64,000 bases of DNA from Antedon mediterranea (Eukaryota; Echinodermata; Crinoidea; Comatulida; Antedonidae), in contig NC_092680.1 in the NCBI RefSeq assembly GCF_964355755.1, forward strand, positions 7,789,001-7,853,000. The letters are read 5' to 3'. Below, piece after piece: positions 1 to 64,000 of this stretch. Under the pieces are notes generated by a model. That model was not told the DNA's origin and made no database searches. It saw nothing but the letters and a program-made list of their open reading frames with translations. The stretch's first letter is position 1; each line of letters starts with the position of its first letter. Position numbers and translations under genes: made by a program.

Positions 1-3000
1 TCATTTTATATAGCTTTCCGTTAATTTTGCTGGTTTACTTTCCATAACACTAAACTGAGCTGCATGACTTGAAACATAGGCGTGGCACCCCCGTTTGTGA
101 TCACATCCTTCGTGTTATATTTCTTTTGTTTCGATTTTTATATTGAAATAGATACCGTCCATGTAATTCTGTTAATTTTGCACCATTCTGCTAAAACCAG
201 GCACATTTTACCTACACGTTAAAGGAAAAGCACCAGCAGAGTACCGCTTTGCAACGATGATTAATGTTTCAGTCAAACGCTCAGTCAATTACTGAGCTAA
301 ACAAAATGTAGGCTATAAGGTTTGCAAAAAAAGTCAATACCTTTTTTCCTGGCCCAATGAAAGAACAGGAAATAGATTTAATTTAACAAAATTAAATAAC
401 AAAATGAAGTAAATTTATGCTTTTCCAGAAATTGAAGTTCAAAATTTACTATCATGTAATGCTACGCCTGTGTTTACAACGATGTGTATGGCCACTTCAA
501 AAACAGATTATGTTTGATTTCCGAATATGCCTTTTTCTTTTGTTTACGCATAAACAAATGCATGAAATTATCAGGAAGATTTTAGCCAACAAATTATGAA
601 AATGTTTAAAATGTCAAGCACGCTGAGAAGTTCGCTTGTATAAAGGTGTTTCGTGAATTAGTAAAGTAAATCCATTTGTTTAGAATGAGTTACGCAAACA
701 CAACAAACAAAATTAAATATGGTTATTTTTCTACTGTGGTGAATTAAAGTGTATATATATTTTTCCCTTTTTATTAACTACCACAGCCATTACTTGCCCG
801 CGTTTCTAGAGCTGAAATGGCCATGTACACATCAAAACCACCGGCGCTTTACCGAAGTGTAGGTAAAACTGTATCCATCCGCCATGCATGAGTTTGTACT
901 GCACACTTAGCATTGCTCATTTGGCATGTTTGAGTAATTCATCACCAAACACAATGTTATCAGAGCATTTAATTCCCCTCATAATTTATGCTCATCGAAT
1001 ATAATATGCGCATGTTCAATGTCACGTGATTGTATTATTTTTCTATCCCTTTAGAATTAGATACTATTAGATAAGATTCATTCCTATATTTCCTCTTGCA
1101 TGATTAATGTCGTTTAGTAGTTAGTTACGTTTGAATCCTTTGCCTTTTTAACTTCACAGTTTTGCAACTTGCTTGCGATATATTTTGAATTAAGATAGCT
1201 AATTTTATTTATATCAACCTTTTAGAAAGCCTGCCCTCACGCCCCTTTAACACGAATTTGCGTTCTTAATAGTCCTGTTCGCATACTTAAACCTACTCCT
1301 TACAAACTATTCGTTCCAAAGCCGGTATAAATCAATTTATTTAACATCATTTCATGTCTTTGGCTCTCACAATGTGACTTAAGTTCAACCCTGTGCTATG
1401 ATATATTCTTCATCTCTTGGGGAACGTGTGTTGACAGTGTCTCTCATTAATAAAACGTTGCAGAGGGGGTGCAATGATGCATACACCCATGGACTTTCAA
1501 TTTGCAATATCTGAGGCGTTCCTTTGCAAGTTTCCTTCACGGAACGATAATCAAATCACAAATCAGCAATTTCAGGTTGCAGTATATATTCAATCATGTA
1601 CAGTGTTCAAATAAACAATATTTCATTATTATATTATTCTCATACGTTTGTCAAAAGAAAATATTTATGTGAATTATCAGCGTCAAACTATTTGTTTATT
1701 TTGTATTTATATATTGTTTTGTTTGCTGCTTTAAAGTAAAATAGGACTAACATATGTATGGTCAACGTCATTATCATGTATGTATCATGTAATATAGAGA
1801 TGAAATACTATATGTATATTCACATGTACTTTGAATATACCAGAATACATTGTGTGTGAAGTTGCATAGTTCTCATCTATAATGGTATCACGTTTACATT
1901 ACTGGTATAACGTACGGTAATAATATGATTCAAATGTTGTAAATAGAACAGACATTAGATTTCCATCATAGACAGCTAATATACTGTTTAACGTTTAGTA
2001 TTTTGTACAAAATAGTACAATACAAAAAATATCTATGTCTGTACTTGTTTATTTATGACGTCATCCGTCTTTAATGTTGTCGCTGTTGTACGATGATGAG
2101 TGTTTCCGTATTGTTGTGTGTAGCGCAAACTCTCTCTCGTAATCCCGACCTAGTTGGCATGTGTATTTGTCTGTGTAAAAAAAATATCAACATAGAAGTT
2201 GTTGTCGGTATAGATGTAAACACACGTATGTCCAGGATCAGCCTCCCTACATCATTCTATTCTCCACTTTTGATCACATTTTAACTGATTACACTGTATG
2301 AAATCAGTTAATGATATAGTATTCGCATAATAAAAGCTCACATCTTCTTCCTACCAAATAATAGTATGTCCTATCACTATCTTCATGATTTCATAATCCA
2401 CTAAAAGTTTTCATTTTTTAGAATTAATATGCATTTCCCATCTTTCATCAGATTATCAAGAAATCATCAGCATGAGATTGCTACTAAAATACGCTTCTTT
2501 TTCATCATTATTGCTTATAATTTGTATTTACATTATACCCTATATGATTGAAATACGAAATAATGACAAATAACGAAATCATTAACATCGAATAACTACT
2601 TGTATTCGATGTTTTTATTTTGGTATGGCCTATAATCTAATTGTGAGTGGCGTTTTCAAATGTATCAAATATTCTACCAAAGATATATAATTTCTATCTG
2701 CTAAATGCCAATTTTACGTAACAAAATACAATTTTAAACATTATGTATAATATTTATGTAAATTAATGATACTGTTTTGAAACCGTCACATCCTCTAAAT
2801 GAAAATTCCACCACCAAAGCATGCTAGATTTTGAAACTAAGATTAGCCTAAATTTTAATTAAACTAATTTCATCTACATATAATTTCATTTTAATACCTT
2901 AAGACTCTTACATTAGACAGATGCTCGCATAATTTTATAGTGAATAGAACGAAATATATAATTTACTAATTAAATTGGAAGTGTAATTAGGTGACTTTTT

Positions 3001-3087
3001 TGTTTTTAAATGTAAAATAACCCTTTCTATAATTATAATACTAAAAACCAGCACTTTTAGTGTTTTCTAATGGTTCTACTCTTTCAG
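1..3087. other. AT-rich non-coding DNA, no gene recognised
   Basis: Short open frames here have no recognisable domain and no codon-like pattern. The stretch is either intergenic or the last intron of the channel gene whose terminal exon begins at 3088. No structured repeat was recognised in it. Confidence 0.5.
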
Positions 3088-3606
3088 ACTCAAAATATGA
3101 TATTTGAAATGGTGGCCGATATGCATAGTTGTCGAAAGGATCTTGAGACAAGGGTAGCGAAGGTTGAAGATAAACTTGAACATATACAATCCACATTTGA
3201 CACTGTAGCGTCATATGTGCGACTTGTCCAACAGCGTACAGATTTATTCAAAGTAGAACAACAACCCGAAGACGCTTCACCCGAGAGTCGCCAATCCTAT
3301 CAAGATTTACCGGATAGAACTAATCTACAAGTAAACTCATCCCCGTCTCAAGAGAGAGTAACCGAAAATATGAATCCTTGGTTGCCACAAGATTTGGCTA
3401 GATCAGGAAGTGTAAGTGATAACGGTCATACTAGTAGTGGGCTAACGTCCAGAAGGACATCGTTGAGTCGCTCTAGACCGTCCATTACAATTCCAAGACT
3501 GCCAAGATCCATGTCACATCCACGGAATTCAAGGCCTGGAAGTGAGTCTTTAGAAGGCATGGACGGATCTGTTCCAAACCCGAACGTTACCTGCGCACCT
3601 CTATGA
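3088..3606 (+). CDS. terminal exon of a probable SK-type (small-conductance Ca2+-activated) potassium channel
   Basis: A pyrimidine-rich acceptor ending CTTTCAG at 3087 is followed by a phase-0 exon of 172 codons ending in TGA. It begins TQNMIFEMVADMHSCRKDLE and continues into a heptad-like stretch (ETRVAKVEDKLEHIQ). This resembles the C-terminal coiled coil that follows the calmodulin-binding domain in KCNN/SK channels, where a similar TQN..Y/F-DM..D motif occurs. The remaining ~120 residues are Ser/Arg/Pro-rich and look like a disordered, possibly phosphorylated tail. The pore and transmembrane exons are not in the window, so they would lie upstream of position 1. The channel assignment rests on about 40 residues of remembered family similarity. 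That this is a real last exon is better supported than the identity. AATAAA-like signals follow near 3763. Confidence 0.55.
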   Translation, partial: TQNMIFEMVADMHSCRKDLETRVAKVEDKLEHIQSTFDTVASYVRLVQQRTDLFKVEQQPEDASPESRQSYQDLPDRTNLQVNSSPSQERVTENMNPWLPQDLARSGSVSDNGHTSSGLTSRRTSLSRSRPSITIPRLPRSMSHPRNSRPGSESLEGMDGSVPNPNVTCAPL

Positions 3607-4259
3607 TTATATTATTGTGCAACGAATTCCTTTCTATGCTAATTAAATCAAATCAATTGTTACACTAATGCAATAGTATAAATAGTTGGAAATGGTGAAC
3701 CAACAAGGTATATAAGAAATATAAATAACAACTTAATAAGATTACCCTCAATATAATTGAAAATAAATAATTATTATTATATATGTTGCAGGCTAAATGG
3801 AGTGTTAATATATGTTTTCCTAGAGGAGACATTTACTTTTAGGGAAATGTTGATAGAATAAACCATCTTAACCCAAAGAATGATCAGTATAATATAAACA
3901 TTTTTTTATACCTCAATCATGGTAAAAATAGTAATAATAATGATGAAAGCTTAGATATAATATTTAAAATATTAATTGTTTAAGTTGCTAATGTTTCTCA
4001 TATAACATGTATTTATACGCTATGTTTTAATAATGTGATGTATTATTTCACGTTAATTATGTACGGTATACCATATATTGCCACCATCAATTGCCCTATA
4101 GATACGCTGGTTGTATGATAATTGACACGCAGTGCATTTACAATGTTTTTTTATCTAATACCCGATTCAAACGTTCGCAAACCTTACAAAATGTAAACAA
4201 AAAGTGTTACATTCGGACGAAAGTGTGAAAGCGTGTTACATCGATGTAAAATCTGTAAA
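3607..4259. other. probable 3' UTR and AT-rich spacer
   Basis: AT-rich sequence after the channel stop codon, with several AATAAA-like strings. Nothing else recognised. Confidence 0.4.
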
Positions 4260-4476
4260 GCGTGGTTCCCACTAGAACGCAACGCAACGTAACGCAGCGA
4301 CGTATCGACGCAAGGTGCTGTATTGTGTAATCACAAGTGTGAACCGACAACGGAACAGTGCTGTAAAGTTGATTGCAGGTTTGATTTCACGCAGGCGGGA
4401 GCAAACACAATTATCTGAAGGCATTTTCTTACGTTGCGTAGGTTGCATTACGTTGCGTCGCTAGTGGGAACCACGC
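4260..4476. repeat. MITE family 1, full copy
   Basis: The ends are inverted repeats: GCGTGGTTCCCACTAG at the left and CTAGTGGGAACCACGC at the right, followed inwards by GACGCAACGTAACGC-type sequence on both sides. The element is about 217 bp and its flanks are TAAA and TTAA. Copies with the same ends occur at 23982, 25775, 26803, 32146, 45970-48470 and 51330-53830, which supports a mobile non-autonomous DNA element. Confidence 0.8.
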
Positions 4477-7400
4477 TTAATCATTGCAGACCTCAGCGAG
4501 TTGGAATCGGGTATAAGGACTATGACATACAATAGCTGTATCAGTCTCACTTGAAAATTACTGGAAAACGGTTCTTAATTATTAGGCCAAATGGTGTCAA
4601 TTACTATATACAAATATTTAGTTCATTTGCTTATTTTGATATTGTTTTGTATATTGCAATATCTTTATACTATTAAAACTGTTCTTTTGTTGACAATGTC
4701 AAAACGTGGCTTTAGATTCAAGAATGATCTTATTTTTACCGAATTTATTTTATTATTGAAAATGAATGAATTTAATAAATAGTATCTATTGTAATACATT
4801 TTTTTCTCTATCAATATTAGTAATAGTATAATTATGTAACCTATGCACAAACTGTTCTTAATAATATTGTATAACTCGGTGTAATTATAGGAAGAATTAT
4901 TATTCAATATTATTATTATACACAATAACTACAAAATATGAATATGGCATATTTATACAATAGGCCTCGTAATACTTCTGATCAGAGGAGCATTCGTTTG
5001 TACACATCCAATAATGTTGTGTATAATATCAAGTTATTTGTAATTAGTGAGATACTTGACTGTTTCTTTTTAGTGTGTTTTATATTTATATCCCTTGTGT
5101 CTTTTAATCATACATTAAGATCGCAATAATTTCTATGTTGTAGTTGATAATAAGGTGTGTACTATGAGGTCTTATCTCATTTGATTATCTTCAGTTTCAT
5201 TCCAGTCTCCTTTTAAAACAAACTCTTAATCGGAATTATTGCGTTTCTAATATTATAAGGCGTTTGTAACGCATGCATTGCGTTAATTTAATGTCAGAAA
5301 TAATGTATGCGCTTCTGATTAACACAATTCATGCCCATCTAAATACAGTTTTTATACTCATGTTTTAGTTTATGTGTAAATATTTTAAATATTTATTTCA
5401 TTATTGTCTTCTTCAATTTGGTAATAACGAATTTTTATCTCTCTTTAAAATGTTTCGTTGAATGGTAATGATAATAATTATTAATAATATAAAAAAATAA
5501 TTTAAAGGCAATGCTTCCCTTAAAATAGCTGTAAGGTAATAACTTCTTTCATTTTAAAGATATTTTTGTTTAGACATGGTATTTAGCTGTGCCTTACAGA
5601 AGCAATCATAGAATAGATAGGCCAGTTGAATTACTCAGTTTTATTCCGTATTGGTTGTGAATGCTGACAAAGGTAAATCGTCATTTACAATATACGTAGA
5701 ATCAAGTTATAAACTATTCAATATCAGCACAAAATTAGTTACAAATACAGCATACGATTCCGGTACGTGTAAATATATTATATGTTCCGGTTATAATACT
5801 AATAATACGTGTAAACTGTACATACATATTTATATCCTGTTTGTAAAAAGTTAGATAAATAAATTAAACACACATTATTGTATATAATTATTTACAAATT
5901 TAATCTTCTCAAATAAAGTCAACGACGTTTCAAATCCTGATTCGCAGCGGACTCATAGTTAATTATAATATATAGATTACTATACATTCATAGTTAAATT
6001 TACATAAAACAAATATGACGATTTATTACTACAGTATAACACAATGGGAAGTGTAGCATTTTTTTTGGTCCATGGTTTAAAATTACCGATACCATTACCT
6101 CCAAAAGCCGATACTCTAACGCGTTCTAAACTACACTCTTGTTCCGTTTCACGGATCGGAAGACGTCTTCCGTTCCGTGACACAGAAACATTGTGAATGT
6201 AGCTGTATGTACAGTATTCTTATTTAATTTGAATACAATTTGAATATTTTAGAAGTAGTGGTAAAGTTTTTTCTAACAAATTGTATATTACTTTTCAACG
6301 TGCCTCACTCTATTCAAGTGTCTTATTATCCAACTGTCTCAATTCACGATATACATGGAATTTACCTGTAGTCATAAAAACACTGAATTCAAGTGAACTC
6401 TTATTACATCTTATACAAAAGTACATAATAATATCCATTCAATACCAAACAATCGTGCAGCAAATAAGTAAGTTGTAAGTACGTAGTTATAATATAAAAC
6501 ACATTTAAAACATTAATGAGATCCAAAGTTTGCATCAGCCAATTTGTGTTTGTTGAGATATTTTATTAGAGGAAAATGTCGTGTTTTCAAAAGGCACTAA
6601 ACATATTAATTGTCTGTACTGCTAACACGTTTCTAAAGTACTGTCTATCTGTTCGTAATTTGCGCATACATACATATAGGCCTATTCGACAATTTTAAAA
6701 GTAGTTATACAGAATATACGTTGTATTGCACACATGATACCAGGGCCTTTCCTTTTAACGCTTAAAACAACCAAAATTTAACCAACAACATACAGTAGTC
6801 CTTTTAAATGTTTGGATGTTTCATAAGTAATACATTTTTTAAAACAAAGCATCATAATTAAACTTTATTAAAATTACAATATTACGCGTTTCATATTTGC
6901 TCTATAGTATGTTCTCTTACACTAAATACTGCTATATATTTAAATTTCTTGTTATCTTGGTATCATCTAATTAATGATAACAATACATTGTATTTTAACA
7001 GTTTTTAATTCTATTCAACTTTTATTCGCAGATACATTTATAATAATATAAACAATGTGTATAATTTCACCTTTCTCAATCATTATTACAAACTTGTATT
7101 ATTCCTTTTTTTTTCATGAGAATGTGGTGGTTATGATTCCTGATCATATTAGATTGGTATATCATAAAGGTACAAATACATAATATGTTTGAATAATAAT
7201 ATGTCTGTTTAATGCTGATAGAAATGGTTGTTCAATGAAACATTAATTGTTGAAGATATGGAACAGAAAATAAGATTAATCGGGTAAGAATGAAATTGTA
7301 ATTTCACTCTTCCCTGGATTAACATGGTATATTTAAGTTCGTCAGATTGCGATATGCATTGAAACATTTAGAATGGCTTAAACAGGTAATAGGAAGGTTT

Positions 7401-8845
7401 AAAAGGAATCGAAGCCAGTAGACGAGAAAATGAAATTCGAAAACAAATGAGAGATAGCGGTAGACCTATAAAAACTGTTTATGTCACAATGTCGTTAATT
7501 GATGTTATATTGATAGGGTTACCTGGCAATTGAGTGAGGTAGGCCACTTTATTGAAACGTTTAACCTATGCATCTAATAATAATATACTCAATATTTTTG
7601 TTTTTATTTTTTTTCCCCGTGAGGTTTGAATATAATTATGTTGTGCAAGTTATTCCTGTAAGACAAACAAATCAATATATAAAAAGTATCTTAAAAAAAT
7701 ACTATAATTTAGAAAAAAAAACATATTTGTCTGAAAGTCTCCCAGATATGAATTACATCCGATAATTCATATCCCATATCGAACAATATAACTTGTTTCT
7801 TGTACGTTGATAATATAATAATTTACATTTTGTACCTAACGTTTAATTACCATTGCCATACAGGTGACCACCTATTTAAAATTAGCACAATGTTACAAAT
7901 TATGTATTTTTGGTTTGGGTCATTTGTGTCTAATATATTTACGAGACAGTGTAAAATAAGACTGCTCCTACTTATCAATATTCTAAAAATACATAGTATA
8001 CTCATACCAGTTACGGAAACATTACGTTGAAAGTTAGGTCATAACAAAATACAACTTGGGGTTAACAGTTATAAAATCATACAGAAAGTTATCGCGTATT
8101 TGTATTATTTTTATTAACCTTTTTCTGTAACGTGAAGTTGTCTTTATTATATTTGATTTATTTGAGTGATTATGTATATATATATATATATATATAAATT
8201 ATGTATATACATATTATGTTTATTCATTACTGTTCCTTTTGTAGATATTACAGGCCGTATTACGGTGCTCTGGATAACATTATATTTGCAATGCAACTGT
8301 TGTTAATACATACGTATGTAAAGTGCTTGGCTTGCATGCCTTTTAATACATAAGACTATTTTTGGATACATAAACATGAAAATGTTTGTCTATTGTATTT
8401 GTTTTTGTCGTCTCAAAATATGAAAGAAAATGACCGATTATGACAAAGTGTTGACGAAACTGCTAATGACATTTTTATTTATAGTTAGACATCTTATCTT
8501 TATGACAGACTCGTCATTACATAACGGCTAGTTATACCAAGAGGACAGTTAGTTTGGTTAGTTACACGCCTGTGGTTGTTTGCATTGCTTATACTAGCCA
8601 GGCAATCCAGTCTCAAAATTTACAATGCATCCCATTACTTTTCCAATAACTGCATGTTGTTTATAATAACTCCAAGTTGCCTATTGTAATAGTCACTGAA
8701 CTGAACTTTAGTTATCGCCAGATGCTATTATGCAAAGTGTTATGCAAATAGGACTCATGCTTAAGCAGTGATTGGTACACTTGTGTTGCTTGTTGTGACA
8801 CAACCACGACATGTCGGACCTAGCTGAGTGTGGTTTATTATTTGC
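4477..8845. other. AT-rich intergenic DNA without recognisable genes
   Basis: Only short spurious frames are present. Small features seen are a 16-bp perfect palindrome (CGGAAGACGTCTTCCG, 6157-6172) and a TA microsatellite near 8174-8196. No RNA gene or element boundary could be supported. Confidence 0.5.
8174..8196. repeat. TA dinucleotide microsatellite
   Basis: An uninterrupted run of alternating T and A of about 22 bases. Confidence 0.8.
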
Positions 8846-8927
8846 CCGTTCGTGCATAGTTATTTACCCGGGTGGCTTCATGGACCAATCATCGCTAACC
8901 TTGGTGGTAAATAACAACCATGAACGG
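8846..8927. repeat. imperfect inverted repeat, MITE-like
   Basis: The left arm CCGTTCGTGCATAGTTATTT pairs with the right arm, which reads AAATAACAACCATGAACGG on the + strand. The outer flanks CGGACC (8815) and GGTCCG (8935) are also complementary, so the element may extend to about 8815-8941. A related half-copy (CCCGTTCAGACTTAGTTATT) lies at 15193. Confidence 0.55.
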
Positions 8928-9008
8928 AGCAGAATGGTCCGTAGAAACCCGTGATGTAATTGCATTAGAAGGATACACACATATCTTTGGTAAGCACTTC
9001 GTGTTTTA

Positions 9009-9547
9009 TTACCTCCGCCAAGGAGGTTATATTTTCACCCCTGTATGTGTGGGTGTTTGTGTATGTGGGTGAACAGCCTGGAGGCCACAGTTTTTAGCCG
9101 ATTCTCACCAAATTTGGTCACAATGATCTATGCCCCAAAAGCTTGGACGAGTTCGAATTTGAGGGGAAAAGGTCATAGGTCAAGGTCACAACTAACAAAA
9201 AATATTTTACAGCCAAGCGACCACAGTTTTTATCCGATTCTCACCAAACTCAGCCACAATGATCAATGACTCATCATATAATTGTGGTTAAATTTTGAAG
9301 GGTCAAGGTCAAAGATCAAGGTCCACAAAAAAAATAATTTAAAAAAACACCTCAGCAGGACTTGAACCAGCGATCTCAACTGTGAGAGGCTGGATACATA
9401 ACCATTACACAAAACGCTCATCCACAACTTTGTAGTGTGCAGTTAGCCCATTTACACTTAGAACTAATAAAAAAAATATATAAAAATTGTTTATGTAGGG
9501 GAATTTTACAGTAGGTGGAGGTTTGTACTCTCGGAGTACCCTCTAGT
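9009..9547. repeat. interspersed repeat beginning CCTCCGCCAAGGAGG with tRNA-like segment
   Basis: It starts with a small hairpin (CCTCCGCCAAGGAGG) and ends CTCGGAGTACCCTCTAGT. The same start recurs at 37023 and 58194, and the same end at about 39155-39173, so these are the two ends of one repeat family. Inside, 9357-9424 read on the minus strand resembles a tRNA (D-arm TGGTTATG, T-arm GGTTCAAGTCC). A GGTCAAGGTCAAAGATCAAGG cluster lies at 9298-9322. Probably a non-autonomous element; its class is undetermined. Confidence 0.6.
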
Positions 9548-10448
9548 TATATATATATATATAATTAAACTATTCTTTGTTTGTATCAAGAGAGTCCAGA
9601 TCTTTACTGAAAAGGGCTGCATGCGATATGGTGTTGCAAGGCATTTTACATAACATAAACAAATCCGTATTCATAACTAACCCAGATTATAACTCACTCA
9701 CCTTTAACACACAAAGCAATATTCATATGTATGATAAACATAATGAAGCAAAAGACGTAGGCTGGTTGCTGTCTGGGAGGGTGCGAGAATTGTAAATGTG
9801 GAACAGTCTCCAGTACCTCAGCCGGACAATTTTAAAGAATATAGCTACCCCGGAAATTGGATTATTCATTGGAATATATCACGAAATATATAAATCTCCA
9901 GGACCAACCCTACCACGGTGAGTCCGAGCCACAAATTAATAATTTTAATATTTGTACAATTCATAACAAAATTACAATAATCACCTACGACAATTATGGT
10001 ATTCAGATACGACTTTTAGGTGGGTTTTGCAATTCTTACGTCATAAATGATATTTCTCTTTGGATGAATACAATTAATGAAATTAAATGAATTGAAATGT
10101 TGCATACATAATCACTATATCTATTTACAGTAATCACTATCTAATACAGGGAATTCATTTTGCTACCCGCAGCCTGTTGCCATCCTTCAGTCACATCAAA
10201 AGTGCACACATTAACTTCAAATCGGGTTTGGGTTCATTTCAGCCGATTAGGGCTGAGGTGGTGGAGACTTCATCTCAGATTAATATTTCGATCTTTTAAT
10301 ACAGTTGAACGTGGTTGGTACATCAAAGGCTCAACTTTATCCAAATTCGAACCCCTCCATAAAAATTCTGCCTAAGGATATCTGATATTATTGAGCTACC
10401 GTGGTTCTCTATGGTTTTCGATAGACTTGTCTTTACATAACATTATGT
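9548..10448. other. spacer without recognisable gene
   Basis: Open frames at 9577-9795, 9857-10090 and 10160-10375 show no known motif, no splice context and no relation to the neighbouring families. They are treated as chance frames. Confidence 0.4.
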
Positions 10449-10539
10449 GTGGCGTGTAGCATGATGGGATACAACATGTCTACACTTGTTTCTGTTTGCA
10501 TTTATGTTTTGCTTTGCTTGTATACAAGCACAGATGTCT
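10449..10539 (+). pseudogene. remnant of LigB-like dioxygenase exon 1
   Basis: About 85 bases closely match the start of the gene at 18032, including the upstream GGCGTGTAGCATG, the GGGATACAACATGTCT start region and GTATACAAGCACAGATG. A two-base loss relative to the full copy breaks the leader frame. The match ends in a TCTG microsatellite, and no later exons follow. Its position just upstream of sulfatase pseudogene A mirrors the arrangement of the full dioxygenase upstream of sulfatase B. Confidence 0.75.
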
Positions 10540-10589
10540 GTCTGTCTGTCTACGTACTGTCGAGTTGAGTGGCCATCGGTTATGACAGG

Positions 10590-10935
10590 GGCGCCAAAAA
10601 CTGTAGCTAAAATCAGCACGGGTTAATCACTAGCCTACTCGACCATTGTTCGAGCAGAATTGTTCTGGTGGTATAGGTCTTCTCGGATAAGGACTTAAAT
10701 ATATGGAGGTCTAGTGTACACATCTGGCTCATGTGCACTCTAAAGAACCCAGTTCATCTTTCGGAAAAGTAGGGGCGGGTAACCCAGGTTTACTGGTACA
10801 TTCAGCCATGTCGAAGATGGGCCTTTTGGGAGAAAAATTATTTTTGTGTATGCCGTCCACACCTGTGTGCAATTCAGCCCATTTAGGCTGCAAGTCACAG
10901 GTTATTCCTCCACATTTAGATTTATTCCACATTTA
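10590..10935 (+). repeat. SINE-like repeat, diverged subfamily
   Basis: It shares the string TCTTCTCGGATAAGGACT, then CCAGTGTACACAT..CTCATGTGCACT, TTCGGA..AGTAGGGG and a CACACCTGTGTGCAAT-type tail with the repeats at 12024 and 19300. The tRNA-like head is degraded here. Open frames on both strands at 10729-10936 are by-products of this repeat. Confidence 0.55.
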
Positions 10936-11208
10936 AGATTCTTCTTTTGTTGATATAGCAAGTAGACAGTAGTGAGTAAATAGTAGAGAGCACTCTATAA
11001 AAAACGTGCTACGATTGGTGTGTACTGCATAATAAATGTGAACTGAAGGCAGAGGCGGCGTTCCATAGGTAAATGGTATCTTGGATTTTACAAGGAGGCG
11101 TGTGTTCCAAATAAGCGAGGATTTGATTCATTTTTTGGTTAGTAGCTAGTTTAGCCCTTGACGGACGACGAAATGAACGCAATTTGATGGTAGCTTGACA
11201 CGAGTAAA

Positions 11209-11326
11209 AGCGACTTTCCACTAGGCGAAATTGTTCGCGCGAATCGAAATCGTCAGCTTCTTATACACATGTGTAAAGTATAGAGATGCGATTCGCGCGA
11301 GCAAATTCGCCTAGTGGAAATCGGCT
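11209..11326. repeat. MITE with near-perfect inverted repeats and TAAA target duplication
   Basis: The left arm AGCGACTTTCCACTAGGCGA and the right arm TCGCCTAGTGGAAATCGGCT are complementary, continuing into CGCGCGAATCG / CGATTCGCGCG. TAAA is present on both sides (11205-11208 and 11327-11330). It lies in the intron after partial exon 2 of pseudogene A. Confidence 0.75.
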
Positions 11327-12023
11327 TAAATAGAAGAGATGAAAGTTGTCGTAGTGTGACATACGCTACTGAGACTGCAGTGTGTTACGAATACGAATCT
11401 AGATAAATAGTCCTAACAAATAAATATTTGTATGCAATTTCATTTAATATGCCATTTATTATCATAGTTATATAGTGTATTATTATTTTTCGTGAACTTA
11501 AAAATACTATAATGTGCATTTATTGTAAATAATTAACGTTTATTGATTTTTAAATCTTTGAATCAAAAGACAATAATTGATTGTAAATACGTAATTATGA
11601 ATAATCAGCTTAGCTGGTGAACCACGGTAATAATGTAACAACAATTAAATAATCAATTATATTATTATTACCTTTAATAAATTATTTAATTGCTTTCCAG
11701 GATTTATATGTGGGCAGTTTAGGGGTTATCTATGACTTAATAAATTATAGTGTAGGTTCTGACTCGACTTAATAATTGGTAAAAAGATAAATATATTTGC
11801 ACATATGGCGTGTCATACCTATATTTTAGCTACGTTTTCAAATCAGAACGTCGACTATTAGTGACACGCACTCATTATAGTAAAGGGATACTAACAGCAA
11901 GGCCGTAGCGAGAGGTTAAAAACAGACGAGGCAAAAATGCTTGAAATATAATTATTAATATAAAATATGACGTTCTGTGCTGGGGAATTGGGGAAACTAG
12001 ACACTTGGGGAAAGTATCTAGTT

Positions 12024-12395
12024 TTGAGTGAGTGAGTGAGTGAGTGGCCAAGTGGTTAAGAAAGTGGAACCGTAATTACGTAGCCATAACATCGGCAAGG
12101 GTTCGAGCCTCACTCGCTTCATGGTCCTAATGGTAGTAGAACGAGTCTTCTCGGATAAGGACTATAACCTGTAGGTCCAGTGTACACATAGCTCATGTGC
12201 ACTTTAAAAAACCTAGTATATCTTTCGAGACGAGTAGGGGTTACCCCGGTGAACTAGTCCACACAAACACGGCCACTGTCACACACAGCCACTGTGCAAT
12301 TGTGACTGGACTGTTTTTAGAGGTGTTTACCACCTGTTGATCCTGATCCTTCACTAACAGTGTTAGTGAGAAGTTGAATTGAATAAATTAAAAAA
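12024..12395 (+). repeat. tRNA-headed SINE
   Basis: The 5' part has an A-box-like TGGCCAAGTGGTTAAG and a B-box-like GGGTTCGAGCC about 50 bases apart, with the long spacing of a Ser/Leu-type tRNA. A non-tRNA body (TCTTCTCGGATAAGGACTAT..) follows, and the element ends in a short repeat and an A-rich tail (GAATTGAATAAAT). A minus-strand copy lies at 19300-19530 and a diverged one at 10590. Confidence 0.7.
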
Positions 12396-13293
12396 AAGTA
12401 TAAATGTAACGGTTTATAAATTAAATGTTTAGCCTATTATACACCACCTAATTATTGATATTATATCTTGTAAACATTGTTACTATGTTGGAGCCGAGGA
12501 CTACTTCACTCATATCAGCTGACAAAACGGGTTAGATTTACGTAATAACTCCGAGGTAGCGACAGAATACAACAATACTTACTCTACCGTTTTATTTGCT
12601 GAGAAAGCCAATGCTGTAATCAATGCTCATAACAAAAGTCAGGTATTATACTTCTATTTTAATTATTTTCTAAGCAATCCATGTACCGCAAAATCAGAGT
12701 TCAATGAGTTCGTGTGTCAGGATTATAGCGCGCGTTAATTCTAGAATGTTTACTCGATGGAATAAAAAGTTGATTCGTACTTTCGGTATTTTACTAATTA
12801 AATTGAGTTAGATAATTAGTTATTGACAATTAAAACGAATTTAGGTTCAATTGTTTGCCCCTAAATAGGGTGTTTTCCGATCGTGGTATACACTGTCTAA
12901 TGGATGTCCATCTTGAAAAATACCCGCACACAATAATACGAGGATGCTTTGCATTTTTCTCCTACGATAATTGTTTTTAATAGCTGAAACCGGTTAAACA
13001 GCTCGAGTACAGCATCATAATGTTGAAGACAGGCCGATTTTCTTTTTTTCTTTTTTTTTAATTTTGTGACAAGTTCTTCTTTCGGAAGTAATTCCCAGGG
13101 TGATAATTGTAGTTGACTACATAAATCATCGTGTCTATTTATTCATTTTTGTAAACGAAAATGTATTATAGTCCTGTGGTACGTACATTAAAAAAAAACA
13201 CTATTTTTTTACGCTGAAATTACTATGTATTCGAGAACCGTCTGTGGGCACGACCTAGATGGTACGCTCTAGTTTATAAAAATGATGATTAAA

Positions 13294-13479
13294 GGCTAAT
13301 TTACACAGACGAGCGGTAACGGTAATAAAAATATAGAATCATGTTATTCCTTATGACCATTTGCACACAACGCGGAGCGGACGGGCGGTTTCCGCTCAAG
13401 ATAGATAGATTCTACGTGGGACAAGCTACGCAGTTTTCGAGCGCTTACGACCGTTACCGCTCGTCTGTGTAAATTGGCC
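13294..13479. repeat. MITE with GGCTAATTTACACAGACGAG inverted repeats
   Basis: The left end GGCTAATTTACACAGACGAG and the right end CTCGTCTGTGTAAATTGGCC are complementary with one mismatch, and the pairing continues inwards with CGGTAACGG / CCGTTACCG. The length is 186 bp. It sits in intron 3 of pseudogene A. Confidence 0.75.
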
Positions 13480-14932
13480 GTTAGCTTATAACATCGAAAC
13501 CATACAGGTAATGATGATGTACTTTTATGTTTTTCAGTCACTGTTTCTGTATATACCTTTCCAAGCAGTACAGTACATGCCCCTTTAGAGGTTCTTGCCA
13601 GTTACGCAGAGCCATACAAATCGATTTATCCTAATGATAAATCGCGACAGACATACGCCGGTATGGTGACGTGTATTGACGAGGCAATTGGTAACATTAC
13701 CGACACTCTAAAATCAAAAGGACTGTATAATAATACTATTATTATATTTTCAACAGGTAATGTGAACTAATTATTATAACTATCAGTAACCCTGTGATCT
13801 AATTTTGATGTTTTGCTTTAAGCGGTGATACATTTCGCGGATTCGAACTCGAACGTACTAAGCATTGATGTCAGTGACCACGGCGTTTTACTCACTGAGA
13901 TGAGCCAAACCGTGATTTACGAAATATATTACGTTCAAAGGATAGGTCTAATTAATTAAACCTTCAACTATGCGATCAGTCGATACGTTTGGCCGGCTGC
14001 CGAGAATAAACACTGTTTTAATTTGCCGGCCGGCTCGGCATGGGTATTTGTAGATCTAGCCTTTGCGGTACACAACAGACGAAGTTGATACGTGGCGTTA
14101 CAATTCGCGAAACATATTTGTTAGTGTTCATCTTTAAAATGCAGAAAAGTGATATAGCATATCCTGTGCGGCTCATCAAGAAACATCAGTGTGCCAAATG
14201 TGAGAACGTACCATTCAGCGGTTTTGGAGAAGATACGAAACATTTCGCGACCAGTTTAGTAGTATCAATAATGTGTAGATAATGATGAAAATAATGTATA
14301 CGTGGAAATAGAAAGAATTTAGAAAATTAGTAGAAAGTGACAGGTATTGTAAGCGTGGGTACCGCACCAGTCAATTGATGTAATTTACACCGATACAGCA
14401 CCCATAGAAAAGTGTACTGTAAGTGTTATTTTATTTCTATTTCTAGACAATGGTGGAGCGGTTACACGAGGGGCAAATAATTGGCCATTACGTGGATGGA
14501 AAAATACACTGTGGGAAGGGGATGTCCGTGCGGTGGGCTTTGTTCACAGTCCCCTTCTTCCAAAACAAGTTCAAGGAACTATCAACAATGAACTAATACA
14601 CGTCAGTGATTGGTTCTCAACCATTGTAGAGGGATTGGCTCAAGGTGATATTAATGGTACTAAGCCTCTTGATGGATACAATGTATGGCCGTGCATTATT
14701 AGGTAAGTAAAATGCTATATTTGGTTCTGGACTACAACAATAGCATTCAAGTAATTTTTCTTTTGGATGATCTAAAGTCATATAAAAATTGTAAAACTTA
14801 CGTTTTTTACTGTAGCTTTCGCTGGTCAATACTATACCGAGATCCAGATGAACCTTTTTACTGATGTAAATAGCCAGATTGTAAAGGCACTTTATAGTGT
14901 ATATCCATGAGTATCTGTATAAAATGCATAGT

Positions 14933-15110
14933 GTGCTAAAGCTCTGTCTACACTATCAAACTTTATTTGACAAAAAGAGTGATGTGCCCTAATATAGACA
15001 TGATGATGTCATATCACTACCATACTTGGGCACACCACATTTGTTAATGTGGTTAACAAACCAGATTTGGTCAATATGGCTTTGCCTAAAGTAGCATTTT
15101 CTACTTCCAA
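14933..15110 (+). repeat. interspersed repeat shared with intron 6 of sulfatase B
   Basis: AAAGCTCTGTCTACACTATC and the following ~90 bases (GTGATGTGCC..GACATGATG..CATATCACT) occur in reverse orientation at about 25597-25702. The repeated outer end suggests a DNA element with a TAAAGCTCTGTCTACAC terminus. Confidence 0.55.
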
Positions 15111-16348
15111 AATATTCCGCATTTGACATCATTCTAAATGCGGTCCTGCCTCCGTGTATAGATCTTGAATACGTTAACATAAATAACTATGGGCCCGTTC
15201 AGACTTAGTTATTTACTCGGGTAAATTGGTGACATACCTACCAAAGTTAGCAGATAACTGTCCCTTGATACAAACATGTCCACGTAAATAAATAAACTTT
15301 AGAGGTCTATTTCTAAGAAAATGATTACTTCCGTGTATTCTCTGTTTGCGAACGAGTTTGTGCTGGCAACACCTTTAACCACTAGATTTTGTATATGCAG
15401 TAGCTCTTAACGATAACCAGCGGAAGTACTGGTTTCACAGTCTTCTGTCATCTTCCAATGATGTAAAATTATTTTTAAAAAACTCCCGAATTTTATGAAA
15501 TACATTTAACTTTGTTGATAACCATGTCCATTCTTTTACAAATAATACATTAATATTTAGATTTTTATTTTGCGTATTTCAAACGTGTGTATTTCAAATT
15601 TTAAACATTTTTATTCTTAGTAAAAACGACGCTTCTCCACGTAAGGAAATTCTACACAATATAGATCCACTAATTATCAGTCCTGGTACACAATGGAAAA
15701 ACAGCTCATTTGATGTTCAAATAAATGCCGCTCTTAGGTCAGGTGATTGGAAGATTCTTGCTGGTGTTCAAGGTAAATTTGACTACCAACCTTAAGTAAT
15801 TTTAAAGTTAGCTATAATGGTTTAAGTCTGAACAGGGGTGTCACAAATGATTATTTCTACTCACTGTAATTGAAAAAAAAAGAGAAGACAAAATCGGGAA
15901 GACAGACTGTTAAGATACCACATTTATACCTTTTTTAAAAATTTTCCTCTCATGATCAAAAACCCCACCCCTTGCAAATCTGTCAAAACGTGCTATGCAC
16001 GGTTGAAGCTGACAAATTTACAATAATGACAGTGATCTATTATATACCGGTACCCTTTCAGTTATTGTTAATACATTTTACGTGTTGATACGCTTTTTTT
16101 TTTAATAGGAAGTGTTGATTGGGTAGTTCCACCAGATTCTGGTATTACGCCTATTCAACCTGTTGTTGTGAAAAGTCAAGTATTATTCTTGTTCAACGTA
16201 ACTGCTGATCCAAGTGAATATAACGATCTATCTGAAAAGTATCCAAAAGTTGTCGATATGATGCTAGAGAAGTTATCGAGTTACAATAAAACCGCAGCAC
16301 CATGTATATTTCCGGCGCCCGATCAGGGTTCCGCCAACCCTAAACTTC

Positions 16349-16428
16349 ACGGTGGAGCCTGGGGTCCGTGGCAATAGCACACGCGTTACACGGTGGAGCC
16401 TGGGGTCCGTGGCAATAGCACACACGTT
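16349..16428 (+). repeat. tandem duplication of the end of pseudogene A exon 7
   Basis: A segment of about 40 bases containing CACGGTGGAGCCTGGGGTCC and the TAG stop is repeated directly, so a second copy of the last codons and stop lies in the 3' UTR. It does not alter the protein end. Confidence 0.8.
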
Positions 16429-16566
16429 AAATGCGTGCTATTTTTATACACACAATAATGATATTCAGTACTTGTAGTTTTTTAGTTTAATAATTGAATA
16501 GTTTTTCTTTTTAGCTTCATAAATTTAACATATCATTGTAGCTACTACAGTACTTAACTGTGGGGT

Positions 16567-16745
16567 GGCTGATTTTTGCCAATAAAAACAATTATTTTAT
16601 AATAATACGCCGTTATAACGCCGTAATTATGGCGTTATAACGCCTTATTAGGGCGTACTAGGCGTTACGCGTTATAGCGCCCTAATTACGGCGTTATAAT
16701 GCCGTATTATTATAAAATAGTTGTTTTCTCTGGCGGAAATCAGCC
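16567..16745. repeat. palindromic MITE built on GGCGTTATAACGCC units
   Basis: The ends GGCTGATTTTTGCC and GGCGGAAATCAGCC are inverted. The middle consists of GGCGTTATAACGCC-type palindromes flanked by TTTTATAATAATACG / CGTATTATTATAAAA. The whole ~180 bp can fold into a hairpin. Confidence 0.75.
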
Positions 16746-16837
16746 ATCGTATAACTGAGGGACCTCGTTGCAATAATTGTGCTTTAAGGCGCCTCTTCCA
16801 TGGGTTATTGAACATCAATCCAAAATACTCATATTTT

Positions 16838-17470
16838 TTTCAAAATACGTCAACTTGAGGGCGCTGAACTAATCTAAAATACGAAATTTTTTCTAAAATA
16901 CTGAAAAAAAAACGTTATGGCGCTATCGATTTTCTAAAATATGCGAATTCTCAATGTTGGAGCTCTTTTTTTTTTCAAAATACGCGATTACACAACACTT
17001 TAAATATGACTATTTTACCTGCAGCGTTTTTGTAACTGTATTAGACCTAATTTGATAGTTAAACTAGCTACGTCTGGTATTGTCTATCATACATTACATA
17101 TACTTGATTACATTATTAATGTATAAGCCGTGATGGATTTCATTTTAAATTACAAATTTATTTTGTTTAAGACTAAAATGCTTGTTTTACTTGAAGAATA
17201 TATATATATTCTATTAGGATGCTATTGAGTCCTGACGATAAAGGCAGCATTTGGAAAGACCTGTATTTTAGGAAACTATTACTATTAGCACCGTACCCTA
17301 AAAAATAAAAAAAGATATTTTTGACAGACTCGCGTATTTTGAATTTGCTTAGCGCGCCCTCAAGTATTTTTGAAAACTTCAGTCTGGAAAATTATTATCG
17401 CATTCTATATTTAATGTATTTTGAATAGCAATTTTTAAAAATAGTATTTTCCAACTTGACGTATTTTCGA
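16838..17470. repeat. diverged foldback repeat with TCAAAATACG motifs
   Basis: TTTCAAAATACGTCAACTTG and GAGGGCGCTG at the left are mirrored by GCGCCCTCAAGTATTTTTGA and CAACTTGACGTATTTTCGAA at the right. The arms are degenerate and the borders uncertain. Confidence 0.35.
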
Positions 17471-18031
17471 AAAATCGTGTACAATAGTATAGATGACGAA
17501 TTTAAAAAGAGACTCTATGGTCTGAACACGATGTTCACATGCTCACAAAGATTATGCGAAACCTTAATGTTTACGAATGCGACCGGAATTAAGGTTGACT
17601 GTTTATTATATATAATATTATATAAAAACTATATTTTTTAATGTCTGCTTTAAATCATAATTTACTGACACTAGCGATTTGAAAATCATTTTTTATACAA
17701 TCTGTATTTTTTTCCAGGGAAGAGTGAACTCATTTTTGCGGTTGGTTCACGATAAATAAATGAAACGTAGGCCTATATTTCAGCAATTGGCGTCATAGGC
17801 CTACTTATTTGAATTAGATTTTGACTCTTTAAAAAGTGTTCAAAAGCACTTCACTTTTTTGAAGTGAAAAGAATCAAATTAAACTTTGTTATTAATATTT
17901 GTTATTTTGAACTTAAAGTGTTTTAAATGTTGTTTGTGTCAGCGCTGCTATTTTGCTTTTGTTTTCTGGATAATGAAACCTTATCGAAACTACCGTACTT
18001 TACATTACAATATTGGTGGCGTGTAGCATGA

Positions 18032-20432
18032 ATGGTGGGATACAACATGTCTGCATTCGTTTCTGTTTGTATTTATGCGTTTTGCTTTGCTTGTATACAA
18101 GCACAGATGCTAGGTGTATTTGTTTTGCCACATGGTGGAATTGCTGCCTATCCAAACAATTTTAACACTACAAACTCTACAGCTAAATCAGAGGCTTATA
18201 AATTGCACAACGCAGCCAAATATGTAGGCCGAACAATCACTGAGCTGAAACCCGATTTTATATTTCTTAGTACGCCTCACGGCGTATCCGACTCGAAAGA
18301 CTTCCTGTTGTACTACAATACTGTTGCATCCGGAAATGGCAGGACAGACGGATAATTGTCCGCAGCCTTGTGTAAATGTATCTATTGGTCTAGATACTAA
18401 CGTTACTAAGAATTTACTTGAACAACTAGAACCGAAAGCAAATATAAGTGGAGCTACTGCGTTTGGGCCTCCCGGAGAATCCACGGAACCGTTTCCTTTG
18501 AGGTGATAGGCCCCTCTTCTTTCAATTCAGGCATTACTCAGTCAATAATTTTATTTATAGTGTACTGTAATAATATAAGTTACAGCCATTTGTTTTATTT
18601 GTATTAGCTCAGCTATTAAAATATGTATGTGTATATATATGTATATATTAGTCTTGCACTGATGAATGGCTAGCTTTTCTGGCTGTTTTACTGGTTACCC
18701 GTTTTACTTTATCGTTTTGATTTAGCTTTTCGCTTTTTTTTTGTATCTCCATCGAGATCCAGCCACTGATACCCACAGCATTGTAATTTTTTTCAGTACT
18801 TGCCTAAGAATTTATATGTATATATCCGATACACGAAATGTTTAAAAACAGAAAGCTTATGTCTCAGTTAATACTAAATACTGTAGATAGTATTTCATTT
18901 AATTAAAGACAAATCATAAATATTTATTTTTGGGGATCTCTATCAACCCGTTGCGTTGAGAGCGGGTTTCTAAAACTCTATTTTCGAGGTCTTTATTTTT
19001 TTTCAGATGGGGTGAAGTAATTCCGTTGTCATTTATAGATAAAGACACACTAAATTATACAAAGGTTGTAATTTTATCTCAGCCAAGTAGACGTTATAAA
19101 GAAGACGTGCCAATGGTGCCAGAACTGATGAAACTGGGTTTGTACATTATTAATACAGTAGAACCTTTCCTTATCAGCGGACAAATGATTAAGAATATGC
19201 TTGTATTGAAATATATTGAAATATATATTTATACTGGGCAACCTCTTCAGTCAAAGACTGGTCTCCCAAAGGGCCCAGTTGGTGATCAGTGGCTGTGATA
19301 TACTAATACACCGGGGTAACCCCCTACTCGTCTCGAAAGATGTACTAGGTTCTTTAAAGTGAACACGAGCTAGATATGTACACTGGACCTACGGTTTATA
19401 GTCCTTATCCGAGAAGACTTGTTCTACCACCAGAACCATGGAGTGAGTGAGCCTCAAAACCATGCCGATGTTATGGCTACGTAATTACGGTTCCACTGTC
19501 TTAAACGCTCGGCCACTCACTCATTATATTTATATTATATTTACTTCCACACTGAAAAGAATAAACATATTTTTTTTAATTCATATATATTTATCTCAAC
19601 TGGGACTTTTTCTCATTCTCACAGATTTCCTCATCTTTATCGTTTCAAATTAATTTGTTTTAATTTTGTTTTAGTGTTTATCCTTAAAATTCAGGAAAGT
19701 GATGTAGCTTATCGTGTGTGGACCATCAAAAACATCAGTGTGCCAAATGTGAGCACGCACCATTCACCGTTTTCGGAGTAGATACGAATTACGCGACCAA
19801 TTTAGTAGCTTTAATATAATATATAGAATTTATTTCAAAATGCATGGTTTATTTTTGTACATTTCAGGTGAATCCATTTTCGATATACTTGAAACAACTG
19901 GGAAGACCTACGTTGTAGTGATTAGTTGCGATCTTGCGCATACTCACGATAAGAACGGTCCGTAAGGGTTTTCAACTGCCGCTGCTCCTTTTGATGAGGT
20001 AGGCCAACTCATAGATGGTCATAGATAAGACCATGGGCTAGTAAGTGGTCCTCAACGTATGTTAAATAAACGATGTGGTATCAGTAGGAGGATTCAAACG
20101 GCTGCGTTATCGAATTTTGTAAGGGATTTTTATTTTTTCCCTCTACCATGTGAATTTGTGTCCCGAGCCACTGAATTGAGCATTATTAAGCAGGTAAAAA
20201 AAAAACCTTTTTACTATGTCTGCTAGTTTTCGTGGACATTGATAATCGTATTTTCTTTGTGTTCCAGGCCTGTGGAAATTGGGCTAAAACACTGGATGGT
20301 ACTTACCTAAATATAAAAGCAGCTGCTTACGTGGATAAAGCACTATCATGTGGATACACAGGTCTGGTGATGGCTAATGCCATGTCACCCGAGTTATTAT
20401 GGAATGATGGTTGCTTCGTTTGTAGATGCTAG
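18032..20432 (+). pseudogene. LigB-like (class III extradiol dioxygenase subunit B family) secreted protein, frame-broken copy
   Basis: Four exons are inferred: 18032-18502, 19007-19137, 19868-19998 and 20268-20432. All have GT..AG ends and matching phases apart from the lesions below. The product starts with a hydrophobic leader (MSAFVSVCIYAFCFACIQA), so it is probably secreted. Family-like motifs follow: LPHGG near the start, STPHG in exon 1, and VISCDLAHTH in exon 3. In LigB-type enzymes similarly placed histidines bind the non-haem metal. Two lesions break it: a one-base excess near 18342, and a TAA codon in exon 3 at the residue after NGP, where the surrounding context suggests a tyrosine. 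The substrate is unknown. Both lesions could be sequencing errors, but two independent breaks favour a pseudogene. Sulfatase B starts 645 bases downstream on the same strand. Family confidence is moderate. Confidence 0.6.
19300..19530 (-). repeat. tRNA-headed SINE, reverse copy
   Basis: The reverse complement carries GAGTGGCCGAGCGTTTAAGA.., GGAACCGTAATTACGTAGCC, then GAGAAGACTCG-type body sequence and AGTAGGGGGTTACCCCGGTG, matching the SINE at 12024. It lies in intron 2 of the dioxygenase-like gene. Confidence 0.7.
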
Positions 20433-21076
20433 ATATAAAGATAGCACGATCTGAGTATATATATATTGATTTATACAGAGAAAGGAGCCACAATTTGCGT
20501 TTTTAGCAGGCCCACTGGTGTGACACAAACTCTGTTCAAGAAACTTGTTGCTACTTTAGGATATTGAAATCCAACTTAATCGTGTTGATTGAAAAGAAAC
20601 GTTAACATCAATAATATATAATTCCACTAACATCAAAAAATGTAAAAATGATATAATGCATAATGAGTCTCATTAATTTAATTAAATTATCATTTTTTGG
20701 ATAAAAGTAAAAATGTAATCAATTGTTGAATTGTGCACTTATGGATAATTGAGGATAATTTTGAAATTCAAAATAGCGGCTGAAGGGGTGGTCGAAAAAA
20801 TGGCACCTAACTTTTTTGGATTCACTATCTCAAGTACAACAACATTAGCTAAACAAATCCATTTTGGCACAAATATCGAGATGGAAACCGCCACACTCAA
20901 AATGATCGTATTCCATGTATAGCAAGTAAACGCTAGTTGAGAGCGCTCTATAGATTACGTCCTTGAAATATCACATGATCGATCAGGTGGCGTTTGTGTT
21001 TAGGTAACAATTATATTCCCTTACGATACCAAAGTGAACAATTCACATGCATATCGTGGTGTTGAACGGTTAAACA
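20433..21076. other. spacer between dioxygenase-like gene and sulfatase B
   Basis: It includes the presumed promoter of sulfatase B. No clear TATA box or element was identified. A short in-frame segment near 20485-20560 was not assigned to either gene. Confidence 0.4.
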
Positions 21077-23091
21077 ATGGTTAATACTATTTTACCATTG
21101 TTAGCTTTGCTAGTAGTACTTTCTCGGCAGATTGAAGCTACTGATAGACCGAACATTGTGTTGATTGTAGCAGACGATTATGGTTTTCATGACATTGGTT
21201 ACCACGGTTCAAAAATCAAAACACCGACTTTAGACAAATTGGCAGGAGAAGGTGTTAAGCTTGAAAAATATTATGTTCAGCCGATATGTACTCCAACAAG
21301 AAGTCAGCTGATGACCGGTAGATATCAGGTTAGTAGTTGAACATTATTACTCCATGGTAGTTATTATAGTAGCTAGATTAGCTAATAATTAGCTAATCTA
21401 CTACTATATGCGTATAGCCTATATTCTAATTTTTGATAATGGCCTATACACGTTGTAGGCCTACACATAATGTATTTTTTTATATTTTGTATTTTTGCTG
21501 AAACTTTGTTCCCTATTTGTATGGGTTTCTCACATCTTTATTCATCAATTTACTGTAGGCATTATCAGCACATAATACCGTTTTTTGCTGCAACTTCACC
21601 GTAGCGCTATATATATCTGTAGGCCTACGTATATGTTCATATGGCTACTGATTTTTTTTTGTGTGTAAATAAACACGGTGACATGTCCACCTGTTATGTA
21701 AATTAGCAATATGTCTATGGTTATAAATGCCACTAATACCAAATGTTTGCTTTGTATTGTTAAGTTAATTTAAATTTCATGTCGAAGCTGAAGAGGTCAA
21801 ATGTCACATCGTAAAAAAAGCAGAACTTAAACTTTACTTGGGTCTACTACTAAATTAATTGTTCAACTCAATTAGGAACCATGCTAACATTATTTTACTA
21901 GGCCTATAGTTCTACGTTTGCTTATGGGAAGTATTTATATACTGACATAATATTGGAAATACGTTCTGTTTTACATTAATAGCATCAAATGACTTAAAAC
22001 AAACTAAATCATAGGCTACATTATTGCTGTAAAAATGTAGTTATATTGTAGTAACTGCAGTAAAATACGGTAATGTTTAATAATCCTTTATCACAGATTC
22101 ACACAGGTTTACAGCACGGTGTAATACGACCAGATGTTCCAAACGGTCTACCTCTCGATGAAGTTACTCTACCACAGAAACTAAAAGAATATGGTTATGC
22201 AACGCATATGGTTGGTAAATGGCATCTTGGATTTTACACGGAGGCATGTGTTCCAAATAAGCGAGGCTTTGATTCATTTTTTGGTTAGTAGATGTTGTTT
22301 AGCCCTTGACGACGTTTAATGTTAACTCGACAAACGTAGTAATATAGAGGAGGTGAGACTGTGTTACAAACTCGAATCTAATAAAGATATATTGTCCCCC
22401 TGAAAAAATAATTTTTGTTTTTAATATGCCATTTCACCTAGGCCTATAATAGTTGTTCGCTTTGACAAAACATTGGAAAAAAACAAGAATTATTTACCTA
22501 AAAAAACTGTAATTCAAAGCAAACAAATAGTTAAATTTTCTTGTCAAATTTTAACTAAAATTATGGTTTATTATTATTTTTCGTGAGCTCAAATGCATTT
22601 AAAATGGTAACTTTCATTATTAACACTAATTGATTTTTTAATCTTTGAATCAAAGGACAATAATGTATTGATTGTAAATACGTAATTATGAATAATTAGC
22701 TTAATGTAGGTGGCAAACTACGATAGGCTAATAATGTAAGGACAATAATAATCCATGTCTTCACTGTTTACAAATTAATGATTTAATCAATTTCCAATAT
22801 ACAACAGTTTAGAGTTTGTCTACGCCTGTAATAAATTACTCTAGATTCTATACGGCGATTCTACGTCTTAATAATTAGTAAAAAGAGAAATATGTTGGTA
22901 CATATGTCGTTTCATACGTATAATACGTTAGTTTACTAAACGAATAATAACATAAAACAATATAGAGACTATGGCAAGCCATAATAATGTATATACTGTA
23001 TACAGTTTATAAATAATAATTATAAAAATGACAAATTATGTATACTAACATTGAATTTGTTTGTAACTACTATAGCTATGTGTTAGGATGT

Positions 23092-23211
23092 TTTGCTCTA
23101 CTCTGACGTACTTTATACTTAAGTACATTTGAGGATACTTCGAGAATTACTTGCGATTAGTATTCTCAATGTAATTATTATAAAGTACAAATTACGTCAG
23201 AGTAGGGCAAA
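23092..23211. repeat. palindromic element in intron 2 of sulfatase B
   Basis: TTTGCTCTACTCTGACGTA at the left is mirrored by TACGTCAGAGTAGGGCAAA at the right, with TACTTTATA / TATAAAGTA inside. The length is about 120 bp. Confidence 0.7.
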
Positions 23212-23981
23212 TTATACCAATTGTATTACAATACCTAATTATTGATGCTATTTCTTGTAAAGGTTACTATATTGGAGCCGAGGACTACTACACTCATATC
23301 AGAGAGGGCGGATATGATTTAAGGGAAAACTATAAAGTAGCGACAGAATACAATAACACTTACTCTACCGTTTTATTTGCTGAGAAAGCCAATGCTGTTA
23401 TCAATGCTCATAACAAAAGTCAGGTATATTACTTCTATTTAAATTATTTTATTTTTAGTGACTCTGCTCGGTCACTATGCGTTTTCAACGCTTCACAAAT
23501 CCACGCCGGACCACAAAATGAGTGTGCAATGTTGTGTAGTCCATGTTTCATAATTTTTCAGAAAATGATGGCTTAAGCGAACAGTGAGATTTCATCGTCA
23601 ACAAGTATTGTCTGATCTAAAAAAAATATCCCTGTTTTATTTGTGTTGAAAACATTTCTAAATAACTGCAAAACTTATAACGGCTAAAACAAAGTGTCAC
23701 GTCTAGTAAAACAATATACTATACTATACAGTTAATGATGTACTTTTTTCAGTCTCTGTTTCTGTATATACCTTTCCAAGCAGTACACGCTCCTTTGGAG
23801 GTTCCTGCCAGTTACGTAGAGCCATACAAATCGATTTATCCCAATGATAATTCGCGACAGACATACGCCGGCATGGTGACGTGTATGGACGAGGCAATTG
23901 GTAACATTACCACCACTCTAAAAACAAAAGGACTGTATGATAATACTGTTATTATATTTTCAACAGGTAATGTGAACTTAA

Positions 23982-24187
23982 GCTTTGTTATCACTAGCGA
24001 CGCGACGTAACGCAACGTAAGAAAATGCCCTTCAGATAATTGTGTTTTCCCCCGCCTGCGTGAAATCAAACCTGCGATGTGTGCAGCACTGTTTCGTCGT
24101 CGGTTCCCACTTGTGATTACGCAATACATTACTTTGTGTCGATACGTCGCTGCGTTGCGTTACTTTGCGTCGCTAGTGGGAACACGC
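23982..24187. repeat. MITE family 1 copy with TTAA flanks
   Basis: It carries the CACTAGCGACGCGACGTAACG / TACTTTGCGTCGCTAGTGGG arms and the conserved interior of family 1. TTAA is present on both sides (23978-23981 and 24188-24191), which supports a TTAA target duplication. It lies in intron 4 of sulfatase B. Confidence 0.8.
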
Positions 24188-25044
24188 TTAAAATATATTA
24201 TTAATTATTTAAATTCATGTATACATATATATATAAATCTCGCACTCGATACATACACGAACGGCGGTATCATACGGTCGATAACGATCATGATGATGAT
24301 AATGATAGGGAGAAATATTTATTAAGAAAGACTTGTACTTCTATTCTGATATAATATGAAATAAAAATATATTTGTACACCGAGGACGAAAATACAATAT
24401 TAATTTAGTAAAGCGGGCTGTAATAATAAATGAAATGATGGTATACGTAGTTAGTTAGATAATAGTCGCATTTAGTGCAGTGCAAATGGATTTGGTACAA
24501 CAGAGAAAGTGACTTATTTTAAGTTGGGATAAAAGTCGATTGTTACATCTTTATCTTCGTTGGTATTATGTGATACAGCAATGATTAAATCCTATAGAAA
24601 TATATACTTTTTCTTTTCAGACAATGGTGGACAGGTTAGAGCTGGTGCAAATAACTGGCCATTACGCGGTTGGAAAGGTACACTGTGGGAAGGAGGTGTC
24701 CATGCGGTGGGCTTTGTTCACAGTCCCCTTCTTCCAAAACAAGTTCAAGGAACTATCAACAATGAACTAATACACGTCAGTGATTGGTTCCCAACCATTG
24801 TAGAGGGATTGGCTCAAGGTGATACTAAAGGTACTAAGCCTCTTGATGGATACAATGTATGGCCGTGCATTAGGTAAGTGAAAGGCTAGGAAATGAACTA
24901 CAGTAAAACAATAAACTATTGTAAATAACTAGGTATACGAAATATCCAGATTAAATTGAATAGTCTTTTCTTATCGAGTTGCCTACAGCAGCATTCCTAC
25001 TTCCAAAACATATCATTTTTGACATCGTTCTATATAAGTCCCAC

Positions 25045-25265
25045 CTCTGTGAATACTACCTCCGTGAATGCTACCTACGTGAATGCTACCTCCGTGAATG
25101 CTACCTCCGTGAATGCTACCTCCGTGAATGCTACCTCCGTGAATGCTACCTCCGTGAATGCTACCTCCGTGAATGCTACCTCCGTGAATGCTACCTACGT
25201 GAATGCTACCTACGTGAATGCTACCTACGTGAATGCTACCTACGTGAATGCTACCTACGTGAATA
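25045..25265. repeat. 15-bp minisatellite, about 15 units
   Basis: The unit GTGAATGCTACCTCC (variant CCTAC) is repeated without indels, with the two variants in blocks. Because 15 is a multiple of three, several frames stay open across it, but it lies in intron 5 of sulfatase B and is not coding. Confidence 0.95.
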
Positions 25266-25596
25266 TAATAATAATTTACACGTATTCGTACTGAATGTTT
25301 TTATTTTGTATACGATGCTACGTATATTATGTTTTCATATGACTGAAACTGAAATAACAATTGTACACAAACGTGTTTATTTCAAAACAGAAACCTTTTT
25401 TGTGTTTAGTAAAACTGACTATCATCCATGAGGGTAAACAGTGGCAAAACAGCTCCTTTGATGTTCGAATAAATGCCGCTCTTAGGTCAGGTGATTGGAA
25501 GATTCTTACTGGTGTTAAAGGTAAATTCTACCTCTTATTAATGTTACTTAACTATATTAATCTGTCTACTTATCAAACTAGTTTGTGCCTATTACT

Positions 25597-25702
25597 TTGG
25601 TCATGATAATGCCTAAATATGGCAGTGATATGGCATCATGTCCATAGGCACATCACATTTTTTGTCACATCAAGTTTGATAGTGTAGACAGAGCTTTAGT
25701 TT
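25597..25702 (-). repeat. reverse copy of the interspersed repeat at 14933
   Basis: Read in reverse it gives AAAGCTCTGTCTACACTATC followed by GATGTGACAAAAAATGTGAT and GTGCCTATGGACATGATGCC, matching the copy in intron 5 of pseudogene A. Confidence 0.55.
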
Positions 25703-25774
25703 ATGTCGTACATTCTATTCTGATCTAGTCTGCTTACTTAGTTATTCTAATCGCTAGTTTATATTATTTCTAAA

Positions 25775-25924
25775 GCGTGGTTCCCCTCAGAGACGCAATG
25801 CAGGAACGTACGCGCAACGCAAGCGAGTTGACAAGCCACTGTTCCAGTAATCAATCGCTTGTGATTGGTCAAATCACTTACGTTGCGTTACGTCCTTGCG
25901 CTGCGTCAATAATGGGAACCAAGC
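25775..25924. repeat. MITE family 1, internally deleted copy
   Basis: It begins GCGTGGTTCCCC and ends GGGAACCAAGC, with GACGCAATGCAGGAACG / CGTTACGTCCTTGCGC-type arms but little interior. The flanks are TAAA and TTAA. Intron 6 of sulfatase B. Confidence 0.7.
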
Positions 25925-26802
25925 TTAAGGTGTTTATCCATCTCCGCTCGCCGAAACTGTACAAATAAAAAAGGAAAAAAATCATTTTAAAACAGGAAGC
26001 CAGACTGAATTTACCCATGTTTTATTTTTTCCTTGGTAAACCCCGCAAATCTGTCAAAAACTATGTATCCACAGTTAAAGTTGATATATTAATAAACTAA
26101 AGGCACGGATACTATACTTGTTTAGTTCTCATATAATATATACCGTAATAAAATACATTTACGTTTTAATACTTTTTTTTTTAAATAGGAAGTGTGGATT
26201 GGGTAGTGCCACCAGATTCTGGTATTTCGCCCATTCAACCTGTTGTTGTGAAAAACCAAGTATTGTTTTTGTTCAACGTAACTGCTGATCCAAGTGAATA
26301 TAACGATCTATCTGGAAAGTATCCAAAAGTTGTCGATATGATGCTAGAGAAGTTAGCGAGTTACAATAAAACCGCAGTACCATGTAAGTTTCCGTTGCCG
26401 GATCCTTCCTCGGACCCTAAACTTCACGGTGGAGTGTGGGGTCCGTGGCGGTAGGACGCGTGTTACATTCGTTTATTTTTATGCAATATTTGTACTTGCC
26501 ATTTTTAATTTTCATAAATTAAATATTCATCCTTCTTTTCAAAGTGCCTATAACATGTAGGCCTACTATATTTTAACAAACCCAACTCGTTGCAAAAGCT
26601 TGTGTAATGAGCCTCTGTGATAAATATTTTAATTAAATATTATAGAAACAGCAAAAATGTTATGACTTCATAGTTTCCGATTAAAATCATTTAGTGAACT
26701 TTCTCAAGTAGTTGCAAGTCGTTGATTGATTCGATAACTCAGTTACTTCCTTTTATATTTCTGCTCAATGGCATGTTTGTTGTCTTGGTGTTCCATACTA
26801 AA

Positions 26803-27313
26803 GCTTGATTTCCACTAGCGACGTTTTGAAGCAAAGTGCTGTATTGCGTAATCTTGGAACCGACGATGCAACAGTTCTGCAAACATCGCAGGTTTGATTT
26901 CACGCAGGCGGAGACATCAGAACATGAATTATTCCCTATATATAAAATCTTTGGAACTGCTAATGCAAAAACAAAATAAAATAATAAAAATAAAAAAGTT
27001 ATCATATATATGTTGCTTTAGGATGTTTCTGAAATATTAAATTTTTTGACATCCAACAATGTATATATTAAATGAAGTAATTAAAACTCGCAAATAAATC
27101 ACTGCGAAGCGAACGTGTATAACAATGTGTTTTTATGACGTCATGAGCTCAGGCATGCATCATGGGTGTGTATAATATATTCACGCCCTCTATAGTTTCT
27201 GCCTTAACCTAATATGAAAACAAATAATGCAGGCGGGAGAAAACACAATTATTGGTATGGCATTTTCTTACGTTGCATAGGTTGCGTTACGTTCGTTCTA
27301 GTGGGAACCATGC
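26803..27313. repeat. MITE family 1 copy split by a later insertion
   Basis: The left part (26803-26911) and the right part (27229-27313) together form one family-1 element with ends GCTTGATTTCCACTAG and CTAGTGGGAACCATGC. The piece between them is a separate insertion flanked by GCAGGCGG on both sides. Confidence 0.75.
26912..27228. mobile_element. 317-bp insertion with 8-bp target duplication inside a MITE
   Basis: GCAGGCGG occurs at 26904-26911 and again at 27229-27236, while uninterrupted family-1 copies have it once (for example within 4393-4404). The insert starts AGACATCAGAAC and ends AACAAATAAT. No clear terminal inverted repeat is visible. An 8-bp duplication is typical of hAT-like or P-like elements, but the class is not established. 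Confidence 0.65.
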
Positions 27314-27691
27314 TTTAGAGAGCATTCGACACCATAGCTCATGGATTTTTCTCAAATTGAAAGCTCCTTGTTATTCGTAATGTGACAATTAAGATGTCGC
27401 GCTAAATAGAAGTACGATACTTGCTCAAGCACGAGGGCGTGTTACCACGGTGTTCACAGCAGAGAGTAAAACTTACACCCTGGTTTAGAGCAGCTAATGG
27501 TACGACGACTCATTCCATTGTCTTATTTTATAATAATTATGTCAATGTAATGGACAGACTAAACGAAATATATACAATTCAACAACAATGAATAGAGGCA
27601 AGTCACAAGTGAAATGATGACGAGTCTCGCGTCACAATCTAGAATTTACAATCGTTGGCGGCGCACGTCTTCATGTTGTGACAAACTGTCG

Positions 27692-29628
27692 AGGTATATC
27701 CAGAGCGTCATTTCGACGATCGAGCATTCTCTACATCTACGGAGCGCCATTTATGCCTGTATTTACTTACGAAATAGAAATAGTACTACGGTAGCTGCTC
27801 CACTGGACCAAATTTAGCACTAGTGGAGCGCAGTGATATAAAATAGAAATAAGTCACTAATTTTAATATCTGTTCGTATGTTAATACACTCTGCTCAAGT
27901 GGACACAATTTGGCGCCAGTGTGGAGCACAGTGATATAAAATAGAAATAAGTCACTAAATTTTAATATCTTTTCGTATGTTAATACACTGTGCTCAAGTG
28001 GACCCAATTTTGCGCCAGGAGAGCACAGTGATATAAAATAGAAATAAGTCATTGGATGTTAATATATTTTCGTATGTTAATACACTGTGCTCAAGTGGAC
28101 CTAATTTGGCGCCAGTAGAGCACAGTGATATAAAATGGAAAAAGTCACTGAATTTTAATATCTTTTCGTATTTAATATACACTATGCTCAAGTGGACCCA
28201 ATTTGGAGCCAGGGGAGCACTGTGATATAAAATAGAAATAAGTCACTGAATTTTAATATCTTTTCGTATGTTAATACACTGTGCTTACGTGGACCCAATT
28301 TGGCACGCGCGCCAGTGAGCACAGGAATATAAAATAAAGAAAGTCACTAAATTTTAATATCTTTTCGTATGTTAATACACTGTGCTCAAGTGGACCCAAT
28401 TTGGCACCAATGGGAGCACAGGGAAATAGTCACATACAAAAACATCGAGAAAAAATACTTCTGGGATTTAAAAATATTTCAAACTTGGTATTATTATGTT
28501 CAATATCGGTTACTCCATCCGTAAACCAAAAGAAAAAATAGTTTCAAGCCACATCAGTGATTTTAATAACTTGCGTTCGCTTAAGATAATGCTTATGAAA
28601 AAACATACAATTCCGACACATATTATGTTAAACTCTAATAATGATTTTGACAACAAAAAAAACGGTTAGGAATTCGATTTTTTCCCTGTAAATTGAGCAA
28701 CTTAAATTAAAAATATACCAAGAAATATATATTGAAATCAAGGAGTATTTTTTTTTTACAAAAGAAATGTTCGTATGTTAATACACTGTGCTCCAGTGGA
28801 TCCAATTTGGCGCCAGTGGAGCACAGGGAAATAGTCACATACAAAAACTTCTAGAAAAAATATTTATCGAATTCAAAAATATTTCAAACTTGGTATATAA
28901 GTTCAATATCGGTTACTTCATCCGTAATGCAAAAGAAAAATTAGTTTCAAGTCACATTAGTGATTTTAATAACTTGCGTTTGTCTAAGATAAATACTTAT
29001 GAAAGAACATACAATTCCAACACATTAAAAAAAAGACATATGTTAAAAATATGAATTATGTAGTAACATATTGAACGTGTAGTAACCTATTGAACGTTAT
29101 ACTACCAAATTTCAAATGTTTAGGACAATTATTTTATGACAATCAACATTTAAAGTTTAAAAAATGTCTTGGAATTCTATGTTCTATCATAAATATACAT
29201 TTTAAACGAACGAAAATTACTAAAATCACTGATATGGCTTGAAACTAATTTTTCTTTTGCATCACGGATGGAGTAACCGATATTGAACTTATCTTGATGT
29301 TTTTGTATGTGACTATTTCCCTGTGCTCCACAGTGTATTAAAATATGAAAAGATATTATAATTTAGTGACTTTTTTTCTATTTTATATCACTGTCCACTG
29401 GCGCCAAATTAGGTCCACTTGAGCACAGTGTATTAACATACGAAAATATATTAACATTCAGTGACTTATTTCTATTTTATATCACTGTGCTCCACCGGTG
29501 CTAAATTTGGTCCACTGGAGCAGTTACCGTAGTACTATTTCTAATTCGGAAGTAAATAAAGGCATAAATGGCGCTCCGTAGAAGTAGAGAATGCTCGATC
29601 GTCGAAATGACGCTCTGAATATACCTCC
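27692..29628. mobile_element. foldback element with tandem ~97-101-bp repeats in its arms
   Basis: The outer arms are inverted: AGGTATATCCAGAGCGTCAT at the left and ATGACGCTCTGAATATACCT at the right, then about 70 more complementary bases through GGAGCGCCATTTATGCC and ACTACGGTAGCTGCTCC. Inside the left arm at least six ~97-101 bp direct repeats run from 27795 to 28425 (GTGGACCCAATTTGGCGCCA..ATATAAAATAGAAATAAGTC). About two inverted units lie in the right arm (29330-29525). Two direct and one inverted copies of a CACAGGGAAATAGTCACATA segment fill the centre. No protein gene is visible, so it is non-autonomous. It lies in the region upstream of sulfatase C. Confidence 0.8.
27795..28425 (+). repeat. 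tandem array of ~97-101-bp units, six or more copies
   Basis: Successive GCTCAAGTGGAC-type anchors end at 27900, 27999, 28096, 28193, 28290 and 28391. Each unit holds GGAGCACAGTGATATAAAAT and TTTTCGTATGTTAATACACT. It forms the inner part of the left arm of the foldback element. Confidence 0.9.
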
Positions 29629-29838
29629 AAACTGCTAATATAATCTTTAAATGGATGTCAAGTTTTGGATACAGTCACTCAACAGAGGACGCACGATGTA
29701 TAGTTACTCGCATTTTGACATGCGATTACATTATTAAAGTTGGTTTACCAGCAGTTTGCACTACCAACAATCCGACTTAATTCCGTTTATGGTGAATAAA
29801 TAAATTAACATTCATTGGATTATCGTAAAAGTTAAAGT

Positions 29839-30676
29839 ATGGTTAACAGGGTACTTGTGCCAGTGCTTGCTCTTTTTCTGCTGCTAGTAGTAGGCCTACT
29901 TTCTCGACAGATTGAAGTTACAGTTACTAGGCGGAATGTTGAAGTCGTTCCTGTTGTTAAGCCGAACATCGTGTTGATTGTAGCAGACGATTATGGTTTT
30001 CATGACATAGGTTACCACGGTTCAAAAATCAAAACACCGACTTTAGACAAATTGGCAGAAGAAGGTGTTAAGCTTGAAAAATATTATGTTCAGCCGATAT
30101 GTACTCCAACAAGAAGTCAGCTGATGACCGGTAGATATCAGGTTAGTAATCAACCCTTACAGTTTCCACTTAATAGATGTCCCCAATAGATGTCCCCCTC
30201 TGCCATTTGTTTTGTGTAAAATTTTTAATTTCTGAGATTTGTGACAGTACGCCTAAATTATATTTTCCCCAATTAATTTCACTACTGTATTAATTTGAAT
30301 TGGTTTTAAATCGCATAACATTTTAATTCATGACCCTCGTTATTTGCTGTTACTTCGATTTCAGTGAAACAACCCAAGACAACTTTATTTGTGCTACTTA
30401 AATGTAGTTCAGCCGTTTCTGAAAATTGTCACCGTAGGCGAAAATATCACAAACCCAAAGAATGCCTTTAAAAATACTTAATAATGAATGTTTTTATATT
30501 CATGCAATGGTACAAATAATTTTATTCGGTGAAAACAAATATGCAATTCTATTTTCACTCGGGCCGCCTCGCCTCTAGAATATTTGTACAATCGAACTCA
30601 TAAACATTCTTTGTTTTATACAACATCAAAGTAGATTATTGTCTATTCGCGAAACAACAGATGGTGCTGCTATTGG

Positions 30677-30709
<33 letters not shown>

Positions 30710-33700
30710 CAGTATTTATATAGCGCCTAATGGATCACTGACCCCTCTAGGTGCTTTACATTAGACCTTAACTAATGGTAATAAACTATCCCCCGCCGGA
30801 CACCATTCCGGTATTTCTTAGTCGAGGTTTCGGGGATGGAGACAATCAATAATGTGAGAAAAAAAATGTAATTAAGCTTAACTATGCTTACGCATATAAG
30901 ATTTTGTTTTTGTACACGAAAAAAGGTACTATATTATACGATTGTGTTAAAATAGTACGTATTACTGCACGTCATGTGACCCACAATCGTCCAATCAAAT
31001 GACAGGAATTTATTTAGATTTTATATAAAGCGTATAACTACGATTTTTTTAATTCATAATTATTATTCATCATCAATTGTGAGTGAAAAACGAAAGGAAA
31101 CAACTATATTTAGTATAGGGCCTACACAAATGACAAAAGAAAACAGAAAATAAAAATCTGATAATCATATTGATAGTGTGACACATTAACTTTACTACTC
31201 CAAACTTAAATATTCATTCATTACTTCCACGTTATTATAACCTATACAGTATTTTTTTTATTTAAAGAGTTAAAAAAGATGACAGTATGAACGAAAGGTA
31301 TAGACAAATAAGTGAGGTAATCGTTGGTTCAAACTTGATTGAACATTTAGTTTTTAAATAATTATTATTTAATTATCAGATTCACACAGGTTTACAGCAC
31401 AGTATTATAAAGTCAGCCGTGGACTATATTTATTTAGTTAATTGTTCAATTTAATTATCAGATTCACACGGGCTTACAGCACAAAATCATAGAGCCAGAC
31501 TCTCCAAACTGTCTACCTCTCGATGAAGTTACTCTACCACAAAAACTGAAAGAATATGGTTATGCAACGCATATGGTTGGTAAATGGCATCTTGGATTTT
31601 ACAAGGAGGCGTGTGTTCCAAATAAGCGAGGCTTTGATTCATTTTTTGGTTAGTAGATTATTTAAGGGTCTATCACTTGTTCCGGCACGGTTTCGGTCCG
31701 GTGCCGGCAATCAAATTGAACGTCAATGTTTCGTTTTCACGACGCTCCACGCGGCTATGCGCCAATCGATATGCGCGTAGGTCAGATCAATCGATATGTC
31801 GTCGGTCGTTGCCTGGACCATCAAAATTGTGTCGAGGCTTTAATTTATTTATAGTATTTTTATTTCTGGTAAAGGTCATTATGTTGGACATGAGGACTAC
31901 TACACCCATATCAAAGATGGAGGATATGATTTCCGGGATAACTATAAAGTAGCGACTGAATACAATAACACTTACTCTACCGTTTTATTTGCTGAGAAAG
32001 CCAATGCAGTTATCAATGCTCATAACAAAAGTCATAAGGTAGTAACTTTTATTTAATTAATCGAGAAATCGAGCCCGCGAGATTGACGTTTCATTTGTTG
32101 CTGTTCTGTTTGTGGGTCAGGATTTTTCAAATAATTTATCCTTAAGCGTGGTTCCCCACTAGCAACGCAACGTAAAGCAATGCAACGACTAGGAATGCAA
32201 CGCACCGTTTAGCTCGGTTCCCACTAGCGATAATAATTGTGTTTTCCCCCGCCTCCGTGAAATCAAACCTACGATGTTTGCAGCACTATTGCATCGTTGG
32301 TTCCCACTTGTGATTACGCAATTCAGCACTTTACGTCAATACCTCGAAGAACGAAGTGCTGTATTGCGTAATCACAAGTGGGAACCGACGATGCAACAGT
32401 GCTTCATTCAAACATCACAGGTTTGATTTCACGGAGGCGGGGGCAAACACAATTATTGGAAGGGAATTTTCTTACGTTGCGTAGGTTGCGTTACGTTGCG
32501 TCGCTAGTGGGAACCAAGCTTTAGGCCTAACTGGAGTTCGTGTATAGTTTAATTTAAGATTAGAACTGCATCATCAGCAATTATCTGGTCTGATAAAAAC
32601 GGAATTGGTCTAGGCCTATCTGTTCCTATATTTTACTTTAGATAAATAAATGAATTGTAAATATTGGAAACTAAAAACAAAAGAAATTAATTAAATAAAT
32701 GCCATTTGTGTTTTTCAGTCACTATTTCTGTATATACCTTTCCAAGCAGTGCATTCGCCTCTAGAGGTTCCTGCCAGTTACGCAGAGCCATACAAATCGA
32801 TTTATCCTAATGATAAATCGCGACAGACATACGCCGGTATGGTGACGTGTATGGACGAAGCAATTGGTAACATTACCGACACTCTAAAAACAACAGGACT
32901 GTATGATAATACTGTTATTATATTTTCGACAGGTAATGTATACTAGAAGATGCAACTACATCTCTTGTGATTACGTTAACGATGATTTTATAGATAATAT
33001 TAGTATTCTTTCAAGCTTTCTTTTTTTATTTATTTCTTTGTTTATTTTGTATTTTTTTAGTTTATTTTGTATTTTCTCTTTTTATTGTTTGAAGGTCCCT
33101 AATGATAAGCTTATGCTGGATGGATCACCCTCATAAAATATTGTTGAAATAAATAAATAAATAAATTTATAATATAAAATTCAAGCAAATTTGTTTAAAT
33201 ATATCGGAATTTCTAAATATATTAAACAGAAATTTGCTGTTTACATCTCATTATTGCATTTACTACTATTCCTTTATCAGTTTAGGTGGTTTGTAATTGG
33301 AATCTAACAGGATATATATTTATTCTTTTATTTTGTCAATAAGAAGACTTTTTTTGTGAATATTTCTTCACGTTTCACATCGAATTAAATTTAAAGAGAT
33401 TAGTAGGCTTAATCATTTTTGGAGGACCACGCTTAAAACATTTGGCTTCATGTTTCTCCCTATCTACCAAGAAGGATTTAATTTGATAAATACCTTATTG
33501 TGTTATTATTATTGTTGTGCGGATAAACAAACATGAAACTTGAATATTGTCACTAAATCATTCTATCGAATAATAGTCATAAATGAGTGCACATACCGCA
33601 TTAGCTACAGACCATGAAACATATTTACTTTAGCACTTGATTTAAAAATCCCTTTTACCATTGGATAAGATTGTTGTTGTTATAAGTTGATGAAAGTATG

Positions 33701-35966
33701 CTTACAACACCGGTTTATCATTTTACACTACCCAAACTTTCTTTGTAAACAATTATTTTTAAATTCAAATAGCACACGGCAGAAAGACTACTATGCTTCG
33801 TTAAACTAGAAAGTATCTTAGGTGGTTATTTCTATATACCATTTATCAATAAAATATTATCTATGAATGTAAACAGGCAATTCACATGACAATATTTCAA
33901 TATTGAAGTTTTTTTCGAATTGTAAAATCTGATAATCATAGGCCTAATCATGTTGAAATATAGGATTATATGGAATCTTATATAGCGAGGAGCTAAGTTT
34001 AGGCTTACATGCACTGAAGGTATAGGATAAATATAAATTACAGCGGCAAAAAAAGTGTATGATTGAATGTTAGAAATTATTTTTTCTTTTCAGACAATGG
34101 TGGACAGGTTACAGCTGGGGGAAATAACTGGCCATTACGTGGTTGGAAAAACACACTGTGGGAAGGGGGTGTCCGTGCGGTGGGCTTTGTTCACAGTCCC
34201 CTTCTTCCAAAACAAGTTCAAGGAACTATCAACAATGAACTAATACACGTCAGTGATTGGTTCCCAACCATTGTAGAGGGATTGGCTCAAGGTGATACTA
34301 AAGGTACTAAGCCTCTTGATGGATACAATATATGGCCGTGCATTATTAGGTAAGTAAAAAGCTAAATTAGTTTATGCATTTAAAATATTAAACTACTATA
34401 AATAAGATACAAATACTTTTACACAAAAGGATATTATATGCATTTCAGTTAACGTATTTGTTTGATGTTATTATAATTATTATAAATAAGGTTCTTTACG
34501 TGCGTAATAGTTGTCCGGAATATAATCATCTTCCCCAATCCTAAAATGAAATCCTCTTATCAAGTATAGTAACATTATAAACAAATCACATGAATTTTAC
34601 TTTAAAGATATATTGTCTCTTTTGTAATTTTTTAAATGCAATTTCCACATAAATAGTTTACTTTAACTAAAAAGTGAAAAAAAAAAAGCTATGAAAAAAA
34701 TATATAGATATATAGCATATTTTCTGCCAGATAATGGGGTTTTGTTAAAGTTGAACCGTATATTTCGTTTTTTTTTATAATTGAAATCATTCCCGCCCCA
34801 GTTTTTTCCTATAATAATAATAATAATAATAATAATAAGATTTTCATAGCGCACAAACTCCAGAGTGCTCAAGGCGCATTTAAAAATAAAAAGAAATAAA
34901 TCATACAAATTCCTGACAAATAAAATGCAATTTCTTTGGAGGGTCCCCATCCGTTGTCGTTCTGTCGCGGTCCCGGACCCCTACCTAGGTAGTGGATAAC
35001 TTTTATTCATATTAAACTGCAAAATGGCTTATTCAAGGTCTGATTTTATTAATCTTTATTTTTTATGTTTTTGAGGGACAATACGTATACATACATCAAA
35101 ATTATGAATGATACGTATACACATCATGATATTAAAGCACCAGTTTAAAAAATAGAAACTTATTTATTCTTTGTGTGTAGTAAAAACGACGTCTCTCCAC
35201 GAAAGGAAATTCTTCATAATATAGATCCATTGACAATCATTCAGGGTAAACAGTGGAAAAACAGCCCCTTTGATGTTCGAATAAATGCCGCTCTTAGGTC
35301 AGGTGACTGGAAGATTATTACAGGAACCGAAGGTACATTTTACTACTTTAAAACAAAATTAAAGTCACTATTATTCTTATTCTACCCTGCTTATTCAGAT
35401 ATGCAAATCACTGACGCAGGTCCTGGGCAGCACCGTCGGTGTGTACTCTCCAACATGTTTTTAAAGGGGTTTTAGTTTCCCCACTTTTCGACACAGAAAA
35501 AGGTTTAGATATCCTTTGGGTGTTTTACTCCTTATTGGGTCTACCACACACCTTTCAAAACAGGTCGCGGTAATTGATGCTAAAATTACACTAAATGTTC
35601 AATATTTTATACATGACGTTGTAATACGTTATTCGATATATACTTTTAGGAAGTGATGATTGGGTGGTGCCACCAGATTCTGGTATTACGCCTATTCAAC
35701 CTGTTGTTGTGAAAAACCAAGTACTGTTTTTGTTCAACGTAACTGCTGATCCAAGTGAATATAACGATCTATCTGGAAAGTATCCAAAAGTTGTCGATAT
35801 GATGCTAGAGAAGTTAGCGAGTTACAATAAAACCGCAGTACCATGTACGTTTCCATTGTCGGATCCTTCCTCGGACCCTAAACTTCACGGTGGAGTCTGG
35901 GGTCCGTGGCGGTTCAGTAGGCGAGACGCGTTGTTACATTCGTTTTATAGCCAATTCTTGCAGTAA
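29839..35966 (+). CDS. ARSB: arylsulfatase B-like gene C, intact
   Basis: Seven exons: 29839-30141, 31462-31648, 31875-32038, 32719-32932, 34094-34349, 35181-35332 and 35650-35966. All introns are GT..AG with consistent phases, and the joined length of 1,593 bases encodes 530 residues, close to the usual ~530 of arylsulfatase B. Residues 5-21 form a hydrophobic leader, implying secretion or lysosomal targeting. Asp50-Asp51 (VADDYG), Cys88-x-Pro-x-Arg92 (CTPTRS, predicted formylglycine), Lys142/His144 (GKWHLG) and Asp290-Asn291 (DNGG) match the sulfatase catalytic set. The segments [33 protein letters not shown] and LHNIDP are typical of the ARSB/I/J group. It should hydrolyse sulfate esters, probably on glycosaminoglycan-like or other sulfated glycans; the exact substrate is not readable. 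AATAAA occurs at 36092. It is the only undamaged member of the local cluster. Confidence 0.92.
30680..30880. repeat. AAT microsatellite followed by a short interspersed repeat
   Basis: An (AAT)n run at 30683-30709 leads into CAGTATTTATATAGCGCCTAA..AGGTGCTTTACATT. A similar arrangement (trinucleotide run then TCATAGCGCACAAACTCCAG, AAGGCGCATTTAAA) occurs at 34813 and 55969. These look like a repeat family inserted at or carrying a trinucleotide run. They are intronic. Confidence 0.5.
31370..31428 (+). repeat. partial duplicate of exon 2 start with its acceptor, intron 1 of gene C
   Basis: AATTATCAG followed by ATTCACACAGGTTTACAGCA precedes the real exon 2 (31462) by 82 bases and repeats its first ~20 coding bases and acceptor. 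The duplicate then diverges and has no open continuation, so it is a decoy 3' splice site. Confidence 0.7.
32146..32519. repeat. MITE family 1, head-to-head dimer
   Basis: The interior sequence occurs twice in opposite orientations (TTTCCCCCGCC..GATTACGCAAT at 32239-32322 and ATTGCGTAATCAC..GGCGGGGGCAAAC at 32363-32445), giving a near-perfect palindrome around 32343. Family-1 ends GCGTGGTTCCCC and GGGAACCAAGC bound it. It lies in intron 3 of gene C. Confidence 0.7.
34800..34895. repeat. AAT microsatellite and associated short repeat, intron 5 of gene C
   Basis: (ATA)n at 34813-34840 is followed by GATTTTCATAGCGCACAAAC and GTGCTCAAGGCGCATTT. The paralogous copy in gene D at 55969 is longer, with an AACACTA interruption. 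Confidence 0.6.
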
Positions 35967-37022
35967 GAACTTTCCGGACTTTAGTATTTTCGTTCAAAAT
36001 AACTTCAAACACTATCAATTGTGTACTGTTTCTAAAGGCACCTCTTTGCCAAAAGTTGATGTGCTTGGATATCCTCCCCCAAATTTACGGTAATAAAATA
36101 ACCACAAGGCAGGCAGGACAACAATCTGAGATTTATGTTAGGTAATAAAAAGCAATCAACATAGTATAAAATACATATGTATAATGGAAAATAAGTAAAT
36201 TACGTATTGAAAATAGAGTATTCTACATTTAAGCTTAGAGCTTGCGGATTTGTTTTTGTTTTTCTTTTTGTAAGTTATTAGATTTTTTGATTTGAATAAA
36301 ATCTTTCTGAAATAAAAAAAAGAATTGTTACAAGACGTTGATGTGCTTAGATGTCTGTCACTAGTAATACTATTTTTATTTTCTGCTACATAATTTTGGT
36401 GATTTCTACGTCATAGATCCAATGTTCCCGGATATCGCATCAGGACGCATGCGCAGCAATAAAAGTCAAAGTCGAATTGCTATAATTATAATAAGTAACT
36501 CATGAGTGCATCTTGCATACGACTAGTTTCCTGACCACAATAAAACATTTATATTTAGTGAAATACCTGTAATAAATTCTAGTAGTACTGACCCTACGTT
36601 AATGCCACGTCAGGCCTACAATATTAGCCTTATTCTTTCCAAAATCCCCTGCAAAAACACACGTCACTTCTCATTGTGAAACACGTATACCTATCTATAT
36701 CCGTTTTCATTAACAAACACAAAATGAGAGGCAGTACATGACATTACTTTAAATTATTTCTAACACTTCAAACGCAAATTTAAAACAAGGAATATTTCTT
36801 ACAAATAACGCCGCTCAACTGTTTGACCTTTTGACGTAAAAGTTTTAATTATTGTTCTTTCTTCATTAAAAGATGCTTTTTTTTATTGATATTCTATTTA
36901 ATAATTTAAGAAATAATGAATTATCATCAATTATTTTAGTTTAACAATCAGTAGAGTACCGTAAACATTTTGTGTAAGTCAGTTCTGTTTGCTCTGGGTC
37001 CCAACTCGAAATGTCCCTATAT
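35967..37022. other. 3' region of gene C, duplicated downstream of gene D
   Basis: AATAAA signals occur at 36092 and about 36296. The whole stretch is nearly identical to 57134-58193 behind gene D, with small indels. No gene was recognised. Confidence 0.6.
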
Positions 37023-39173
37023 TTACCTCCGCCAAGGAGGTATATGTAATCGGTAGCGTGTGTTTGTTTGTTACTTGGCCAAATTGAAAAATTGGCCAAG
37101 TATGTTGATCTGTTTGGTTTGTGTGTTTGTTTGTTTGTTTGTCATCACTCTAGCGCTCACAGTTTTGATTCGAATGACTCTAAATTACTACCATACATGT
37201 CACCTGGTGCAAGGACGACACTGTCCAATTTTGGTTAAAATCTGGACCACGGTCCCAATTCGGGACCACTTTTAAAAATTATTTTCAGACCTGCTAGTGT
37301 TAAAAGATAGGATAGAATTATCAAAAGCCGGTGAGCAGTCTTTAATTAACAAGTAAACTAAAATTGCATTTTCTCGAGAACTACTTCTCCACAAAACTTC
37401 ATTTTTGTACAAGAGGCAACAGTTATAATTTGTGATTTGTGATTTTAAAACATAAGTTGATTTAATATACAGGTTTTTTGATGCGAATAGTTTAAAAAAC
37501 CTATTTCTTTTCAAATTCACCCGTGTGTTTTTCGCGTTGCTGTTTTATTGTTAGTCGACTGAAGCTATTGTTAATTGAAAGGCTTGTTACATAACCTTTA
37601 CACCAAACTCGTATACACATGATTGTAGTGGATTTAGCCTAAAAATCACACAGCATAAGACACACACTTTTGGTAAAAATCGGGTCAAGGTCATTAGGCC
37701 AATTTTGATTTGGCCAAGTATCGCGCTATGCGCGAAGGCTAGTTTGTTTGTTACTTGGCAAAGCACGATAGCGCCTACAGTTTTCAAGTTATCGTTCTGA
37801 ATTTTTGGGTGTAGATAGGTATATATTGTCAGACCATGCCTATTGAAAATCAACAAAATTGGTTTATTAATAACTTCACAAATAACAAAAATGATATTAT
37901 TTTCAGACCGGCTAGTGTTAAAAGATAGGAGACAATTTTCAAAAGCCGGCGAGCAGTCTTAAAGTAACAAGTGTACTGAAATTGCATTTTCTCGAGAACT
38001 ACTTGTCCAAAAAACATCATTTTTGTACAAGAAGCAAGAGTTATAAATTGTGCTTTTTAATTTTAAAACAAAAGTTGATTCAGTGTACCAGCTTTTTTAT
38101 ACGAGTAGTTTAAAAAAACCTATTTCTTTTCAAATTCACCCGTTTGTTTTTGGCGTTGCTGTTCTATTGTTATTCAAATTAAACTATTGTAAGTTGATAA
38201 GTAGTTTTGTTAGCACCAGCGTGTGTCCTTCCTTATTTCATCAGGTATATACTTACAGAACATGCCTATTGATTTTCAGGTAAATTGATATATTACTACA
38301 TGGGTTAAGGCAGAGGCGCGGCAAATCGGTACAGCTTCAAGACACTCCTCGATCATTATTCTGGTCAATCTTGATTTTAGATAGGTCATTGTTGCAATGC
38401 CGGAGTTGTTTGTATCAAAAACTTATTTAAACAAATTATTAACCCCAGCAGGATTTCAACAATGTAAAGCTAATACCTAAAGCAAAAAAAATGTATCTTT
38501 CAACATGCTCCGAGTCAGTGGATATATTTTGCCAAGTATTTCACTCAGTTTCTGAGTGCTTTCATTTGTTTGTTTGTTAGCAGGATTACTCAAAAGGTAA
38601 TTACAAGATCTTTGCCAAAATGAATATACGGATAGATATGTGGTCAAGGACCATTCCATTAAATTTTGGGATCATTTGGGACCATGGTCCCAATTCTGGA
38701 CCACTTTTTCGGTATACTGTTCAGACCTGCTAGTGTTAAAAGATAGGACAGAATTTTACAAAAGCCGGCGAGCAGTCTTAAAGTAACAAATAAACTAAAA
38801 TTGCATTTTCTCGAGAACTACTTGTCCAAAAAACTTCATTTTTGTACAAGAGGCAAGAGGTATAATTTGTGATTTGTAAATTTTTTTTTGATGCGAGTAG
38901 TTTAAAAAACCTATTTCTTTTCAAATTCACTCGTTTGATTTTCACGTTGCTGTTCTATTGTTAGTCAACTGAAGCTATTGTTAATTGAAAGGCTTGTTAC
39001 ATAACCATTACACCAAACTCGCATACACATGCTTGTAGTGAAATTAGCCTAAATCACAAACAGCATTAAGACACAGACATATATATATATATATTTCTTT
39101 TTTACCAAAGAAATCTTATGTAGGAGAATTTTACAGTAGGCGCAGGTATGCACTCTCGGAGTGTCTTTCTAGT
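37023..39173. repeat. composite repeat block with three copies of a ~300-bp unit
   Basis: It is bounded by the CCTCCGCCAAGGAGG start and the CTCGGAGTGTCTTTCTAG end of the family seen at 9009. Inside, a unit running from GACCTGCTAGTGTTAAAAGA through CATTTTCTCGAGAACTACTT to CAAATTCACCCGT occurs three times (about 37285-37530, 37908-38145, 38725-38930). A palindrome CTTGGCC..GGCCAAG lies at 37074-37100. The first part recurs at 58194 onwards. Confidence 0.65.
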
Positions 39174-39725
39174 TCATAATGTGACGTCACTTTATGAGGG
39201 GGAGCTTTCGACATAAAAGTTCGATACTTGCTCAAGCGTGAGGGTGTGCTATTTAGTATTACGCAGTTAGGTAGATTATTGGATATTTGTTTTCAAGCGA
39301 ATGATTATATGCCATTCTTGCTTACTGGAATTACGTCACGTTGGCCGGTAGCATTATTTTGTTTTCCTATGAGTTTAAAACAGAACTCATGAATATAAGT
39401 TCATGAGAAAATTATGAAATAAATTAGAACATTATAATGCATCCCGGTAAAGGGACGAGATGCCTCTTCCGATGACATTTCACATTACGCACTAGAAAAT
39501 CAATGTCACTCTAATGTACTCCGTTAATCCGGCTTTAAAATTAGCATATCGATTTTAAGATTATTTCACAAAATGATATTCAGACCAGCTGGTTTAGTGA
39601 ACACGCATTTTTTGTTCGTCCTTCTTTGTGTCTAAGTTGCAGAAGAACAAGACCTTTTCGCAGTGATTCTTCTTGTATGAAACGTTCATTCCCATTTATC
39701 TTCTACACTTTTATTTGATTTAAGC
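39174..39725. other. upstream region of sulfatase D
   Basis: The GATACTTGCTCAAGC stretch near 39221 matches one near 27418 upstream of the foldback element and gene C, so it is probably shared 5' flank of the C/D paralogues. No promoter motif can be named with confidence. Confidence 0.4.
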
Positions 39726-41109
39726 ATGATTAATAGTGTTATAGCATTGCTTGCTATTGCTCTGCCAGTAGTGGTAGTAGTAGGCCTACTTTCTCGACAG
39801 ATTAAAGTTACAGTTATTAGGCGGAATGTTGAAGAAGTTCCTGTTGTTAAGCCGAACATCGTGTTGATTGTAGCAGACGATTATGGTTTTCATGATATAG
39901 GTTACCACGATTCAAATATTAAAACACCGACTTTAGACAAATTGGCAGGAGAAGGTGTTAAGCTTGAAAAATATTATGTTCAGCCGATATGTACTCCAAC
40001 AAGAAGTCAGCTGATGACTGGTAGATACCAGGTTAGTCCTTTCAGGTTATCTTCCCTCATGGGTGTCCCAAATGAGGGATTTCTATACCATATTAACATT
40101 TTTATTCCAAATGGTTTATTCACCGTTGAACCATTTTCACACCATGTAGACCTTATTTGTTTTTTTCTGTGGTAAACTGAAATTGTATGATTCATACCTG
40201 CTACGTTATTCATAAAGCAGCTCAAATAAATGTTAGTGTGAACAAACTACAGTCTATTAATAGCTGGTTCCGACATTATCAAACGTTATTATGTTATTAC
40301 CTTAAAATTTCTTTTTAAAAATGTTGTCTCCATGATAAATCAATCTTGTTTTTCTCGGTCTTAGAAATTTTAGAATTTTGAGTATAGGAAATACAGTTTG
40401 TATGTGTTTTTTCTATACGATTTTCAATGTGAAGAAGTTAGTTTATGTACCATAGCTCTTTGCAAAAGTATTCCTTGAGATGTATTTTAGGTTTGTTGAT
40501 TTTAATTATCAGATACACACGGGCTTACAGCACGAAATCATAAGGCCATCCGTTCCAAATTGTCTACCTCTCGATGAAGTTACTCTACCACAGAAACTAA
40601 AAGAATTTGGTTATGCAACGCATATGGTTGGTAAATGGCATCTTGGATTTTACAAGGAAGCATGTGTTCCAATTAATCGAGGCTTTGATTCATTTTTTGG
40701 TTAGTAGATTTTTAAGGGTCTATCACTTGTTCCGGCAAATCAAATCGAACGTCAATGTTTCGTTTTCACGACGCTCCACGCTATATGCGCGTAGGTCAGA
40801 TCAATCGATATGTCGTCGGTCGTCGCCTGGACCATCAAACTTGTGTCGAGGCTTTAATTTATTTATAATATTTTCATTTCTTGTAAAGGTCACTATGTTG
40901 GACATGAGGACTACTACACCCATATCAGAGAGGAAGGATATGATTTCTGGGATAACTTCAAAGTAGCGACAGAATACAATAACACTTACTCTACCGTTTT
41001 ATTTGCTACGAAAGCCAAAGCAGTTATCAAGGCTCATAAAAAAAGTAAAAAGGTAGTTACTTTTATTTTAATAATCAAGCAATTGAGCCCGCGAAATTGA
41101 CATTCCATT

Positions 41110-41410
41110 TGTAGAGGCAATTTGCATATGTGTTAGCAGGTGTAACGAACGGCATGCAAACCTTTTTATTCTTTGTCTCTCTCTCTCAACTACCGACCGT
41201 CGAACAAGCAGGACGTATTTATTTTACTTACCGTTGTTTGTTAACACAAGGAACTTTGCGTATCCTGTACATGTACAGAAGAAACCATTATTATTGGAAT
41301 ATATTATGTGTATATAATTACGGAGCCAAGTATAAGAAGTTACTAATGATATTTGAACCCAATGCATGCTCTCACAACACAGTATAGTGGGTAAGTTGGA
41401 TCTCACTAAA
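41110..41410 (+). repeat. 5' LTR
   Basis: It starts TGTAGAGGCAATTTGC and ends TCTCACTAAA. It ends in TAAA rather than the usual CA. It matches the 3' LTR along its whole length. Confidence 0.9.
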
Positions 41411-41521
41411 GTGGTGACCCCGACGTGATCTAACGAGAGTGCTTGGAATATTTAAATATTTTTCTTCGTCGTTGTTGCAAGATTACTTTGAGTTGTCGTT
41501 GTTTGATACGTGAATGGAATT

Positions 41522-42379
41522 ATGGCGAGACCTTCTCCGGGAAGAGCTACACCGATCAAAATGGCCGCTAGAATGGATGAGGCACCACCTGTGGCGGCTG
41601 CTGTAAGTTTAAAATTGCCGCCATTTTGGCCGAATGACCCACTTATTTGGTTTGCGCAAGTGGAGGCTCAGTTTGTTACCAGAGGAATTACGGCTGAGGA
41701 AACAAAGTATTCGTATATAATTGCTTCTTTGCCGCCTAATATCGCACAGGAGGTTCGGGATTTATTGCTAAGCCCTCCATACCAGAGACCATATACCCAT
41801 TTGAAATCGGAATTGGTTAAAAGGACATCCGTGTCGGAGCAAAAGCGTCTTCATCAGTTGTTAACGGAAGAATTAGGTGATCGCAAGCCTAGTCAGTTAC
41901 TACGCAAGATGTACCAATTGCTGGGGGATCGTGATTTAGAGACATCCATCCTGAAACAGTTGTTTGTGCAAAGATTGCCTACTAATGTTCAATTGATATT
42001 AGCGTCCACCCGTGAGGATATGGACCTTTCAGATCTGGCAGCGTTGGCCGATAAAATTTTGAAAATTTTGGAAGTTTCTCCACCACCACCTACTATTGCC
42101 ACGACAATTAAGGATACGGGTGCACGCGCAACGTCAGATGAATTAAGAGAATTGAGAGCTGAGGTTAGTAAGTTGACCAGCCTCGTTTCTTCCTTGGCGA
42201 AACAAGTCAGAGGCAGAAGCCGTAGTAAACAACGTGAAAGCCGAAAACGCTCGCCCTCTGCTACATCTAATGATGGTTTATGCTGGTATCATCATCGATA
42301 TGGTAACAAGGCACATAAATGTAATTCACCATGCTCTTTTTCCTCACAGAAGGCGGGAAACGACCAAGCCAGCGACTAG
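41522..42379 (+). CDS. gag: retrotransposon Gag
   Basis: About 285 residues from the ATG at 41522 (the frame is open 12 bases further upstream without ATG). The N-terminal half has the [19 protein letters not shown] capsid-type start common to Mag-like Gag proteins. A basic Arg/Ser-rich stretch precedes a C-terminal cysteine-histidine cluster ([15 protein letters not shown]) that acts as a nucleic-acid-binding zinc knuckle. The last 49 bases overlap pol in the -1 frame, so Pol is expected to be made by -1 ribosomal frameshifting. No lesion seen. Confidence 0.85.
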
Positions 42380-45300
42380 AGACGGCGACAGCTGCTGGCG
42401 TTGGTGAAGGTAGTCGTCTATTTTTTATTTCTGATCGTACTTCGGGACTTAGATTCTTAGTTGACACTGGAGCGGAGGTTAGCGTGTTACCTCCATCAAT
42501 AACAGACAAGTTGCACCGAAAAACTGACTTTGTATTGCAAGCAGTAAACAAATCTACAATATCTACTTATAGGGAGCGTTCCTTAACAGTTGATTTTGGA
42601 TTTCGACGCACGTATAGGTGGATATTTACTGTTGCTGATGTGCCTAATGCGATTATTGGGGCCGATTTTTTACGACGTTTTGGTTTAATTGTGGACTTAA
42701 AAAATCGCCAACTTTTCGATGCTACTACTAGTATCAGTGTCAAGGGAATAGAATGTACCCTAGCATCACTTAGTCCGGTCTTTCCGACCCCAAAAGTAAA
42801 TCCTCGTTTTCAGGAAATATTAAACAAATATAAAACGATTACCAAACCATGTTTTCGTAATGGAAGCGTGAAACATAATGTTACACATCAGATAAATACA
42901 AATGGGTTGCCAGTTTGTGCCAGACCTCGCCGATTATCTTCTGAGAAATTGAAAATTGCACGGGCTGAATTTGATCATATGTTACAATTAGGAATTATAC
43001 GGCCCTCAGATAGTAACTGGTCGTCGCCGCTACACATGGTGCCTAAAGGAACAACAGGTGATTGGAGGCCATGTGGGGACTACCGAGCTTTAAATAATGT
43101 GACTGTTCCAGATATGTACCCCATCCCTCACATTCATGACTTTACCGCGACTCTCTCGGGTTGCAAGATTTTTTCTAAGATAGATTTGGTACGTGCATAT
43201 CATCAAATACCCGTCGATCCTAAAGACATTTCAAAAACCGCTATTACTACGCCGTTTGGCATGTTCGAGTTCTTAAGAATGCCATTTGGTCTTCGAAATG
43301 CGGCACAGTCATTTCAGCGTTTTATTGACCAGGTGTTGCGGGGTATGAATTTCGTGTATGCTTACATTGATGACTTACTTATTGCCAGCATGGATACTGC
43401 TGAACATGAATTGCATCTTCAGGCACTTTTTAAACGTCTCGATGAATTTGGTATCATTGTTAATCCGTCCAAGTGTGTATGGGGTGTGTCTTCACTACAA
43501 TTTTTAGGTCATCAAATTAACGAGTTTGGGATACAGCCATTGCGTTCCAAGGTTGAGGCGATTGAACAGTTTCCAGTACCAGATACTGTGCGTAAATTAC
43601 GTGAGTTTCTGGGATTAATTAATTTCTACAGACGGTTTATACCTAGATGTTCGGATTTGATTCATCCATTAACTGATTTACTTGTCGGTAAACCTAAAAC
43701 GGCGATTGAACTATCTCCGACGGAAATTGAATCGTTCAACAAGGTCAAGTATGCACTCGTCGAATCAACTCTTCTAGAACATCCACATCCTGACGCTGCA
43801 TTGTGTTTAATGGTAGATGCGTCCAATTGCGCTGTAGGTGGTGTGTTGCAACAAATGGTAGCAGGGATTTGGCATCCACTTGCATTTTTTTCCCGACGTC
43901 TAAATCCGGTGGAAAGGAGATATAGTACTTTTGGACGGGAATTACTAGCTACCTATCTTGCAGTTAAGCATTTTCGCCACGTTCTAGAAGCTAGAACATT
44001 TTATATCTTAACTGACCATAAACCTTTAACACACGCATTACGTTCCAGCGCAGATCGATATTCGCCGCGAGAGATACGTCACTTAGACTACGTCTCACAG
44101 TTTACCACGGACATTCGACACGTCAAGGGTAGCGAGAATACCGTAGCAGACGCACTGTCACGTATGGACTTGAATGCAGTGTCAGCTTCATCGGAGCTTT
44201 CTATTGATTATGACGTCATGGCTAGGCACCAGCAAAAAGATGCGGAGTTGCTCGAACATCAGCATAAGTCTGTTTTCAAGTTGAGAGACGTACCGATAGC
44301 GACTAGCGGCGGTACTATTGTATGCGATGTCACCACTGGTAATCATAGACCATTCGTGCCCAAAGGTATGCGTAGGTTAGTGTTTGACTCTTTGCATTCA
44401 CTTTCTCATCCAGGGATTCGAGCTTCACTAAAATTAATCGCTTCACGGTATGTTTGGCCTGGTATGAACAGTGATGTGCGGACATGGGCTAAATGTTGTT
44501 TAAAATGCCAGAAGAATAAGGTTCATCGCCACACTGTGACACCATTAGGTACGTTTGCGACGCCCGACATAAGATTCGACCACGTCCACATAGACTTGGT
44601 AGGACCTCTACCTGTATCGGATGGTTATACTTACCTACTTACATGTATCGATCGCTTTACAAGATGGCCAGAGGCCATATCAATCACCAATATTACCGCT
44701 GAAACTGTAGCCAAAGCGTTTGTCACTGTTTGGGTATCCAGATTCGGTGCGCCATCCACCATCACTACAGACCGTGGTCGTCAGTTCGAATCGGCACTAT
44801 TCACCGCCCTATCTAACATGTTGGGCACAAAACGCATTTGAACAACATCTTACCATCCTATGTCAAATGGATTAGTTGAACGTTTTCACCGCCAATTAAA
44901 GGTTTCGCTTAAGGCTCAAGATGATCCTCAGAAGTGGAGTGAAACTTTACCTTTAGTTCTTCTGGGTCTCCGGACAGCGGTCAAAGTTGATTTAGGCTGT
45001 TCTTCATCGGAACTGGTGTATGGAGCAACCCTGAAACTTCCAGGGCAGTTTGTCGCGCCTACTGATATCGCCTCACATGAGCCTGCGAATTACGTACATA
45101 GATTGCAAAGACACATGCAGAATATTCGACCAGTGCCAACACGAGCGAATCAACGCACCGCACAAATCCACGACGATTTGCGTGAATGTACTCACGTGTT
45201 TGTTCGTTGCGATAGCGTAAAGAAACCTATTCAGTCTCCTTACAATGGGCCATTTAAAGTTTTAAACAGAACTGACAAATACTTTGTTTTGAGCATCGCA

Positions 45301-45513
45301 GGTAAACATGAAACTGTTAGTTTGGACAGACTAAAAGTCGCCTATGTAAATAATGGTAAAGCTATTAACAACTTTCCAGAATCGTCAAGGCAACCGGAAG
45401 CAGGGCTTTCCCCAACCGCAAGTGCTATTCCAGTCGCACCTCCGCCACGGCAAACGCGTAGCGGACGACATGTACACTGGCCACGTAAGCTTGCAGATTA
45501 TGATTGCGGTTGA
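42331..45513 (+). pseudogene. pol: retrotransposon Pol (protease, RT, RNase H, integrase) with one internal stop
   Basis: Domains in order: aspartic protease ([12 protein letters not shown]); reverse transcriptase with YIDD; RNase H ([22 protein letters not shown]); an HHCC-type integrase zinc region (LSHPGIR..CLKCQK); and the integrase core with the first two catalytic aspartates ([18 protein letters not shown]). A TGA at 44839-44841 interrupts the frame between the second aspartate and the expected catalytic glutamate. The same frame is open again from 44842 to 45513, ending with a GPFKVL motif like the GPY/F module of Ty3/gypsy integrases. A single transition could explain the stop. As it stands, this copy should not produce a full integrase. 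Confidence 0.88.
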
Positions 45514-45614
45514 AGAAATTCTGTTAGTTTATTGTGCTGGAAGTTTTATACTAGAATCATTTTTTTTTATTCATCGCTCGCTAACATTTCATTTGCGATC
45601 TAGAGGGGAGCTGA

Positions 45615-45915
45615 TGTAGAGGCAATTTGCATATGTGTTAGCAGGTGTAACGAACGGCATGCAAACCTTTTTATTCTTTGTCTCTCTCTCTCAACTACCG
45701 ACCGTCGAACAAGCAGGACGTATTTATTTTACTTACCGTTGTTTGTTAACACAAGGAACTTTGCGTATCCTGTACATGTACAGAAGAAACCATTATTATT
45801 GGAATATATTATGTGTATATAATTACGGAGCCAAGTATAAGAAGTTACTAATGATATTTGAACCCAATGCATGCTCTCACAACACAGTATAGTGGGTAAG
45901 TTGGATCTCACTAAA
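45615..45915 (+). repeat. 3' LTR
   Basis: 301 bp, starting TGTAGAGGCAATTTGC and ending TCTCACTAAA, followed by CATTTGTTGCTG of the original intron. It is repeated at 50975 as part of the tandem duplication. Confidence 0.9.
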
Positions 45916-46271
45916 CATTTGTTGCTGTTCTGTTTGTGGGTCAGGATTTTTCAAATAATTTATCTTTAAGCGTAGTTTCCACTAGCAACGCAACGTAACG
46001 CGTAGTTCATGGGATTTAGCTAAAAATTACCCTTTTTGTTGCAAGAAAAGTTTTTTTTTGATGAAATGTCTTCTTTAGACCCTACTGAACACATTTATCA
46101 ACGTTAGGAAATGGCGGCCATTTTCAATAACATACTTGGAAATGTATCTTGGAAACCGTTAGTCACAGATACGTAATTATGGTGTCAAAATCGTTAGACG
46201 CTATGTTTTTATATTCACTTTAAAGAAAAAGTTTGTCCAAAAATGAATGAAAGTGCTATTTCTAACATTAT

Positions 46272-46284
46272 TGACCTTTGACCT
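46272..46284 (-). promoter_or_regulatory. DR1-type motif in the left arm of the intron-3 foldback
   Basis: TGACCTTTGACCT is AGGTCAAAGGTCA in reverse, the exact DR1 consensus. Further sites follow at 46417 and 46558 (spacing 145 and 141), and an opposite-strand perfect site lies at 48209-48221. Confidence 0.5.
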
Positions 46285-47846
46285 TGATTTATTATATCTC
46301 AGCAACCACTAATCGGAGATTAAACAATTTAGGGCTTGAATTGTTTAGAAACAACACATTTATATCCAGTCTAATGACATGTTTTTCCCAAAAAAATTGG
46401 CGGATTCTAACATTATTGACCTTTGACCCTGATTTATCATATCTTAGCAACCACTAATAGGAGACACACACAATATGGCTCAAAATGTTCAGAAACTACA
46501 CATTTATATTTAGTCTAATAGCATGTTTTAGCAAAAAATTGCTGATTCTAACATTATTGACCTTTGACCTAAACACTACAAAAAAATCGCATAACTTTGA
46601 CAATATTGTACTTATGAATCTATTTTTAGTGTCAAATTGCATTTTTTTTCGCAGGGTTATTAAAGTTTTTTTCAAGTTAATAATTTATTTTTCGATCAAA
46701 TTGAATTGGCATTAAATGACATATTCAACAAACAAATTTCTAAATATTATTTAGTTTATATTTTGTTAAGAATAGCATCACTCTTGAGGGCATTTTGTTA
46801 GGTTGAAACATAGTCTTATTAAGAAAGTCTTTTCTACTATACTACTAGACGTGTTGTTGATAACTGGAATTTTAAAAGATCGATATTAATGCAACATACT
46901 GTATTTAGTTTGGTTTAAATTGGCTATCGAGACTCATTAGGCTGACCACCAATTGCAATATTTTCGCCGTATACAGTAAAAACCTCAATTTTTTAAGGAA
47001 TTTATTTATTTATTTCAATATAACCATATACAGTAGTACAATATAATAGTTCTTATTTCTCAACCGTAGATTGTAATAGTAAATAACGATTATTTACCTG
47101 ACGTTTCGCCAACTATCAGTTAGCTTTCTCAAATACAGTAGTGATAGTGATACAGTGGTGTATAGATTTTAACTTTTTATAATTTGTTTTTGTACTTTTT
47201 TACGTGAATGTATTGTGTATGTACCATGTTTCTAATTTAATTTTTACCATTTTTTTTACCATCGAGTTTAATGCTTTTAATATAAAATATTCAGCTGCGA
47301 AGACGATATGAAATAAAATAAACAAACGTGTAAATTTGTAGGCAGTTTATGGATGAATGCAATATTTTATGCTTATAAATTTAATGTACCAATGGTCTAC
47401 TTTAAACTAAACATAATAAGTCAACGTTGCAACTCTTTTACATTGTAGAGTGCCAATTCACATGTTCTAATAGATGTCCACATAAAAAAGATTCCGGTTG
47501 AAATCCTTTTCAAAATAGTTCAAATATTAATAACCATACAATAGGCAATTCTTTCTCTAGAAACATGTATGTTCTAAACAATTTGACACTGACAATTTCA
47601 TATGTACAATATTTTCAAAGTTATGCGATTTAGTGTAGTGTAAAGTTCAAAGGTCAATGTTAGAATCAGCCATTTTTGCTAAAACATGCCATTATACTAT
47701 AAATGTGTAGTTTCTGAACATTTTGATCCATATTATGTGTCTCTCCTATTAGTGATTGCTAAGATATGATAACTCAAGGTCAAATGTCAATATTGTTAGA
47801 ATTCGCCATTTTTTGCAAAATTATGCCATTAGAGTGAATATAAAAT

Positions 47847-47917
47847 GCCAGTGGTCTAATGGTTAGAACATCTGCATATCAAGCAGGCGGTCCGAGTTCG
47901 AGTCTCGATTGGGGCGA
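47847..47917 (+). pseudogene. tRNA-like sequence inside the foldback element
   Basis: It shows a D-arm-like TGGTCTAATGGTTAGAA, an anticodon-arm-like CTGC-ATATCAA-GCAG and a T-arm GAGTTCGAGTCTC. The 3' acceptor side GGGGCGA has only a shortened partner (GCC) at the 5' end, so the acceptor stem is broken. A functional gene is unlikely. Confidence 0.55.
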
Positions 47918-50147
47918 CTTTTTCTTTTCAAATTGTAGTTATAAGCCAAAATTAAGTTTGAAATGGCGGCCATTTTGTTTTTCACATTTTAGGGGTGAAG
48001 ATCTAAAAATTGGACCGGTAAACAGATTTGAATTCAGCACCCCAAAATTACCCTAAAACACATGTGTATTCGCTTTTAACACGAAATGCCTAGGCCTACA
48101 GCATTTCATTTTTATCAAATCTGGACTAGTCTAATGTGTAGTTTCTGAACAATTTAAGCCCTAATTGTGTATGTCTCCGATTAGTGGTTGCTAAGATATG
48201 ATAGATCAAGGTCAAAGGTCAATAATGTTAGAAATAGCACTTCCATTCATTTTTGGAAAAACTTTTTCATTAAAGTGAATATAAAAACATATATTCTAAC
48301 GATGTTGACACCATAATTAAGTATCTGTGACTATAGCGTTTTCCAAGATACAGAATACGCAACAGTTCTGCAAACATCGTTTGATTTCATGCAGGCATTA
48401 TTAGAGAGCCTATGGCATTTTGTTACGTTACGTAGATTGCGTTACGTTGCGTCGCTACTGGGAACCAAGCTTTAGACCTAACTGCAGTTTATTTATAGTT
48501 TAATTTCAGATTAGATCTGCATCATCAGCAAATATCTATCTAGTCTTATAAAAATCTGAACGGAATTGGTCTAGGCCTATCTGTTCTTAGGCTATATTTT
48601 ACTTGAAATAAACAAATGAATTGTAAATATTGGAAACTAAAAACGAAAGAATTGAATTAAATAATGCCATTTGTGTTTTTCAGTCACTATTTCTGTATAT
48701 ACCTTTTTCCAAGCAGTGCATTCGCCTCTAGAAGTTCCTGCCAGTTACGCAGAGCCATACAAATCGATTTATCCTAATGATAAATCGCGACAGACATACG
48801 CCGGCATGGTGACTTGTATGGACGAGGCAATTGGTAACATTACAGCCACTTTAAAAACAACAGGACTGTATGATAATACTGTTATTATATTTTCGTCAGG
48901 TAACATCTCTTGTGATTACGATAACGATGATTATTTTAGATAGTATTAGATATTCTTCCAAGCTTTTTTTTTTTTTTTTAATTTGTTTAAATATATCGGC
49001 ATTTCTAAAATATATTAAACAGAAATTTGCAGTTTACATCTCATTATTGCATTTACTACGATTCCTTTATGAGGTTAGGTGGTTTCTAATTGGAATCTCA
49101 CAGGATATATATTTATTCTTTGATTTTGTCAATAAGAAGACTTATTTGTGAATATTTCTTCACGTTTCTCATCGAATTAAATTGAGTAAGATATTAGTAG
49201 GCCTAATCATTTTTGGAGGATCACGCTTAAAGCATATGGCTTCATGCATGTTTCTCCCTATCTACCGAGAATGATTTACTTTGATAAATACCTTATTGTG
49301 TTATTATTATTGTTGTGTGGATAAACAAACATGAAACTTGAATATTGTCACTAAATCATTCTATCGAATAATAGTCATAAATGAGTGCACATACCGCATT
49401 AGCTACAGACCACGAAACATATTTACTTTAGCACTTGATTTAAAAATCCCTTTTACCATTGGATAAGATTGTTGTTGTTATAAGTTGATGAAAGTATGCT
49501 TACAACACCGGTTTATCATTTTACACTACCCAAACTTTCTTTGTAAACAATTCTTTTTAAATTCAAATAGCACACGGCAGAAAGACTACTATGCTTCGTT
49601 AAACTAGAAAGTATCTTAGGTGGTTATTTCTATATACCATTTATCAATAAAATATTATCTATGAATGTAATCAGGCAATTCACATGACAATATTTCAATA
49701 TTGAAGTTTTTTTCGAATTGTAAAATCTGATAATCATAGGCCTAATCATGTTGAAATATAGGATTATATGGAATCTTATATAGCGAGGAGCTAAGTTTAG
49801 GCTTACATGCACTGAAGGTATAGGATAAATATAAATTACAGCGGCAAAAAAAGTGTATGATTGAATGTTAGAAATTATTTTTTCTTTTCAGACAATGGTG
49901 GACAGGTTACAGCTGGGGGAAATAACTGGCCATTACGTGGTTGGAAAAACACACTGTGGGAAGGGGGTGTCCGTGCGGTGGGCTTTGTTCACAGTCCCCT
50001 TCTTCCAAAACAAGTTCAAGGAACTATCAACAATGAACTAATACACGTCAGTGATTGGTTCCCAACCATTGTAGAGGGATTGGCTCAAGGTGATACTAAA
50101 GGTACTAAGCCTCTTGATGGATACAATATATGGCCGTGCATTATTAG

Positions 50148-51275
50148 GAATCGGCACTATTCACCGCCCTATCTAACATGTTGGGCACAAAACGCATTTG
50201 AACAACATCTTACCATCCTATGTCAAATGGATTAGTTGAACGTTTTCACCGCCAATTAAAGGTTTCGCTTAAGGCTCAAGATGATCCTCAGAAGTGGAGT
50301 GAAACTTTACCTTTAGTTCTTCTGGGTCTCCGGACAGCGGTCAAAGTTGATTTAGGCTGTTCTTCATCGGAACTGGTGTATGGAGCAACCCTGAAACTTC
50401 CAGGGCAGTTTGTCGCGCCTACTGATATCGCCTCACATGAGCCTGCGAATTACGTACATAGATTGCAAAGACACATGCAGAATATTCGACCAGTGCCAAC
50501 ACGAGCGAATCAACGCACCGCACAAATCCACGACGATTTGCGTGAATGTACTCACGTGTTTGTTCGTTGCGATAGCGTAAAGAAACCTATTCAGTCTCCT
50601 TACAATGGGCCATTTAAAGTTTTAAACAGAACTGACAAATACTTTGTTTTGAGCATCGCAGGTAAACATGAAACTGTTAGTTTGGACAGACTAAAAGTCG
50701 CCTATGTAAATAATGGTAAAGCTATTAACAACTTTCCAGAATCGTCAAGGCAACCGGAAGCAGGGCTTTCCCCAACCGCAAGTGCTATTCCAGTCGCACC
50801 TCCGCCACGGCAAACGCGTAGCGGACGACATGTACACTGGCCACGTAAGCTTGCAGATTATGATTGCGGTTGAAGAAATTCTGTTAGTTTATTGTGCTGG
50901 AAGTTTTATACTAGAATCATTTTTTTTTATTCATCGCTCGCTAACATTTCATTTGCGATCTAGAGGGGAGCTGATGTAGAGGCAATTTGCATATGTGTTA
51001 GCAGGTGTAACGAACGGCATGCAAACCTTTTTATTCTTTGTCTCTCTCTCTCAACTACCGACCGTCGAACAAGCAGGACGTATTTATTTTACTTACCGTT
51101 GTTTGTTAACACAAGGAACTTTGCGTATCCTGTACATGTACAGAAGAAACCATTATTATTGGAATATATTATGTGTATATAATTACGGAGCCAAGTATAA
51201 GAAGTTACTAATGATATTTGAACCCAATGCATGCTCTCACAACACAGTATAGTGGGTAAGTTGGATCTCACTAAA
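50148..51275 (+). mobile_element. truncated LTR retrotransposon copy (integrase 3' part and LTR)
   Basis: It carries the TGA and the C-terminal integrase frame (50220-50873), identical to 44860-45513, then the LTR at 50975-51275. It arose by the tandem duplication, not by transposition: there is no 5' LTR and no target duplication at its left end. Confidence 0.9.
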
Positions 51276-51363
51276 CATTTGTTGCTGTTCTGTTTGTGGG
51301 TCAGGATTTTTCAAATAATTTATCTTTAAGCGTAGTTTCCACTAGCAACGCAACGTAACGCGT

Positions 51364-53715
51364 AGTTCATGGGATTTAGCTAAAAATTACCCTTTTTGTT
51401 GCAAGAAAAGTTTTTTTTTGATGAAATGTCTTCTTTAGACCCTACTGAACACATTTATCAACGTTAGGAAATGGCGGCCATTTTCAATAACATACTTGGA
51501 AATGTATCTTGGAAACCGTTAGTCACAGATACGTAATTATGGTGTCAAAATCGTTAGACGCTATGTTTTTATATTCACTTTAAAGAAAAAGTTTGTCCAA
51601 AAATGAATGAAAGTGCTATTTCTAACATTATTGACCTTTGACCTTGATTTATTATATCTCAGCAACCACTAATCGGAGATTAAACAATTTAGGGCTTGAA
51701 TTGTTTAGAAACAACACATTTATATCCAGTCTAATGACATGTTTTTCCCAAAAAAATTGGCGGATTCTAACATTATTGACCTTTGACCCTGATTTATCAT
51801 ATCTTAGCAACCACTAATAGGAGACACACACAATATGGCTCAAAATGTTCAGAAACTACACATTTATATTTAGTCTAATAGCATGTTTTAGCAAAAAATT
51901 GCTGATTCTAACATTATTGACCTTTGACCTAAACACTACAAAAAAATCGCATAACTTTGACAATATTGTACTTATGAATCTATTTTTAGTGTCAAATTGC
52001 ATTTTTTTTCGCAGGGTTATTAAAGTTTTTTTCAAGTTAATAATTTATTTTTCGATCAAATTGAATTGGCATTAAATGACATATTCAACAAACAAATTTC
52101 TAAATATTATTTAGTTTATATTTTGTTAAGAATAGCATCACTCTTGAGGGCATTTTGTTAGGTTGAAACATAGTCTTATTAAGAAAGTCTTTTCTACTAT
52201 ACTACTAGACGTGTTGTTGATAACTGGAATTTTAAAAGATCGATATTAATGCAACATACTGTATTTAGTTTGGTTTAAATTGGCTATCGAGACTCATTAG
52301 GCTGACCACCAATTGCAATATTTTCGCCGTATACAGTAAAAACCTCAATTTTTTAAGGAATTTATTTATTTATTTCAATATAACCATATACAGTAGTACA
52401 ATATAATAGTTCTTATTTCTCAACCGTAGATTGTAATAGTAAATAACGATTATTTACCTGACGTTTCGCCAACTATCAGTTAGCTTTCTCAAATACAGTA
52501 GTGATAGTGATACAGTGGTGTATAGATTTTAACTTTTTATAATTTGTTTTTGTACTTTTTTACGTGAATGTATTGTGTATGTACCATGTTTCTAATTTAA
52601 TTTTTACCATTTTTTTTACCATCGAGTTTAATGCTTTTAATATAAAATATTCAGCTGCGAAGACGATATGAAATAAAATAAACAAACGTGTAAATTTGTA
52701 GGCAGTTTATGGATGAATGCAATATTTTATGCTTATAAATTTAATGTACCAATGGTCTACTTTAAACTAAACATAATAAGTCAACGTTGCAACTCTTTTA
52801 CATTGTAGAGTGCCAATTCACATGTTCTAATAGATGTCCACATAAAAAAGATTCCGGTTGAAATCCTTTTCAAAATAGTTCAAATATTAATAACCATACA
52901 ATAGGCAATTCTTTCTCTAGAAACATGTATGTTCTAAACAATTTGACACTGACAATTTCATATGTACAATATTTTCAAAGTTATGCGATTTAGTGTAGTG
53001 TAAAGTTCAAAGGTCAATGTTAGAATCAGCCATTTTTGCTAAAACATGCCATTATACTATAAATGTGTAGTTTCTGAACATTTTGATCCATATTATGTGT
53101 CTCTCCTATTAGTGATTGCTAAGATATGATAACTCAAGGTCAAATGTCAATATTGTTAGAATTCGCCATTTTTTGCAAAATTATGCCATTAGAGTGAATA
53201 TAAAATGCCAGTGGTCTAATGGTTAGAACATCTGCATATCAAGCAGGCGGTCCGAGTTCGAGTCTCGATTGGGGCGACTTTTTCTTTTCAAATTGTAGTT
53301 ATAAGCCAAAATTAAGTTTGAAATGGCGGCCATTTTGTTTTTCACATTTTAGGGGTGAAGATCTAAAAATTGGACCGGTAAACAGATTTGAATTCAGCAC
53401 CCCAAAATTACCCTAAAACACATGTGTATTCGCTTTTAACACGAAATGCCTAGGCCTACAGCATTTCATTTTTATCAAATCTGGACTAGTCTAATGTGTA
53501 GTTTCTGAACAATTTAAGCCCTAATTGTGTATGTCTCCGATTAGTGGTTGCTAAGATATGATAGATCAAGGTCAAAGGTCAATAATGTTAGAAATAGCAC
53601 TTCCATTCATTTTTGGAAAAACTTTTTCATTAAAGTGAATATAAAAACATATATTCTAACGATGTTGACACCATAATTAAGTATCTGTGACTATAGCGTT
53701 TTCCAAGATACAGAA
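51364..53715. mobile_element. second copy of the DR1 foldback element
   Basis: Copy of 46004-48355 at offset 5,360, including the tRNA-like sequence at 53207-53277 and the perfect DR1 sites at 51632, 51777, 51918 and 53569. Confidence 0.8.
53207..53277 (+). pseudogene. tRNA-like sequence, duplicated copy
   Basis: Same sequence as 47847-47917, with the same broken acceptor stem. Confidence 0.5.
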
Positions 53716-55959
53716 TACGCAACAGTTCTGCAAACATCGTTTGATTTCATGCAGGCATTATTAGAGAGCCTATGGCATTTTGTTACGTTACGTAGATTGC
53801 GTTACGTTGCGTCGCTACTGGGAACCAAGCTTTAGACCTAACTGCAGTTTATTTATAGTTTAATTTCAGATTAGATCTGCATCCTCAGCAAATATCTATC
53901 TAGTCTTATAAAAATCTGAACGGAATTGGTCTAGGCCTATCTGTTCTTAGGCTATATTTTACTTGAAATAAACAAATGAATTGTAAATATTGGAAACTAA
54001 AAACGAAAGAATTGAATTAAATAATGCCATTTGTGTTTTTCAGTCACTATTTCTGTATATACCTTTTTCCAAGCAGTGCATTCGCCTCTAGAAGTTCCTG
54101 CCAGTTACGCAGAGCCATACAAATCGATTTATCCTAATGATAAATCGCGACAGACATACGCCGGCATGGTGACTTGTATGGACGAGGCAATTGGTAACAT
54201 TACAGCCACTTTAAAAACAACAGGACTGTATGATAATACTGTTATTATATTTTCGTCAGGTAACATCTCTTGTGATTACGATAACGATGATTATTTTAGA
54301 TAGTATTAGATATTCTTCCAAGCTTTTTTTTTTTTTTTTAATTTGTTTAAATATATCGGCATTTCTAAAATATATTAAACAGAAATTTGCAGTTTACATC
54401 TCATTATTGCATTTACTACGATTCCTTTATGAGGTTAGGTGGTTTCTAATTGGAATCTCACAGGATATATATTTATTCTTTGATTTTGTCAATAAGAAGA
54501 CTTATTTGTGAATATTTCTTCACGTTTCTCATCGAATTAAATTGAGTAAGATATTAGTAGGCCTAATCATTTTTGGAGGATCACGCTTAAAGCATATGGC
54601 TTCATGCATGTTTCTCCCTATCTACCGAGAATGATTTACTTTGATAAATACCTTATTGTGTTATTATTATTGTTGTGTGGATAAACAAACATGAAACTTG
54701 AATATTGTCACTAAATCATTCTATCGAATAATAGTCATAAATGAGTGCACATACCGCATTAGCTACAGACCACGAAACATATTTACTTTAGCACTTGATT
54801 TAAAAATCCCTTTTACCATTGGATAAGATTGTTGTTGTTATAAGTTGATGAAAGTATGCTTACAACACCGGTTTATCATTTTACACTACCCAAACTTTCT
54901 TTGTAAACAATTCTTTTTAAATTCAAATAGCACACGGCAGAAAGACTACTATGCTTCGTTAAACTAGAAAGTATCTTAGGTGGTTATTTCTATATACCAT
55001 TTATCAATAAAATATTATCTATGAATGTAATCAGGCAATTCACATGACAATATTTCAATATTGAAGTTTTTTTCGAATTGTAAAATCTGATAATCATAGG
55101 CCTAATCATGTTGAAATATAGGATTATATGGAATCTTATATAGCGAGGAGCTAAGTTTAGGCTTACATGCACTGAAGGTATAGGATAAATATAAATTACA
55201 GCGGCAAAAAAAGTGTATGATTGAATGTTAGAAATTATTTTTTCTTTTCAGACAATGGTGGACAGGTTACAGCTGGGGGAAATAACTGGCCATTACGTGG
55301 TTGGAAAAACACACTGTGGGAAGGGGGTGTCCGTGCGGTGGGCTTTGTTCACAGTCCCCTTCTTCCAAAACAAGTTCAAGGAACTATCAACAATGAACTA
55401 ATACACGTCAGTGATTGGTTCCCAACCATTGTAGAGGGATTGGCTCAAGGTGATACTAAAGGTACTAAGCCTCTTGATGGATACAATATATGGCCGTGCA
55501 TTATTAGGTAAGTAAAAGGCTAAATTAGTTTATGCATTTAAAATATTAAACTACTATAAATAAGATACAAATACTTTTACACAAAAGGATATTATATGCA
55601 TTTCAGTTAACGTATTTGTTTGATGTTATTATAATTATTATAAATAAGGTTCTTTACGTGCGTAATAGTTGTCCGGAATATAATCATCTTCCCCAATCCT
55701 TAAATGAAATCCTCTTATCAATGTAACATTATAAACAAATCACATGAATTTTACTTTAAAGATATATTGTCTCTTTTGTAATTTTTTAAATGCAATTTCC
55801 GCATAAATAGTTTACTTTAACTAAAAAGTGAAAAAAAAAAATCTATGAAAAAAATATATAGATGTATAGCATATTTTCTGCCAGATAATGGGGTTTTTGT
55901 TAAAGTTGAACCGTATATTTCGTTTTTTTTTATAATTGAAATCATTCCCGCCCCAGTTT

Positions 55960-56065
55960 TTCCCTATAATAATAATAATAATAACACTAATAATAATAAT
56001 AATAAGATTTTCATAGCGCACAAACTCCAGAGTGCTCAAGGCGCATTTAAAAATAAAAAGAAATA
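55960..56065. repeat. AAT microsatellite and associated short repeat, intron 5 of gene D
   Basis: The trinucleotide run is interrupted by AACACTA, then followed by GATTTTCATAGCGCACAAAC as in gene C. It accounts for the differing short frames on both strands. Confidence 0.6.
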
Positions 56066-57133
56066 AATCATACAAATTCCTGACAAATAAAATGCAATTT
56101 CTTTGGAGGGTCCCCATCCGTTGTCGTTCTGTCGCGGTCCCGGACCCCTACCTAGGTAGTGGATAACTTTTATTCATATTAAACTGCAAAATGGCTTATT
56201 CAAGGTCTGATTTTATTAATCTTTATTTTTTATGTTTTTGAGGGACAATACGTATACATACATCAAAATTATGAATGATACGTATACACATCATGATATT
56301 AAAGCACCAGTTTAAAAAATAGAAACTTATTTATTCTTTGTGTGTAGTAAAAACGACGTCTCTCCACGAAAGGAAATTCTTCATAATATAGATCCATTGA
56401 CAATCATTCAGGGTAAACAGTGGAAAAACAGCCCCTTTGATGTTCGAATAAATGCCGCTCTTAGGTCAGGTGACTGGAAGATTATTACAGGAACCGAAGG
56501 TACATTTTACTACTTTAAAACAAAATTAAAGTCACTATTATTCTTATTCTACCCTGCTTATTCAGATATGCAAATCACTGACGCAGGTCCTGGGCAGCAC
56601 CGTCGGTGTGTACTCTCCAACATGTTTTTAAAGGGGTTTTAGTTTCCCCACTTTTCGACACAGAAAAAGGTTTAGATATCCTTTGGGTGTTTTACTCCTT
56701 ATTGGGTCTACCACACACCTTTCAAAACAGGTCGCGGTAATTGATGCTAAAATTACACTAAATGTTCAATATTTTATACATGACGTTGTAATACGTTATT
56801 CGATATATACTTTTAGAAAGTGATGATTGGGTGGTGCCACCAGATTCTGGTATTACGCCTATTCAACCTGTTGTTGTGAAAAACCAAGTACTGTTTTTGT
56901 TCAACGTAACTGCTGATCCAAGTGAATATAACGATCTATCTGGAAAGTATTCAAAAGTTGTCGATATGATGCTAGAGAAGTTAGCGAGTTACAATAAAAC
57001 CGCAGTACCATGTAAGTTTCCATTGTCGGATCCTTCCTCGGACCCTAAACTTCACGGTGGAGTCTGGGGTCCGTGGCGGTTCAGTAGGAGAGACACGTTG
57101 TTACATTCGTTTTATAGCCAATTCTTGCAATAA

Positions 57134-58193
57134 GGACTTTCAGGACTTTCGTATTTTCGTTCAAAATAACTTCAAACACTATCAATTGTGTACTGTTTCT
57201 AAAGGCACCTCTTTGCCAAAAGTTGATGTGCTTGGATATCCTCCCCCAAATTTACGGTAATAAAATAACCACAAGGCAGGCAGGACAACAATCTGAGATT
57301 TATGTTAGGTAATAAAAAGCAATCAACATAGTATAAAATACATATGTATAATATAATGGAAAATAAGTAAATTACGTATTGAAAATAGAGTATTCTACAT
57401 TTAAGCTTAGAGCTTGCGGATTTGTTTTTGTTTTTCTTTTTGTAAGTTATTAGATTTTTTGATTTTAATAAAATCTTTCTGAAATAAAAAAATGAATTGT
57501 ACAAGACGTTGATGTGCTTAGATGTCTGTCACTAGTAATACTATTTTTATTTTCTGCTACATAATTTTGGTGATTTCTACGTCATAGATCCAATGTTCCC
57601 GGATTCGCATCAGGACGCATGCGCAGCAATAAAAGTCAAAGTCGAATTGCTATAATTATAATAAGTAACTCATGAGTGCATCTTGCATACGACTAGTTTC
57701 CTGACCACAATAAAACATTTATATTTAGTGAAATACCTGTAATAAATTCTAGTAGTACTGACCCTACGTTAATGCCACGTCAGGCCTACAATATTAGCCT
57801 TATTCTTTCCAAAATCCCCTGCAAAAACACACGTCACTTCTCATTGTGAAACACGTATACCTATCTATATCCGTTTTCATTAACAAACACAAAATGAGAG
57901 GCAGTACATGACATTACTTTAAATTATTTCTAACACTTCAAACGCAAATTTTAAACAAGGAATATTTCTTACAAATAACGCCGCTCAACTGTTTGACCTT
58001 TTGACGTAAAAGTTTTAATTATTGTTCTTTCTTCATTAAAAGATGCTTTTTTTTATTGATATTCTATTTAATAATTTAAGAAATAATGAATTATCATCAA
58101 TTATTTTAGTTTAACAATCAGTAGAGTACCGTAAACATTTTGTGTAAGTCAGTTCTGTTTGCTCTGGGTCCCAACTCGAAATGTCCCTATTAT
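57134..58193. other. 3' region of gene D, paralogous to 35967-37022
   Basis: Nearly identical to the sequence behind gene C, with AATAAA-type signals near the same positions. No separate gene. Confidence 0.6.
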
Positions 58194-58257
58194 TTACCTC
58201 CGCCAAGGAGGTATATGTAATCGGTAGCGTGTGTTTGTTTGTTACTTGGCCAAATTG
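58194..58257. repeat. start of the CCTCCGCCAAGGAGG repeat block, second copy
   Basis: TTACCTCCGCCAAGGAGG to TTGGCCAAATTGAA matches 37023-37086. It is then interrupted by a ~1.2-kb insertion, and resumes at 59464. Confidence 0.7.
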
Positions 58258-58276
58258 AACAAGCACGAATGTGCAA

Positions 58277-58599
58277 TACTCGGGGTACAGCGAAAGAAGC
58301 TGTAATGACGTCATAAGACCGGATGTAACGTCACATACACGTCACTAACCGCGCTACCGAATACGGCTATACGGTACCATCTTCGAGACGTGATATGGCT
58401 GCATCCGGTTTGAAATTAAAAAATCCGGCTCTATAGCTTTGAGGACATGTCCCTGTAGTATATTCATGCTAAATCCGAGCTCAATACTACAACGAATAAG
58501 GGGGAGTAGTACTTTATAAATCGCACTTTTTGCTCAATAGTGTCTGGATGGTAGAAGAAGAGGAAAAGATGAGAGTCCTAGACTCAGGTACCCCGAGTA
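58277..58599. repeat. short DNA element with TACTCGGGGTAC termini, copy 1
   Basis: The left end TACTCGGGGTAC and the right end GTACCCCGAGTA are perfect inverted repeats of 12 bp over a 323-bp element. A direct copy lies at 59146. Both are part of the ~1.2-kb insertion absent from the paralogous site at 37086. Confidence 0.65.
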
Positions 58600-58668
58600 A
58601 TAAAACGAGATATACTCTATATCATATTACGTATACAGTATATTTCACCATAAAGTTAAAGAAAAATA

Positions 58669-58745
58669 GGTTTCGCCAGGGCTCGAACAACCGGGACCTT
58701 CTGCGTGTTGTTAAGCAGACTTGACAACCACTACACTACAAAACC
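58669..58745 (-). pseudogene. tRNA-Val-like sequence 1
   Basis: Read in reverse it gives GTAGTGTAGTGGTTGTCAAG (D-arm), CTGCTTAACAACACGCAG (anticodon region with AAC) and GGTTGTTCGAGCCC (T-arm with an extra base). Insertions in the loops make it a pseudogene or SINE head. Confidence 0.5.
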
Positions 58746-58959
58746 TCTTACACTAAAAATGTGGGTTACACAAAGTTTTTTAATCCATTTAAATTACAAA
58801 TAAATATGGTAATAAGCACAAAGCAAAATAAACATGTATAAAAGTGATAATTACCGATTACACAAAATAGTTATTTAAAAAAATAATAAAAATAAGATAT
58901 ACTGTGTATAATTATCATATTGCGTATACAGTACTTTTCACCATAAAATAAAAAAAAAA

Positions 58960-59030
58960 GGTTTCGCCTGGGCTCGAACCAGGTACCTTCTGCGTGTTAA
59001 GCAAACGTGTAACCACTACGCCAAGAAGCC
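58960..59030 (-). pseudogene. tRNA-Val(AAC)-like sequence 2
   Basis: 71 bases in reverse orientation with D-arm GGCGTAGTGGTTACACG, anticodon loop TTAACAC (AAC), a perfect T-arm CCTGG-TTCGAGC-CCAGG and an acceptor stem with two mismatches (GGCTTCT against CGAAACC). It is closer to a working cloverleaf than copy 1, but its place between two repeat elements makes a SINE origin likelier. Confidence 0.5.
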
Positions 59031-59145
59031 GCATATTTTAACTACCTTACGCTGTGTGGTGTGTCACACATTGTGGCTTCTTAATTAAACAAATTAATTA
59101 ACAAACTAGACTCGGGTACCCCGAGTAAAAAGCACGAATGTGCGA

Positions 59146-59463
59146 TACTCGGGGGGTACAGCAAATGAAGCTGTAATGACGTCATAAGACGGGATGTGAC
59201 GTCACATACACATCAATAACCTACCAAATACGGCTATATGGTACCATTTTCGAGACGTTATATGGCTGCATCCGGTTTGAAATCTAAAAATCCGGCTCTA
59301 TAGATTTGAGGACATGTCCCTGTAGTATATTCATGCTAAATCCCAGCTCAATACTACAACTAATAAGGGAGGAGTAGTACTTTAAAAATTGCACTTTTTA
59401 CTCAATAGTGTCCAGATGGTGGAGGAGAAAATGAGTAAGTACTAGACTCGGGTACCCCGAGTA
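59146..59463. repeat. short DNA element with TACTCGGGGTAC-type termini, copy 2
   Basis: About 318 bp and very similar to copy 1 along its length (TACAGC..GAAGCTGTAATGACGTCATA..GGCTGCATCCGGTTTGAAAT). It ends GGGTACCCCGAGTA. A further GACTCGGGTACCCCGAGTA end at 59109-59127 shows that a third, partial unit lies between the two. Confidence 0.65.
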
Positions 59464-59946
59464 AAAAATTGGCCAAGTATGTTGATCTGTTTGGTTTGTG
59501 TGTTTGTTTGTTTGTTTGTCATCACTCTAGCGCTCACAGTTTTGATTCGAATGACTCCAAATTACTACCATACATGTCACCTGGTGCAAGGACAACACTG
59601 TCCAATTTTGGTTAAAATCTGGACCACGGTCCCAATTCGGGACCACTTTTAAAAATTATTTTCAGACCTGCTAGTGTTAAAAGATAGGACAGAATTATCA
59701 AAAGCCGGTGAGCAGTCTTTAATTAACAAGTAAACTAAAATTGCATTTTCTCGAGAACTACTTCTCCACAAAACTTCATTTTTGTACAAGAGGCAACAGT
59801 TATAATTTGTGATTTGTAATTTTAAAACATAAGTTGATTTAATATACAGGTTTTTTGATGCGAATAGTTTAAAAAACCTATTTCTTTTCAAATTCACCCG
59901 TGTGTTTTTCGCGTTGCTGTTTTATTGTTAGTCGACTGAAGCTATT
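59464..59946. repeat. continuation of the repeat block paralogous to 37087-37569
   Basis: It matches the first ~300-bp unit of the block behind gene C, including CTCGAGAACTACTTCTCCAC and GTCGACTGAAGCTATT. It ends at the insertion point of the palindromic element. Confidence 0.7.
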
Positions 59947-60387
59947 TAGACTAGGCTATGAATGAGGTAGGTGCCACCCGGAGAGGTAGAAATTCTCATA
60001 TGACTTTTCTAGACCAGTTTTTTCTGGGGAATCCAAATATATTGGGTAAACGGGCTGTAACCTGAGAACTTTCGCGTGAGGGCGCTTTTTTCAAAATGGC
60101 TGCCAGTTACAGTAGACTATGATATCTTGGCAACCACTGGTCATAGAGAGTTGATTTTGGTGTCAAATTGTTCGGAATGTATGTTCCTATTTGATGTAAT
60201 AGAACATTTTGTCAGAAAATGGCCGGAAATACCTCTATTGACCGTTGACCCAATATTTAACAGATATCATATCTTCGTAACTACTCGACACAGAAAGTTG
60301 TAATTGGTGTCAAACTCTCCAGAATATAGATGTTTATATTCAAACTAATAGAACATTATCTGTAAAAATGACCGGAAATAACGTTAC

Positions 60388-60400
60388 TGACCTTTGACCC
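60388..60400 (-). promoter_or_regulatory. DR1-type nuclear-receptor motif, left arm of the palindromic element
   Basis: TGACCTTTGACCC on the + strand is GGGTCA-A-AGGTCA in reverse, two AGGTCA-like half-sites separated by one base. A weaker site (TGACCGTTGACCC) lies 149 bases upstream at 60239. Binding is untested. Confidence 0.5.
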
Positions 60401-60616
60401 AAAATGCAAGACATTTCTCCCATCTGATCACGTTAATCTTGTCAATTAATTCATTTTGTGCCAATTGGAGGTTGACATTCTCATATTATTTTCTGGACCA
60501 GTTTTTCATGTGCAATCCGAATATATGAGATAAATAAGCCATAACAAGGCCAAGAATTTAATTCTCTTTTACTACATAAATGCTTCCCTTTAGTGTTTCA
60601 GACTGTATGTCGTGTA

Positions 60617-62080
60617 TTAATCTTCAAGATCGCTCACATCACTGCAATCTGAAAAGTCTTCATATTCATTATGTGTAAACAGTTCCTGGACATCAGTGGG
60701 AATCACTGTCTCAATCCATTTAGGCTCCATTTGTTCGTTCCATCCATTGTGTGTACTGTTGTTGACAAAATCATTGACGTCTGCTGATTGCCATTCTTTA
60801 GTAATGAAGTTTGCTCTAAGTATATGAAACTCAAGGGTCTGCTGACATAGTGGCAGTAATGATATATCTGTAATCTTGTTGTGTCTGGAAAACTTTCTGT
60901 TGAAGGTATCATATCTTGCTTGATTTACACTTTTCCCCTTCACTCCATACAATAGTGAAACATACTCTTCAAATTCCTCATACAACTCTTTTGATGGAAC
61001 ATCTGACACTCCAAGGTTGCAGAATGCGTCAACAAATTTTGCTTTTGATTCCAGAAGCTTCCAGCAGGTACGTTTTCCTTTCCGAAAGAAAGCGGAGTTA
61101 TAAGCGTTACATGTGAAAGCATGGAATCCAATAAGGGATGATTTCTGCGCTTTTGTTAAATCAATGTCACTCAATTTCAGTACCTTTCGGTATTTCCCAG
61201 TGTTTGTATCAATAATTACCCTCTGCCCATCATCTATGATGAGATAGTGCAATGACTGGAATATCAATGTCTCCAGAATGGGAACGAATTATTGCTACGC
61301 CTTGATTGTTATTTGTTAAAGCATGCTTTGCATGCAGGATGACTTTTGTGTAGGCTTCTTCTTCCGGCTACTATTAAGCTCCGGAACCAATACAACATCT
61401 CAGTTAGTAACGTAGATGCATTCTTTGTACGATGAAAAGTAGGTAACATCAATCCTCATATCTGTTAGAATGCTTTCTTTCTTTGACACTAGTACACAGC
61501 GAATAAGCTCAATCAATCTGGTCTTGTTCTCGCCGTTGGCAAGGAAATTGTTGAAATCACGGCCAACTTTGATATTGTTGAGCTTACAATTACTTTTGGT
61601 GCAATACCGCGTATGTTTCTCTCAACAGACTTAATGCTTTTTGGCAGGTATGCATCGGTAACAATATCAACACGCTTGTATCCTTTAGGGATGCTGTTGA
61701 AAACCTTTGCTACAAGATCCTCGTACGTATCAGGGTAAGATGTAAATGTTCTGATTAATGCCATCAAGTCAACAACATAGGCAATGACAGTAGCCTTTGC
61801 TGGCAGTGCCCGACCAGGATCTATAACATCTGTTGAACTTTCGATGAGAATTTCCATTAGGACACTTTTCTGAGTTGTTCGTCTTGTCCCATCTGCATTA
61901 GCCAGGCTTAGCGGGACAGGGGTAAGTGGATACTCAAAGGCTTTCTTAAAGTCAATTATTCTACCATGCTTTGTTGAGGTGGCAAGAAGCTTTCCTAAAA
62001 CATCCCGATTAGCTTATATTACTTTTACTTTCCCATTTGCCTTGATTTCTAGTTTCTTCCCACTATTCGAAAATAAAGTG
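60617..62080 (-). pseudogene. PIN/XPG-like nuclease-family protein gene, left-arm copy (degraded)
   Basis: Read leftwards, the N-terminal part is in the loop and inner arm: a frame with one stop at about 62016, containing ANRDVLGKLLAT, EYPLTPVPLSLANADG and PGRALPAKATV, then DLMALIRTF, RVDIVTDAYLP and SIKSVERNIRG. After frame breaks between 61513 and 61267, the C-terminal part (60617-61267, 216 residues) runs through SLIGFHAFT.. and ends in an acidic DCSDVSDLED. This order matches a protein family I recall from fish, cnidarian and other animal genomes, which is related to PIN/FEN1-like nucleases and often linked to mobile DNA. In this copy the acidic EEADT motif is altered and the DID segment is missing. 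It is the only copy that retains the N-terminal region. Confidence 0.65.
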
Positions 62081-63119
62081 AGATGATGTTATGGATCCTG
62101 GTCGAGCACTGCGAGAAACAGACGCGGTATTGCACCAAAAGTAATTGTAAGCTCAAAAATATCAAAGTTGCCCCGTGATTTCAACAATTTCCTTGCCAAC
62201 GGCGAGAACAAGACCAGATTGATTGAGCTTATTCGCTGTGTACTAGTGTCAAAGAAAGAAAGCATTCTAACAGATATGAGGAGTGATGTTATTTACTTTT
62301 CATCGTACAAAGAATGCATCTACGTTACTAAACTGAGATGTTGTATTGGTTCCGGAGCTTAATAGTAGCCAAGAAGAAGCCGACACGAAAGTCATCCTGC
62401 ATGCAAAGCATGCTTTAACAAATAACAATCAAGGCGTAGCAATAATTTGTTCCCATTCTGGAGACATTGACATTCCAGTCATTTCACTATCTCATTTCAT
62501 AGATGATGGGCAGAGGGTAATTATTGATACAAACACTGGGAAATACCGAAATGTACTGAAATTGAGTGACATTGATTTAACAAAAGCGCAGAAATCATCC
62601 CTTATTGGATTCCATGCTTTCACAGGTAACGAGTATAACTCCGCTTTCGTTCGGAAAGGAAAACGTACCTGCTGGAAGCTTCTGGAATCAAAAGCAACAT
62701 TTGTTGACACATTCTGCAACCTTGGAGTGTCAGATGTTCCATCAAAAGAGTTGTATGAGGAACTTGAAGAGTATGTTTCACCATTGTATGGAGTGAAGGG
62801 GAAAAGTGTAAATCAAGCAAGATATGATATCTTCAACAGAAAGTTTTCCAGACACAACAAGATTACAGATATATCATTACTGCCACTATGTCAGCAGACC
62901 CTTGAGTTTCATATACTTAGAGCAAACTTCATTACTAAAGAATGGCAATCAGCAGACGTCAATGATTTTGTCAACAACAGTACACACAATGGATGGAACG
63001 AACAAATGGAGCCTAAATGGATTGAGACAGTGATGCCCACTGATGTCCAGGAACTGTTTACACATAATGAATATGAAGACTTTTCAGATTGCAGTGATGT
63101 GAGCGATCTTGAAGATTAA
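62068..63119 (+). pseudogene. PIN/XPG-like nuclease-family protein gene, right-arm copy
   Basis: The main open frame (62346-63119, 257 residues) lacks a proper start: its first codon is TTG inside the family's VPELxSSQEEADTK motif. It has E10-E11-A-D13 and D40-I-D42 (HSGDIDIPVISL), the spacing of acidic metal-binding residues in PIN/XPG-I folds, then SLIGFHAFTGNEYNSAF (86-101), similar to the helix-hairpin-helix region of FEN1-like nucleases. The acidic tail is DCSDVSDLED. Upstream, 62168-62362 is the preceding segment (NNFLANGENKTRLIELIRC) in another frame, so a frameshift lies near 62346. Around 62103 about 210 coding bases are deleted. It would not give a complete protein, though the nuclease-like half is intact. 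The function is inferred from motifs only. Confidence 0.65.
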
Positions 63120-63207
63120 TACACGACATACAGACTGAAACACTAAAGGGAAAATGAATTAATTGACAGGAGTAACGTGATCAGATAGGAGAAATGTCTT
63201 GCATTTT

Positions 63208-63220
63208 GGGTCAAAGGTCA
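63208..63220 (+). promoter_or_regulatory. DR1-type nuclear-receptor motif, right arm, first repeat
   Basis: GGGTCAAAGGTCA is a perfect DR1 arrangement, in the inner of two ~149-bp repeats. Confidence 0.5.
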
Positions 63221-63356
63221 GTAACGTTATTTCCGGTCATTTTTACAGATAATGTTCTATTAGTTTGAATATAAACATCTATATTCTGGAGAGTTTGACA
63301 CCAATTACAACTTTCTGTGTCTAGTAGTTACGGAGATATGATATCTGTTAGATATT

Positions 63357-63369
63357 GGGTCAAAGGTCA
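63357..63369 (+). promoter_or_regulatory. DR1-type nuclear-receptor motif, right arm, second repeat
   Basis: GGGTCAAAGGTCA again, exactly 149 bases after the first. Confidence 0.5.
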
Positions 63370-63666
63370 ATAGAGGTATTTCCGGCCGTTTTCTGACAAA
63401 ATGTTCTATTACATCAAATAGGAACATGTACATTCCAAACAATTTGACACCAAAATCAACTCTCTATGACCAGTGGTTGCCAAGATATCATAGTCTATTG
63501 TAACTGGCAGCCATTTTGAAAAAAGCGCCCTCACGCAAAAGTTCTCAGGTTACAGCCCGTTTACCCAATATATTTGGATTCCCCAGAAAAAACTGGTCTA
63601 GAAAAGTTATATGAGAATTTCTACCTCTCCGGGTGGCACCTACCTCATTCATAGCCTAGTCTAATT

Positions 63667-63830
63667 GTTAATTGAAAGGCTTTACACCAAACTCGTATAC
63701 ACATGATTGTAGTGGATTTAGCCTAAATCACACAGCATAAGACACACACACTTTTGGTAAAAATCGGGTCAAGGTCATTAGGCCAATTTTGATTTGGCCA
63801 AGTATCGCGCTATGCGCGAAGGCTAGTTTG
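63667..63830. repeat. repeat block paralogous to 37570-37746
   Basis: GTTAATTGAAAGGC through GGGTCAAGGTCATTAGGCCA to GCGCTATGCGCGAAGGCTAG continues the gene C-side sequence beyond the palindromic insertion, with small deletions. Confidence 0.7.
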
Positions 63831-64000
63831 TTACTTGGCAAAAAAGAATTTTGCCAAGTATAGTATTCACTTTGTTACTTGGCAAAAAAGAATTTTGCCA
63901 AGTATAGTATTCACTTTGTTTGTATGTTTGTATGTTTGTTACTTGGCCAAATTGAAAATTGGCCAAGTATGTTGATCTGTTTGTTTGTTTGTTTGTTTGT
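63831..64000. repeat. TTACTTGGCAAAA.. tandem units and TTGGCCAA palindrome, running off the window
   Basis: A ~44-bp hairpin unit (TTACTTGGCAAAAAAGAATT..TTGCCAAGTATAGTATTCAC) occurs twice in tandem. It is followed by CTTGGCCAAATTGAAAATTG GCCAAG and a TTTG microsatellite, the same sequence that starts inside the blocks at 37071 and 58241. Confidence 0.7.

Follow-up and report, generated by a model that had tools for sequence, protein, structure and literature searches.

Introduction

AcademX transposons make target-site duplications (TSDs) of 3-4 bp and encode a nuclease (PMC10045372), and the Academ elements of bivalves average 5.6 kb in length (PMC10294476). Very long inverted arms are found in Galileo, a P-superfamily transposon of Drosophila, where they have recruited the end of the transposase open reading frame (ORF; 69 bp, and more than 500 bp in some copies); the authors of that study called this recruitment unique to Galileo, and invoked gap repair and template switching in a family whose arm structure is variable (PMC4168063). 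In maize, Mu killer, a derivative of MuDR in which part of mudrA is duplicated in inverted orientation and one terminal repeat occurs twice, is proposed to silence MuDR via hairpin RNA (PMC3440606).

Here we compare with these systems an element from the crinoid Antedon mediterranea. It lies in a stretch of 64,000 nucleotides, the window (C11:7789001-7853000 in a 354-Mb, 18-contig genome), in which a first-pass annotation had described a palindromic transposon of non-standard layout. The latter judgement has to be narrowed, since the end of a transposase ORF is known from the long foldback arms of Galileo (PMC4168063), and a similar layout is reported for Mu killer (PMC3440606). Like Galileo, the window element has variable and very long inverted arms that hold the end of a transposase ORF; it differs in that Galileo belongs to the P superfamily, with duplications of 7-8 bp, whereas the window family makes duplications of 3 bp, holds about 1 kb of the gene in both arms, and consists for the most part of a fixed palindromic form. 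Mu killer shares with the window element a partial inverted duplication of the transposase gene and two copies of one end, but it is a silencer in a plant, whereas the arrangement in the window is itself mobile and multicopy, and is found in an animal. By analogy, the Mu killer layout seems to recur in the window element, in another superfamily and in a mobile, multicopy form. Taken together, the window element very probably derives, as a non-autonomous foldback, from a cut-and-paste transposon of the Academ/AcademX type; it would have originated in gap repair and been moved in trans.

Results

Structure of the element and its empty sites

The two inverted arms of the element (Table 1) are about 97% identical, and it is indeed, as had been annotated, inverted along nearly its whole length. 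The arms pair in blocks 40-656 nt long that are 94-100% complementary, which excludes a chance origin. Because a patch of about 28 bp in the 485-bp centre is itself an inverted copy (93%) of sequence nearby, truly single-copy DNA in the centre amounts to about 250 bp, close to the ~220 bp first reported. Subterminal direct repeats with a spacing of 149 bp occur in both arms, and the window copy is a variant that lacks about 125 bp of its right arm.

The fuller termini, TAGACTAGGCTATG and CATAGCCTAGTCTA, are flanked by ATT on each side, in agreement with the ends and the duplication first proposed. Two uninserted paralogous sites within the window, one of them already noted in the first-pass annotation, both read GAAGCTATTGTTAATTG with a single ATT; the first, matched when the flanks of the element were joined and compared with the window, reads GAAGC-TATT-GTTAATTG. 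The paralogous flanks of these sites suggest a duplicated gene region.

Several other features were observed in the window. A sulfatase-like exon, read from its translation, lies at 39681-40175, close to the empty sites, and two perfect 44-bp tandem copies at 63827-63914 each hold the near-palindrome TTGGCAAAAAAGAATTTTGCCAA. Gypsy-type pol ORFs (read from translation) occupy 42325-45513 and 50202-50873; in this region a 223-aa ORF for the integrase end is present in two identical copies, 5360 bp apart, which suggests that an LTR element was duplicated in tandem or by nesting. An open frame of about 13 tandem ECYLR units at 24964-25431 is a coding-frame minisatellite.

Table 1 Coordinates, in the window, of the foldback element, its parts and its empty sites (position E1 of the element numbering is 59947)
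Feature	Position	Strand	Remark
Left target-site duplication, ATT	59944..59946	.	Single ATT at empty sites
Whole foldback element, 3717 bp	59947..63663	.	Ends TAGACTAGG..CCTAGTCTA
Left arm, the parent's putative long arm: element 3′ end and gene 3′ part, gene on minus strand	59947..61624	.	Alignment to other copies
Right arm, inverted copy of left arm, ~125 bp short of typical copies	62110..63663	.	
Left-arm segment unpaired in right arm of window copy; in both arms of typical 3846-bp copies	60458..60583	.	
Centre between arms; single-copy part carries the gene's upstream XPG-like half, on minus strand	61625..62109	.	
Templated patch at inverted junction	62085..62112	.	Inverted copy (26/28) of 61803-61830
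Degenerate C-terminal half of transposon protein	60617..62013	-	166-aa ORF 61513-62013, frame changes, 223-aa ORF 60617-61288
260-aa open C-terminal remnant, right arm	62337..63119	+	EEADT kept, GNDY changed to GNEY
Two subterminal direct repeats, 149-bp spaced, left arm	60181..60417	.	
Subterminal repeats as in left arm, right arm	63191..63488	.	
Right target-site duplication, ATT	63664..63666	.	
Paralogous empty site (TATT)	37566..37569	.	Inside 96% identical copy of flanks (37087-37762)
Second paralogous empty site, more diverged (82%)	38679..39079	.	

Copies across the genome and recent movement

A search with the whole element returned 292 matching pieces genome-wide. With the terminal 25 bases as query, 82 ends were found in the 354-Mb genome, and none with a reversed control; by our pairing, these ends delimit 35 complete elements, with a typical length of 3846 bp. 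Identical 3-bp flanks border 19 of the 20 complete copies read, with no fixed target (ATT, ATA, GTG, ATG, TTG, GTA, TAT, AAT, AAA, TTA, AGT, AAG and ACA were recorded). As in other foldback elements, the inverted arms make up most of the element and move as a unit.

Two copies (L004 and L005) are identical along all 3846 bp but have different duplications (GTG versus ATG), and have therefore moved very recently. The ~125-bp right-arm deletion is common to the window copy and the copies at C11:5728620 and C5:11993314, and since these three differ pairwise at 9-10 sites in 3.7 kb, the asymmetric form kept jumping. A tree built from the ~1-kb stretches of gene in the arms groups all left arms in one clade and all right arms in another (support 99/97) over independent insertions, from which it follows that the palindrome of the window lineage formed once and then spread as a unit; its arms were not homogenised after the palindrome had formed. 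Two truncated foldback copies on C4 (L024, C4:4057016-4058143, and C4:4077744-4078871) have the same boundaries and lie 20.7 kb apart, as a segmental duplication.

State of the coding remnant

A nuclease-like coding region reads outwards on both strands, as had been reported, in a single open frame on the plus strand and in two remnants on the minus strand (Table 1), the latter with the motifs VVDLMALIR and VTDAYLPKSIKSVERNIRG. The downstream half of the XPG-like domain is present in both arms, and the upstream half on the minus strand only (61567-61794, which aligns to the relative L058), consistent with the single-copy part that the first-pass annotation had placed there. The window proteins themselves gave no convincing match in Pfam or in a structure library.

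One predicted catalytic acid is gone from each of the two arm lineages: EEADT has become EEAYT in left arms, and GNDY has become GNEY in right arms. The right-arm remnant is open in most copies, and many left arms carry frameshifts. A simple count of the unique codon changes among copies gave 5 synonymous and 30 nonsynonymous changes in right arms (dN/dS about 1.6) and 6 synonymous and 27 nonsynonymous changes in left arms (dN/dS about 1.2). The coding remnant thus evolves neutrally, with no sign of purifying selection in the arms, and, the gene being dead by its lost acids, frameshifts and neutral substitutions, the element does not owe its own movement to this nuclease.

Full-length relatives encode a DUF6589 protein

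A genome-wide protein search recovered relatives at 27-53% identity, several of which lie in long uninterrupted ORFs (1247, 1360, 1524 and 1555 aa). The long proteins align with one another, with identities of 27-40% to the first; it is to the C-termini of the 1247-1555-aa ORFs that the window protein aligns, at about 33-37% identity. DUF6589 (PF20231) was matched by three of the five long proteins, in their middle part (best member, E 7.9e-8); this domain is not mentioned in the literature searched, and we take it to be linked to Academ and the region to be, presumably, a DDE transposase. By alignment, the "nuclease gene" is the C-terminal XPG/FEN-like part of a 1.2-1.6-kaa DUF6589 transposon protein. 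We accordingly abandoned the reading of an independent nuclease gene, and that of a passenger, since in the relatives the same domain is fused behind DUF6589 in the transposon's own long protein, and the remnant is neutral.

Among the relatives, L028/L040 is intact, with a length of 7.0-7.3 kb, a protein of 1555 aa and the ends TAGTCTGGGAG.. and TAGTCTGGGAGCCC; its family has three end pairs 6.9-7.3 kb apart, with an AAA duplication around the copy on C11. A third family, that of the 1360-aa protein, ends in ..CACAGTCTA and ..GAGCCCACAGTCTA, and TAG(A/T)CT termini are common to all three families. Sequence near the relatives L025 and L031 is similar, at about 65-74%, to the window element's subterminal repeats. 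The intact 7.3-kb relative (L028:5566-6570 and L042) carries 289-bp tandem subterminal repeats at both ends, which are like in kind to the 149-bp repeats of the window element. One contig filed as a Planctomycetota metagenome-assembled genome (MAG) encodes a 1295-aa DUF6589 plus XPG-like protein (L058:1-3888), probably as a eukaryotic contamination of that MAG.

The C-terminal domain

Seven complete domains were aligned; the positions invariant among them include the D of IIDGMALLQ, the D and the K-x-x-E-R-x-x-R of VxDxYPxxSIKxxERxxR, and the E-A-D of HEEADT, together with the motifs D-T-D and G-C/S-D with K-G-K. Seven invariant acidic residues follow in order (D12, D56, E159, D161, D184, D186 and D242 of the A6 alignment), plus K64, R68 and R71, which we equate with residues of FEN1, their order presumably being that in which FEN1 and EXO1 carry their metal ligands and basic residues. 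The domain thus resembles the XPG/FEN1/EXO1 nucleases in its invariant D, D, K, E-R, E-A-D, D-T-D and G-C-D motifs and in their FEN-like order, but the significance of the match is marginal, and the window arms each lack one of the predicted catalytic acids.

EXO1 was the best structure-library match of the seven-domain profile (E 0.07, short of significance), through two collinear stretches that lie exactly on the K-E-R and GCDY motifs; with a broader profile EXO1 was matched at E 0.24, with an unrelated ribosomal protein ranked above it. The domain had no match to Pfam XPG_I, no match by hhalign to three host XPG_I exons (FEN1/EXO1/XPG), and no significant match in NCBIfam. An AlphaFold2 model built from L058 plus window fragments was poor (pLDDT 44). 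Of the PIN/XPG-type protein first suggested, the FEN1/EXO1 catalytic residues were recovered in their order, and statistical proof was not; on its motifs, with profile matches short of significance, the C-terminal domain is likely XPG-like.

Search for the parent

The first-pass annotation had looked to the ends of the element, as a genome-wide query, for longer copies that carry this gene plus a DDE transposase. The query yielded paired ends, and no pair was found to enclose a complete gene, although gaps could hide such a copy. The N-terminal half of the protein is absent from every copy examined in the window family, as is a DDE transposase domain from the window element and from every copy read with its ends. 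The earlier remark that no transposase is visible thus holds for the element itself, and reflects a truncation, in which the DUF6589 half is missing, and not an absence by design.

A 12.5-kb copy on C1 (C1:369518-382059, TSD ACA/ACA), considered as an autonomous parent, was rejected as a foldback copy with nested LINE inserts; it has a shorter left arm, and its gene extends 336 bp further upstream, encoding 232 aa. A search with these 232 aa found no close copy (>45% identity) beyond foldback copies and fragments. Another candidate, L033, was rejected as a source of the parental 5′ end because it is cut at E104 by another element; the element joined there to the first 104 bp of the family (about position 3940) is possibly Harbinger-like, from its sequence. 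No parent was found in viral contigs, and prokaryote genomes yielded a single contig only, L058. Parentage is drawn from the sequences of relatives that are 33-53% identical, none of which has the ends of the window element.

Discussion

We propose that the parent encoded a single long protein, with DUF6589 in its N-terminal part and an XPG/FEN-like nuclease region in its C-terminal part, and that an inverted rearrangement put an inverted copy of the 3′ half of this transposon in the place of its 5′ half; both termini of the derivative would then stem from one and the same end of the parent, and each arm would hold the end of the gene. The junction would have come from gap repair after excision, in which the end under resynthesis was copied from the 3′ end and not from the 5′ end, by way of the shared inverted termini, followed by a template switch and sealing by end joining. 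Long, shared and repeat-rich ends, with their 149-bp subterminal repeats, would let a repairing end anneal to the wrong terminus. Since recent, identical copies lack the transposase half, mobilisation would be in trans, by a transposase that recognises the ends of the element; this enzyme may be missing from the assembly, in an unassembled or polymorphic parent, or may come from a related family with TAG(A/T)CT ends.

Three types of inner junction were found among the copies. In type a (the C1 copy and L018), the gene continues to its furthest point and is followed by an arm of 984-987 bp; in type b, that of the window, the gene is cut at about 62082 and followed by the 28-bp inverted patch and an arm of ~1.68 kb; in type c (L016 and L036, and probably also L023 and L035), the gene is cut ~220 bp earlier than in type a and followed by an arm of ~398 bp. 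A possible though rather unlikely alternative to gap repair is that the palindrome arose through alternative transposition, hybrid ends on sister chromatids or inverted duplication at replication, and that the different inner lengths are later central deletions of one palindrome. Type c could be such a deletion of type a, and central rearrangements are common among the copies (L009, L014, L017 and L020). Compared with the C1 and L018 copies, however, the window type is longer in its short arm and shorter in its gene arm, and neither can be derived from the other by deletion alone, which implies at least two inversion or extension events; the window-type junction also carries the templated patch. 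From the junctions alone, we infer that templated patches and unequal copying lengths are the expected trace of interrupted gap repair with template switching.

As to the superfamily, the window element shares 3-bp duplications (in 19/20 copies, within the 3-4 bp of AcademX) and terminal inverted repeats with AcademX, and its relatives encode a nuclease-like domain, recognised by motif match with a non-significant profile, that is fused with a presumed transposase in one ORF. It differs from AcademX in being non-autonomous: the DUF6589/DDE half is missing, and one end is present twice, as is the 3′ part of the gene; having no Academ DDE domain, it is a derivative and not an autonomous member. 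Membership in an Academ-type group, set by the described features of AcademX and by DUF6589 and not by reference sequences, is a strong lead, and Academ, the nearest idea of the first-pass annotation, was well chosen. That the parent instead belonged to another superfamily with 3-bp duplications, such as PIF/Harbinger or an unnamed DUF6589 group, seems improbable: PIF/Harbinger also makes 3-bp duplications (PMC2213677), but no Pfam match of the relatives points to Harbinger, and AcademX combines duplications of 3-4 bp with a nuclease (PMC10045372). The window element is best filed as a foldback that derives from an Academ-type transposon with DUF6589 and an XPG-like region.

We give very little credence to the idea that the PIN/XPG nuclease is the working gene of a new long-armed transposon that transposes by the nuclease alone. 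The openness of the 260-aa right-arm frame in many copies, and recent movement among copies none of which, as read with the window element's ends, has a DDE domain, would fit it; against it, this frame lacks the upstream XPG half and has GNEY for GNDY, left arms have EAYT, many copies have stops or frameshifts, purifying selection is not seen, and in the relatives this domain is fused to a DUF6589 region that precedes it. Finally, while long inverted repeats are difficult to assemble, an inverted misjoin, the artefact that the first-pass annotation had warned of, is rejected as virtually inconceivable, given at least 19 copies at different sites with their own TSDs and the left- and right-specific differences that the copies have in common.

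By analogy with Mu killer, transcribed copies of the foldback derivative might form a hairpin RNA of ~1.5 kb directed at the nuclease half of the parental transposase message, and so silence and help to eliminate the autonomous parent, a speculation to which we attach a low probability; if true, a self-silencing derivative would still spread by using a related transposase. More generally, the window family extends a Galileo-type trait to an unrelated type of transposon, with about 1 kb of the gene in both arms, and is a case in which, within one genome, a palindromic form has almost completely taken the place of its parent. With 35 complete copies, several junction types and empty sites, it offers material for the study of how foldback elements form, and a testable case of self-silencing by hairpin RNA.
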